Assembly (NCBI GenBank): GCA_947650285.1
Contig: CANTFL010001256.1
Location: forward strand, 462,281 to 526,280
DNA: 64,000 nt
Origin: Hyaloperonospora brassicae
Lineage: Eukaryota; Oomycota; Peronosporomycetes; Peronosporales; Peronosporaceae
Direction: 5' to 3'
Shown here: piece by piece, positions 1 through 64,000 of the stretch
Layout: each line of letters starts with the position of its first letter
Position numbering within the stretch: the first letter of the stretch is position 1
Notes under the pieces: generated by a model
What the model was told of the DNA's origin: nothing
Database searches by the model: none
The model's input: the letters and a program-made list of their open reading frames with translations, nothing else
Position numbers and translations under genes: made by a program

Positions 1-965
1 ACCGCGTGCTGTGCGTCCTGATTGTGGTAACGGCTCTTCAGACGCTTCGATTCGTGTATAGCAAGTGCGACACGCGTGCGCCCATGTCAGTGCTGCTGAC
101 CAAAACGTCGCGGATCCTCCAGCACCACGACGTCGAGTACTGGCTGGACAAGGGCACGCTGCTTGGTGTCCATCGCGACAAAGCGCTGATACCGTGGGAG
201 TACGACGTGGATCTGGGCGTCATGAACGCCACGTGCAGTTCGATCGCAGCGCTAAAGAGCGAGTTCGAAGCTGTTGGGCTCGCGGCGTATGACCGCGAAG
301 ACGATATCCCGCACAAGGTGAAGCTCACGTACGACACGGAGAACCACGAGTTGTACTGGTCGGACTCGCGGCTGCATGATCCGTGCATCCGCGTGTATGA
401 CACGACGGACGTCAGCACGTGGGTGGACATATACTGGTACGTAGAGCTTACGCCCGAAGAAGTGGTAGCTGATCGCACAAACGTGCTGGTGCCGCCGGGC
501 TATAATGGCAGCGACAGCCTCGTGTGCTGCTCCGAGGGGCTGCAAAACCATACGGAGCACATGTGCTGTGGTGGCTGTGTGCCGAAAAGCTCGCTGTTCC
601 CACTACAGCGCAAGCGCGTGAACGTACCTGACGGCGTCGAGCCTGTCCAGGAGCAGCCAGTACCAGCGGCAGTGTCACAGTATCTGTCGATCCAGTACGG
701 TGAGGACGCACTTACAAGTCGTGAGATCAAGGTAAGACGACTGAGGTGTGGTGAAATGCATGGTGTTTCTTGACGACAGCGATGATAACACACTTGCTTG
801 GGCTTTGTACGGCAGGGATGGAAGAGCGTAGTGTGTGGTTTCTGGACACGTCCGCTGCTATTCCTGGTGCATCTCGTCCTGCTCCTGAGCTTGTCGCTCG
901 GTTTGGCAGTATGGTATCGACGCGGATGCGTTGCCACAGGCTCCACGAAGAGGAGGAAGCTCTAA
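1..965 (+). CDS. LicD/fukutin-type transferase family protein, 3' part (5'-partial, two exons)
   Basis: The reading frame enters from the left edge (codon boundary at base 3) and runs to 731. A GT-AG intron spans 732-815, and exon 2 is 816-965, ending in TAA. Near the visible start is a hydrophobic stretch (about residues 1-18 seen) that could be a signal anchor. The core contains 'DKGTLLGVHRDKALIPWEYD' followed by VDLG, which fits the LicD/fukutin-related nucleotidyltransferase-like motif (GTLLG...IPW.YD.D). In that family the acidic pair binds metal and the enzymes transfer phosphorylated sugars or phosphocholine onto glycans, usually in the Golgi. Exon 2 encodes 49 residues with a strongly hydrophobic segment (PLLFLVHLVLLLSLSLG) followed by a basic tail, so the protein probably also has a C-terminal membrane span. 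The true start lies outside the window. The family call is good; the substrate cannot be told. Confidence 0.75.
732..815 (+). other. Intron of the LicD-like gene
   Basis: GTAAGA donor and GGCAG acceptor, 84 bp, phase 0. Splicing replaces an early in-frame stop with an exon encoding a membrane-span-like C terminus, which supports the junction. Confidence 0.75.
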
Positions 966-1800
966 GACAGAGACAGATCGAGACAGCACGCCGTCACCAG
1001 GTCTAGCCATGAACATGAACGTGTACGTCTGGATTGCATCTATTGGCACGGACGTCCGACCTGTTTCCTAGCAGAGTGCTCAATCGCGTGCGCTGCACTA
1101 ACTCACCATAGTCTGCACCGCCCCCTGGCAGCCTCCAGCAAACGCACGCACGCCAAAGAGGGACAGGGACCAGCACTTGACAAAGACGCAACGCGGCGGT
1201 ATCTGAAGATCGTGTCGATGGACAAACCGCTACTTGTTCTTCTTTGGTTGCAATGAGCGGTTTCGGGCGGCCTTTCGTGGGCCGTCGTGCGTGGCTTTCG
1301 TTCGCGTGTTACAACGCACGGTCTGGTTTTCGCCGTTTTCCGTGCTTTTTCGCCATGTAGAGTACCGCAGACAACGCGTCGATGCATCGCGTTTGACAGT
1401 GTATCCGATTCTACGTTTGCCGTCGCGCGCTTGTCGCCTCCAGCGGGTCTTGCTTCTCGACTATTCTGCGCTCTCTGCTGCTGAACAGGTACCGCTTTGG
1501 GCGTGCCGTCAGATATCGCTTTTCTCAGGGTATTCGATCTCCGCATCGCCTCGGTCGCCCGATCGACCGGCGCCGCCTCTCTCTACCGCCCGCCACGACA
1601 CGACCGACAACCGACTGCAGTCATATTCCAAGTTCACTCGTCCAACACAAGTGACCGCAGACGACGTCGTCGTAGAAGTGGCCTCTCGTCCGACACGTAC
1701 ACACCCACACAACAGACGTACCACGTCCAAGAACGTAGTCAAACCCACATACCCACATACCCACACGTACCCACATACTCACACACACGCATAGGCTCTG
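966..1800. other. Intergenic region, probably the PHTF promoter and 5' leader
   Basis: No recognisable gene. Open frames here (for example 1234-1794 plus) have arginine-rich, low-information translations typical of chance frames in GC-rich DNA. The last 100 bp are rich in CACACC/CCCACATA steps (about 1696-1790). An in-frame TAG at 1792-1794 lies just before the PHTF ATG and fixes its start. Confidence 0.5.
1696..1790. repeat. CA/CCCACATA-rich simple sequence
   Basis: Imperfect tandem CCCACATA/CACAC steps just upstream of the PHTF start codon; probably a leader or promoter microsatellite. Confidence 0.6.
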
Positions 1801-4250
<2,450 letters not shown>

Positions 4251-4852
4251 GAAATGCGGAGAAGAGGGTTCGGCTTCCGACGAACGTCGTGAGCCAAGCG
4301 CGGTGCACGACGCGAAAGAAAACGAACGAGATGGACAGGCAGGTTGAACTGACGAAACAGGACGCATTATCGGATCTTGAGTATCCGCGTTGGCTGCGAT
4401 TTGCTGCTAGAGTGGCAGCACAGTTGCATCGCCGTATCGCGCGTCTTGATTCTTCTGGCCTGTCGAAGCGACAGCGCCTGAACGGTAGTACGTGGCGCAT
4501 TGTGAGGCATAGAAAACAATACATGTGCTACACACGGGTGGATTTATCCATCTCGCTGTCTGCTTTGCATCATCAGCTCTTCTTATGGCACATGTACGTA
4601 CCACGTCGATGTCTTCACATGGAACTATTCGATTACCATGACGCGCACAGGAATAGCAGCAGAGTTGTACCCACTGCCGATAGATGCAGAAGAACACACC
4701 GTACACGAGTCACGCGTGGCGCAGAGTGAAAAGTGAATTTTATGAGTTATTGCGCTTAAGTTACCTCCTACAGAGGGGACGCGAGTCTTCCGCTACAACG
4801 CGCGCGCGCGACAGAGAGGAAGGGAACCCGCTGACGGTTAAATACTATGCAT
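4251..4852. other. Intergenic region between convergent genes
   Basis: About 600 bp between the PHTF stop and the stop of the minus-strand gene. It presumably holds both 3' UTRs. I see no gene; a short alternating CG run lies near 4800-4810. Confidence 0.5.
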
Positions 4853-5797
4853 CTAGAATGGCGGGGTCGGGAACTCGCGCGACGTGCGCAGCAGCAGCGA
4901 CTCGAGCTTAGACGGCTTCGTCGGACAAATGGGTGTCCGATCGACCTCTGCGTCGGCGACGCCCATGACCTGCGGCACGTCAGCGAACGACACGCGCACG
5001 GCCGAAGAGCTCTTGTGTTCCACTGTTGGCTTCTGCAGCGTGTCGACCATTGCGTGGTCGACTTTCAAGCGCTGGTACTTGAGCGTAAAGCGCTTCATGT
5101 ACGAGTCCGCCGCGAGCAGGAACGGCAGCGCCTGTTCCGGTTTGTTCTCGTGCCAGAGCTGAGCGCCGCGGTCCCGGGCCACGGACATGGCGCGCCAGAG
5201 CACGGAGATGTCCCGACTGCTGGCGTCAAAGCCGCTCAGGAGCGGGAATTCACTGATGGCCGAGGGACTGCTGGGCGGCGACGTCACGGCCTCTTGCGCC
5301 TGAATGAGTGCCATGGTCCACATCTGCTCGGCCTCCATGTGCAGCGTCTCGTTGCGCTCGGTCTGCGCCAATAGCTGCGCCATGCGGTTGCGCGCGAGCT
5401 CGAGGAACCGCACGCACGTGTGGGGCTCGTAGACGCCCATGTCGCTCAAGATCGCCAGCTCTTTGGCAATGGCAAACAAGTTGCGCTCCATCACGACGCT
5501 GTTCATGTCCGAGGCCCACGCCTCGACGAGGATCATCTTGAGCTTGAGCTGCAGCGAGAGGCCCATGAGGCTGCGGCGCAAGAGCTCGTCGCTCTTCTTG
5601 TTGGCAGTAGACGACACGGACGACGACGTCGCTGGTGCGACTTGCGGCGTCTGCAATGCGCTGCGCACGGGACTCGACGACAGGTGCAGCGACGGCATGG
5701 CCAGGAGCTTGCTCGGGGTCACGGGCTCGACGCTGCGACGGCGTTTCTTGCTGGCGGTTGCGGTCGTCGCGTCAACACGGTGGAGCACTGTCATCAT
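4853..5797 (-). CDS. Unrecognised 314-aa protein, single exon
   Basis: Intact frame from ATG at 5797 (a second ATG follows directly) to TAG at 4853-4855. I do not recognise the family. Residues 1-70 are Ser/Thr/Pro-rich and look disordered, with a basic KKRRR cluster at 17-21 (possible nuclear signal) and several Ser/Thr-Pro sites. Residues about 70-165 and 200-260 are predicted-looking amphipathic helices (for example ELLRRSLMGLSLQLKLKMIL and ARDRGAQLWHENKPEQALPF). The second helical block (ALPFLLAADSYMKRF) is faintly reminiscent of MIT or TPR helical hairpins, but I cannot support that assignment. Codon use and GC content match the neighbouring host genes, so it is probably a real, perhaps lineage-restricted, gene. 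It converges on PHTF. Confidence 0.7.
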   Translation of the reverse strand: MMTVLHRVDATTATASKKRRRSVEPVTPSKLLAMPSLHLSSSPVRSALQTPQVAPATSSSVSSTANKKSDELLRRSLMGLSLQLKLKMILVEAWASDMNSVVMERNLFAIAKELAILSDMGVYEPHTCVRFLELARNRMAQLLAQTERNETLHMEAEQMWTMALIQAQEAVTSPPSSPSAISEFPLLSGFDASSRDISVLWRAMSVARDRGAQLWHENKPEQALPFLLAADSYMKRFTLKYQRLKVDHAMVDTLQKPTVEHKSSSAVRVSFADVPQVMGVADAEVDRTPICPTKPSKLESLLLRTSREFPTPPF

Positions 5798-8700
5798 CGT
5801 AAGTGCGTAAGTTGCGCAGTGTGTTGCAATCGGCTTTTGGGTGGCGGCGGTGCGACTGTCCTTTTGTCTGGAAAAAGGAAGTGGGTGGGGTGGGCCTCTT
5901 GTTGCTCGATGGTCTGATGATAGACTGGTGGACTGCTGGATAGTTAGTAGTCGGTCAGTCGCTGAGTCAGTCAGTCACTTTGTCACTCAGTCAGTCGGGT
6001 GGAATTGGCGATTCGATGGCTCGATCCGGTTGGGAGGCGACTGCGGGTTTTGAAAAGTGAGCGCACGGTTTGCAACGGTCTGTGGATTTTCCAGACCAGT
6101 CAGTCAGTCAGTCAGCAGGTCATTACAGACAGCCAGCGTTCGGCCGCCCGGAACGGTAACGGCCAGAGGCGGGCCACGAACGTCAGACCCGCCCTCGCGC
6201 GCTGTCACTGGTGGAGGCGAAAGAGCGGGTTCGCGCCCGCGGCGGGCTCCGGCTCCCTTGCCCGCCCCGAGCTGGCCACATGTCAGCATGGCACGCCGAC
6301 CGTGGCGCCAGCAGACGGCGCGTTTTTCGTTTCGTACGACGCGCCGATTGAGCGCCGACTGGTTCTCTGTCGACTGTCTCGAGCTTTTCCCTTGCGGCGT
6401 TATTGGCGTTTGCCTGGTACGAAAGAGAACACGAGCGAGTGGCGTTGTCGCTCAATACACGCTTTTGTGTATGCAAAAGCCGTACCTGCTTTAGACTCGA
6501 TGGATGACGGCAGGTGGCAGTTGACCCTTTGTCTTGGGGGGTCGACAAGTCGCTGGCTTCGACCGTTTGCGACTGCCCGTCGGGCCGTTTCGTTCCAGCA
6601 CATGTCCGACACGTGGATGGCTACTCGAAAGCGCAACGCATGGACGAGGAAAGTCGTCGTGGGTCTTTTTGATGGACTTGTTCGCTGCAACGCGACATCT
6701 GCCGAGTTTCTCTTCATCCTGACCTGGACATGTACGCGAAAGACATTTGCAGTCACTCTGACGGCTGCCGTCAGGACAAGACACGCCGGATGTAACTGCT
6801 CGAAACCGCTCTGATTAGGCATCTGCCGTCCGACGCGCCACAGCGTTTGCAGCGGCGCTTCTACTCGGCGTTTCGAAGGGGGAGGTAGTACTTGCTGGAA
6901 ACCGTCGCGTCCCACGAAGACGAGAGAGAAGCGGGCGAGCGAGCGAGCCGATAGACACGACGACATGGACGGCGTATCCTAGCCATTGCCTCTTTTCTAC
7001 CATGTCGACATGTTGTGGTCGCATGCTTCTCGTTTCTGCGCACGCGCTGCTATGGTGGAGCTCAGACGCAACTTGATTCAGAGAAAGGCTGTCCGCTTCC
7101 CTCGTCCGCATGGATGGGATGCCGCTAGCAAATCGTTGAACGGCTCGACCAGTTCGCTTACCTCACGAGCATAATCGTCGAACGGCCCAACCACAACCAG
7201 AGAGAGCCGACCAACGGGCGACTCAGTGCTGGCGACGCGCCCACGGGACGAGCTGAATCGACCGGATGGTGCTCGACATTTCTCACGACTTGTCATGTCT
7301 CCTTCTCGTTCCACTCGATTCATTATCAACAACACGTATCGTCAAAGATTCGGTTCCACTGCTCCGGATATGTATCAAGCCGGAACACACGCCGCCGGAG
7401 GCACAGCACAGGCTCTCGCTCGGTGCGAGCCATAGAGATGGCTACCGAGTGTCGTCGGCCGCGACATGTGCCGTCGTACCTTTTCGTAGGATGAACGCCC
7501 TTTTAATCCTTGCCGGATCTCGCGGACAATCGACGGCTCATCTGAGGGAGCCATGATGCGGTCGAGGGGATCAAGGTATTGTCACTGCCCTTTGCTCCAT
7601 AGGCCGGCCATAGCGAGGTTTTGTCCAAGGAGGCCCTTCCCGAGCCCGACGCGTCTTGCGTAGTGGTCTGGCTTCCCGACGCCCATCGAGCTTCACGATC
7701 GTTGATGGTGCGGTGTACCATGATCGTACGTACGACTTATGCTGTCGTGTGAACGCAATGGTTCTGGCTGGATTGGGTCCCTCCACAGGTGTACAGTTGA
7801 GCAGTGCAGATAGGTTCATGTCGTCCGGCCGGCAGCCACACTTGCGCATTTGCCGGTAGACGACAGAGGCAGAGCCTTCAGCTGATTTGCTCTTAAAGAT
7901 GGACATGTGCAGAGAGAAGATTGAGGTGAGCAATGCTCTCGATACCACGGCGCGTAGTTGCATTGGGTCGGTCCTTTATCAAGCCAGGAGCAGTAGAATT
8001 CAGTCAAGGGGTCTTATCTTTCGAAACGCATTTTGACGTCCACAGTTGCTGACGATGTAGACATATTTCAACTTGGAAACAGCAACACCTATCTGTTGTC
8101 TTATAGATAGAGAAGTCTTCTGGCACGACAAGCGCACTGGTTATAGGGGACTTTATCACAAACGAAGGAGTCAGAAATCGTGTTGCGGTGCAATCCTCAT
8201 GTACCAGCCCATCAACAAGCCGAAAGGATTTGAGGCTGCTTCGTCGCATACGAGTTGATGACGAGCCTCAGCGCTAGTCCGGACACCGTGAAAGGGCGAC
8301 AACCTCTGCTCTGGACCAGACCTGGTCATTTCACATATGCGACAAGCCGCTGAAACAGAGAATGGCGGAGACCGTCAACAATTGTGAGCAAGATTTGTGT
8401 TGCAACGGAGCAAACGCTAAGAAGCGAATGAAGACAACGACGCTTGAGCGAGTAGGTATACGCTGCATGCATAGTGAACAACTTACTTGCATTCGACGGC
8501 TTTGGTTGCTGCATATGTATATCGATGATGATTGAAGTATACATTTGTCGATTTGGAACGCCGGGAGGCTTGATCCCATACCGCTACCGTCAATCACCAG
8601 AGACGTGAGAGTAGTGTGGAACGTACGCGGAACGCGAGCAAACGTACTGAGACACCGATGGTCTATCGATCCGTGATGTCGCAGGACCTCCAAGTCGCAT

Positions 8701-11700
8701 GAAATCCTGATGTTAGCAGTCCTCAACGGAACTACAGTGTAGTTGAGCTCACCGATGCGTTCGCCGCAAAAGCAGGTGCACATGCGCTTGGGCAAAGTGT
8801 GAACGGACCCCATGCAAAGAGATGAAATCGTGCAAGCGGCCTACGAACCAAAGATCACGAGCAGCAACCACGCCACCAACGCAGTCACCGCATTAATATC
8901 CACACTACAAAAGTCCACGTGCAGGCTTTGACTGCCCATTCCTTCGGGCACAGTGTATCGGGTACCGCAGATACCCCCCACATTAAACACGGGGCAGTTC
9001 ACTCATATCTACTGATCGACAAAACAGTCGCTCAGAGTACCATGTCTGCTTTCACGCGTAATGCCAACGGCGTTGCGACTCGCACCTTGGAATATGAGGC
9101 CTTGTATCGCGACGCGCATCCTATCACTTGTGGACACTTGACTTGCCGCTACTGTCGAAACTGTGGCTGACAGACAAGCAAGTAAAGATCCCGTGTGTGC
9201 ACTTTAGCTTTGCTGTTTCAGTTGGCCCCGTATGAATTTGCTACAACCTGCAGTCCTCACGGCTGAAGCCACCTTTTGCTGCAGCGTAGCTACGGCAAAA
9301 TGCTGACCGCGATCAGTTCTTCGTCTGCTGAAGAATAACAAAATGCGACTCGAAACGCGATGCTAGGCTCTACGAAGCACATGCATCCACTCCTGAGACG
9401 AAAGACACGAGCATGAGATGTGGAGACACTAGTCGTCATGAAAGACTGCGACTGAGCAACGATAACAGCAATGTCGATGGCCCGAACGTATGCTTGCGAG
9501 TGCAAAGCCATACTAGATAGACTGGAAAGTATTTTCAAGCTCGCGTATGTTAAAACGCAGCCATGTCCTAACGCCACACGAGTCCGCGCAGTATACTGGA
9601 AAGACAGTGTGCGGCAAATTGTGTCGCACCGCCCGAGTTGTTGCAAGGTGTCAAAGCAGTTCAGCGATCCATTGCAGCCAAGAAACACACCTCTACTCCC
9701 GGATGTGCGCGCATCCCGAACGACGCGGCGCTGTGCATGCTAAGGAAGGGGCGCACGGTGTCAAGGCCCTGATGTCTTTCACCGTGCAGTGCGTTCAGGA
9801 CAGGGCGTGAAAAGTGCGGTAAAGCTGTGAGGAGAACATGGCGCATCACATTGCCATGTGCTGTGTAGACTAACGGTATGTGTGGGTCGCGAACGATGGA
9901 TACGAAGCGCTGTTGCAAAGACTGTAGCAAATTTCAGCGATTGCTTTCGGAGCGAGCTAAGTGGTGGAAGTGATGGGAGACCACCTGCGTCGCCGAGATC
10001 GTATCGACGTTTGCTGCGATTAAAAGTTGCGTTGACGTGCAAACAAAAGCGCCACCGAATTGAGCAGCTTTCGCTTTTGAAGCGGTCAGCCCTAGCTCAT
10101 CTACCTTCGTGGTACAAGACTCTTCGAATTTCCGATGTTGTAAAGCCTGTCGTAGGGGTACAGAACGATTGTAAAGCAAATGCGAATGTGTCAATCTCTT
10201 CACGATACGGCAAAAGCCAAATCAAGAGCTGTCTTGCTTTCCCAATGCAAAAATTACAAGGTCCAGCGTCTGCCCTTAGCCCTTGTATATCGTCACGGCG
10301 GCCAGACGTATACTACTCGCCGCTGCAGTAACTTCGTTGCGTACAGGGATGCCCAAAGACGAGATGTGCGGAAAGAGGTCAAACAGGCGTTGTTCGAAAA
10401 GCGCGCGAGATAGTCCACCTTCTTCATTGTGGAGGGTCGACGTCTCGTGGCATTTCATAATAGTCGCTTAACCATTTCATGGTCAAGCAACTATCGGTCC
10501 AATACTCACAAGAATGGGTCACACAAAGCGGTTTTTTGGCCGCGCGTGTCAGATACGTCGGTGACTACATGTACGTCTGGTCCACAACTTCGAAGGACCA
10601 GTCAGTCTTGTCCACTCATCGTCACGACCATTTGAGGTACAATGTCGGATCGAGTACACATGCCACTGATGTGTAAGCTGTTCACGTCTGATCCCCTGCG
10701 GTGTGATCGTCTTTTTTGAGATATCGACGTCTCACGTCGTGCAAGAGGCCATGAGCGCAGAGATGAGCGACAGCGGCATCCCGCGCACGTTCTTTTGTAC
10801 AAAGACCTAGATCGGGTCTATCACATACTGCTCAGAGCTTTGTCGACGGACGAGCCTTTCGCATTTGTACGCACAATTTGTGGAACAGCTAGGTCTTGTA
10901 TCGAACGTCTCGTCTAGAGAAACGCCTGCTGTGTCATTGTCAGAAGGGGCGAATCTGCGCGAAGAATTTGCTCCGCTTTGTTCACTCCAGCGATTGCACA
11001 TTCTCCTACTGCAGCGTCTTAAACACTGTTGGCGAAGCTCACATGCTTATCGTGTTTAAAAAGAGCTTTTGGCATTCCGCCCTCTTATGGTTGAACCTGT
11101 CAAACCGGTTCTGCAATGTTCGCCCCTGTTTGTTTCATTTCTAACTCACTGGTTGATGAGGGCCCTTGCGAGTGACTCGCCATGGTCAATTATGCTCAAC
11201 AACTCTCAGCATGTTGTCACGTATATATATAGTACCTTTGCCGTCGCGCAGGCGCTTTGTACTCTTAAGGCGCAAGTGCTCAGTGCTTGCAGCCTCCTGC
11301 CCTCCTCCTTCTTTGAGGCACCGAAATGGCAGTTGTGCTGTCACATCATCGCATTGTCACTGTCTTTGATGCAGCCACGAATGACCGCATATACACACTC
11401 TGTACAGTTGACGCCAGGCACGTAGGATACAATGCTCAAGCTTCTGTTGATGCAAAATGCAAAATTATAACCGCAGGCACTTACATGCGAGACAGATGAA
11501 GCACCAACCTGATGGGAGTGTCAATGTAACCTGCTATACAGTCATAGCTCACGACAACGTGCAGTACGTCTATGTTGCAACCTATCTCTTACACCTTGCA
11601 GATCGACACCTATACTGTCTTTGCAATGCCATCTTCGCTCTCGCGTGACTTCCAGTGTTTTTCTCAGTCCACTACTGTAATTATTGCTCACCAGTCAAAA

Positions 11701-11838
11701 TAACCCATTTTTACAACCGCAGCAGCAGTAGCTCGCCATCATTTCCTCGTGTCCGTCGCTTGCCCCCCAAACATAATATCCACTCAATATATTACATCTC
11801 ACAGCCGATTTGTTCCAGCCAGGACATCCATAGCGACC
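5798..11838. other. Long gene-poor region, possibly with decayed coding remnants
   Basis: Six kilobases with no gene I can support. Open frames up to 271 codons occur on both strands (5999-6814 plus, 6400-6966 minus, 7571-7963 minus, 9858-10331 plus), but none shows a family motif or sustained protein-like composition. Stretches around 7570-8250 on the minus strand read slightly protein-like in pieces of changing frame, consistent with an old pseudogene, but I cannot name it. The first 300 bp probably hold the promoter of the minus-strand gene ending at 5797. Confidence 0.4.
5944..6118. repeat. CAGT/GTCA simple-repeat patches
   Basis: Two patches of tandem CAGT tetranucleotides, about 5950-5998 and 6096-6118, separated by unique sequence. 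Confidence 0.7.
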
Positions 11839-12541
11839 ATGCGCGTAGCTGCTGCCCGCGCCGTCGCTCGCTCGCGTCTGTCCCCGCCGCTGCGCACGCC
11901 TCCACTGCTGACGACCGTGACACGTCCGCAGCTTCTGTGGCGTCTCTCTCCGTGCGCCACGCATCTGCCGCTCCTGTCGCTATGCGCCGCCAGTGGCTCT
12001 GTCCGCACCAAAACCAGTGAGCGCGCGTTGCGGCGCAAGAACTTGCGCAAGATGAAGAGCCAGAAGGGCGGCGAAGTGCCGATGCTGAAGGATACGCTGC
12101 GCAAGCTGTACCTGCGCACGCACCCGGACCTGTTTGGACGGTACCCGGAGCAGCAGCGCGCGAACGAGGAGTCGTACAAGGAGCTGCTGGGCATTTTGGA
12201 TGCGATTGAGAAGCACAATGAGTTCCCTCCTGCCAAGACGTTGGTGCTGCGGTTCTTTCTGAAGACGCCAGTCGAGGGCGAGTTCAAGGAAGTGGACCTG
12301 CAGCTGCGCACGACTGGCGGTGCTTGCAACACACTCGTGGAGGAGGCTTTGGGTCGGTTTTTCGGCGAGTGTGGTCTCCCACAGGCATTTCAGTGGGGAG
12401 AAGGCAGCTGGGGCAAGGCTGTGGGCAAGACTGTGGTCGAGAACTCGAATCTGGGCTTCGACAAGGAGGAAGAAGCGCGTGAGAAGGCGAGCAAGGAGGC
12501 GGAGGAGGCGAAGCGTGAGGATGCAGGTGAGCAGCCGGAAC
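11814..12541 (+). repeat. Left arm of a 728-bp near-identical inverted duplication
   Basis: This block runs from 25 bp before the ATG to codon 235 of the plus-strand DUF4460 gene. It matches 15571 down to 14844 on the opposite strand with no length change. I see five substitutions, all within about 60 bp (roughly 11932-11990). Outside the block both flanks diverge abruptly. Confidence 0.9.
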
Positions 12542-12912
12542 CGGCGTTGGATCTGGATGATCGTAGCGTTACGATGGAGGATGCATCCATTGAAAAGGTG
12601 CTGAGCGAACTCAACGAGGTGTTTGAGATAATTGCTGCAGTGCCGCTGTTGGATGAGAAAGAGTACGGTGAGCTACGAGATCATTTTGAAAAGGGCGAGG
12701 GTCTTGATGAGATCGATGAACGTGGCTACACGATTAAGGCAGGCACGCACAAGATTTGGAACGGCGAGCGCAATCTCGATACAATAGTTGCCGGTGTCGA
12801 CACGGATTCAGCTTTGATTCTACAGCGGATCCTGTTGCACACGCTTAACATTGACGTGAAAGTGCGCGAGATGCTTGCGAATGGTCGCAAAGACGCTGGC
12901 GATGACGAGTAG
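11839..12912 (+). CDS. DUF4460/TCAIM-like mitochondrial protein, copy A
   Basis: ATG at 11839 to TAG at 12910-12912, 357 aa, no intron. The frame is open further upstream but without a better ATG, and the ATG used is shared with copy B. The first 50 residues are Arg/Ala/Ser-rich without acidic residues, a good mitochondrial targeting sequence. Residues about 82-130 (LRKLYLRTHPDLFGRYPEQQ...) form the DUF4460 domain of TCAIM-type proteins, including an HPD triplet (95-97) reminiscent of J-domains. An acidic/Lys-rich coil follows (about 210-235). The C-terminal part (236-357) differs from copy B, with a shared pattern such as WNGERNLDTIVAG. Molecular function of the family is poorly known. The partner gene is the inverted copy at 14458-15546. 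Confidence 0.8.
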   Translation: MRVAAARAVARSRLSPPLRTPPLLTTVTRPQLLWRLSPCATHLPLLSLCAASGSVRTKTSERALRRKNLRKMKSQKGGEVPMLKDTLRKLYLRTHPDLFGRYPEQQRANEESYKELLGILDAIEKHNEFPPAKTLVLRFFLKTPVEGEFKEVDLQLRTTGGACNTLVEEALGRFFGECGLPQAFQWGEGSWGKAVGKTVVENSNLGFDKEEEAREKASKEAEEAKREDAGEQPEPALDLDDRSVTMEDASIEKVLSELNEVFEIIAAVPLLDEKEYGELRDHFEKGEGLDEIDERGYTIKAGTHKIWNGERNLDTIVAGVDTDSALILQRILLHTLNIDVKVREMLANGRKDAGDDE

Positions 12913-14457
12913 GAACCAGAAGCGAGCAGTAGATAGGGCATCTAGATTGTACGTCACACGCGGTGGGTTTCATGCCGCAAGTTCTTTTTGTGCTCGACGC
13001 ACTCACATGTATGAGTCTGCTCAGCACGGCATACAGATTGATTCATCCGGGGTTAGTCCGCCCTGTAAGTGGAACAACACGTTTGCAATCTCACGACTAC
13101 GATTTGTGCCACTGGATATCATAAGCTGGAGGAACCCGTATCGATTGAAAGCTTGAGGTGGCTCTGGTAGCACGATGCAACCGACATGGACGCCAGCGAA
13201 TATGTAAAATATTGTTGCGTAAAGACCTTAGGGACCTGTAAGTCCACATGGCCTGAACCCTCGTGCAAATGACTCGTCTTGAGCCGCACTTCGGTACTGG
13301 CGTAGATGTTGCCAATCTCTACGAGACTTCACATTGCTGATGAGGTAAACCTTGGCGCTCTCACGTACTGCCTGATCTTCACGACAAACATGTTGCAAGA
13401 CTCGAAATGTGAACCCTGTTGCGCTTGCGTGCAGCCCCTTCCGCAATGTTTAGCTTTCGCAACCCATCTTGCTCGAACAAACTGAACGTGAGACTGCATG
13501 TGGCGAACACATGACATGTCAATAGGGTTGCGGGCTTATCGGCATTCAAGACCCAGCAGGTGAAAATGTGAAAGCATTACGCCAAGACTAGACAGCGACT
13601 GAGCTGCCAACACTATTGAACATGACCAAAATGTCCGATGCGCCAAGTTGTTTGCCTGTCATGACGGGAGGTCTGCACGAGAATAATGCGACGAGATGAC
13701 AGTCACGTGCCATGCATCCTAGATACTATCTAGATCGTACATTGCTGTGCAGACCACGATTTCTATCTGGAATACTCGAAAAACATCAGCGGAGTGATGA
13801 AATGTGAGTACTGTGACTTCCACTGGAATGTGCCGAGGGCGGTCACGTTCATCGATGTAGGGTACCAAGGTTCAGCTTGACGAATTGTCTTCTCCAATTT
13901 GCGTCCATCGATGGAAACATGCGCGGTCTGTGCATGCATCCGGATAGTCGTAGGCTTCACATGTAACTTCTGCTTCAGCGCGACTGCAGCTTTCAGCTGC
14001 TTGAACTTTAGCTGCAGTGCTTTTGTGACGTGGCATGCAATGCAACGAGCTTCGTTCAGGAACATGCGCGTGCTGATGAGCCATAAACTGTCAAGGCGGT
14101 CCCGCGCATGATCGGCGCCTGACTGTTTGGCTTTTGTAGAAACAGCGCATCTTGCCGCCAAACAACAATGTAGACCTTTGGGTGGCACTAATGAGTTCTT
14201 GACAACTTTTGCGTGGACCCTCACACTTCTTTCTGAGCAGAACTAAGTCGGGTGACAATGCGTCACGCTGGCAAGTATGTCTTGACAAAAACTCTACGAC
14301 CTTTGCAGCCGTGCATAGTACAGTAGCATATATATTAGAATGAAAACCTTAAAAACAGCACTCAGAGAATCACCATAAGCTCAAGATGTCTACCCTTGTA
14401 ACCCAACATTGTTCAAGAGGTACATGCATCAAGCTATCAACTTGCTAAACTTCGTAC
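12913..14457. other. Spacer between the inverted DUF4460 genes
   Basis: 1.5 kb holding both 3' ends. One open frame of 153 codons (13763-14224 minus) has fairly balanced composition but no motif I recognise; it may be a decayed gene or chance. Nothing else seen. Confidence 0.4.
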
Positions 14458-15546
14458 CTAACTTCGCGTGCCAGTATCGTTTTCTTCGTCCGCAACGCCT
14501 TCGCTGGCAATCATCTCGTTCATCTGCTTTTCAAATTCGAGCGTGTGCATGTATATCCGTTGTAAAATTATTGCTGAGTCGGCATCCATCCCCTTGATCA
14601 ACGTGTTCAAATTCCGTTCACCCTGCCACATCCGAATCACACCACTCTTTGTCGTAAAGCCCTCCGAGTCGAGGTCGTCCAATCCTGTACCTTGCTCAAA
14701 GTGCACTTTGATGGCACGTTGCTGCTCATCTTCCTCATCCAGGTACGGCATTGCCGCAATAAGCTGAAGTGTGTCGTCTACTTCATTCAACATCTTCTCA
14801 ATCGAGTGATCTGGAGCGCTACCACCGGAACGATTGTACGTTCGTTCCGGCTGCTCACCTGCATCCTCACGCTTCGCCTCCTCCGCCTCCTTGCTCGCCT
14901 TCTCACGCGCTTCTTCCTCCTTGTCGAAGCCCAGATTCGAGTTCTCGACCACAGTCTTGCCCACAGCCTTGCCCCAGCTGCCTTCTCCCCACTGAAATGC
15001 CTGTGGGAGACCACACTCGCCGAAAAACCGACCCAAAGCCTCCTCCACGAGTGTGTTGCAAGCACCGCCAGTCGTGCGCAGCTGCAGGTCCACCTCCTTG
15101 AACTCGCCCTCGACTGGCGTCTTCAGAAAGAACCGCAGCACCAACGTCTTGGCAGGAGGGAACTCATTGTGCTTCTCAATCGCATCCAAAATGCCCAGCA
15201 GCTCCTTGTACGACTCCTCGTTCGCGCGCTGCTGCTCCGGGTACCGTCCAAACAGGTCCGGGTGCGTGCGCAGGTACAGCTTGCGCAGCGTATCCTTCAG
15301 CATCGGCACTTCGCCGCCCTTCTGGCTCTTCATCTTGCGCAAGTTCTTGCGCCGCAACGCGCGCTCACTGGTTTTGGTGCGGACAGAGCCACTGGTGGCG
15401 CATAGCGACAGGAGCGGCAGCTGCGTGGCGCACGGAGAGAGACACCACAGACGCTGCGGACATGTCACGGTCGTCAGCAGTGGAGGCGTGCGCAGCGGCG
15501 GGGACAGACGCGAGCGAGCGACGGCGCGGGCAGCAGCTACGCGCAT
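14458..15546 (-). CDS. DUF4460/TCAIM-like mitochondrial protein, copy B
   Basis: ATG at 15546 (minus) to stop at 14458-14460, 362 aa. An in-frame ATG at 15786 would add 80 residues, but the shorter start is shared with copy A and gives a clean Arg-rich presequence, so I prefer it. Residues 1-234 are nearly identical to copy A: I count five amino-acid differences, all in the presequence (residues about 29-51). From residue 235 the two proteins differ strongly but stay alignable (IEKMLNEVDDTLQLIAAMPY here against IEKVLSELNEVFEIIAAVPL; GERNLNTLIKGMDADSAIIL against GERNLDTIVAGVDTDSALIL). They are therefore old paralogues whose 5' halves were recently homogenised. Targeting and HPD-containing domain are as in copy A. 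Confidence 0.8.
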   Translation of the reverse strand: MRVAAARAVARSRLSPPLRTPPLLTTVTCPQRLWCLSPCATQLPLLSLCATSGSVRTKTSERALRRKNLRKMKSQKGGEVPMLKDTLRKLYLRTHPDLFGRYPEQQRANEESYKELLGILDAIEKHNEFPPAKTLVLRFFLKTPVEGEFKEVDLQLRTTGGACNTLVEEALGRFFGECGLPQAFQWGEGSWGKAVGKTVVENSNLGFDKEEEAREKASKEAEEAKREDAGEQPERTYNRSGGSAPDHSIEKMLNEVDDTLQLIAAMPYLDEEDEQQRAIKVHFEQGTGLDDLDSEGFTTKSGVIRMWQGERNLNTLIKGMDADSAIILQRIYMHTLEFEKQMNEMIASEGVADEENDTGTRS

Positions 15547-15571
15547 GGTCGCTATGGATGTCCTGGCTGGA
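14844..15571 (-). repeat. Right arm of the 728-bp inverted duplication
   Basis: Reverse complement of 11814-12541 at equal length. The arm ends inside the coding region at the point where the two proteins diverge, and on the other side just upstream of the start codon. Confidence 0.9.
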
Positions 15572-16223
15572 AATGGATGGCGAAGGTGAATCGTACCTAC
15601 ACAGATGTTTGGTGCACGTGCGTACCTAACGATCCGACGTCCTGTGGACAGTGCATCGGTCGTACAAGTACGACGTTTGCGTGCAGCGGGCGGCTTTACA
15701 TTTGCCCTATACACAGGACGATCAGTCTCTGATGTACATATAAGCAAGCGAACAACCGTGCGCTTGTCGTCGCCGGATTGCGTCATGATCCGAGCATCAA
15801 CGTGCGGTGGTGCTCACGAGCAAATCAACGACCAATTGTACGTTCGTTGCCAGCACACTGCGCCGGTACGTTGTACATACAACAAGCGTTGACAGTGTCT
15901 CGAATGACGGGGCGGCATTACCGCATCAGACGACGTGTCCCACAGCTGTGGCAAAAAACCCCACCAGAGCCAGCGCGTGGGTCGAACAGTCACTTTGGTA
16001 CAGTGGTATGCCACACAGCGAGAACAAAAGAAAACGCGCAGCTGCGAACTTATCGATCCGACGACAAAGAGTGTGCGTGTGTGTGTTTTATACACTTGGT
16101 CGAATGAAACAACCAGCTGGGCCATGTTTAAATCGGCTGCCATCGCTCTCGTCGCTCTGTTGAAACCATCTCGCGCTCAAGACGACGACGGACCCCATCG
16201 CTTCACTCGCTGCGTCTGCGCTC
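15572..16223. other. Divergent intergenic region
   Basis: 650 bp between the starts of DUF4460 copy B (minus) and the VTT gene (plus); presumably holds both promoters. No gene or clear motif seen. Confidence 0.4.
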
Positions 16224-17120
16224 ATGCCCCCGCACGCGTCCGACTGCGCGTCTCCACTGGCCACGACCGCAGACGACTTCCCTGCCATTGACAGCGGTAG
16301 GGACAGTCTGCCTGCGTCGTCGTCCTCTCCACTAAGTGCGTCGAAAGGCTGGCAGCAAGACGTGCGCTCCGTGGGTGTGGTCTTGTCGATAAGTACGGCG
16401 CTACTGGGCGTGACGCTGCACTCGCTGGTCGTGTCTGCGCTGTTGGAGTCCGAGTGGGAAGCGCTGCGTGTGCCCACGTCGCTAGAGGCGGCCCAGGAAC
16501 TGGGGCTGACGCTGCAGAGCTTTGCCGAGCGCCAACGAGGAGCGCTCTTACTCGCGCACATGGCCTCTTACCTCTACCTGCAGACGTTTGCAATTCCCGG
16601 CACCATCTTTCTGAACCTCCTGGCCGGCGCCCTCTTTGGCGTTGCGCTGGGCTTTCCGCTCTGCTTGGCGTACAATACACTGGGCTCCGCGTTCATGTTC
16701 GTGCTGTCGCGCCGCTTTGGTCACCGCGTCGTCATGCGGTTCTTCCCGAACAAACTCGACGTGCTGCGTCGTATGCTGGAGGCGCACCGGGACGACATGG
16801 CGCTCTACATGGTCTTCCTGCGCGTATTTCCTTTCACGCCCAACTGGTTCATCAACCTTGCGTCGCCTCACTTGGCGATTCCACTGCGCCAGTTTATGCT
16901 GGGCCCGCTACTGGGGCTCATTCCGTACAACTTTCTGAGCTGCAAGGCGGGTCTTATCTTGCGAGAGCTTCGATCGCGTACCGATATTATTGATACCGCT
17001 ACTACTGTGCAGCTTGTTGTGGTAGCATTTGTGGGTGGTCTTGTGCTACCTCGGTTGAAGAGACGCTTTGCCACGGGCTCAGATCCTGCACCCGCTTTCG
17101 CGCCGGTGAAACGCGAATAG
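16224..17120 (+). CDS. VTT-domain (SNARE-associated Golgi / TMEM41-like) membrane protein
   Basis: ATG at 16224 to TAG at 17118-17120, 298 aa, single exon. A disordered Ser/Ala-rich N terminus (1-45) precedes a membrane span (about 48-70). The VTT core follows: LQTFAIPGTIFLNLLAGALF (119-138), a second hydrophobic helix (about 140-162), a basic cytosolic-type loop, the signature FLRVFPFTPNWFINLASP (198-215), and re-entrant or membrane helices at about 222-240 and 262-276. This order and the FAIPG and PNWFIN blocks match TMEM41/DedA-superfamily proteins, which in eukaryotes act in the ER or Golgi; TMEM41B and VMP1 are lipid scramblases needed for autophagy. Which subfamily this belongs to, and its substrate, are inference. 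The C terminus is basic and short. Confidence 0.85.
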   Translation: MPPHASDCASPLATTADDFPAIDSGRDSLPASSSSPLSASKGWQQDVRSVGVVLSISTALLGVTLHSLVVSALLESEWEALRVPTSLEAAQELGLTLQSFAERQRGALLLAHMASYLYLQTFAIPGTIFLNLLAGALFGVALGFPLCLAYNTLGSAFMFVLSRRFGHRVVMRFFPNKLDVLRRMLEAHRDDMALYMVFLRVFPFTPNWFINLASPHLAIPLRQFMLGPLLGLIPYNFLSCKAGLILRELRSRTDIIDTATTVQLVVVAFVGGLVLPRLKRRFATGSDPAPAFAPVKRE

Positions 17121-19673
17121 GCGGCTGAGTGTGTGCATCGAGTGTCGTCAGTGAGTACAAGCGAATGGGCTAGTTCTTGCTACAGGGGTGAGATCGTTGA
17201 TTAGCGTGCCCGCAGACGATGTTGGTACCTGGAGTCCGCCACGCGTTGACTGAGACTCATGCCTGCCAATGAGATGGATGTCGAGTGGACAGCGGTCATA
17301 GAGTGAGTACAAGAAGATAAACGAGCCGTATGGTAAACTTGCAACACGCGTGCGGTCTTAGCCGTTTTGAGCAACTACCAACAAGCGTGATGATAGTATG
17401 CAGCTGAACGGAGATTTGCTTGATGGAAGTTCACAAGCACGCACCGCTATATGGAACTTCGAAGGTGGCGTGTAGAGTGAGAATGTAGCTGCATGAAGCG
17501 GCGCGCTTTGCAATACGGACGTATGGAGTGACCTTATACAACTACTGGTGGAAGAGCTCGACTTTGCGAGACATCATCGAGTAATTAAAAGCTTGACGAT
17601 ATGCGACTTTCCGATGCTTTGTCACACGGCCTCGCTCTAGAGGAGGTCAACAAAGTGGGCAAGCACAGCAGCTTTTAGAACCGTACAGACAGGTGCGACA
17701 TTCGGAATTGCCGGCACGAAACCAAAGGCTTGAGTGACTACAACACCGGTACTTCAGCGGTACCACAAGCAGCCGGGAGTTTTGCTGCTCTCATCCCTCT
17801 CGCGACTCACATCCGCATCGTGCAAAGGTATGTACCAAGCACATTGTGATCTGCATCGACCCTACAAGTACGCACTGTGTGGTCAGCGCCGCGCGAGGTT
17901 GTGTGCTAACAAGAAACCGATTACGCTGGTCACGTCTCATTTTCGGGACATGCGCCTGGACATGCGTTGATGCGCTACTTCGATTATACGCAAATATCGT
18001 ACAACTCCGTACTGTGCCACCACACACGGTCGCAAAAGATTCGGAAGGATACGTCATCGGAGCGCACTTACACGAGCGTGGTGGTTGTGTGCCAGGGATA
18101 GGCTTTCCGTCAACGTGTTATTGTCTTCAACATTCCGAAGTCTACTCGCGTGTGTCGATTTGTTAGCCGTGCGGAAAATTTGATAGAAGTGGGTGGAAAA
18201 CAAAGCGTGACTTTGCCATAGCGTCCGCAACCTCATTCGTCACAAGACACAGCTTGAAAAGGGAAGTTGTGCTTCTCTGTTTGAAATGAGGTGTTTGCTT
18301 GTATGGAAGACCAAAGTCGTTGCAAGCGTTAGACATTATTAAGACATAAGCGCTCGAGCTTGCGTCTCCGATGTCCTTGTATGTTAGTATCTATATGCAC
18401 AGAACGTAAGAGTGCGGGCTCGAGAGCATGAACCTTGTCGAGCTTTTGCCATCGTTGGTGTTGTAGCTGACGTACCCTCCTCTAACAGCAAACACGGCCG
18501 CTTCGCAAGGCAGCAGTATCGGCCAACTTTCTTCCTCACAATTTGTATTAGTCACAGGTGCAAACGCGTGTGCCGAGCAGAACAATGTTGCCGTTTCTGT
18601 GCATTATCAGGTACAAGAGCGCTTCAAGGTCTGTGCAGTCCATCGAATGTCCATACCGAAAGAAAAGGTACTCAGTCTTTGGCTTTTCGATTCCACTTTC
18701 TAACAAGCTATCAACTCGCTGTAAACCGGTTCCGTTTTGACAAGTGAGTCATGGCCAATATTCTGACTGCAAGACCTGTTACAGGCCAAGAGAGCCCGCA
18801 CCAGATTGGCTGAGAATAAGAAAGGCAGGATACAGAATGTAAAGCAAATGATCCCTGCGGGTAGAGCAACAAAAGGGTATGGGGGCACGTGATGGACTGG
18901 CAGAAGTGATGTCGTTTCTTGCGTGTCCTATGTTTGTACTGTTTGTAAACGTTTGTCGCGAGGTGGCCCTGTTGTATACTATTGGCAGTGGCGGAAAAAT
19001 GTCAATATGGACCTCATGTTGGCGGGTCAATTTCTCCGTAGCTAGTGACACACTACTCAGTCGCTGATACAGGCCACGATAACAGCCAAGAAAATTTACT
19101 TCTGGACGCGCGCAACGAGCGGTGATTAAGATGCCAGTATGCATGTTTGTAGTTTGATCTCCTGTCAGTATGGTTTATCGAATAGATTTGCTGCAGCAGG
19201 TACAGTTCAGTTTTTGCGTAAACACAGCATCACCGTTTGTAAACCGCGATTGTTCTATCCTTTCAGTATACGCGATATTTGGAGCACCCGTCCGCATATG
19301 TCTTCAGTGTGGATAGCTTGTGCTGTGTTCCGCATTTATGTGGGGCACCCCCACACGCGATATCTAGTGACTTACTGCTATGATGCACTGCGAGAATACA
19401 TGTTGTCCTTTTAGTACTTTTCATACGCAGTATCCAGTCTGTCACAAACATAGGACCTTACTCCTATGGCTCAAATCTATTCGTGCTTATCGACTTTGGT
19501 TTAAAGACAGATGCTTCATTCAAAAATCTGTACTAGGGGTTTTACAAGCTTTATACAGTAAGGCGATAATGTATAACTTCTGTTGGCCGATATGCGTCGG
19601 CATATTGATCTACGGCTTCGATGGACATTCCTGTAGTCACTCTTACGTGTCACGAGAAATTTCAATTAGCTAA
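17121..19673. other. Gene-poor region
   Basis: 2.5 kb after the VTT stop with base composition near that of other intergenic DNA. Only short frames of 60-121 codons, none with a motif I recognise. The first few hundred bases probably contain the VTT 3' UTR. Confidence 0.4.
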
Positions 19674-22089
19674 AACGAGTTTTTTTTCCTGTACCATAGA
19701 AAATCGTGAATACTGCTTGCCGATTCCATACAGCATTTTACATTGCATATGTGCGGCGTAAAGTGTATCATAAACGCCGAGAGAAGTTGTTGAATGTAGA
19801 TGAAGCAAATCGAAATCAGTTTTGCGCAAGTGATGCTAACAGAAGACCAATAGAAAGTTGAACTGAAAGCAGGAGAATATGAAGTGGATTTAACTAGGTG
19901 AGCGGCCGGATCGGAATGAGCAAGTGCACGTCAACGCTTTGGCGCACTTGAAGAATGTGAGAGCGACCCGTCACGGGCAAAAAATAAATTGCGGTAGATG
20001 TTACAAGAATATAATCACAATCAGGTGAGCTGGTTCAATTTACACTAATCCAATCATAGTTGGAATAACATCGTGGTAGCATCGACCGGGTTGTTGTAAC
20101 TAGTAAACAGATGTAGGGCAGTGTCATGGGACGGTATTTGATTGATATATCCTAAAAATGACGATCGAGGTCTACAGTACTCGCGATCGCGGGTCGACGA
20201 CACAATTAGAGGGGCACAAATTTCCAAGAAAGAGCATAGCTAGTCAATGTTATCGAACAACATACATTTGTAAAAGGGACAGACGTTTTTTTTTCGATTT
20301 TCTTGCCGCTTAAGAAAAATGCTGGCATTTCAGGATGTTTTGTAATTGCAGGTCGATACTGTTTGGTACACAATTATGCAGAGTTCATTTTGATAAGAGA
20401 AGTGATACGTAATAAATGTTGTCATGGATAAACCTCAGCATACAGGACCTATATTTATGAGTATCGGACTCATTGAAATCGAGAGTAAGAAGTCCAACAA
20501 GAATAGTGAACCGCATTTCCGCTGATCAATATCTACGGCATAGCGTAAGTGAATTTTCTATGGACCACATTTCATCGTTCGGTCTTTCGTTGTGCCCAAA
20601 ACTGTAGCATATCTTGATTGTCTAGTTGTTTTTAACGCTGGCATGTTCCAAAGTATATATCAACTGATTGTAAAGATATATTGTGATGAATTAGTTCCAC
20701 TTAATCGATAAACTTGAGCAAAATATATGATTTGTAAACGTCACTGGCGCCATGATCGTGCCTACTTACAAGATGTCTTAAGTTACGCATGGACCGAGCT
20801 TTGCACTTACAGCAGGATGAGACGTCGTGGTCAACCCAAATGAAGCAAACCGGACCTACTTAAGCGAGGATCGATCATTTTATTAGATTTGAAGGAGGCA
20901 ACAAAAGAAGACGATTAACGGCCCGGTAACGCTACTGTAACGACTCACACGCGTTATGTGTATAGAAAGACTAGTATCATGGATGATATACCCTATCAGA
21001 GTGACTCATTATTCCACAAATCACAGGGAAGATTAGTACGTAAAAGCGGCAGAATAGGCGCCTGTAATGGTATGCGAATAGATTCGTTGTCACCCACATA
21101 AAGACGCTAATAGATTCTGGGGTTGGGTATCTATGAAGTTTGAGACGTGGGACGACGTCCGTCCAAAGTTTTCATCAAAAATGACAATGCTCATGTCATG
21201 AATAATGAACGCTATTTTTTCACGCAGCACCGACGCAGACATGACCCAAGTTTGAGCTGGAAGATATTGTATGTCCCCATCTCACGGGTTTAGTACTAAA
21301 ATCGCAATTGGACCCGATTTGGGCTTCAAGAGTAGTAGACTAGTTCCCTAAGACAGAGATATTCCCTTATAATTACTATGAGGTATAGCACTGCTCTCAA
21401 TCGCGGCTCAAGTCAATTGTATCGGCGATGATAGGGGCAGAACGCATATATAACGGTGCAACTTGTGGTTGCTTTAATGACTAAAATGGTGACGAGGATC
21501 ATCTTCTATGTGGTCTGAAAAGTTGTAACCAATCACCTTTAGTTGACGAACAATAAAATATGTCGACCTTGATTGACGTACGGTCGTATCTCACTCCGAC
21601 AACACTAGAATTAATAAAAACCTGACCAACCTACTATAAGCAAGTCAATTAGAAGAGTAATGCATATGCATATGAAATGGTATGGGATATAAATGCCACT
21701 TTACGACCTATGAAGCGGCGAGGCAAAGACTAGATTGGCCGTAAGTGGGATCGACTTTATTCTCCCAACTCGGAAAAACTATCTCCCAATCAGTTCTTCG
21801 CGATAATTAGGGACACATAAATCTGCATACTAGATATGATGAAGCTACAAATAATGACCTTTCGGCATCGCCGCACATGAATGTGAAGCGACTTTGAGCA
21901 AAAGGGTTGTGTGGTCCGATCTCACGATTAGGGCTCACGATTGGATTAACGACACCCCAAATTGGTGTGTGTTTAAGGCGGATATAATTTCAACAAATTC
22001 CTGATCGGAGATAATAATGATCGATATTCAGAAAGTCCCTAGTATGTATGGGAGAACTTTACGTCAGACACTTATAATGGATCGGATCT
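19674..22089. other. AT-rich, stop-dense region without open frames
   Basis: About 2.4 kb in which no frame of 60 codons is open on either strand. The DNA is visibly richer in A/T than what precedes it. I see no repeat unit, tRNA or conserved motif; it may be old, strongly mutated repeat sequence. Confidence 0.5.
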
Positions 22090-24540
22090 TCATGACGAGA
22101 AGACATAATGATCTGCTTCCATTTTTGCGAGGTTGACCTTAAAAATCATTTGCAAGCCAGCCAAGCATATGTTAGTGTGGTGCAGAGAATTTCCGAACGC
22201 GGTATTCCCTACGTCTGAATTGATCATAATGTTGGTGAACTGGACTATAGATGCCGGAGCACATCGAAGTGGGTGAACCAAGAATCGACGAGGAAGACTC
22301 GACGAGGGAAAGCTCAACGAGGAATGACTGGACGATCCAAGACTCGACGAGAGAGCAAGATGATGACTATTCCATCCCACCAGGTATTAGTATAAGAAGA
22401 CGAGGGGGATGAAGGAAAACCTCCCATGAGTCCTTTTACAATCAAGGAGAGAACAGAAGATAATCAATACAGAGCAGAATTTCCTGAGTCGAAGACACGT
22501 GTACACTTTTGAATCAAGTTTCTTCTTCGGCTGTATTATGCCTTCTGTCGAGACTCGAGGATCGTAGCTTGTAGAGGTCTCGATTGGAAGCGCCAAGAGC
22601 TAAGTCGACCCGGGTGGGCATTACTCGCTTCTGGCAAAAGACGAGTCTCGTCGCACGGTGAGCCGATGACCCAGTAGACGGCACCGATTTAAGTCTCGTC
22701 GCACGACGGGCCGGTGACCAGTAGACGGCACCGATTTAAGTCTCATCGCATGGCGAGCCGGTGACCCAGTATACGGCACCGATTTAAGCCTCATCTCATT
22801 GCGAGTCAGTGACCTAATAGACGGCACCGATATAAGCCTCATCGCATGGCGGGCCGGTGACCCAGTATACGGCACCGATTTAAGCCTCATCTCATTGCGA
22901 GTCAGTGACCTAATAGACGGCACCGATTTAAGCCTCATCGCATTGCGAGTCAGTGACCTAATAGACGGTACCGCTTTAGACACGCGAACGGCGAGCCAGT
23001 GACCTTATAGACGGCACTGTCCAAAGTCTCTTCGAGTGACGAGCCGGTGGGTCTTTAACCAAGGACACCTTAAATATTCTAGTAGGGCGTATACTGCGCC
23101 CGGTGACCTGTAAAAGCGTGAAAATGCCGACGTCTACCCATTTGTACGAGGTCACGAGATTGGGAGGAACGGAAGCTGCTGAGCTCGGACAGTCTTTTGA
23201 AAAGAAGAGTGAGTCGTTGGAGCTACTCAGCTAGGCGAGGGCCCCAACTGAGCCCGAAGGGGTGGTTCGCGGGGAGTATTAAACGACGTACAAACCCAAC
23301 TGCGCCGACTAGCTATGAGATTGTTGTGTTGTCACGTTGAGACTATATTGCCACAGATCTGACTAACTGCTATACCACGACTGGTGTCGCGACTCGGGAA
23401 TTCAGGGTTAGAGATTGTTTTAGCAGGTATCAAACAACCGAGGAGTACTATGGTCATCGAATCGAAAAAAGCAAGCGGCACAACCCCGGCAACAGCCGGA
23501 AGGACTTCGCGTACTGGGCCAAACTCGGCATTATCGACCATTACCCACGCTGACGCAAGAGTGGATCGGGCCATTCTTTTCGACGAGTTCGAAGCGAGTG
23601 ACTAAGATAGTAAGGAGACTCTGATGACAACTATGATGTTTAAATTGGCCATGAAGCGGAAGAACGTTCGCATCATGTGGGCCACGTCAGCAATTCTCGC
23701 GGGGTGATAGACGTAAATCCGACGAGCGCGACGAAGAAGAAGATGGTGGTCAGAAATTGAACCCTGGTGAGCGACCCTGCTAGTACCCAGGGCCACGATG
23801 AATGCCGATACACCTATGGCGAATCGGGCTCTGCGCCGACCCACCGAGTAAATCAAGAAGAGTCGCTGGATTCAATTGTTAAAGCTAAAGGCAGCTTACG
23901 AAGCGAAGTGGGCGAACCTGGGCAAGAAGCTAATGCAACCCCTCAACAGCATGTCTCTAGAACAGCTAGTCGACAGCACGGTGCTGCTTCTATGATCAAT
24001 GGGGTATGAGTGCGAAATGATGCTTACGAATCTGATTTAATCGGAATGTAACGTACGATTAGTGTGTAGCGAGTTGGTGCAGATGAAGCGTAAGCTGAAG
24101 GTAGTGTTTAGGGTAGAAGACGGAACGAATTCCCTTGTTCCGTTGAACCATCGAACTTAGGCGGACATGGTGCTTGTGGAATAAAAGAGACCGACACCAC
24201 TCCTCGACGAGCAAGCCGTGCGAGAAGTCGAGGATATGGGGTTGGTGAACGCGCCGCTGCCGAAAACCCCAGAGCCAACACGGGGAGTCTTCTCGAGGAA
24301 GGCTAGCCATACCAATTTGATTCCCACATGGTCACACCACCGCGTACTCCGCGGGTGATGGAGACTCCACGACCAAGGTAGTGGGAGGCGACGAAATTGA
24401 TGACAGGTGATGAGTACTACGAAGAATATGATGATGCGTACGATGGCTATTAAGAGGCCGATGAGCTATCAAATAGTCCCAACTGACGGTTGAGCTACAA
24501 TGATGCTGAAATGAAAGAGGACACGTCATGGTAATACGCA
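22090..24540. other. Old repeat debris upstream of the decayed gypsy element
   Basis: Contains repeated ACTCGACGA-type motifs (22283-22350), a 48-bp minisatellite (separate entry) and broken Ser/Gln/Glu-rich frames (for example 23767-24009). It probably includes the 5' LTR or leader of the old gypsy element, but I could not fix LTR ends. The interval 22250-22620, which ends in T/C-rich sequence before a change of character, is a candidate. Confidence 0.4.
22646..23030 (+). repeat. Tandem 48-bp minisatellite, about 8-9 diverged copies
   Basis: Units begin CTCRTCKCAY and contain GAGCCGGTGACC and GACGGCACCGATTTAA; starts near 22646, 22695, 22741, 22790, 22838, 22886, 22934 and 22981. The period is 46-49 bp, with two alternating subtypes (CGCATGGCGAGCCGG and CTCATTGCGAGTCAG). 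The minus-strand frame 22621-22983 reads it as a 16-residue repeat (for example MRLKSVPSIRSLTRNE), which is probably a by-product. Confidence 0.85.
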
Positions 24541-24546
24541 CACACG

Positions 24547-25060
24547 CGCTATTAGACAAGTTTACCAGTTTTGAGGGGAAGCGCTATCGTTCGGACGATG
24601 CCTTGCAATGGATCAAACGGTTCGTCTACGAGATGAAAGGGACGTACCACCCGTAAGATGAGTGGTGCGAGCCATTTTCGCTGTACATGGACAAATCGGC
24701 CAAGCGTTGGTATTGACAACTTTCGAAGAAGACTCAGCGAAAGTGGAAGCTGCTCAGCGAAGCGTTTATGGACTATTACTGATCGCAGTTCGAGCAATCC
24801 GGTAGGTCGTGGTTTAACTCAGCGGAGTGTGGTGAGACCGAGCACGTGTAAGATTCCTACTGCGACTGAGCGGTCATGCACGGACGGCGCAGATTTAATA
24901 TGAGAAAGAAGGCGCGGATGCTGCCGACCACGTTGAGCACTTTCTAAAACTGCGGTGATAAAGACCTGATGGATTTGATCTATCCGCAGCGACTCGATGA
25001 TATTCAGCGCGTGTAGAAGATCATCAGTCATCGATTGCTCGGCGAGAAACGAAAGCAATA
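24547..25060 (+). pseudogene. gag (capsid-like) remnant of element 1
   Basis: Frame with FTSFEGKRYRSDDALQWIKR, then LYMDKSAKRWY-stop-QLSKKTQRKWKLL, resembles the retrotransposon gag domain pattern (A..W...L......W..L...F). Stops at about 24655, 24717 and 24780 break it. Confidence 0.6.
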
Positions 25061-26103
25061 ACGTGATTGAGTAAATACCGGACACAGGCTAAGTCGCCTT
25101 AAGATGAAGACACGGGAAAGCCGACGGAAAAAAAGGGATGATGGTCTTCGTCGGAGTGAACCGCGACGTGAGTCAAAATTCGACGATCGCCAAAGTGGCC
25201 GACCTGATCGTCGGAATGACCGTCGTCTGAATCACGGTGATGACCGACATGTTCCGTCGAGCTGTAACATCAATCGAGACTATGACTATCGTTGAAGTGT
25301 AACCCTTGCATCATCATCCATGGGAGATTAGCGAGCAGCGAGCAACAAGCGCAGAGGGAGCCGTGAAACCAACTTAAACGATTCGTCGACTAATTGAAGT
25401 GCACAAGAACACCTGATTGAATACGGTGCCGGCTCTGACTCGGACTCGAGGGAACCAGGAGCAGATGTGAGTCAAGTCCGAACTCAGTCGACCGTCAATG
25501 TCACACACGATCTCACGTACCACTGGTACCAAGATCGGACAAGATGTACGGCTGACAGGAAAGAATTCACCGACAAGAACGAACGGATTTGCCACGATCG
25601 CGTCGAATGTACAAACCGTGCGGTGCCATGGGACACGAAACTCATTTTTGCAGGCGACAAAGCGAGTTTTTATAAGCATATACATGACGTCGGTCGGTCC
25701 GAGTTGTTGGCAAGATTTGAGAAGCTGACCAAGTTCGTCAAGACATTGGTGGATAAATCGGCTGTGCCAGAAGACCTTTGCGGCAAATACATGTCGGCTC
25801 ATTTAAAATATCAAGCCCGTCGACTCTGACTGGGTATACTAATAACGGTCTGACACATTCAGTTGAAAAATCAGTAGAAGCGAACTACTTGTTTACCTTC
25901 GTTGAGTACACACAACGACCCGACGAGCGGGGAGGTGGCGAACAGGAGATAGCACAAGATTATTGAGACGATGGTGAAGGCCGATCGATCGCAAGGTTGA
26001 CAAAAACAGGCAGCTATGTTCTACGATAGTAGTGACGAAAGAATTAAAGCTGCTATTGGGATAACGACTGGAATGGTGGTCATCCAGGAAGTTCGATCTA
26101 CGA

Positions 26104-26470
26104 GCACGGATGCGAGCGCTAGTCATGGGTGTTGTCAATGACGAACGAGCAAAAATATTGCTGGATACAGAAGCTAACATTTCGGCTATTAGTGACCCAT
26201 TCGCTAAGAAGCTACGATTACGACACCTCACGATAAACGACAAACAAATTGATGTCCAAGGAACCGGAAAGTTGAAGGTCATCACCACATCACGGACAAC
26301 AGTCAAAATCACTATAGGATGGGAATTGGTTTATGAACTTAAAGTGTAGATTATGCCACATCGTGCGGAAAGTATCTCATCCTCGGTAGAAATTTCGGGA
26401 TACCAGTCGGCATCCGGCCAGACTTGTTCAACACGACGGCCACACTTCTGGACGAACTTGCCATACCTTA
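26104..26470 (+). pseudogene. Retropepsin-like protease remnant of element 1
   Basis: KILLDTEANISAISD (from about 26155) fits the aspartic protease active-site block, but the usual Gly after D-T/S is Glu, so the site is probably dead. The flap-like region and LILGRNF-type block follow after a stop. Confidence 0.65.
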
Positions 26471-27576
26471 ATTGAGGTCACAAGAAAAGCCGACGACACC
26501 ACATACGGAGATGAGATCGCTGGGGGCCCTTCTCGCTCATTGGATGTCGAGAGCCAGTTGTTTGAAGAGTTCCGGTTGCAACGAAAACAACCCAGCAAAT
26601 CAACTCACGAGCTGTGGACCCGTCGACTATTCACAATCGTGCCGACAGTGATGGACAGTAAGAAAAAGAACGGCAACGTGAGTACGGCTAACGAACATCT
26701 CTACGAGAAGTGCTTTGCGTCCAGCACACTTTCCAGTCTTGCTATGGCCACCACACGAAGTTCTACCACGAGACGAAAATTTTGTCAGTCTTAATGCGAC
26801 GGAACATCACGACTGGCAGGTGTTAGAATATAAAATTGTGATGGACGGACGTTTGTTCAAAAAATACAACAGCAGTATGCAAATTGGTTGAGTCAACAAT
26901 TGCCTGCTGTCGAGCGGCGAGCTTACGCACGAACTGCTAGAATATTACGACGGGATCATCACTTTTACAATGAAAGAACATATTTGTCTACAAGAGCAGT
27001 CCAGACACCACTGGAGTGCATCGAAGATGGATCAACACAGACCGAGATGGGTCGTGCACACGATACGAAGAACAACACGTTTCTGGATGACACAATGGCT
27101 GCCGGGCGAAGATCGGTCAACACTGCTTCCGTGAACAAATAGTGTTCAGCAACATGCACGGAGGGTGATGGCGATGATATCAACCAATGCTAGTCAGCTC
27201 AACTTGACGGGTCGTGCGCGGCAAATAGTCAAGTTTATACCAGAACTATTTCCGCCGATCGACTCGTCGAATTGCGGGACGGAGACGTTACGACGACAGG
27301 CGGGAACGGGTCACAGTTTGACGACTAAGATCAACTATGCCTGATTGCGTCAAAGTCAGTCGGTGCGACGAATACGTATGACCCGTCGACGCCTCCTCTA
27401 ATCGATACATCGGATTTTAAGCATATCGCGAGCTTCATCAGCCTGGTCAATTATGCTTAAGAACTCGCGTTCTTACCGAATCTCACCTAGAAGCACCAAT
27501 CAAAGTGGATTGTACCGAGGGCAATGTGGTATGCACTGACTACACAGACACATAACGAGCGCAGCTGTTTAGTGCA

Positions 27577-28390
27577 TTGCAGAGACACGCAGGAATATTG
27601 ATCTCTAGTGGTAACGATCTACCACCTCTAGCATATGGAGTAGTGTGTGATATCGACGTCAAAGGTCATGATCCTATTAAGCAACGGTCCAGACGGGTAA
27701 TACTACACCATCTATCGCAGCTATACGAGCTGTTGAAAGGGCTCTTGCAGGCAAAACCGGTTTTGTTTTCCCGGAGTCCTTGGGCGTCGCCCAAATTGGT
27801 CGTCCCAAAGAAGAATTGCTTTGACATCCGGTTATGCATTGATTATAAACTTTTCGACGCCTTTAAGGCCAGCATAGAATACGCAATGCCCTTGGTCGAC
27901 AATTTGTTCACCGAGATCGAAAGCTGCCAGCGGCTTTGCTCACTCAATGCAAACAGTAAATTTTGGGCGGTATTTATGACTGAACGAGCGCGTCACATGT
28001 CAGCGTTTGTATGAATTTTGAGGAATTTCGGGTGGTTGCGCATGCCGCTTGAACTTTAAGAATTATTTAATGATCTACCAACAAATGGCCGACAACGCGT
28101 TGTGGGGGTATGTTCAGCCGAAAGGTGGGTGGCAAGACCTTGCTTACAACGTAAACGTTGCCGGAAATGAAACTGTGAGTAAGCGCGCAACTAAAACCAC
28201 AGATCGGAATGAGCTAGGCGCTAGAGGATCGGCGTTGACAAAGCTGAGAGCTAACTACCGAGCACTCGACGAGTCTGATGCGTTGCAACATCTGATCAGT
28301 GATTCGGCAATAAACATGTTTGTCACGGGCAAACCCGATGAATCGACGGTTGTCCCAGTGTTCCATCGTCCATCGTTTGTGGACTAAATT
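27577..28390 (+). pseudogene. Reverse transcriptase remnant of element 1
   Basis: SRSPWASPKLVVPKK and IRLCIDYKLFDAF are the N-terminal RT blocks of gypsy elements (SPWASP..LV.KK, R.C.DYR.LN). A fragment resembling the NAP.IYQ.M block follows at about 28065-28090 after a frame change. I could not find an intact YxDD catalytic box. Confidence 0.75.
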
Positions 28391-28744
28391 TGCTTTCGAG
28401 ACAAGTGCGTTGGTTTCTATTTAAAGACGCTTAACAGGTTGTTGGTGCGCTTCACTGAGTGTCGAATTAGCATCATCTGCATAAAGACCATCTTTTTGCA
28501 GCCTGAAGTAGACTTCCTTTGACACAAAGTGACAGCACAAGGCATTGCAGCCGACCCGACCAAACTGGTGAATCTTGCCGAGTAGCCGTTCCCAGCGTCA
28601 AATAAGGGTATGCGATCGATTCTCAGAGCGATTTACTATTACAGCCGGTCCATCCAGAACATCGCTGTGTATGTAGCATACTGCATAAATTAAGGAAGAC
28701 GATTTCTTCTCGAGGCAAACCTGGTCGGGGTACGCGCTCCCTTC

Positions 28745-28985
28745 GCTATGCTACAACACATAATCGTCACAGCCCCAAATCTGCGTCATTTTGCCTCCGC
28801 AGTCGACGTTCATATGATGGTTTTAGCCAATGATTGGGCGTTAAGCAGTACGTTGATGCAAATTCCAGACGGAATGTTACACCCGGTTCGGTTTTGTGGT
28901 CGAGAGTTGAGGAGAGCGAGGTATATTACCACCTTGAGGAGTGTGAAGTGCTAGTGCTGCTTCAGTTGCTGAAGATAAAGCATAC
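28745..28985 (+). pseudogene. RNase H remnant of element 1
   Basis: The segment ANDWALSSTLMQIPDGMLHP then VRFCGREL fits the start of the gypsy RNase H domain (D.S..A.G..L.Q..DG...PV.F.SR.L). The frame is broken soon after. Confidence 0.65.
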
Positions 28986-30289
28986 TCTTCTCGCTAGATA
29001 AGTCATCCACGTACATTCGATTCTCTACGATGTAATGACACTTCACGTTTAAGCCGTTATACGGAAGGGCTGTCATCTTCGCTGTGTTACTCTCCCCGTA
29101 TAATCTGAAGATCAAGAGGGCGAGCAAACGTGATGTGGACTTCGTTTAATTGTTGCAAGCGTCCGTCACGCCGATTATCGGCCTCGACGAGTCGTTACAA
29201 CATATTGTTTACCTGCCAAAGACTAAAAACACGGCGAGTGTCCGACTGGATCCAAAGGTTCTCTATGCGCTTGTGCCTTCGACATTTGTTGGCTTTGTAC
29301 TGTCCCGTCGAAGGCTAAGCGAGGACCAAGAAGCACGGAGATTTTTGATATTTGCTCGTGAATACTGTAAAAATTGCCGGAATAAATTATTGTGATCGCT
29401 TCGAGTGCTTACCTGTCGGCAACAACTGTCAACCTTTCGTAGTACACAGAAATTAATAACGGAGCACCAGCAGCAATAGAACATAAATTGCCTGACTTGA
29501 TTATTGTGGGTGACTACAGGCTCGCAATCCAGCAATCCATGAGGGTAATCGCATGCAAGAAATACTCGTTGCAGATGATGTTAGCGCTTCACAACAAATT
29601 AGTCGCCCAATTTAATTCTGTCCGATATTTGCATGTTATACGGTGTTACAACGCGACCGCAGATACGCTATCCACCGAAGAGTTGGAAGTTAAATCAAGT
29701 CAAGTGGTGGAGGCAGAACGACTGAGCAATCTGCAGAAGCTTAACAGCATACAAGATAGACTACTCGTTGAGTTTTCTCCGTCGAAAGAAGATAAGGTCC
29801 ACTAACGATAACTACTACCAGGCGGAGTAGAGCTCGACGATCCCGATATGCTGATCAACTAACCCGAGAACAACTGGATACACCTAGTCGCGCGAATAGT
29901 TACCTGGCCAAAAACGACCAAGTCCAAGAGTTGTTCAACAAAATAGACATGCATGGTGAATTCAAGAAGTCCAATCGACAATCCGAGACTCGACGAATAC
30001 CAAAGCACCCGACAGAAGCACCTACTGGCCTCGATATCCGCTGAGTATTGAAGACATCGATCCGCTAGTCGTACAAGCCGAACGCATAGAAAGGATATTG
30101 AAAGCTATAGATGAGGAAGAGAAGTGGGCAACGCTTAAAACTTTCCTTAGAGGTGAGTTCGACAAAATGGCCAATGAACAAGCTTACAACGCGAGAAAAT
30201 CGTGGATCGTTTCGTACTAAGCAAAGACGGTACACTTTACTACCTAGAACGACGCCACGAGCCGAGGCAGCTGCTGGACGAAGTTCGGA

Positions 30290-31150
30290 ACTTACGATTG
30301 GTAGTTATAACTACTTTAATCGATGATATTCTGCTAAATTAATACGACTCTGTGGAAAGCGGACACCAAGGGATCGTAAGGACGTTCCATCGAGTGAAGT
30401 CCGACTATCTCTAAACCTAGCTCTATGCCGTCGTGAAAAAACACACACTAGCATGTGAAGATTGAAGTACCAGCAAGAGCACGCCTCACTTGAAAGGTCA
30501 CTCGCCGGGTGAAGCCGTATCCGACCGGCCTTTTCAAGTGGTCTCAAAGAACTATGTTATTCCATTACCAATAACTCGACGATAAAATACGGCGCTGAAA
30601 CTGTTCTAAGGTCACGTTACAGGATACGTAATTTCAAAGGCCACGGGAGCAACAGAAGGCACTAGACGTGGCAAAAGCATTCGAAGAGAACATCTTCATC
30701 GTTTTGGAGCTCCCAGCCTCATTCGACATAATAAAGCCCAACGACTCATGAGAAAAGTGTTCCAAATTTTTGCCGAGATGATCTGGTCTAAATCACGAGC
30801 TACGTTGGGTTACAGACCCCAAGCAAACAGACAACGAGAACGCAGCGTGAAGACGATGATACAGACAGTGCGCGTGTATGTCGAGGATTTAATTCAAGTA
30901 GACTGGGACGATATCGCCGAGCAATTAGTGCATGCGATCAATAACTCTAGAGACCTTACGAGAAAAGAGACTCTTTTTTACATAGTTCATGCTTGGGGTG
31001 CGCACTCTACACTGAAAGCCATGACCGAACCGACTCGGCAAACATCAGTCGCAGCAAGCAAAGTGATAAGCTCAGCAGACCCGGTCATGTGGGGACGCGA
31101 GTCTAATGAACAACGAGAAATATCGCTCAGGCTTGTGAGATAATACCAAG
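30290..31150 (+). pseudogene. Integrase remnant of element 1
   Basis: A zinc-finger-like segment (ESGHQGIVRTFHRVKSDY then CEDC with a stop), a core fragment with GYRPQANRQRERSVKTMIQT (the H/YRPQ.DGQ.E..N box), and AINNSRD...FYIVHAWGAH downstream identify the integrase. The DDE triad is not intact. Confidence 0.7.
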
Positions 31151-31239
31151 TAAGTGCAAAAGCTCGGCGAGCAAAAGATCATAATGAGGGATTAATCTTG
31201 GCTGAACGACAAACCATCTCACGAACGAGACGATTCGAT

Positions 31240-31590
31240 CATACTCAAAACGCAAGTCAACAAGATGCAGGAAAAGATGCGCCATTTAAGACAAGGTTTG
31301 ACGAAGGGGATCAAGCATGGAGATTTATGGAGAAAGTGAAGCCTAACCTGAAGAAGAAGCTGTTTCATCGATGGCATGGGCCGTCTGCATACAGCGACTA
31401 GTGGACGACTTTCTTTCGAGTTAAACTTACCCGACAGAAGCAGATATAAATTCTATCCTGTCGTACATGTGCCACTCTTGAAGTATGTCAGAGATCATGG
31501 CTTACGACCTACAAGGAGGTCGGCAACTGGAATCGCTGAGACCGACCGTTTCGATTTTGACGAAGAACTCTTACCAGAGGATAGTTGAGA
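31240..31590 (+). pseudogene. Integrase C-terminal (GPF/Y-like) remnant of element 1
   Basis: TRFDEGDQAWRFMEKVKPNL then KLFHRWHGP and a frame change to LPDRSRYKFYPVVHVPLLK. This is the pattern of the gypsy integrase C-terminal module (V.L....K...K...R..GPF.I..........L..P.......HVS.LK). Confidence 0.6.
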
Positions 31591-31700
31591 GCCAGGCAAA
31601 GCGAGCGGGAGATACGAAGTAGAAGCAATCGTGGATGACGACTTACCACTCTCTTCGAGCATCAGCAGGACTCAGCGACGGTTTCAGGTGAAGTTAAAAA

Positions 31701-33627
31701 GCTAAGACATCCCTACATGCGATACTTAATCTAATCTATTGTGGGTAGGTTTGTTATGCGATCAACTACGGCAGAAGAAGAGAGAGAATCAGTTGAAGAT
31801 GGTGCGGGTGAAGGATGAGTGCTAGTCCAAGCACCACTGTCACCAACAACCTAACCTCTGTGATGACAAGCAGGCAGAGATGAGGGTGAAAACACTGCGT
31901 CCATATTGCATAAAGTACATAAAAGAAAGGGACTTTATTACTTAAATGGATTACCTAAAGACTCGAAGAAGGAAGACTCGACGGCGGAAGACTTGACAAG
32001 CCAAGAATCGACGAAGGACGACTCTTCGAGTCGACTTACCTGCATGGCAGAATATCCGAGGACAAAAGGTCAGTGGCGGCCACCACAGACTCGTCGAGTC
32101 GCGAAGTATAATGCTGAGCGACCAAAGAGGCGAAAGTCAGCATGTCACGACGATTCTCGGAAATCGGTGCAGCGGGTATCACAGAAGGAGGAGCGGGTTC
32201 GTCTAATCCTGACCTCAACAATACGAGACGCCACATCGCTCTCAGCAACACCTGCCGGCACAAATACAGGGAAATCAGGATGGTGTGCCCTGAAACAAAT
32301 GTTGTTGGGGTGCTCCTCCGGCCTGGTCAACTGTCAGACCTTCCATATCTCAAATTTTTCCCAATGAACCGATCTCGGCAAACCAGTCAGGACCTAAAGG
32401 CACCCATTTGTGACTAACGTGTGGACAGTGGGGCATAGATGGTTCAAATGAAAGTTCGGGACCGAGAGCAGAAGCCAGTCCGTCAGGCATAACCGCTCAG
32501 AGACAACCTCGTCAGGACATGGTTAAAGACTTCACGTCCAGCCGGAGGGGTATCCACGACGCTTGCAAGAAGAGGGATATTTCTCCGAGATCGCGAATAG
32601 GGTGCCTATATCAGCAGTCGACCTAGATATGTCGAAGTCTGGGTGCCTCCCCCTCAAGATGCTGAACTCGAAAACCAATGAATTCTCTCCTACAAGGCGA
32701 AGTACACCTTCAATTGAGAATCAGCAGTATTCTTGCGGTCGACCTAATGACCGAACCCGCGGTATCGGCCCCATACAGGATAGACGGCATCCAGCATACT
32801 TCTCGTTCGAAGATACCGTTTGAAAGAGTAGAGTCCAGCCCGAGCGACTTGAATACGAGCCGCAGCTACAAACATAGGCGATTCCAGGAACATGCCGAAG
32901 GTCACCTGGCAGTAGTGAGACGGGATGAACACGTCCATTATCGCTCGTAGAGCAGCCACCGAGACGAAGGAAACCGCGACGACAGACCGGCCATGGAGGT
33001 TCTCCATGCGGAGAGGCGACCGATCGGCAGTAATCTATGCCCAACACCGGGACGAACCTGGGTGATAAACGTGATTTCCACACTCTGGCTTATCGCTGGT
33101 TTATGACGAGATCACGTGCCACTGCCTGTGCCGCGCGGGTGAGAAGCACCACTACGGGCATACAAAGCGAGAAAGGCAGTTCTAACACCACAGACGCAGG
33201 TACGGATGGTGCGGAAGCCGTCTCAGGCGCCTCACGGATGACAATAGAAGACACGCTTGATTGATTAGTCGACACCACGGGCGCACGAACGGAAGATGCG
33301 ACAGAGGTCTCAGGCGATTGACTGGTCCCAGGAGAAGAAGTGCTCGATCGACGAGTCGACACCGTCCGAGGAAAAGCTTGGGACACAGTAAAAGGGGCCC
33401 AGGTGAAGGAGTCTCCCGGGAACGTTTGTCGGATGACGCAGACAAACCTCTCTACTTGCGCTTCTTCGTCGGCTACACTGGATTTGCGTTAGCGTCGACG
33501 GAACTCGGAGGCGATGACGTCGCGGGGACGAAAGACGACACTGAACACGACGGAAGAACTTAAACTATTACGGTATGGGAGACAGGAGCAGACGTCAACG
33601 AGACCGACGTGATCGTCGATCCAGACA
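31701..33627. other. Old repeat debris up to the insertion site of element 2
   Basis: Only broken frames. ACTCGACGA/AGAATCGACGA motifs recur at 31960-32035, as at 22262-22345, so this may include a relic of the other LTR of element 1. A loose repeat of roughly 100 bp with GTCTCAGGCG occurs at about 33185-33345. Confidence 0.4.
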
Positions 33628-33632
33628 CTTGA
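33628..33632 (+). repeat. Target-site duplication, left copy (CTTGA)
   Basis: Five bases directly before the 5' LTR, repeated at 41610-41614 directly after the 3' LTR. Five-base duplication is usual for Ty3/gypsy integrases. Confidence 0.85.
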
Positions 33633-34023
33633 TGTAACGGGGCAGCCCGTTACATGGAATTGTCACTTTAAGAAAAGTGACAATAACGAATATGAAGTTG
33701 AATATTCTTTAAACAATATCACGGAAGCGATGATATTGAAGGGTCGACCAAAGAGTCTGTTCATTGGTTGATATCTTGATGATATCAACCCACCAATCGC
33801 CGCAAGACGCGCGCAATGAGTGGTGACGAGACGTCACCATACACTCAGTTACATTAGCATAATTAAGTTAAGTCAAACAAAGAGAAAGTAGTTTATAGAC
33901 TTAATTATATTAATATAACAGTTCTGCTTTTACCTTACCTACGCTTCCTCGCTTGCCTTGTGTACGTCTGTCGGGGCACCGATACCCTTGCGTTAAGTTC
34001 ACGCAAGGGTGTGCCCCGTTACA
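33633..34023 (+). repeat. 5' LTR of element 2 (391 bp)
   Basis: Starts TGTAACGGGGCA and ends TGCCCCGTTACA, a perfect 12-bp terminal inversion with TG...CA ends. The first 22 bp also fold on themselves (TGTAACGGG / CCCGTTACA). More hairpins follow: GTCACTTT/AAAGTGAC, AATATCA/TGATATT, TTGATATC/GATATCAA, GGTGACG/CGTCACC and ACCCTTGCGT/ACGCAAGGGT (the last with a one-base offset). Confidence 0.93.
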
Positions 34024-34025
34024 CC

Positions 34026-34033
34026 TGGTAGCA
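34026..34033 (+). other. Primer-binding site of element 2
   Basis: TGGTAGCA begins two bases after the 5' LTR and is complementary to the 3' end of initiator tRNA-Met (ending UGCUACCA). The match stops after eight bases. Confidence 0.6.
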
Positions 34034-34059
34034 CTTTGTAGTCCTTCCAAGGACCACAA

Positions 34060-34083
34060 CATCCAACATGAGCATGTTGGATG
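34060..34083 (+). promoter_or_regulatory. Perfect hairpin enclosing the gag start codon
   Basis: CATCCAACATG and CATGTTGGATG are exact inverse complements separated by two bases. The gag ATG (34068-34070) lies in the left arm, so in RNA the start codon would be base-paired. Confidence 0.7.
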
Positions 34084-35222
34084 ATGAAGAGACCTTTCAC
34101 GCCACGCGTGAAGGGTTTACCCATTTGAGTGACATCGAATGGGGTGCGGTAGAACGAATGAGTTCTACCGTAGGCGAGTTCGCCATTAGCTCCATGTTGG
34201 AGTCTCTAGACAGACACCAACAACATGCCGCTATAGCCAAGTTCATCCAAGATGAACTTGTCGCCGAAAGGGATAAAGTAGCCTTGCTTTACCAGCAAGG
34301 CTCTCAACAGGCCGAGCAGTTGAGAGAACTCGGTGCTCAACAGACAGAGCTGTTGAGACAGCAGCAATTCCATGCTTCTGTTGGCGGGACGGCACATGCG
34401 CGTCGTCCCGAGGTCATGAAGGTTGACATCTCCAAGAACAGTGGAGTGCCGGAGGACTCCCTGTTACTATGGTTTGTCGAACTCGACAGAGCCTTAAGGG
34501 CTCGTCGCGTCGAAGATGAGCAAATGAAACTCACATTTGCTCAGACCCACTTGGCAGGGCGTGCCAAAACTTGGTCCCTGGGACTCGAGAGTAGCGACCC
34601 ACATGTGTTAAGGTCGCTAGATGACTTCAAGTCCCGGCTCAGACAAACGTTTGAGCCGCCACGAGCTGAGTTCAGGGCTCGTTCTGAGCTCCTGAAACTC
34701 AAGCAGGGTAAGCGTGATGTTCACGCTTACGCACAACATATACGACTCCTCGCGAGTAGTATAACTGCTAACCCAGTTCATGAACACACGTTGATTACGG
34801 TGTTCATGCAAGGGCTCGCAGAAGGGCCCGTCAGGATCCACCTGTTCCGCCTTGAGCTGAATACTCTTGAAGAAGTGATATCAGCCGCGGAACAGGAAGA
34901 CTTTAGCATGAGACAGGCTCATGCTAGCTAAAACTCTTACCGTCCACCGAGACGACAAGAGATCGGAGATCCAGAACCAATGGACCTCTGCTATGTTGAG
35001 AGCGAGAGACCTCTCTCTACAAACAACACGCGATTGAAGAGGTGCAATCGCTGTCAAAAGTCAGGGCACTACGCATACGAGTGTAGTGCTCCACGCCCAG
35101 TACCAATCAGTACTGAGCGAAATGGACGACCATTTTCCAGAAAGGGCAATGGGCGTGGGTCCAGCGCTGTTGCGAAGCCGCAACAGCGAGACGGACCATC
35201 AAAAAATGGTCGGGGTCAGTAG
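34068..35222 (+). pseudogene. gag of element 2 with one internal stop
   Basis: ATG at 34068. About 287 codons to a TAA at 34929-34931, after which the same frame continues to TAG at 35220-35222. The first part has a coiled region with Gln/Glu-rich repeats (AEQLRELGAQQTELLRQQQ) and a capsid-type domain (LLLWFVELDRALRARRVEDE, LKLKQGKRDVHAYAQHIRLL). After the stop comes a CCHC zinc knuckle (CNRCQKSGHYAYEC) for RNA binding and a basic Gly/Arg-rich tail. The stop therefore separates capsid from nucleocapsid. The following pol frame is shifted by -1 and overlaps upstream, so a programmed shift or a separate pol start are both possible in an intact copy. Confidence 0.85.
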
Positions 35223-36130
35223 GGGCGGAGCGCCCTACTGATCCAGCAACCTTAAGAGAATTTGCAAATCTCTTGACGAAAGTTGATCCAGATACACAAT
35301 CATTGTGTGCCTCTGCACCTGGTGATGACGTTTCGCTCATCACCTTGAAGTTGGAAGCGACAAATGATTTGTCACTTCGTGCCCTAGTAGACTGTGGGGC
35401 GTCGAACAACTTTGTTCGACGCCAGTCACTAGAGGGTCGTAGGCTCAAGTTCGTTGAGCGCGACATTCCCCTCACAAGGATGACGGTGCGCCTTGCAACA
35501 GGCGCATCGATTACCGTTAAGAAACGTGTAGTCGGAATCCACTACACGTTGGAGGGCGAACAGTACGATGATGACTTCATCGTACTAGATCTGGATGACA
35601 AATTTGATGTCATCCTGGGATTACCTTGGCTCAGAAAGTACGAGCCAAGGGTGATCTGGCAGCATCGATCCGTGAAGATGCCTGCCACTTGTTCATCAGA
35701 TGGCCATCTGATGAACATCTTGGAGCGTCCACAAGCGTGTGGATGTTCTGCGAGTGAGTGCGATGGACTCACTTGCGATTCGGTCGTTAGCACGACTGCA
35801 CAAGATCACAGTGTAGTTGATCACTACACTGTGGAGCAAGCTCCCGGCGGTTGTACAGAAGTACAGGCTGCGCCGAAGGTCCACCACTCGAATAAGTCGA
35901 GTGGACCGGGACATGGATGCATGCCTAGCGGGCAGCATCTTAGACAAAAGAAACCTGTTGCCCCCAAAGGGCAACATGGAAATCCTAGGTCGACTGGAGA
36001 GTCGACCGTAGAGGATCGGTCCCTGACTGTGGTTGCACAGACACAGTCAGAAGACGTCGAGGGAATAAGTCCCCACGTACTTGATGAAGGAATTCCAAAA
36101 GAGTCACTCGCTGAAGGATTAGGCCTTTAG
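35223..36130 (+). pseudogene. Protease region of element 2 pol
   Basis: The frame is open from before 35216 to TAG at 36128. LRALVDCGASNNFV (active-site Asp at about 35390) is the retropepsin loop, with Cys where Ser or Thr is usual. DDKFDVILGLPWLRKYEPRV is the conserved ILG..WL block closing the domain. The rest, to 36130, is a Cys/His/Ser-rich spacer. A further TAG at 36227-36229 and one at 36482-36484 interrupt the link to RT. Confidence 0.8.
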
Positions 36131-36493
36131 CAACCTGTGGAAAGAAGTTCCCAGGAAGTAACCGAGACGTTGAACGTCTTGGTTGATGACGGATCAAGCG
36201 TAGGCGCTTATACGCTTGATCTGATTTAGCCTCCGAAGTTAACTTCGGAGATAACTCAGTTGCCAACGCTAGAACCGAAACGGTTCTTGCGTGATCTGCG
36301 CACTGGCAAAGTCAAGCAGATCTGCATACTCGTCACAGAGGATGAGTATGTGGCCGATATTCGGTCGGCAACAGTATTTGCTGAGAACGAACGGGTTCTC
36401 AGCAGCTCATCGATGGACGAAAGTGTCCTCGATGAGAAGACTCGGATTGAGCGATACGCGTCCCTATCCTGGGAGTCACTTTAGGCAAATCCT

Positions 36494-37240
36494 TTGTACA
36501 AGGATTTGATCGAATTCAGAAATGTGTTCCCTGAATCCGTACCGTGCGAGTTGCCTAAGGACAAAGGCACTCGACACGAGATCGAGCTCAGACCGGGCTC
36601 GAAGTATTGTGTCATGAAGCAGTGGTCACTGCCCCGTGAACAAGTACTAGCGATCGACAAGTTCTTTGCCGATCGCTTAGCAGCGGGCCATGTGAGGGAA
36701 TCAACATCCCCTCACAGCTCTCCGACCTTCTGTGTGTGAAAGGCCACAGGAAGATGGCGGATAGTGCACGCATTCAACAAATTGAATGCTGCAACGGTAC
36801 CGGCTCAGACGCCGATACCGAGGAAGGACGTAACCATAGATGGTATGTAAAAGATGACCATCTTTTTTTCCATGGATCTGATGGATGGGTTCTATCAGAT
36901 CCTCATGCGTGAACGAACATCCCGTTCACGGCAGTGAGTACCCCCAGCGGGATGCTGTGGGAGTGGCTAGTTATACCACAGGGGCTGAGCAATGCCCCTG
37001 CAACATTCAACAGATGTGTCACAAATCTGTTGAGACCGGTGCGAGACTTCGCACCGAGTTACTTCGACGATGTGTTCGTCCATAGCCGGGCTACGGACGG
37101 AAAGACGGACGTTGAAGTTCACAGAACTCACATTCGTCAGGTTCTTCAACTTATGCGCAAGCATAAGTTGTACGCCAACCTCAAGAAGTGTACATACGCG
37201 GCTAGCGAATATACCACTTCTTGGGTGCATCGTGGGTAAA
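36494..37240 (+). pseudogene. Reverse transcriptase of element 2
   Basis: Visible blocks: HEIELRPGSKYCVMKQWSLP, FFADRLAAGHVRESTSPHSS, then stops at 36737 (TGA) and 36848 (TAA), FFSMDLMDGFYQI, a one-base deletion near 36913, WEWLVIPQGLSNAPATFNRC, and the catalytic box as YFDDVFVHS (about 37060-37087), with both Asp residues kept. A one-base insertion near 37208 shifts the thumb and connection region. The order and spacing are those of Ty3/gypsy RT. Confidence 0.88.
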
Positions 37241-37980
37241 CACGGCGTACGCCCTGATCCCGAAAAGATCAAGGCGATCACCGACTGGCCTGTTCCAGTC
37301 GATGTCAAGGGACTAAGGAAGTTCCTTGGTCCAGAGGCGTACTTGCACAAGTACTCGCGCAACTACGCCGAGATGACTGTTCATCTTTCTTGCTTGCTCA
37401 AGAAAAATGTCAAGTGGTCATAAAACGCTGAGTTCCAGCGTTCCTTTGAGGGTATCAAGCAAAGCTTGATGCAATCGCCGATCTTGGCGATTGAAGATCA
37501 GGACAGACCTATTCATGCGGTCTGTGACGCCAGTGATTTTGCAATCGGCTGCGCGTTAATCCAGTTTGATGCAGATGGCGCGGAGCGCGTCATCTGATAT
37601 CAGTCGCGTCAGCTGCAAGCATCTGAGCGTAATTACCCAGTGCATGACAAGGAACTTTTTGCCATGAAGTACGCACTGGCTAAGTTTCGCGTCTATCTCT
37701 TGGGAGATAGACCGATTGTTGTCTATACGGACCATGCGTAATTACGCACGGCCGTAAACAGCCCACACCTCTCGCAAAGGATGGCGAGGTGGCTGTTTTT
37801 CTTCGCGGAGTATGACTTCTCCGTGGAGTATAAACCAGGACGACTCAATGTCGTCGCTGATGCGCTTTCGCGCCTGCCCGATTTCGAGCCGGACGCACAA
37901 ATCAACAGTGAGGATAAGCCCACTGTTGCGACACTGTCAGTCAGTATCCCGTCGTCAAGTTTACTTGACGACGCACGAAA
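37241..37980 (+). pseudogene. RT connection and RNase H of element 2
   Basis: Connection: GVRPDPEKIKAITDWPVPVD. RNase H: PIHAVCDASDFAIGCALIQF (first Asp of the active site), YPVHDKELFAMKYALAKFRV (Glu) and VYTDHA followed by TAA (third acidic site), then VADALSRLPDFE closing the domain. In-frame stops at 37421, 37595 and 37739. The stops at 37595 and 37739 lie inside perfect palindromes. Confidence 0.85.
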
Positions 37981-38011
37981 GGCATACGCGGAAGATAAGG
38001 ATCTTCTGTGA

Positions 38012-38930
38012 TTGATGGATCATCTGGTAAATCCATCCAGAAAATCCATGAGGGATTTACCAGGTTTGTACCGGTCCTCATCGGATCGGTATAGTACACG
38101 CAACAGATTGCTGTACTATACAGCTGTTGCCGACGACACGCCTCGTGTCGTCGTACCCGCTCATCATGATTTGCGTTTACGCATCATGTATGAGTGTCAC
38201 GATGCCCCAACAGGCGGGCATCGTGGTAGAGAAAAGACTTACCTCACGGTAAGTCGTGACTTTTACTAGCCACGCCAGTATCAGTTTGTCCGCAAGTACA
38301 TACGTGCTTGCGAGGTTTGTCAACGGGTGAAGCCTAGTCCTTCATCCCGTGCGCCATTGCAGTCTCTGCCTGTTCCGACAGAGTGATGGAAGTCCGTTTC
38401 AATGGACTTCGTCTTCGGTTTTCCCGAAGACGCTAACAAGAATAATGGTATTCTTGTGTTCGTTGACCGATTCAGCAAGATGGTGTATCTTCCTGCAGTC
38501 CCTGAGTCGATCAAGGCTCAAGGATGTGCTCGTGTCTTTCTAGACACGGTCTTCCGACTACATGGGTGCCCTGTAAAATCGTATCCGACCGTGACCCTCG
38601 GTTCACGGCGGCATTTTGGCAAACCGTGTTCCGCACATTGAAAACACGAAAGATGTCTACTTCTGACCATCCCGAAACAGATGGTCAGACGGAACGTGCG
38701 AACCGTGTCCTCTAAGAGATCATTTGAGGATATGTCTACTCATTTCCGAGTTGGAGCGAATTCCTACCCATGGTGGAATTCGCCATCAATAATTCGGTGC
38801 ATGCTCCAACCCAGCACACCCCGTTTTACGTGGATGGCGTAAGCCATCCACGTGTGCCCACCCTTCTAGAGTGTGACTCTCGGATAAGGGGGAGGGAATC
38901 GCTCGAGCAAAAACCGTCTTGGCTCTTGCT
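38012..38930 (+). pseudogene. Integrase of element 2
   Basis: H2C2 zinc finger: HHDLRLRIMYECHDAPTGGH ... CEVC. Catalytic core: SMDFVFGFPEDANK (first Asp), [12 protein letters not shown] (second Asp, in a frame shifted by a one-base loss near 38575) and [17 protein letters not shown] (Glu). All three catalytic residues can be read. Stops at 38267, 38384, 38713 and 38725 break it. FAINNSVHA and TPFYVDG, typical of the end of the gypsy core, follow. Confidence 0.87.
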
Positions 38931-38939
38931 CATCACGTG

Positions 38940-39796
38940 TCGACGCTAACGTCGTCACGTATGATGCCGATGTCGATCAAATCGACATCGATGAAGAAGA
39001 TCACCTCAACAATAGCGATGACGCTATTATTGACTCGGATGATGATGACGATGCTGGTATATTCAGCATCGTCAACGATTATGCCAGCGAGGAAGAAGAC
39101 AACCTCGCTGAAGAAGAGAACAATCTCTGAGCAGTGCGCACGAAGCGCACTGAAAGACAAAACAAAGAGTCAGCAGAGAACTTCCTGCTGACTCGAGAAG
39201 CGGTAATCCGTTTCTTTCAGGACGCCATCGCAAATGCGGTGGACCGTCAGAAACGGAACGTAGACAAGAATGGAAGAGCAAATGTTCTTTCATTTAAAGT
39301 TAACGACCTAGTACTACTGTCTACGGTAAACTTACCTGGACACGCAGTCACTAGTTTCGGCAGTAGCAAACTACTGCCGAAGTACATTGGGTCATTTCGA
39401 GTGTTGCATCGCAAGGGCAATACATACACACTCGAATTGCCACGTAAGATGCGCACGCATCCTACGTTTTACGTGGGGAGGCTCAGGCCGTACTGTCAGT
39501 ATGAGCCGTCTTCTTCCGATGAAGATAGCCCTCACGTTCAAGAACATCCATCAACGCCTTTCGTTCGCGCTCCAGACGATCCGTCTGGTCGCGCAGATAT
39601 GATACCTCGGAACTCAACCGAGATATGTCCCCGCGAGCTGTCTCCAGCTCACCGAATAGAGAGCGGACATCCCGCTCGACCTGAAGCTGCGCCGTGGCAT
39701 AATCGGCGCGATCCCTCACCCGATCAACTCGTGATTCTTGCGGTTCTTCCGCATGGTATCAGTCAAAGCGTAGCGCCGTTCGCGCTCGTGCTATAA
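38940..39796 (+). pseudogene. Integrase C-terminal region of element 2: acidic linker and GPF/Y-like module
   Basis: A linker with Asp/Glu/Ile runs (DVDQIDIDEEDHLNNSDDAI) ends at a TGA (39128). In the same frame from 39134 follow KRTERQNKESAENF, FKVNDLVLLSTVNLPGH, KLLPKYIGSFRVLHRKG and TYTLELPRKMRTHPTFYVGR. This is the SH3-like C-terminal module found before chromodomains. The Ser/Pro/Asp-rich tail to 39796 overlaps antisense coding sequence. Confidence 0.8.
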
Positions 39797-40189
39797 GTCA
39801 TCGCGCAATTCATCGATTGCGCGATCCATCTCGTAAGGGTCGAGATGGTGAAACGAATCATTTGGAGGAGATCTTTCCTCCTCCACCACATCCTTTGGTG
39901 GATGCTCACGGTGGTCAACGCTTTCTAGTGGAGCGTATCTTGAATAACCGTGACGATTTAGGATCAAGGACGAGCTACCTCGTCCAGTGGCGGGGGTATC
40001 TACCCTCTTGGAAAAGCTGGGAGCCCCGCTCTCAGCTGTTGATGGATGTTGAAGGTCTCGTCCGCCAGTATGACGAGACCCATCCGGTGAGTCCTCGGGC
40101 CCGTCGGTAAACACGCTCCCTAGACGCTTGTAGACGGATTGCAAGTTTGCAATCGCGTCACGCATCTCCTCCAAGATGTGTGGCCTTCT
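39483..40189 (-). pseudogene. Continuation of the antisense gene: helical/coiled-coil tail
   Basis: Directly after the TAA at 40190 the same minus frame runs open to 39791 (HILEEMRDAIANLQSVYKRL..., then ...YEMDRAIDELRDDL). After a TAG and a frame change, 39719-39483 gives a clear heptad-like coil: RDVRSLFGELETARGDISRL, then YLRDQTDRLERERKALMDVL. The three pieces together suggest one antisense protein of roughly 550 residues with a coiled-coil C terminus, broken here by two stops and a frameshift. It overlaps the sense chromodomain and the integrase tail. Confidence 0.5.
39817..40110 (+). pseudogene. Chromodomain at the end of element 2 pol
   Basis: RFLVERILNNRDDLGS then SYLVQWRGYLPSWKSWEPRS has the chromodomain pattern (V..I......G...YLV.W.G....SWEP). 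It is in a different frame from the preceding module, so a frameshift or spacer break lies between. In chromoviruses this domain steers integration to particular chromatin. Confidence 0.8.
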
Positions 40190-41086
40190 TTAGGGCGAAG
40201 TTAGGGAATACACGTCCCTATGTGCACGTTGCGAGTTGTCAACACAACTCGCACAAGGGTCTCCCCATGTGAGGCAAGGAATGCCTGCCTCACTTAACAA
40301 ACAGTGCAACCGGTATCTAGCACCGGTTGGCGTTCGCTTTTCGAACCTGAGGCGTGTCGCCTCAAGCTTCTTGAGCCACCCTTCTCGTCCAAAATTCTTT
40401 ACGTTTTGGACGAACGCGTTCCACGCAGCCAAAATCGAGGCTTTGTCACGCTTTTGGTTGCTGTTGTACCATCGATGTCTAAGGAAGACATCGAGATAAA
40501 AGTCTTCCTCAGAGCGAAAGTTGCTCGCGCTAGGATTCAAGTCGTGAAGCTCAGTCGCATCGAAAAAGGGTATGTGATGGTGTTGGCTTGTCTCGTGAGA
40601 CAAACCATTGATGAGCCGTTCAGGCAAACGCCACGGCTTCAGCTCATCACGCTCCACGGTGGTACCTTTGTTGGTACCACGTTTTTCAGTATGACGATGG
40701 GTTGCACCATCGTCAAGTCGCTCGTGCGAAGGAGCACGAGCTGATTGCGGTGATGAGCAAACATACTCATCACCAGATTCGTCATCACTGCCGAACAGAC
40801 TGTGTTGCAACTCACGAGTCCGTTCGTTAGGCAGTGGGCTTGGCGAACACTGAGGCGTCGCCGGTGAGCGAGACGCCTCTGCAGCATTGCCCGAGTCAGA
40901 CACGTCTGACTCGCCAGAGTAGATGACCTCAATGTCGGGGTCATCATGCGCACGTGGTGCTGTACCGCGTGCACCTGCAGCACCTCTTGCTGCAGGCGAA
41001 GAACGAGCAGCAGACGACGAATTGTCTGCCGCAGAAGCTGGCACAGGCACAGACTCTGTGTGCCTTGAGTCACCCCGCATAGACAT
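40190..41086 (-). CDS. Antisense gene inside element 2, between pol and the 3' LTR
   Basis: ATG at 41086 to TAA at 40190-40192, 298 aa, open throughout. The first 150 residues are Ser/Ala/Asp/Glu/Pro-rich and look disordered, with an acidic EVIYSGESDVSDSG motif. Residues about 170-298 look globular: FFDATELHDLNPSASNFRSE, EEDFYLDVFLRHRWYNSNQK, ILAAWNAFVQNVKNFGREGW, then HCLLSEAGIPCLTWGDPCAS with three Cys near the end. I do not recognise the family. The overlapping sense frames are not protein-like. The frame is read toward the element's interior, starting 133 bp from the 3' LTR, which might supply an antisense promoter. Beyond the TAA the same frame continues (next entry), so the original product was probably longer. 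Confidence 0.7.
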   Translation of the reverse strand: MSMRGDSRHTESVPVPASAADNSSSAARSSPAARGAAGARGTAPRAHDDPDIEVIYSGESDVSDSGNAAEASRSPATPQCSPSPLPNERTRELQHSLFGSDDESGDEYVCSSPQSARAPSHERLDDGATHRHTEKRGTNKGTTVERDELKPWRLPERLINGLSHETSQHHHIPFFDATELHDLNPSASNFRSEEDFYLDVFLRHRWYNSNQKRDKASILAAWNAFVQNVKNFGREGWLKKLEATRLRFEKRTPTGARYRLHCLLSEAGIPCLTWGDPCASCVDNSQRAHRDVYSLTSP

Positions 41087-41206
41087 GTTAACTATGCGAG
41101 GTCGAGCGGAAAGTGAATGGGACGGACCCAACAAGTGCTCCCTGTCCCAATGGTGACCAACGGGTGGCCGCCATCATTTTCGATAGTCACACGGTGACTT
41201 TCAGTT

Positions 41207-41215
41207 AAGGGGGGG
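41207..41215 (+). other. Polypurine tract of element 2
   Basis: AAGGGGGGG ends three bases before the 3' LTR, the expected place for plus-strand priming. Confidence 0.75.
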
Positions 41216-41218
41216 TGA

Positions 41219-41609
41219 TGTAACGGAGTAGCCCGTTACATGGAATTGTCACTTAAAGAAAAGTGACAGTAAAGAACATGAAGTTGAATATTCTTTAAAC
41301 AATATCACGGAAGCGATGATATTGAAGGGTCGACCAAAGAGTCTGTTCATTGGTTGATATCTTGATGATATCAACCCACCAATCGCCGCAAGACGCGCGC
41401 AATGAGTGGTGACGAGACGTCACCTTACACTCAGTTACATTAGCATAATTAAGTTAAGTCAAACAAAGAGACAGTAGTTTAAAGACTTAATTATATTAAT
41501 ACAGCAGTTCTGCTTTTACCTTACCTACGCTTCCTCGCTTGCCTTGTGTACGTCTGTCGGGGCACCGATACCCTTGCGTTAAATTTACGCAAGGGTGTGC
41601 CCCGTTACA
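41219..41609 (+). repeat. 3' LTR of element 2 (391 bp)
   Basis: Same length as the 5' LTR with 13 substitutions and no indel by my count. The first 12 bp differ from the left copy at two positions (TGTAACGGAGTA), which spoils the terminal inversion here. Confidence 0.93.
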
Positions 41610-41614
41610 CTTGA
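41610..41614 (+). repeat. Target-site duplication, right copy (CTTGA)
   Basis: Matches 33628-33632. Confidence 0.85.
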
Positions 41615-41790
41615 TGAGCAAATCTTCGAGATCCAGCTGACCCAGGTGGGAGACGAATACGACCTCGGCCTCGAGAAGCGCGCGATCGAACAACGACCGA
41701 AAGACATAGTGAAGGCGCTGAGCTTATACCTACAGGATCGGTTCCAAGCTATCGAGAATGCTGAGGTGAGAACTGGTGAGACATGAGTGA
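41610..41790 (+). pseudogene. Interrupted older frame resuming after element 2
   Basis: The frame LDEQIFEIQLTQVGDEYDLG continuing EKRAIEQRPKDIVKAL is helical and protein-like, and is probably part of an older retroelement or host gene. It begins at the insertion point; the matching left part before 33628 is already broken by a stop. Confidence 0.4.
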
Positions 41791-43781
41791 ATGGTAAATA
41801 CCCAGACGCAGTAATTGACATTAATTCAGACACTGGGTAAACAACTCGTCGAGTTCAAATTGACGCAGTTATAGGACTAATACCACTGCGACTCTAAAGA
41901 ATACGCGACCTCACAACCGCCGAAATACCCTGATAAACCGCTGGGAGAGGCAATCGAAGGTTTTTGGTACTTCGCTGAGCCTGAGATCCCGTCTTAATTG
42001 TCGAACGTGGAGAGGTAACATGCGAAAGCAAGAACGAAACATTATCGCTGCTAATTTCCTGCGCCGATAGATGTCCGAAGACAGTGAATCGAGAAGCGAA
42101 AGCTTTGTCGTCGTCGACAACGTTTGGCCGAGCTCAATGGCCGGACTCGACGAGCGAGACGACGAAAACGGTCGGCCAGACTGAGAGACCGGACTCGACG
42201 AGTGAAAATACTGGACTGGTATCACTGGAGACGAAGGAGCGCTTAATGGGCCCTCTGTAATTGTCTCGCCGCGCGAAGGAGACGCAGGTGAATATTACGA
42301 CGGGTAATTAATGCGTGATCTGGTCGACGGCGACGAGGATGCGATGCTGGCGTATGTTCGATAGGAACAGAGTCCACCACCGCAGAAGGAGCTTTGTGAA
42401 GAAGCGCAAAGGAAGAATGAAGGTAATGTGGATCGCGCGATCCGCCTTAAGTGCGGCAATCAATTTGATTGGTGCAGCGCGTACGGATATGGGCCCGTAA
42501 GCACGGATGATGGTGTCACACGACTAGGTGTCAGGAAAATGGCTGTGGAAATTATGCAGAGTGACTCACCTAACGTTCAATGAGTATAGTCAAAGATCGA
42601 CGATTGACCGATCGCGATCCGCGATCGAAGTTTTGGATCACCAAGATACAAGAACTGGATCATTCAAGGGGTAAAATTCAATTGGAGTACTGGATCGATA
42701 GAGACAATGGGATGTAGGTGAACATGGAAGCAAGATGGGAGATTGGATCATCAAGATAATGCAGTTGGCGAAGTTTCGGACGCGATGGTGATCCGGCTTT
42801 GAACGCCTGATCGGACATACGAACGATCGACCACAATCTATCCGGAGTGTGTCCTGCTGATCGAGGTGAATTACGTACCCGGTGTGGATCACATACCGCG
42901 ATCCACTACCTTGCGATCCACCGGATACGTCATCGGTGGGGACATATAATTGGCATGGATCACCTAATTGTTGTGGATCACTTCATTGGTGTGGATCACA
43001 TACCGCGATCCGGTACTCTGCGACCCGGTACTCTGCGACCCGACGCTCTGCGATCCGATACTCTGCGATCCGGTACTCTGCGATCCGGTATGGGGCGATC
43101 CACAATGGATTATCTGCTGTGGACCACATGATGCAAGAGGCGAATGACATAGACAGGCGACACGCAACATCAGACCTAGCGAACAGATAGGCATAGTCAA
43201 AGGTTTTGGACTTGGTTTGTTTAAATTAAACAGAATTGAATTTGCAGCGAAAGACACGCGTCAACTTCTTCCGGGCAGGATCTTTGGCCTCCCGTTGAAT
43301 ATAGAGTCACCCACTTCTCTGAAAACTTCGGTCTTGGACTGTTTGGCCAGGCGGAACGTCAATTCTCACCACCCACCCCCCAACTGCGATAGGACGCAGT
43401 GAGCCTTTAGGTTCAGATTCAAGATCGCGAGACGGCTCAAGTGCTCAAAAGGCTCGCGTATCAATCATCACCCCTGGCAAAGGCGACTCTGGGAGAGCGC
43501 CCAAGTTACAAGCGATCGAGTGAAGAATTTCCACGCGATCCGCACCTACGTTTGACCGGGTGAAGCATTTCCACCCGATCAACACCTATCCCTAAGACGG
43601 TCAAGTTCAGCGTCAGATCAAGTTTACCAAGAATAGCGCAACCCGCCCCACCGACGGGTACACAAGGTGAGCAAGAATATACAGAACACGTAATCGGGGT
43701 ACCCAGTCCATTAGTCGGTCGTCCGAGCGCCAGCGGAGAGTCAGGATCACAACAAAATTGTGATCACCAGTCCACCATAAA
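41791..43781. other. Old repeat debris before the tRNA array
   Basis: Broken frames; ACTCGACGAG motifs (42145-42200) as in the 22.3- and 32.0-kb regions. Many GGATCAC/GCGATCC steps lie between 42580 and 43110. Two related segments of about 40 bp (GTGAARMATTTCCACSCGATC) stand side by side at 43510-43590. No gene seen. Confidence 0.45.
43005..43101 (+). repeat. 15-bp minisatellite, six units
   Basis: GCGATCCGGTACTCT repeated from 43005 with small changes (GCGACCCGGTACTCT, GCGACCCGACGCTCT, GCGATCCGATACTCT), ending at GCGATCC at 43095-43101. Units are a multiple of three and read as a five-residue repeat, but no gene surrounds them. Confidence 0.9.
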
Positions 43782-43806
43782 AATCATACCACTAGACCAC
43801 AAGGCC
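43782..43806 (-). pseudogene. Broken tRNA-Pro: 5' 25 bases only
   Basis: Read on the minus strand it matches the array tRNA exactly from base 1 through the D arm (GGCCTTGTGGTCTAGTGGTA, then TGATT) and then runs into unrelated sequence. This is the left edge of the array; the rest of the tRNA is gone. Confidence 0.9.
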
Positions 43807-44149
43807 TCCCCATCCTTTTTAACCCCTCCTATTTCAACCACAGCTTTGTTACACTGGCACGATACGCTGCAACACACTTTCAAAAAGTGCATGCTCGAGT
43901 GCGAACGCTTCCATGTCGTCACTTCTGCCGACACTGATCACTGTGTTCGGTCCAGTGAGGTCCTCTGTCCACATACCGTATACATGGATAGTGATGTCAT
44001 GCTTGCCGCAACGAGCGCAACGGCAGCGCCTTGACTTGCTCCATTCCACCGCTGTGTAATCAAGTCTTGGTTCGTGCTCTCACTCACACATGAGTGAAAG
44101 ATATAGGCAGTCATACCAGTCATCTGTTGGGATCGATGGGCAACGAGCA

Positions 44150-44221
44150 GGGCCTTGCCGGAGATCGACTCTGGGACCTCTCGCACCCTAAGCGAGAATC
44201 ATACCACTAGACCACAAGGCC
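44150..44221 (-). tRNA. tRNA-Pro(AGG), array copy 1 (diverged, probably defective)
   Basis: Carries the T-stem A51.C63 mismatch and also G in place of the invariant T54. No T4 run near the 3' end (TTT only). Its unit is the most diverged: 12 differences from the consensus in about 200 bp of spacer. Next copy 417 bp on. Confidence 0.75.
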
Positions 44222-44566
44222 TCTCCACTGCTTTTCAGCCCCTCCTGTTTCAACACACAGCTTTGCCACACTGGCACGATACGCTGCAACACACTCGCAA
44301 CGAGTGCATGCTCGAGTGCGAACGCTTCCATGTCGTCACTTCTGCCGACACTGGTCACTGTTTTCGGTCCAGTGAGGTGCTCTGTCCACAGACCGTATAC
44401 ATGGATAGTGGTGTCATGCTCGCCGCAACGAGCGCAACGGTAGCGCCTTGACTTGCTCCATTCCACCGCTGTGCAATCAAGTCTTGGTTCGTGCTCTCAC
44501 ACACACATGAGTGAAAGATATAGGCAGTCATACCAGTCATCCGTTGGGATCGATGGGCAACGAGCA

Positions 44567-44638
44567 GGGCCTTGCCGGAGATCGAATCCGGGACCTCTCG
44601 CACCCTAAGCGAGAATCATACCACTAGACCACAAGGCC
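44567..44638 (-). tRNA. tRNA-Pro(AGG), array copy 2
   Basis: T stem fully paired. Only TTT, no T4 run, in its trailer. Next copy 416 bp on. Confidence 0.9.
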
Positions 44639-44982
44639 TCTCCACTGCTTTTCAGCCCCTCCTGTTTCAACCACAGCTTTGTCACACTGGCACGATACGC
44701 TGCAACACACTCGCAACGAGTGCATGCTCGAGTGCGAACGCTTCCATGTCGTCACTTCTACCGACACTGGTCACTGTTTTCGGTCCAGTGAGGTGCTCTG
44801 TCCACAGACCGTATACATGGATAGTGGTGTCATGCTCGCCGCAACGAGCGCAACGGTAGCGCCTTGACTTGCTCCATTCCACCGCTGTGCAATCAAGTCT
44901 TGGTTCGTGCTCTCACACACAACTGAGTGAAAGATATAGGCAGTCATACCAGTCATCCGTTGGGATCGATGGGCAACGAGCA

Positions 44983-45054
44983 GGGCCTTGCCGGAGATCG
45001 AATCCGGGACCTCTCGCACCCTAAGCGAGAATCATACCACTAGACCACAAGGCC
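44983..45054 (-). tRNA. tRNA-Pro(AGG), array copy 3
   Basis: T stem paired. No T4 run in the trailer; CA run altered (ACACACAACTGAG). Next copy 416 bp on. Confidence 0.9.
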
Positions 45055-45398
45055 TCTCCACTGCTTTTCAGCCCCTCCTGTTTCAACGACAGCTTTGTCA
45101 CACTGGCACGATACGCTGCAACACACTCGCAACGAGTGCATGCTCGAGTGCGAACGCTTCCATGTCGTCACTTCTACCGACACTGGTCACTGTTTTCGGT
45201 CCAGTGAGGTGCTCTGTCCACAGACCGTATACATGGATAGTGGTGTCATGCTCGCCGCAACGAGCGCAACGGTAGCGCCTTGACTTGCTCCATTCCACCG
45301 CTGTGCAATCAAGTCTTGGTTCGTGCTCTCACACACACATGAGTAAAAGATATAGGCAGTCATACCAGTCATCTGTTGGGATCGATGGGCAACGAGCA

Positions 45399-45470
45399 GG
45401 GCCTTGCCGGAGATCGAATCTGGGACCTCTCGCACCCTAAGCGAGAATCATACCACTAGACCACAAGGCC
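45399..45470 (-). tRNA. tRNA-Pro(AGG), array copy 4
   Basis: A51.C63 mismatch. First copy with a T4 run about 50 bases past the 3' end. Next copy 416 bp on. Confidence 0.85.
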
Positions 45471-45814
45471 TCTCCACTGCTTTTCAGCCCCTCCTGTTTC
45501 AACCACAGCTTTGTCACACTGGCACGATACGCTGCAACACACTCGCAACGAGTGCATGCTCGAGTGCGAACGCTTCCATGTCGTCACTTCTACCGACACT
45601 GGTCACTGTTTTCGGTCCAGTGAGATGCTCTGTCCACAGACCGTATACATGGATAGTGGTGTCATGCTTGCCGCAACGAGCGCAACGGTAGCGCCTTGAC
45701 TTGCTCCATTCCACCGCTGTGCAATCAAGTCTTGGTTCGTGCTCTCACACACACATGAGTAAAAGATATAGGCAGTCATACCAGTCATCTGTTGGGATCG
45801 ACGGGCAACGAGCA

Positions 45815-45886
45815 GGGCCTTGCCGGAGATCGAATCCGGGACCTCTCGCACCCTAAGCGAGAATCATACCACTAGACCACAAGGCC
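45815..45886 (-). tRNA. tRNA-Pro(AGG), array copy 5
   Basis: T stem paired; T4 run present (complement of 45761-45764). Next copy 416 bp on. Confidence 0.92.
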
Positions 45887-46230
45887 TCTCCACTGCTTTT
45901 CAGCCCCTCCTGTTTCAACCACAGCTTTGTCACACTGGCACGATACGCTGCAACACACTCGCAACGAGTGCATGCTCGAGTGCGAACGCTTCCATGTCGT
46001 CACTTCTACCGACACTGGTCACTGTTTTCGGTCCAGTGAGATGCTCTGTCCACAGACCGTATACATGGATAGTGGTGTCATGCTTGCCGCAACGAGCGCA
46101 ACGGTAGCGCCTTGACTTGCTCCATTCCACCGCTGTGCAATCAAGTCTTGGTTCGTGCTCTCACACACACATGAGTAAAAGATATAGGCAGTCATACCAG
46201 TCATCTGTTGGGATCGACGGGCAACGAGCA

Positions 46231-46302
46231 GGGCCTTGCCGGAGATCGAATCCGGGACCTCTCGCACCCTAAGCGAGAATCATACCACTAGACCACAAGG
46301 CC
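46231..46302 (-). tRNA. tRNA-Pro(AGG), array copy 6
   Basis: T stem paired; T4 run present. Next copy 417 bp on. Confidence 0.92.
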
Positions 46303-46647
46303 TCTCCACTGCTTTTCAGCCCCTCCTGTTTCAACCACAGCTTTGTCACACTGGCACGATACGCTGCAACACACTCGCAACGAGTGCATGCTCGAGTGCG
46401 AACGCTTCCATGTCGTCACTTCTACCGACACTGGTCACTGTTTTCGGTCCAGTGAGATGCTCTGTCCACAGACCGTATACATGGATAGTGGTGTCATGCT
46501 TGCCGCAACGAGCGCAACGGTAGCGCCTTGACTTGCTCCATTCCACCGCTGTGCAATCAAGTCTTGGTTCGTGCTCTCACACACAACGTGAGTGAAAGAT
46601 ATAGGCAGTCATACCAGTCATCCGTTGGGATCGATGGGCAACGAGCA

Positions 46648-46719
46648 GGGCCTTGCCGGAGATCGAATCTGGGACCTCTCGCACCCTAAGCGAGAATCAT
46701 ACCACTAGACCACAAGGCC
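46648..46719 (-). tRNA. tRNA-Pro(AGG), array copy 7
   Basis: A51.C63 mismatch and no T4 run (TTT only). Next copy 416 bp on. Confidence 0.85.
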
Positions 46720-47063
46720 TCTCCACTGCTTTTCAGCCCCTCCTGTTTCAACCACAGCTTTGTCACACTGGCACGATACGCTGCAACACACTCGCAACGA
46801 GTGCATGCTCGAGTGCGAACGCTTCCATGTCGTCACTTCTACCGACACTGGTCACTGTTTTCGGTCCAGTGAGATGCTCTGTCCACAGACCGTATACATG
46901 GATAGTGGTGTCATGCTTGCCGCAACGAGCGCAACGGTAGCGCCTTGACTTGCTCCATTCCACCGCTGTGCAATCAAGTCTTGGTTCGTGCTCTCACACA
47001 CACATGAGTAAAAGATATAGGCAGTCATACCAGTCATCTGTTGGGATCGACGGGCAACGAGCA

Positions 47064-47135
47064 GGGCCTTGCCGGAGATCGAATCCGGGACCTCTCGCAC
47101 CCTAAGCGAGAATCATACCACTAGACCACAAGGCC
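47064..47135 (-). tRNA. tRNA-Pro(AGG), array copy 8
   Basis: T stem paired; T4 run present. Next copy 416 bp on. Confidence 0.92.
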
Positions 47136-47479
47136 TCTCCACTGCTTTTCAGCCCCTCCTGTTTCAACCACAGCTTTGTCACACTGGCACGATACGCTGC
47201 AACACACTCGCAACGAGTGCATGCTCGAGTGCGAACGCTTCCATGTCGTCACTTCTACCGACACTGGTCACTGTTTTCGGTCCAGTGAGATGCTCTGTCC
47301 ACAGACCGTATACATGGATAGTGGTGTCATGCTTGCCGCAACGAGCGCAACGGTAGCGCCTTGACTTGCTCCATTCCACCGCTGTGCAATCAAGTCTTGG
47401 TTCGTGCTCTCACACACACATGAGTAAAAGATATAGGCAGTCATACCAGTCATCTGTTGGGATCGACGGGCAACGAGCA

Positions 47480-47551
47480 GGGCCTTGCCGGAGATCGAAT
47501 CCGGGACCTCTCGCACCCTAAGCGAGAATCATACCACTAGACCACAAGGCC
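47480..47551 (-). tRNA. tRNA-Pro(AGG), array copy 9
   Basis: T stem paired; T4 run present. Next copy 416 bp on. Confidence 0.92.
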
Positions 47552-47895
47552 TCTCCACTGCTTTTCAGCCCCTCCTGTTTCAACCACAGCTTTGTCACAC
47601 TGGCACGATACGCTGCAACACACTCGCAACGAGTGCATGCTCGAGTGCGAACGCTTCCATGTCGTCACTTCTACCGACACTGGTCACTGTTTTCGGTCCA
47701 GTGAGATGCTCTGTCCACAGACCGTATACATGGATAGTGGTGTCATGCTTGCCGCAACGAGCGCAACGGTAGCGCCTTGACTTGCTCCATTCCACCGCTG
47801 TGCAATCAAGTCTTGGTTCGTGCTCACACACACACATGAGTAAAAGATATAGGCAGTCATACCAGTCATCTGTTGGGATCGATGGGCAACGAGCA

Positions 47896-47967
47896 GGGCC
47901 TTGCCGGAGATCGAATCCGGGACCTCTCGCACCCTAAGCGAGAATCATACCACTAGACCACAAGGCC
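47896..47967 (-). tRNA. tRNA-Pro(AGG), array copy 10
   Basis: T stem paired; T4 run present. Next copy 416 bp on. Confidence 0.92.
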
Positions 47968-48311
47968 TCTCCACTGCTTTTCAGCCCCTCCTGTTTCAAC
48001 CACAGCTTTGTCACACTGGCACGATACGCTGCAACACACTCGCAACGAGTGCATGCTCGAGTGCGAACGCTTCCATGTCGTCACTTCTACCGACACTGGT
48101 CACTGTTTTCGGTCCAGTGAGATGCTCTGTCCACAGACCGTATACATGGATAGTGGTGTCATGCTTGCCGCAACGAGCGCAACGGTAGCGCCTTGACTTG
48201 CTCCATTCCACCGCTGTGCAATCAAGTCTTGGTTCGTGCTCTCACACACACATGAGTAAAAGATATAGGCAGTCATACCAGTCATCCGTTGGGATCGATG
48301 GGCAACGAGCA

Positions 48312-48383
48312 GGGCCTTGCCGGAGATCGAATCCGGGACCTCTCGCACCCTAAGCGAGAATCATACCACTAGACCACAAGGCC
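48312..48383 (-). tRNA. tRNA-Pro(AGG), array copy 11
   Basis: T stem paired; T4 run present. Followed by the first 414-bp unit. Confidence 0.92.
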
Positions 48384-48725
48384 TCTCCACTGCTTTTCAG
48401 CCCCTCCTGTTTCAACCACAGCTTTGTCACACTGGCACGATACGCTGCAACACACTCGCAACGAGTGCATGCTCGAGTGCGAACGCTTCCATGTCGTCAC
48501 TTCTACCGACACTGGTCACTGTTTTCGGTCCAGTGAGATGCTCTGTCCACAGACCGTATACATGGATAGTGGTGTCATGCTCGCCGCAACGAGCGCAACG
48601 GTAGCGCCTTGACTTGCTCCATTCCACCGCTGTGCAATCAAGTCTTCGTTCGTGCTCACACACACATGAGTGAAAGATATAGGCAGTCATACCAGTCATC
48701 CGTTGGGATCGATGGGCAACGAGCA

Positions 48726-48797
48726 GGGCCTTGCCGGAGATCGAATCTGGGACCTCTCGCACCCTAAGCGAGAATCATACCACTAGACCACAAGGCC
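48726..48797 (-). tRNA. tRNA-Pro(AGG), array copy 12
   Basis: A51.C63 mismatch and no T4 run. Next copy 416 bp on. Confidence 0.85.
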
Positions 48798-49141
48798 TCT
48801 CCACTGCTTTTCAGCCCCTCCTGTTTCAACCACAGCTTTGTCACACTGGCACGATACGCTGCAACACACTCGCAACGAGTGCATGCTCGAGTGCGAACGC
48901 TTCCATGTCGTCACTTCTACCGACACTGGTCACTGTTTTCGGTCCAGTGAGGTGCTCTGTCCACAGACCGTATACATGGATAGTGGTGTCATGCTCGCCG
49001 CAACGAGCGCAACGGTAGCGCCTTGACTTGCTCCATTCCACCGCTGTGCAATCAAGTCTTGGTTCGTGCTCTCACACACACATGAGTAAAAGATATAGGC
49101 AGTCATACCAGTCATCCGTTGGGATCGATGGGCAACGAGCA

Positions 49142-49213
49142 GGGCCTTGCCGGAGATCGAATCCGGGACCTCTCGCACCCTAAGCGAGAATCATACCACT
49201 AGACCACAAGGCC
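49142..49213 (-). tRNA. tRNA-Pro(AGG), array copy 13
   Basis: T stem paired; T4 run present. Next copy 414 bp on. Confidence 0.92.
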
Positions 49214-49555
49214 TCTCCACTGCTTTTCAGCCCCTCCTGTTTCAACAACAGCTTTGCCACACTGGCACGATACGCTGCAACACACTCGCAACGAGTGCAT
49301 GCTCGAGTGCGAACGCTTCCATGTCGTCACTTCTACCGACACTGGTCACTGTTTTCGGTCCAGTGAGGTGCTCTGTCCACAGACCGTATACATGGATAGT
49401 GGTGTCATGCTCGCCGCAACGAGCGCAACGGTAGCGCCTTGACTTGCTCCATTCCACCGCTGTGCAATCAAGTCTTCGTTCGTGCTCACACACACATGAG
49501 TAAAAGATATAGGCAGTCATACCAGTCATCCGTTGGGATCGATGGGCAACGAGCA

Positions 49556-49627
49556 GGGCCTTGCCGGAGATCGAATCCGGGACCTCTCGCACCCTAAGCG
49601 AGAATCATACCACTAGACCACAAGGCC
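49556..49627 (-). tRNA. tRNA-Pro(AGG), array copy 14
   Basis: T stem paired; T4 run present. Next copy 415 bp on. Confidence 0.92.
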
Positions 49628-49970
49628 TCTCCACTGCTTTTCAGCCCCTCCTGTTTCAACCACAGCTTTGCCACACTGGCACGATACGCTGCAACACACT
49701 CGCAACGAGTGCATGCTCGAGTGCGAACGCTTCCATGTCGTCACTTCTACCGACACTGGTCACTGTTTTCGGTCCAGTGAGGTGCTCTGTCCACAGACCG
49801 TATACATGGATAGTGGTGTCATGCTCGCCGCAACGAGCGCAACGGTAGCGCCTTGACTTGCTCCATTCCACCGCTGTGCAATCAAGTCTTCGTTCGTGCT
49901 CACACACCACATGAGTAAAAGATATAGGCAGTCATACCAGTCATCCGTTGGGATCGATGGGCAACGAGCA

Positions 49971-50042
49971 GGGCCTTGCCGGAGATCGAATCCGGGACCT
50001 CTCGCACCCTAAGCGAGAATCATACCACTAGACCACAAGGCC
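49971..50042 (-). tRNA. tRNA-Pro(AGG), array copy 15
   Basis: T stem paired; T4 run present. Next copy 414 bp on. Confidence 0.92.
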
Positions 50043-50384
50043 TCTCCACTGCTTTTCAGCCCCTCCTGTTTCAACAACAGCTTTGCCACACTGGCACGAT
50101 ACGCTGCAACACACTCGCAACGAGTGCATGCTCGAGTGCGAACGCTTCCATGTCGTCACTTCTACCGACACTGGTCACTGTTTTCGGTCCAGTGAGGTGC
50201 TCTGTCCACAGACCGTATACATGGATAGTGGTGTCATGCTCGCCGCAACGAGCGCAACGGTAGCGCCTTGACTTGCTCCATTCCACCGCTGTGCAATCAA
50301 GTCTTCGTTCGTGCTCACACACACATGAGTAAAAGATATAGGCAGTCATACCAGTCATCCGTTGGGATCGATGGGCAACGAGCA

Positions 50385-50456
50385 GGGCCTTGCCGGAGAT
50401 CGAATCTGGGACCTCTCGCACCCTAAGCGAGAATCATACCACTAGACCACAAGGCC
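50385..50456 (-). tRNA. tRNA-Pro(AGG), array copy 16
   Basis: A51.C63 mismatch; T4 run present. Next copy 415 bp on. Confidence 0.87.
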
Positions 50457-50799
50457 TCTCCACTGCTTTTCAGCCCCTCCTGTTTCAACAACAGCTTTGC
50501 CACACTGGCACGATACGCTGCAACACACTCGCAACGAGTGCATGCTCGAGTGCGAACGCTTCCATGTCGTCACTTCTACCGACACTGGTCACTGTTTTCG
50601 GTCCAGTGAGGTGCTCTGTCCACAGACCGTATACATGGATAGTGGTGTCATGCTCGCCGCAACGAGCGCAACGGTAGCGCCTTGACTTGCTCCATTCCAC
50701 CGCTGTGCAATCAAGTCTTCGTTCGTGCTCACACACACAATGAGTAAAAGATATAGGCAGTCATACCAGTCATCCGTTGGGATCGATGGGCAACGAGCA

Positions 50800-50871
50800 G
50801 GGCCTTGCCGGAGATCGAATCCGGGACCTCTCGCACCCTAAGCGAGAATCATACCACTAGACCACAAGGCC
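50800..50871 (-). tRNA. tRNA-Pro(AGG), array copy 17
   Basis: T stem paired; T4 run present. Next copy 414 bp on. Confidence 0.92.
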
Positions 50872-51213
50872 TCTCCACTGCTTTTCAGCCCCTCCTGTTT
50901 CAACCACAGCTTTGTCACACTGGCACGATACGCTGCAACACACTCGCAACGAGTGCATGCTCGAGTGCGAACGCTTCCATGTCGTCACTTCTACCGACAC
51001 TGGTCACTGTTTTCGGTCCAGTGAGGTGCTCTGTCCACAGACCGTATACATGGATAGTGGTGTCATGCTCGCCGCAACGAGCGCAACGGTAGCGCCTTGA
51101 CTTGCTCCATTCCACCGCTGTGCAATCAAGTCTTCGTTCGTGCTCACACACACATGAGTAAAAGATATAGGCAGTCATACCAGTCATCCGTTGGGATCGA
51201 TGGGCAACGAGCA

Positions 51214-51285
51214 GGGCCTTGCCGGAGATCGAATCCGGGACCTCTCGCACCCTAAGCGAGAATCATACCACTAGACCACAAGGCC
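51214..51285 (-). tRNA. tRNA-Pro(AGG), array copy 18
   Basis: T stem paired; T4 run present. Next copy 414 bp on. Confidence 0.92.
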
Positions 51286-51627
51286 TCTCCACTGCTTTTC
51301 AGCCCCTCCTGTTTCAACAACAGCTTTGTCACACTGGCACGATACGCTGCAACACACTCGCAACGAGTGCATGCTCGAGTGCGAACGCTTCCATGTCGTC
51401 ACTTCTACCGACACTGGTCACTGTTTTCGGTCCAGTGAGGTGCTCTGTCCACAGACCGTATACATGGATAGTGGTGTCATGCTCGCCGCAACGAGCGCAA
51501 CGGTAGCGCCTTGACTTGCTCCATTCCACCGCTGTGCAATCAAGTCTTCGTTCGTGCTCACACACACATGAGTAAAAGATATAGGCAGTCATACCAGTCA
51601 TCCGTTGGGATCGATGGGCAACGAGCA

Positions 51628-51699
51628 GGGCCTTGCCGGAGATCGAATCTGGGACCTCTCGCACCCTAAGCGAGAATCATACCACTAGACCACAAGGCC
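51628..51699 (-). tRNA. tRNA-Pro(AGG), array copy 19
   Basis: A51.C63 mismatch; T4 run present. Next copy 414 bp on. Confidence 0.87.
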
Positions 51700-52041
51700 T
51701 CTCCACTGCTTTTCAGCCCCTCCTGTTTCAACCACAGCTTTGTCACACTGGCACGATACGCTGCAACACACTCGCAACGAGTGCATGCTCGAGTGCGAAC
51801 GCTTCCATGTCGTCACTTCTACCGACACTGGTCACTGTTTTCGGTCCAGTGAGATGCTCTGTCCACAGACCGTATACATGGATAGTGGTGTCATGCTTGC
51901 CGCAACGAGCGCAACGGTAGCGCCTTGACTTGCTCCATTCCACCGCTGTGCAATCAAGTCTTCGTTCGTGCTCACACACACATGAGTAAAAGATATAGGC
52001 AGTCATACCAGTCATCCGTTGGGATCGATGGGCAACGAGCA

Positions 52042-52113
52042 GGGCCTTGCCGGAGATCGAATCCGGGACCTCTCGCACCCTAAGCGAGAATCATACCACT
52101 AGACCACAAGGCC
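52042..52113 (-). tRNA. tRNA-Pro(AGG), array copy 20
   Basis: T stem paired; T4 run present. Next copy 416 bp on. Confidence 0.92.
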
Positions 52114-52457
52114 TCTCCACTGCTTTTCAGCCCCTCCTGTTTCAACCACAGCTTTGTCACACTGGCACGATACGCTGCAACACACTCGCAACGAGTGCAT
52201 GCTCGAGTGCGAACGCTTCCATGTCGTCACTTCTACCGACACTGGTCACTGTTTTCGGTCCAGTGAGATGCTCTGTCCACAGACCGTATACATGGATAGT
52301 GGTGTCATGCTTGCCGCAACGAGCGCAACGGTAGCGCCTTGACTTGCTCCATTCCACCGCTGTGCAATCAAGTCTTGGTTCGTGCTCACACACACACATG
52401 AGTAAAAGATATAGGCAGTCATACCAGTCATCCGTTGGGATCGATGGGCAACGAGCA

Positions 52458-52529
52458 GGGCCTTGCCGGAGATCGAATCTGGGACCTCTCGCACCCTAAG
52501 CGAGAATCATACCACTAGACCACAAGGCC
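52458..52529 (-). tRNA. tRNA-Pro(AGG), array copy 21
   Basis: A51.C63 mismatch; T4 run present. Next copy 414 bp on. Confidence 0.87.
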
Positions 52530-52871
52530 TCTCCACTGCTTTTCAGCCCCTCCTGTTTCAACCACAGCTTTGTCACACTGGCACGATACGCTGCAACACA
52601 CTCGCAACGAGTGCATGCTCGAGTGCGAACGCTTCCATGTCGTCACTTCTACCGACACTGGTCACTGTTTTCGGTCCAGTGAGATGCTCTGTCCACAGAC
52701 CGTATACATGGATAGTGGTGTCATGCTTGCCGCAACGAGCGCAACGGTAGCGCCTTGACTTGCTCCATTCCACCGCTGTGCAATCAAGTCTTGGTTCGTG
52801 CTCACACACACATGAGTAAAAGATATAGGCAGTCATACCAGTCATCCGTTGGGATCGATGGGCAACGAGCA

Positions 52872-52943
52872 GGGCCTTGCCGGAGATCGAATCCGGGACC
52901 TCTCGCACCCTAAGCGAGAATCATACCACTAGACCACAAGGCC
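52872..52943 (-). tRNA. tRNA-Pro(AGG), array copy 22
   Basis: T stem paired; T4 run present. Next copy 414 bp on. Confidence 0.92.
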
Positions 52944-53285
52944 TCTCCACTGCTTTTCAGCCCCTCCTGTTTCAACCACAGCTTTGTCACACTGGCACGA
53001 TACGCTGCAACACACTCGCAACGAGTGCATGCTCGAGTGCGAACGCTTCCATGTCGTCACTTCTACCGACACTGGTCACTGTTTTCGGTCCAGTGAGATG
53101 CTCTGTCCACAGACCGTATACATGGATAGTGGTGTCATGCTTGCCGCAACGAGCGCAACGGTAGCGCCTTGACTTGCTCCATTCCACCGCTGTGCAATCA
53201 AGTCTTGGTTCGTGCTCACACACACATGAGTAAAAGATATAGGCAGTCATACCAGTCATCCGTTGGGATCGATGGGCAACGAGCA

Positions 53286-53357
53286 GGGCCTTGCCGGAGA
53301 TCGAATCCGGGACCTCTCGCACCCTAAGCGAGAATCATACCACTAGACCACAAGGCC
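53286..53357 (-). tRNA. tRNA-Pro(AGG), array copy 23
   Basis: T stem paired; T4 run present. Next copy 414 bp on. Confidence 0.92.
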
Positions 53358-53699
53358 TCTCCACTGCTTTTCAGCCCCTCCTGTTTCAACCACAGCTTTG
53401 TCACACTGGCACGATACGCTGCAACACACTCGCAACGAGTGCATGCTCGAGTGCGAACGCTTCCATGTCGTCACTTCTACCGACACTGGTCACTGTTTTC
53501 GGTCCAGTGAGATGCTCTGTCCACAGACCGTATACATGGATAGTGGTGTCATGCTTGCCGCAACGAGCGCAACGGTAGCGCCTTGACTTGCTCCATTCCA
53601 CCGCTGTGCAATCAAGTCTTGGTTCGTGCTCACACACACATGAGTAAAAGATATAGGCAGTCATACCAGTCATCCGTTGGGATCGATGGGCAACGAGCA

Positions 53700-53771
53700 G
53701 GGCCTTGCCGGAGATCGAATCCGGGACCTCTCGCACCCTAAGCGAGAATCATACCACTAGACCACAAGGCC
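53700..53771 (-). tRNA. tRNA-Pro(AGG), array copy 24
   Basis: T stem paired; T4 run present. Next copy 414 bp on. Confidence 0.92.
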
Positions 53772-54113
53772 TCTCCACTGCTTTTCAGCCCCTCCTGTTT
53801 CAACCACAGCTTTGTCACACTGGCACGATACGCTGCAACACACTCGCAACGAGTGCATGCTCGAGTGCGAACGCTTCCATGTCGTCACTTCTACCGACAC
53901 TGGTCACTGTTTTCGGTCCAGTGAGATGCTCTGTCCACAGACCGTATACATGGATAGTGGTGTCATGCTTGCCGCAACGAGCGCAACGGTAGCGCCTTGA
54001 CTTGCTCCATTCCACCGCTGTGCAATCAAGTCTTGGTTCGTGCTCACACACACATGAGTAAAAGATATAGGCAGTCATACCAGTCATCCGTTGGGATCGA
54101 TGGGCAACGAGCA

Positions 54114-54185
54114 GGGCCTTGCCGGAGATCGAATCCGGGACCTCTCGCACCCTAAGCGAGAATCATACCACTAGACCACAAGGCC
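54114..54185 (-). tRNA. tRNA-Pro(AGG), array copy 25
   Basis: T stem paired; T4 run present. Next copy 416 bp on. Confidence 0.92.
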
Positions 54186-54529
54186 TCTCCACTGCTTTTC
54201 AGCCCCTCCTGTTTCAACCACAGCTTTGTCACACTGGCACGATACGCTGCAACACACTCGCAACGAGTGCATGCTCGAGTGCGAACGCTTCCATGTCGTC
54301 ACTTCTACCGACACTGGTCACTGTTTTCGGTCCAGTGAGATGCTCTGTCCACAGACCGTATACATGGATAGTGGTGTCATGCTTGCCGCAACGAGCGCAA
54401 CGGTAGCGCCTTGACTTGCTCCATTCCACCGCTGTGCAATCAAGTCTTGGTTCGTGCTCACACACACACATGAGTAAAAGATATAGGCAGTCATACCAGT
54501 CATCCGTTGGGATCGATGGGCAACGAGCA

Positions 54530-54601
54530 GGGCCTTGCCGGAGATCGAATCCGGGACCTCTCGCACCCTAAGCGAGAATCATACCACTAGACCACAAGGC
54601 C
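54530..54601 (-). tRNA. tRNA-Pro(AGG), array copy 26
   Basis: T stem paired; T4 run present. Next copy 414 bp on. Confidence 0.92.
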
Positions 54602-54943
54602 TCTCCACTGCTTTTCAGCCCCTCCTGTTTCAACCACAGCTTTGTCACACTGGCACGATACGCTGCAACACACTCGCAACGAGTGCATGCTCGAGTGCGA
54701 ACGCTTCCATGTCGTCACTTCTACCGACACTGGTCACTGTTTTCGGTCCAGTGAGATGCTCTGTCCACAGACCGTATACATGGATAGTGGTGTCATGCTT
54801 GCCGCAACGAGCGCAACGGTAGCGCCTTGACTTGCTCCATTCCACCGCTGTGCAATCAAGTCTTGGTTCGTGCTCACACACACATGAGTAAAAGATATAG
54901 GCAGTCATACCAGTCATCCGTTGGGATCGATGGGCAACGAGCA

Positions 54944-55015
54944 GGGCCTTGCCGGAGATCGAATCCGGGACCTCTCGCACCCTAAGCGAGAATCATACCA
55001 CTAGACCACAAGGCC
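54944..55015 (-). tRNA. tRNA-Pro(AGG), array copy 27
   Basis: T stem paired; T4 run present. Next copy 414 bp on. Confidence 0.92.
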
Positions 55016-55357
55016 TCTCCACTGCTTTTCAGCCCCTCCTGTTTCAACCACAGCTTTGTCACACTGGCACGATACGCTGCAACACACTCGCAACGAGTGC
55101 ATGCTCGAGTGCGAACGCTTCCATGTCGTCACTTCTACCGACACTGGTCACTGTTTTCGGTCCAGTGAGATGCTCTGTCCACAGACCGTATACATGGATA
55201 GTGGTGTCATGCTTGCCGCAACGAGCGCAACGGTAGCGCCTTGACTTGCTCCATTCCACCGCTGTGCAATCAAGTCTTGGTTCGTGCTCACACACACATG
55301 AGTAAAAGATATAGGCAGTCATACCAGTCATCCGTTGGGATCGATGGGCAACGAGCA

Positions 55358-55429
55358 GGGCCTTGCCGGAGATCGAATCTGGGACCTCTCGCACCCTAAG
55401 CGAGAATCATACCACTAGACCACAAGGCC
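55358..55429 (-). tRNA. tRNA-Pro(AGG), array copy 28
   Basis: A51.C63 mismatch; T4 run present. Next copy 414 bp on. Confidence 0.87.
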
Positions 55430-55771
55430 TCTCCACTGCTTTTCAGCCCCTCCTGTTTCAACCACAGCTTTGTCACACTGGCACGATACGCTGCAACACA
55501 CTCGCAACGAGTGCATGCTCGAGTGCGAACGCTTCCATGTCGTCACTTCTACCGACACTGGTCACTGTTTTCGGTCCAGTGAGATGCTCTGTCCACAGAC
55601 CGTATACATGGATAGTGGTGTCATGCTTGCCGCAACGAGCGCAACGGTAGCGCCTTGACTTGCTCCATTCCACCGCTGTGCAATCAAGTCTTGGTTCGTG
55701 CTCACACACACATGAGTAAAAGATATAGGCAGTCATACCAGTCATCCGTTGGGATCGATGGGCAACGAGCA

Positions 55772-55843
55772 GGGCCTTGCCGGAGATCGAATCTGGGACC
55801 TCTCGCACCCTAAGCGAGAATCATACCACTAGACCACAAGGCC
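55772..55843 (-). tRNA. tRNA-Pro(AGG), array copy 29
   Basis: A51.C63 mismatch; T4 run present. Next copy 414 bp on. Confidence 0.87.
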
Positions 55844-56185
55844 TCTCCACTGCTTTTCAGCCCCTCCTGTTTCAACCACAGCTTTGTCACACTGGCACGA
55901 TACGCTGCAACACACTCGCAACGAGTGCATGCTCGAGTGCGAACGCTTCCATGTCGTCACTTCTACCGACACTGGTCACTGTTTTCGGTCCAGTGAGATG
56001 CTCTGTCCACAGACCGTATACATGGATAGTGGTGTCATGCTTGCCGCAACGAGCGCAACGGTAGCGCCTTGACTTGCTCCATTCCACCGCTGTGCAATCA
56101 AGTCTTGGTTCGTGCTCACACACACATGAGTAAAAGATATAGGCAGTCATACCAGTCATCCGTTGGGATCGATGGGCAACGAGCA

Positions 56186-56257
56186 GGGCCTTGCCGGAGA
56201 TCGAATCCGGGACCTCTCGCACCCTAAGCGAGAATCATACCACTAGACCACAAGGCC
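56186..56257 (-). tRNA. tRNA-Pro(AGG), array copy 30
   Basis: T stem paired; T4 run present. Next copy 414 bp on. Confidence 0.92.
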
Positions 56258-56599
56258 TCTCCACTGCTTTTCAGCCCCTCCTGTTTCAACCACAGCTTTG
56301 TCACACTGGCACGATACGCTGCAACACACTCGCAACGAGTGCATGCTCGAGTGCGAACGCTTCCATGTCGTCACTTCTACCGACACTGGTCACTGTTTTC
56401 GGTCCAGTGAGATGCTCTGTCCACAGACCGTATACATGGATAGTGGTGTCATGCTTGCCGCAACGAGCGCAACGGTAGCGCCTTGACTTGCTCCATTCCA
56501 CCGCTGTGCAATCAAGTCTTGGTTCGTGCTCACACACACATGAGTAAAAGATATAGGCAGTCATACCAGTCATCCGTTGGGATCGATGGGCAACGAGCA

Positions 56600-56671
56600 G
56601 GGCCTTGCCGGAGATCGAATCTGGGACCTCTCGCACCCTAAGCGAGAATCATACCACTAGACCACAAGGCC
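56600..56671 (-). tRNA. tRNA-Pro(AGG), array copy 31
   Basis: A51.C63 mismatch; T4 run present. Next copy 416 bp on. Confidence 0.87.
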
Positions 56672-57015
56672 TCTCCACTGCTTTTCAGCCCCTCCTGTTT
56701 CAACCACAGCTTTGTCACACTGGCACGATACGCTGCAACACACTCGCAACGAGTGCATGCTCGAGTGCGAACGCTTCCATGTCGTCACTTCTACCGACAC
56801 TGGTCACTGTTTTCGGTCCAGTGAGATGCTCTGTCCACAGACCGTATACATGGATAGTGGTGTCATGCTTGCCGCAACGAGCGCAACGGTAGCGCCTTGA
56901 CTTGCTCCATTCCACCGCTGTGCAATCAAGTCTTGGTTCGTGCTCACACACACACATGAGTAAAAGATATAGGCAGTCATACCAGTCATCCGTTGGGATC
57001 GATGGGCAACGAGCA

Positions 57016-57087
57016 GGGCCTTGCCGGAGATCGAATCCGGGACCTCTCGCACCCTAAGCGAGAATCATACCACTAGACCACAAGGCC
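57016..57087 (-). tRNA. tRNA-Pro(AGG), array copy 32
   Basis: T stem paired; T4 run present. Next copy 414 bp on. Confidence 0.92.
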
Positions 57088-57429
57088 TCTCCACTGCTTT
57101 TCAGCCCCTCCTGTTTCAACCACAGCTTTGTCACACTGGCACGATACGCTGCAACACACTCGCAACGAGTGCATGCTCGAGTGCGAACGCTTCCATGTCG
57201 TCACTTCTACCGACACTGGTCACTGTTTTCGGTCCAGTGAGATGCTCTGTCCACAGACCGTATACATGGATAGTGGTGTCATGCTTGCCGCAACGAGCGC
57301 AACGGTAGCGCCTTGACTTGCTCCATTCCACCGCTGTGCAATCAAGTCTTGGTTCGTGCTCACACACACATGAGTAAAAGATATAGGCAGTCATACCAGT
57401 CATCCGTTGGGATCGATGGGCAACGAGCA

Positions 57430-57501
57430 GGGCCTTGCCGGAGATCGAATCTGGGACCTCTCGCACCCTAAGCGAGAATCATACCACTAGACCACAAGGC
57501 C
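57430..57501 (-). tRNA. tRNA-Pro(AGG), array copy 33
   Basis: A51.C63 mismatch; T4 run present. Next copy 414 bp on. Confidence 0.87.
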
Positions 57502-57843
57502 TCTCCACTGCTTTTCAGCCCCTCCTGTTTCAACCACAGCTTTGTCACACTGGCACGATACGCTGCAACACACTCGCAACGAGTGCATGCTCGAGTGCGA
57601 ACGCTTCCATGTCGTCACTTCTACCGACACTGGTCACTGTTTTCGGTCCAGTGAGATGCTCTGTCCACAGACCGTATACATGGATAGTGGTGTCATGCTT
57701 GCCGCAACGAGCGCAACGGTAGCGCCTTGACTTGCTCCATTCCACCGCTGTGCAATCAAGTCTTCGTTCGTGCTCACACACACATGAGTAAAAGATATAG
57801 GCAGTCATACCAGTCATCCGTTGGGATCGATGGGCAACGAGCA

Positions 57844-57915
57844 GGGCCTTGCCGGAGATCGAATCCGGGACCTCTCGCACCCTAAGCGAGAATCATACCA
57901 CTAGACCACAAGGCC
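57844..57915 (-). tRNA. tRNA-Pro(AGG), array copy 34
   Basis: T stem paired; T4 run present. Next copy 414 bp on. Confidence 0.92.
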
Positions 57916-58257
57916 TCTCCACTGCTTTTCAGCCCCTCCTGTTTCAACCACAGCTTTGTCACACTGGCACGATACGCTGCAACACACTCGCAACGAGTGC
58001 ATGCTCGAGTGCGAACGCTTCCATGTCGTCACTTCTACCGACACTGGTCACTGTTTTCGGTCCAGTGAGATGCTCTGTCCACAGACCGTATACATGGATA
58101 GTGGTGTCATGCTCGCCGCAACGAGCGCAACGGTAGCGCCTTGACTTGCTCCATTCCACCGCTGTGCAATCAAGTCTTCGTTCGTGCTCACACACACATG
58201 AGTAAAAGATATAGGCAGTCATACCAGTCATCCGTTGGGATCGATGGGCAACGAGCA

Positions 58258-58329
58258 GGGCCTTGCCGGAGATCGAATCTGGGACCTCTCGCACCCTAAG
58301 CGAGAATCATACCACTAGACCACAAGGCC
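58258..58329 (-). tRNA. tRNA-Pro(AGG), array copy 35
   Basis: A51.C63 mismatch; T4 run present. First of three mismatch copies in a row. Confidence 0.87.
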
Positions 58330-58671
58330 TCTCCACTGCTTTTCAGCCCCTCCTGTTTCAACCACAGCTTTGTCACACTGGCACGATACGCTGCAACACA
58401 CTCGCAACGAGTGCATGCTCGAGTGCGAACGCTTCCATGTCGTCACTTCTACCGACACTGGTCACTGTTTTCGGTCCAGTGAGATGCTCTGTCCACAGAC
58501 CGTATACATGGATAGTGGTGTCATGCTCGCCGCAACGAGCGCAACGGTAGCGCCTTGACTTGCTCCATTCCACCGCTGTGCAATCAAGTCTTCGTTCGTG
58601 CTCACACACACATGAGTAAAAGATATAGGCAGTCATACCAGTCATCCGTTGGGATCGATGGGCAACGAGCA

Positions 58672-58743
58672 GGGCCTTGCCGGAGATCGAATCTGGGACC
58701 TCTCGCACCCTAAGCGAGAATCATACCACTAGACCACAAGGCC
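58672..58743 (-). tRNA. tRNA-Pro(AGG), array copy 36
   Basis: A51.C63 mismatch; T4 run present. Next copy 414 bp on. Confidence 0.87.
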
Positions 58744-59085
58744 TCTCCACTGCTTTTCAGCCCCTCCTGTTTCAACCACAGCTTTGTCACACTGGCACGA
58801 TACGCTGCAACACACTCGCAACGAGTGCATGCTCGAGTGCGAACGCTTCCATGTCGTCACTTCTACCGACACTGGTCACTGTTTTCGGTCCAGTGAGATG
58901 CTCTGTCCACAGACCGTATACATGGATAGTGGTGTCATGCTCGCCGCAACGAGCGCAACGGTAGCGCCTTGACTTGCTCCATTCCACCGCTGTGCAATCA
59001 AGTCTTCGTTCGTGCTCACACACACATGAGTAAAAGATATAGGCAGTCATACCAGTCATCCGTTGGGATCGATGGGCAACGAGCA

Positions 59086-59157
59086 GGGCCTTGCCGGAGA
59101 TCGAATCTGGGACCTCTCGCACCCTAAGCGAGAATCATACCACTAGACCACAAGGCC
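59086..59157 (-). tRNA. tRNA-Pro(AGG), array copy 37
   Basis: A51.C63 mismatch; T4 run present. Next copy 414 bp on. Confidence 0.87.
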
Positions 59158-59499
59158 TCTCCACTGCTTTTCAGCCCCTCCTGTTTCAACCACAGCTTTG
59201 TCACACTGGCACGATACGCTGCAACACACTCGCAACGAGTGCATGCTCGAGTGCGAACGCTTCCATGTCGTCACTTCTACCGACACTGGTCACTGTTTTC
59301 GGTCCAGTGAGATGCTCTGTCCACAGACCGTATACATGGATAGTGGTGTCATGCTTGCCGCAACGAGCGCAACGGTAGCGCCTTGACTTGCTCCATTCCA
59401 CCGCTGTGCAATCAAGTCTTGGTTCGTGCTCTCACACACATGAGTAAAAGATATAGGCAGTCATACCAGTCATCCGTTGGGATCGATGGGCAACGAGCA

Positions 59500-59571
59500 G
59501 GGCCTTGCCGGAGATCGAATCCGGGACCTCTCGCACCCTAAGCGAGAATCATACCACTAGACCACAAGGCC
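59500..59571 (-). tRNA. tRNA-Pro(AGG), array copy 38
   Basis: T stem paired; T4 run present. Next copy 415 bp on. Confidence 0.92.
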
Positions 59572-59914
59572 TCTCCACTGCTTTTCAGCCCCTCCTGTTT
59601 CAACCACAGCTTTGTCACACTGGCACGATACGCTGCAACACACTCGCAACGAGTGCATGCTCGAGTGCGAACGCTTCCATGTCGTCACTTCTACCGACAC
59701 TGGTCACTGTTTTCGGTCCAGTGAGATGCTCTGTCCACAGACCGTATACATGGATAGTGGTGTCATGCTTGCCGCAACGAGCGCAACGGTAGCGCCTTGA
59801 CTTGCTCCATTCCACCGCTGTGCAATCAAGTCTTGGTTCGTGCCTCACACACACATGAGTAAAAGATATAGGCAGTCATACCAGTCATCCGTTGGGATCG
59901 ATGGGCAACGAGCA

Positions 59915-59986
59915 GGGCCTTGCCGGAGATCGAATCTGGGACCTCTCGCACCCTAAGCGAGAATCATACCACTAGACCACAAGGCC
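59915..59986 (-). tRNA. tRNA-Pro(AGG), array copy 39
   Basis: A51.C63 mismatch; trailer carries the TGCCTCACA variant of the CA run. Next copy 414 bp on. Confidence 0.87.
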
Positions 59987-60328
59987 TCTCCACTGCTTTT
60001 CAGCCCCTCCTGTTTCAACCACAGCTTTGTCACACTGGCACGATACGCTGCAACACACTCGCAACGAGTGCATGCTCGAGTGCGAACGCTTCCATGTCGT
60101 CACTTCTACCGACACTGGTCACTGTTTTCGGTCCAGTGAGATGCTCTGTCCACAGACCGTATACATGGATAGTGGTGTCATGCTTGCCGCAACGAGCGCA
60201 ACGGTAGCGCCTTGACTTGCTCCATTCCACCGCTGTGCAATCAAGTCTTGGTTCGTGCTCACACACACATGAGTAAAAGATATAGGCAGTCATACCAGTC
60301 ATCCGTTGGGATCGATGGGCAACGAGCA

Positions 60329-60400
60329 GGGCCTTGCCGGAGATCGAATCTGGGACCTCTCGCACCCTAAGCGAGAATCATACCACTAGACCACAAGGCC
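60329..60400 (-). tRNA. tRNA-Pro(AGG), array copy 40
   Basis: A51.C63 mismatch; T4 run present. Next copy 415 bp on. Confidence 0.87.
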
Positions 60401-60743
60401 TCTCCACTGCTTTTCAGCCCCTCCTGTTTCAACCACAGCTTTGTCACACTGGCACGATACGCTGCAACACACTCGCAACGAGTGCATGCTCGAGTGCGAA
60501 CGCTTCCATGTCGTCACTTCTACCGACACTGGTCACTGTTTTCGGTCCAGTGAGATGCTCTGTCCACAGACCGTATACATGGATAGTGGTGTCATGCTTG
60601 CCGCAACGAGCGCAACGGTAGCGCCTTGACTTGCTCCATTCCACCGCTGTGCAATCAAGTCTTGGTTCGTGCCTCACACACACATGAGTAAAAGATATAG
60701 GCAGTCATACCAGTCATCCGTTGGGATCGATGGGCAACGAGCA

Positions 60744-60815
60744 GGGCCTTGCCGGAGATCGAATCCGGGACCTCTCGCACCCTAAGCGAGAATCATACCA
60801 CTAGACCACAAGGCC
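60744..60815 (-). tRNA. tRNA-Pro(AGG), array copy 41
   Basis: T stem paired; TGCCTCACA variant in the trailer. Next copy 414 bp on. Confidence 0.92.
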
Positions 60816-61157
60816 TCTCCACTGCTTTTCAGCCCCTCCTGTTTCAACCACAGCTTTGTCACACTGGCACGATACGCTGCAACACACTCGCAACGAGTGC
60901 ATGCTCGAGTGCGAACGCTTCCATGTCGTCACTTCTACCGACACTGGTCACTGTTTTCGGTCCAGTGAGATGCTCTGTCCACAGACCGTATACATGGATA
61001 GTGGTGTCATGCTTGCCGCAACGAGCGCAACGGTAGCGCCTTGACTTGCTCCATTCCACCGCTGTGCAATCAAGTCTTGGTTCGTGCTCACACACACATG
61101 AGTAAAAGATATAGGCAGTCATACCAGTCATCCGTTGGGATCGATGGGCAACGAGCA

Positions 61158-61229
61158 GGGCCTTGCCGGAGATCGAATCCGGGACCTCTCGCACCCTAAG
61201 CGAGAATCATACCACTAGACCACAAGGCC
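61158..61229 (-). tRNA. tRNA-Pro(AGG), array copy 42
   Basis: T stem paired; T4 run present. Next copy 416 bp on. Confidence 0.92.
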
Positions 61230-61573
61230 TCTCCACTGCTTTTCAGCCCCTCCTGTTTCAACCACAGCTTTGTCACACTGGCACGATACGCTGCAACACA
61301 CTCGCAACGAGTGCATGCTCGAGTGCGAACGCTTCCATGTCGTCACTTCTACCGACACTGGTCACTGTTTTCGGTCCAGTGAGATGCTCTGTCCACAGAC
61401 CGTATACATGGATAGTGGTGTCATGCTTGCCGCAACGAGCGCAACGGTAGCGCCTTGACTTGCTCCATTCCACCGCTGTGCAATCAAGTCTTGGTTCGTG
61501 CTCTCACACACACATGAGTAAAAGATATAGGCAGTCATACCAGTCATCTGTTGGGATCGATGGGCAACGAGCA

Positions 61574-61645
61574 GGGCCTTGCCGGAGATCGAATCCGGGA
61601 CCTCTCGCACCCTAAGCGAGAATCATACCACTAGACCACAAGGCC
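61574..61645 (-). tRNA. tRNA-Pro(AGG), array copy 43
   Basis: T stem paired; T4 run present. Next copy 416 bp on. Confidence 0.92.
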
Positions 61646-61989
61646 TCTCCACTGCTTTTCAGCCCCTCCTGTTTCAACCACAGCTTTGTCACACTGGCAC
61701 GATACGCTGCAACACACTCGCAACGAGTGCATGCTCGAGTGCGAACGCTTCCATGTCGTCACTTCTACCGACACTGGTCACTGTTTTCGGTCCAGTGAGA
61801 TGCTCTGTCCACAGACCGTATACATGGATAGTGGTGTCATGCTTGCCGCAACGAGCGCAACGGTAGCGCCTTGACTTGCTCCATTCCACCGCTGTGCAAT
61901 CAAGTCTTGGTTCGTGCTCTCACACACACATGAGTAAAAGATATAGGCAGTCATACCAGTCATCCGTTGGGATCGATGGGCAACGAGCA

Positions 61990-62061
61990 GGGCCTTGCCG
62001 GAGATCGAATCCGGGACCTCTCGCACCCTAAGCGAGAATCATACCACTAGACCACAAGGCC
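61990..62061 (-). tRNA. tRNA-Pro(AGG), array copy 44
   Basis: T stem paired; T4 run present. Next copy 415 bp on. Confidence 0.92.
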
Positions 62062-62404
62062 TCTCCACTGCTTTTCAGCCCCTCCTGTTTCAACCACAGC
62101 TTTGTCACACTGGCACGATACGCTGCAACACACTCGCAACGAGTGCATGCTCGAGTGCGAACGCTTCCATGTCGTCACTTCTACCGACACTGGTCACTGT
62201 TTTCGGTCCAGTGAGATGCTCTGTCCACAGACCGTATACATGGATAGTGGTGTCATGCTTGCCGCAACGAGCGCAACGGTAGCGCCTTGACTTGCTCCAT
62301 TCCACCGCTGTGCAATCAAGTCTTGGTTCGTGCCTCACACACACATGAGTAAAAGATATAGGCAGTCATACCAGTCATCCGTTGGGATCGATGGGCAACG
62401 AGCA

Positions 62405-62476
62405 GGGCCTTGCCGGAGATCGAATCCGGGACCTCTCGCACCCTAAGCGAGAATCATACCACTAGACCACAAGGCC
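62405..62476 (-). tRNA. tRNA-Pro(AGG), array copy 45
   Basis: T stem paired; TGCCTCACA variant in the trailer. Next copy 416 bp on. Confidence 0.92.
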
Positions 62477-62820
62477 TCTCCACTGCTTTTCAGCCCCTCC
62501 TGTTTCAACCACAGCTTTGTCACACTGGCACGATACGCTGCAACACACTCGCAACGAGTGCATGCTCGAGTGCGAACGCTTCCATGTCGTCACTTCTACC
62601 GACACTGGTCACTGTTTTCGGTCCAGTGAGATGCTCTGTCCACAGACCGTATACATGGATAGTGGTGTCATGCTTGCCGCAACGAGCGCAACGGTAGCGC
62701 CTTGACTTGCTCCATTCCACCGCTGTGCAATCAAGTCTTGGTTCGTGCTCTCACACACACATGAGTAAAAGATATAGGCAGTCATACCAGTCATCCGTTG
62801 GGATCGATGGGCAACGAGCA

Positions 62821-62892
62821 GGGCCTTGCCGGAGATCGAATCCGGGACCTCTCGCACCCTAAGCGAGAATCATACCACTAGACCACAAGGCC
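62821..62892 (-). tRNA. tRNA-Pro(AGG), array copy 46
   Basis: T stem paired; T4 run present. Next copy 414 bp on. Confidence 0.92.
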
Positions 62893-63234
62893 TCTCCACT
62901 GCTTTTCAGCCCCTCCTGTTTCAACCACAGCTTTGTCACACTGGCACGATACGCTGCAACACACTCGCAACGAGTGCATGCTCGAGTGCGAACGCTTCCA
63001 TGTCGTCACTTCTACCGACACTGGTCACTGTTTTCGGTCCAGTGAGATGCTCTGTCCACAGACCGTATACATGGATAGTGGTGTCATGCTTGCCGCAACG
63101 AGCGCAACGGTAGCGCCTTGACTTGCTCCATTCCACCGCTGTGCAATCAAGTCTTGGTTCGTGCTCACACACACATGAGTAAAAGATATAGGCAGTCATA
63201 CCAGTCATCCGTTGGGATCGATGGGCAACGAGCA

Positions 63235-63306
63235 GGGCCTTGCCGGAGATCGAATCTGGGACCTCTCGCACCCTAAGCGAGAATCATACCACTAGACCAC
63301 AAGGCC
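63235..63306 (-). tRNA. tRNA-Pro(AGG), array copy 47
   Basis: A51.C63 mismatch; T4 run present. Next copy 414 bp on. Confidence 0.87.
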
Positions 63307-63648
63307 TCTCCACTGCTTTTCAGCCCCTCCTGTTTCAACCACAGCTTTGTCACACTGGCACGATACGCTGCAACACACTCGCAACGAGTGCATGCTCGAG
63401 TGCGAACGCTTCCATGTCGTCACTTCTACCGACACTGGTCACTGTTTTCGGTCCAGTGAGATGCTCTGTCCACAGACCGTATACATGGATAGTGGTGTCA
63501 TGCTTGCCGCAACGAGCGCAACGGTAGCGCCTTGACTTGCTCCATTCCACCGCTGTGCAATCAAGTCTTGGTTCGTGCTCACACACACATGAGTAAAAGA
63601 TATAGGCAGTCATACCAGTCATCCGTTGGGATCGATGGGCAACGAGCA

Positions 63649-63720
63649 GGGCCTTGCCGGAGATCGAATCCGGGACCTCTCGCACCCTAAGCGAGAATCA
63701 TACCACTAGACCACAAGGCC
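63649..63720 (-). tRNA. tRNA-Pro(AGG), array copy 48 (last complete copy in window)
   Basis: T stem paired; T4 run present. The unit that follows is cut by the window edge inside the CA run, so the array continues. Confidence 0.92.
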
Positions 63721-64000
63721 TCTCCACTGCTTTTCAGCCCCTCCTGTTTCAACCACAGCTTTGTCACACTGGCACGATACGCTGCAACACACTCGCAACG
63801 AGTGCATGCTCGAGTGCGAACGCTTCCATGTCGTCACTTCTACCGACACTGGTCACTGTTTTCGGTCCAGTGAGATGCTCTGTCCACAGACCGTATACAT
63901 GGATAGTGGTGTCATGCTTGCCGCAACGAGCGCAACGGTAGCGCCTTGACTTGCTCCATTCCACCGCTGTGCAATCAAGTCTTCGTTCGTGCTCACACAC

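Follow-up and report, generated by a model that had tools for sequence, protein, structure and literature searches.

Does the dense run of short inverted repeats in one oomycete retrotransposon reflect a real property of its sequence, and what could maintain it? The locus lies in a window of 64,000 nt, the whole stretch of DNA that was analysed (Hyaloperonospora brassicae, GCA_947650285.1, contig CANTFL010001256.1, 462,281–526,280, forward strand). The element at 33633–41609 is a Ty3/Gypsy LTR retrotransposon with a chromodomain, flanked by a 5-bp target duplication (Table 1). Gag, protease (PR) and RT were identified by Pfam in pieces of the window element, and the order PR, RT, RNase H, integrase was confirmed in a related copy, L007. 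The chromodomain match (PF00385, within 39703–40107, E 3.3e-10) was checked in the window element alone, and a zinc-knuckle match directly 3' of gag (34932–35219) was weak and below cut-off. Stops break the RT–RNase H–integrase frame in the window copy; the frame is open in 14 of 30 copies (4.2-kb pieces; L005 is the window element itself).

Table 1 Features of the retrotransposon (window coordinates).
Feature	Position	Strand	Basis or remark
Target-site duplication CTTGA, left	33628..33632	.	read directly; same as 41610-41614
5' LTR, 391 bp, TGTAACGGGGC...GCCCCGTTACA	33633..34023	+	
gag ORF, hairpin-tiled	34068..34928	+	Retrotrans_gag PF03732, Ty3_capsid PF19259
Protease region, hairpin-tiled	35117..36127	+	RVP_2 PF08284
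RT, RNase H and integrase region	36500..38680	+	RVT_1 in 36913-37236; positions of RNase H and integrase taken from L007
pol C-terminus	39131..40107	+	SH3_Tf2-1 (PF24626), chromodomain (PF00385)
Antisense gene, shortened in window copy (327 aa open)	40193..41173	-	
Purine-rich tract preceding 3' LTR	41206..41218	+	read from sequence; function assumed
3' LTR, 391 bp	41219..41609	+	13 differences vs 5' LTR
Target-site duplication CTTGA, right	41610..41614	.	same as 33628-33632
Hairpin tiling overall: 88 perfect inverted repeats, arms at least 8 bp, spacer at most 20	33633..41609	.	

We counted perfect inverted repeats with loops of at most 20 nt. For arms of at least 7, 8, 9, 10, 11 and 12 bp, the element contained 128, 88, 55, 34, 11 and 2 repeats, respectively, whereas element 1 (24541–31700) contained 9, 2, 0, 0, 0 and 0, and a host control (1801–5797) 9, 2, 1, 0, 0 and 0; both thus lack arms of at least 10 bp, in keeping with the claim that neither carries the signal. 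Means over 20 dinucleotide shuffles of the element were 8.9, 2, 0.65 and 0.15 for arms of at least 7, 8, 9 and 10 bp. The counts included all 20 repeats listed in the original prediction, whose arms were perfect over 10 bp or more. Some extended further than listed, among them the longest perfect local stem (35690–35717, 14-bp arms), which lies inside the protease region; a 21-nt local stem in the LTR is imperfect (86%). The open frame of L007 exhibited 78, 61, 40 and 24 repeats with arms of at least 7, 8, 9 and 10 bp, against means of 6.1, 1.8, 0.7 and 0.2 in 30 synonymous-codon shuffles. The excess therefore withstood dinucleotide and synonymous shuffling as well as comparison with element 1 and host sequence.

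The signal runs, as had been claimed, through every part of the element: arms of at least 7 bp occur at 17.6 per kb in each LTR (7 of them within 33630–34027 at the 5' end), 15.1 in gag, 16.7 in pro-pol, 11.2 in the pol/antisense overlap and 20.1 in the antisense-only part, and at background level outside the LTRs (left flank 1.9, right flank 2.9). Under greedy tiling with arms of at least 5 bp, coverage was 53% for the window copy (19% in one shuffled sequence) and 62% for L007 (18% in one shuffled sequence), so that the phrase "built almost entirely" of inverted repeats was an overstatement. Chance, composition or an assembly artefact is refuted as the source of the hairpins, and we give it a negligible probability: with 35 arms of at least 10 bp on slightly wider limits against the dinucleotide-shuffle mean of 0.15, the 31 other family loci carry 64–85 arms of at least 7 bp apiece, and other elements are normal.

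Hairpin tiling belongs to a Ty3/Gypsy clade, not to a single element; the predicted hairpins are real and extend beyond the window's element. Excess over synonymous shuffles (arms of at least 5 bp) was detected at all eight sampled loci, from four families of one Ty3 clade (z 3.9–17); none of the RT-element loci outside it showed such an excess (14 loci, z −2.5 to 2.1). Arm length is family-specific, being short in the L038 family, and stem positions are nearly all different between families: none of 73 L007 stems was kept whole in L035, one of 34 L035 stems in L007, and two of 22 L037 stems in L007. With few or no homologous stems between families, the hypothesis of a conserved structure was dropped. 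Stems of L035 and L037 showed an outer-G bias, and those of L038 a Y-R closing-pair bias. A scan of viral contigs for relatives of P0001 returned one stretch that fitted a pattern, and none encoded a relative.

We evaluated folding on both strands. L007 gave −107.0 kcal/mol per 240 nt on the sense strand (against −71.0) and −104.7 kcal/mol on the antisense strand (against −69.1). Similarly, the MFED of the window element was 39.3% sense and 41.6% antisense, with sense values of at least 21.6% in all 22 fragments of 350 nt; it ranged over 39–51% in the element's family and 9–16% in L035, L037 and L038. These results show that the coding sequence of the clade is tuned for folding of either strand into short, local, perfect Watson-Crick hairpins, and the LTRs and antisense gene of the window element are tuned likewise. 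The predicted tie between codon choice and folding is supported by both repeat counts and fold energies.

Very high MFED, together with many coding-region stem-loops at poorly conserved positions as in the genome-scale ordered RNA structure (GORS) of positive-strand RNA viruses (available text of PMC7642675), would fit structure selected on the plus strand only, for protection, compaction or packaging of genomic RNA, with the antisense side as a by-product. Sense-only selection should accept G.U, but G.U equalled A.C in the window element's family (16 and 14 in L007, arms of at least 7 bp), both were close to chance in L035, L037 and L038, and shared broken pairs among copies comprised 27 A.C and 13 G.U. 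Furthermore, a loop motif for a binding protein or capsid was sought in the loops and none was seen. The wobble test thus left plus-strand RNA selection unsupported. Because G.U is tolerated no better than A.C and the folding gain is equal for the two strands, the signal is not plus-strand-specific; a need for pairing on both strands would be expected to leave G.U without preference. Selection on genomic RNA structure had been suggested as a possible cause; the data favour its structural part, without the strand specificity. We consider plus-strand structure unlikely, though the likeliest of the alternatives.

Equal strands, the lack of G.U preference and tiling that stops at the LTRs would also suit hairpins in single-stranded or chromosomal DNA, through protection of cDNA inside the particle, a role in integration, or effects on chromatin. 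Arms of 5–11 bp with loops of several bases make poor cruciforms in duplex DNA, and the analyses here do not separate cDNA from two-stranded RNA; we rank DNA hairpins below plus-strand structure in probability.

Variation was analysed across 31 copies of the window element's family, the sole family with enough copies. Shared variants at third positions stood at 4.3% in stems and 18.4% in loops, and in a mask-shift test the stem depletion and loop excess were reached in 1 and 0 of 1319 shifts, respectively. Third-position singletons were depleted in stems too (7 of 1319 shifts), and the shared-to-singleton contrast at third positions alone was not significant (p = 0.19), which means that stems may simply mutate less often, as an alternative to selection. 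Compensatory double changes were few: two pair columns had a shared one and three a single-copy one, and wider settings with 32 copies gave 7 of 954 pair columns. A copying drive, in which RT repeatedly folds the nascent strand back and perfects near-palindromes while protein selection merely filters, could yield Watson-Crick stems in which G.U does not outnumber A.C, stem sites that differ from family to family, and clade-restricted, family-specific arm lengths as an RT property. Such correction should, however, transfer a mutation to the opposite arm with roughly the frequency at which it reverts one; with 39 shared stem sites seen and approximately 65 expected at the outside rate (simple arithmetic), tens of doubles would be due. 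Nor was there consistent left/right arm asymmetry, the mark of template-switch direction (L037 versus L007 was lopsided, 13 to 5), at a divergence near saturation. Because shared variants avoid stems and compensatory doubles are few, selection on structure fits better than template switching or palindrome-making copying. Both causes had been proposed originally; the first gained from these data and the second lost, and we judge a copying drive improbable, behind DNA hairpins.

An antisense ORF of 465–540 aa is present in all four hairpin families; in the window element's family its overlap with the end of pol is about 620 nt, and its length is 539–540 aa in three of the five other copies. In the two non-hairpin Ty3 families checked, the interval from pol to the 3' LTR left no space for such an ORF and showed no similarity to the antisense proteins, the link between hairpins and antisense gene being based on four versus two families in one genome. 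Homologues of the antisense proteins occur in Hyaloperonospora, Peronospora and Phytophthora (compared as proteins only). The antisense proteins of the window element and L038 may not be homologous to those of L035 and L037, and a Pfam search of seven antisense-type proteins gave nothing above cut-off.

Because elements of this clade also have an opposite-strand gene, transcripts of both polarities would be present together; they could pair into long dsRNA, a substrate for Dicer, or become targets of siRNAs. In P. infestans, sRNAs map along two Gypsy elements in both orientations (available text of PMC3522703), and antisense ORF transcripts of plant elements have been proposed as a source of dsRNA and siRNAs (available text of PMC7264820). 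From sequence, we tentatively infer escape from sense-antisense silencing by local folding of both strands as the leading mechanism, at somewhat below an even chance. Selection would act to keep either RNA free of open single-stranded stretches: if both transcripts quickly folded into local stems no longer than about 14 bp, they could neither anneal nor be reached by siRNAs, and short stems would leave Dicer without a long duplex. Slightly more doubtful is a two-strand folding code, in which synonymous choice would close both transcripts into hairpins of sub-Dicer size that block annealing or targeting, each family having its own hairpin size.

Silencing escape is consistent with conserved stems and free loops, and with predicted open 8-mers at 34–47% of the shuffle level on both strands in L007 and the short-hairpin L038 family. 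Against it, hairpins fill gag and RT as well, beyond the antisense gene; family-specific arm lengths and the outer-G and Y-R closing-pair biases are not predicted; the imperfect LTR stem exceeds the proposed limit; and predicted accessibility was hardly altered relative to shuffles in L037, and sense accessibility of a control, L004, was also slightly under all six shuffles (0.0264 vs a lowest of 0.0286). If true, silencing escape would represent a retrotransposon counter-defence that acts in cis and spans the whole sequence, solving a two-strand coding problem. Hairpin and non-hairpin Ty3 families share one genome in many highly similar copies, which makes the question of silencing evasion by structure testable.

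No description of such an element turned up in the literature searched, in line with the original prediction. The window element resembles Ty3/Gypsy chromodomain elements (Metaviridae) in LTRs, 5-bp target duplication, gag, PR–RT–RNase H–IN order and chromodomain, and differs from them by hairpin tiling and a large pol-overlapping antisense gene. Plant Gypsy elements (Grande gene23, RIRE2, Retand) also have an antisense ORF, placed after pol and ahead of the 3' LTR, according to the available text of PMC7264820; here the element is an oomycete chromodomain element whose ORF overlaps pol, and its hairpin tiling may be a further difference. Retand is described as a non-chromovirus RT lineage (available text of PMC11963269); by domain content, the chromodomain of the window element hints that it may lie outside such a lineage. 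Viroids share compact folding, held protective against RISC and proposed as silencing escape (available text of PMC3185485); the window element differs in being protein-coding, 8 kb long and made of many small hairpins. With GORS it shares many coding stem-loops, unconserved positions and MFED far above shuffles, and differs in being a retrotransposon whose stems are perfectly Watson-Crick, vary in length by family and are equal for the two strands. MFED in L035, L037 and L038 falls within the viral range, and folding in the window element's family is stronger than the highest viral value in the available text of PMC7642675 (23.4%), a rough comparison given that shuffling and windowing differ. 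The window element works like GORS and is not a member of it, being an LTR retrotransposon and not a positive-strand RNA virus.

All 20 inverted repeats listed in the original prediction were found in the sequence with perfect arms, and its claim that such repeats crowd element 2, a Ty3/Gypsy retrotransposon, and spare element 1 and the host genes was borne out: with spacers of up to 20 nt, arms of at least 10 bp numbered 34 in element 2 and were absent from both element 1 and the host control. Arms of at least 7, 8, 9 and 10 bp (128, 88, 55 and 35 over window positions 33630-41613) far exceeded the means of 20 dinucleotide shuffles (8.9, 2, 0.65 and 0.15), and those of L007, an open copy of the element 2 family, exceeded 30 synonymous-codon shuffles (78, 61, 40 and 24 vs 6.1, 1.8, 0.7 and 0.2). 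Pairing is local, with loops of 2-10 in most arms of at least 8 bp, and the hairpin density ends at the LTRs. The window covers positions 462281-526280 of its contig (assembly of 100.6 Mb in 898 contigs).

Coordinates of the features (window positions unless a DNA piece is named)
Feature	Coordinates	Strand	Type
Element 2	33633-41609		Ty3/Gypsy retrotransposon
Element 1	24541-31700		control
Host genes	1801-5797		control
Outer ends of element 2	33633-33643, 41599-41609		11-bp inverted repeat
Array right of element 2	43782-64000		satellite, unit ~415 bp
Antisense proteins of L035 and L037 families	L059:265-1659, L061:200-1714	(-)	ORF
Repeats flanking L040	L070:1659-2205, L040:3814-4361		repeat
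Element 2-like LTR, left of L035 element	L058:748-1143	reverse	LTR

The LTRs of element 2 (391 bp, target duplication CTTGA) differ at 13 positions. Its window pieces match gag, protease, RT, SH3 and chromodomain, plus a weakly matching zinc knuckle, and its pol frame is interrupted; the intact relative L007 has RNase H and integrase domains. A DNA search with the RT region scored 40 matches (92-100% identity) from 2177 candidates, so copy numbers are lower bounds. Thirty loci were retrieved for their likeness to this region (L005-L034, of which L005 is the window itself); in 14 of them a pro-pol frame of 1339-1361 aa is open, as judged inside a 4.2-kb piece. For residues 1-500 of the L007 frame, the best protein homologue among the matches listed is from Peronospora effusa (79%); further homologues of the frame start occur in Globisporangium and Phytophthora, at least 61 proteins altogether, which makes a peronosporalean oomycete the probable host. 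The outer ends of the element, TGTAACGGGGC/GCCCCGTTACA, exceed the usual TG...CA. The satellite array starts ~2.2 kb to the right; its self-alignments are ~98-99% alike, and inverted repeats are almost absent from it.

The hairpins are a property of the clade. Each of the family's 31 other loci (L006-L034, L039, L042) carries 64-85 arms of at least 7 bp in 4.2-4.5 kb (72 in the window's piece), and hairpins also occur in the same-clade families L035, L037 (with L043) and L038 (with L046), whose RT-IN identity to L007 is 61-62%. Arms of at least 5 bp exceeded synonymous shuffles in 8/8 clade loci (z 3.9-17, lowest in L043) and in none of 14 other RT-element loci (z -2.5 to 2.1), the 8 representing four families and some of the 14 being mutually related. 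At arms of at least 7 bp, the L038-family loci showed no excess over synonymous shuffles (z 1.8, 1.4), and two of the 14 were slightly raised (L074, 3 vs 0.7, z 3.2; L036, 4 vs 1.5, z 2.0). No report of hairpin-tiled retrotransposons was found in the literature searched, most subscription journals falling outside it. In the L035 family, 18 genome places (L035, L055-L057 and others) match its RT region at 100% (rounded) over ~1201 nt, near-identity pointing to very recent activity; the element 2-like LTR beside L035 is 90% identical.

Hairpin size is family-specific. Observed/expected arm counts (loops 3-12) at 8, 9 and at least 10 bp were 19/0.8, 16/0.2 and 22/0.1 in L007, 15/0.7, 10/0.1 and 1/0.2 in L035, and 6/0.7, 9/0.2 and 0/0.1 in L037. 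L038 favours shorter arms (4 bp, 170/113; 5 bp, 104/30; 6 bp, 16/8; 7 bp, 4/1.6; no excess beyond), with 25 six-bp arms vs 2 expected once loops of 1-2 are included and a hairpin span peaking at 13 nt. Base preferences comprise an outer G in L035 and L037 stems, a third-base C in L035 and a pyrimidine-purine loop-closing pair in L038.

Stems transferred by codon alignment were almost never kept whole between families, and a conserved structure was rejected: L007 stems were kept in 0/73, 0/75 and 0/63 cases in L035, L037 and L038, and L007 kept 1/34 of L035's and 2/22 of L037's; the closer pair L035/L037 shared 4/39 and 6/24, by direction. Most stems thus arose or moved separately in each family. 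Columns paired in L007 were also paired at 0.367 in L035 and 0.370 in L038 (shifted controls 0.24-0.29), which we read as shared ancestry of bases. The codon register with least synonymous freedom is the rarest in the L007 frame (14/78 arms of at least 7 bp), indicating that stems were built within protein constraint; L035, L037 and L038 show little or none of this bias. Within arms, amino-acid identity between L007 and its relatives is 0.44-0.51, as against 0.52-0.53 elsewhere; the stems were therefore accompanied by some amino-acid replacements.

We compared variants among 31 copies (L039 excluded) in the pro-pol frame (4017 nt). Sites with variants shared by at least two copies were scarce in stems and frequent in loops, both at all positions (stem 39/1496, outside 91/2086, loop 38/435) and at third codon positions (22/515, 56/688, 25/136); when the hairpin mask was slid along the frame, 1/1319 shifts gave as low a third-position stem value and 0/1319 as high a loop value. 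The 14 open copies alone gave 11/440 vs 50/899 at third positions (p=0.012). Singleton-only sites were flat overall (141/1496, 201/2086, 49/435), and the shared:singleton contrast was significant for all positions (p=0.003). In our reading, stems are under purifying selection, and after insertion all parts of a copy decay. Less frequent mutation in stems is a possible cause of the depletion, since third-position singletons are also fewer in stems (7/1319 mask shifts) and the contrast at third positions alone is not significant (p=0.19). Copying drive, in which one arm is corrected by the other, may have made the stems; however, it predicts double changes about as frequent as reversions, and alternative Watson-Crick pairs were shared in only 2 pair columns and single-copy in 3, a scarcity indicating that such drive does not keep the stems now. 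In diverged, mostly decayed relatives, stems break at about the rate expected from divergence; our reading is that dead copies carry stems without maintenance.

Each hairpin family has an antisense ORF between pol and the 3' LTR. Among the 3' ends of five element 2 copies it spans 539-540 aa in three, overlapping the pol end by ~620 nt, and 462 and 426 aa in the others; it measures 327 aa in the window copy, 465 in L035, 505 in L037 and 472 in L038. The L035 and L037 proteins share 43% identity over 181 aligned positions, and for those of element 2 and L038 the matches to others have borderline scores (E 6e-4 across 47 residues at best); a single ancestry for all of them is thus only a possibility. 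Compared as proteins, element 2-type homologues (8, Hyaloperonospora and Peronospora) and L035-type homologues (30, in Hyaloperonospora, Peronospora and at least eight Phytophthora species) mark both genes as old. By our reading, L035- and L037-family proteins contain an SR-protein-like arginine-serine-rich stretch; at the C-terminus of the element 2 antisense protein, Pfam matches of coiled-coil type are weak and fall short of the cut-off. The antisense proteins matched nothing in seven non-hairpin pieces. In the non-hairpin controls L036 (LTR end 130-240 nt past pol) and L040 (repeat taken as LTR starting ~26 nt past pol), the short gap leaves no room for the gene. An antisense open stretch in L036 extends from the pol end across the LTR and on into flanking DNA (97 aa up to where the piece stops, 175 aa in L071, which overlaps that piece), with no similarity to hairpin-family antisense proteins. 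The repeats flanking L040 consist of two parts, whose order is switched on the left side.

Pairing is similar on both strands. One-mismatch stems held G.U and A.C to an equal extent: in L007 (arms of at least 7 bp) there were 16 G.U and 14 A.C (shuffles 5.1, 4.7); counts were near chance in L035 (5, 5 vs 3.5, 4.4; at arms of at least 8 bp, 3, 4 vs 1.4 each), L037 (6, 5 vs 4.5, 4.2) and L038 (arms of at least 5 bp; 20, 17 vs 31.4, 22.5). The folding-energy gain was the same on both strands in L007 and similar in L035, L037 and L038. MFED in 350-nt fragments reached 39.3% (sense) and 41.6% (antisense) in the window element, 51.2% in L007, 16.3% in L035, 9.2% in L037 and 15.5% in L038; controls gave 0.4% (element 1), -0.6% and -1.8% (host), 1.3% (L036), 2.1% (L040) and 0.1% (L004). 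PMC7642675 gives, with other shuffling and windowing than here, ~15% for SARS-CoV-2, 7-9% for HCV and 23.4% for the top coronavirus.

The longest perfect local arm is 14 bp, beside one imperfect 21-nt stem in the LTR. Predicted open 8-mers were fewer than in shuffles on both strands of L007 (0.0125 vs 0.0267; 0.0135 vs 0.0335) and L038 (0.0109 vs 0.0233; 0.0196 vs 0.0571), with a smaller drop in L035 and hardly any in L037; L036 and L004 about equalled shuffles (L004 sense slightly low). Together, genes and hairpins on both strands, short stems and fewer open 8-mers suggest that the hairpins would avoid sense-antisense duplexes and siRNA access, although we infer every step from hairpins to silencing. 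In P. infestans, as described in PMC3522703, sRNAs lie along two abundant Gypsy elements in both orientations, and 21-nt sRNAs are affected by silencing PiDcl1.
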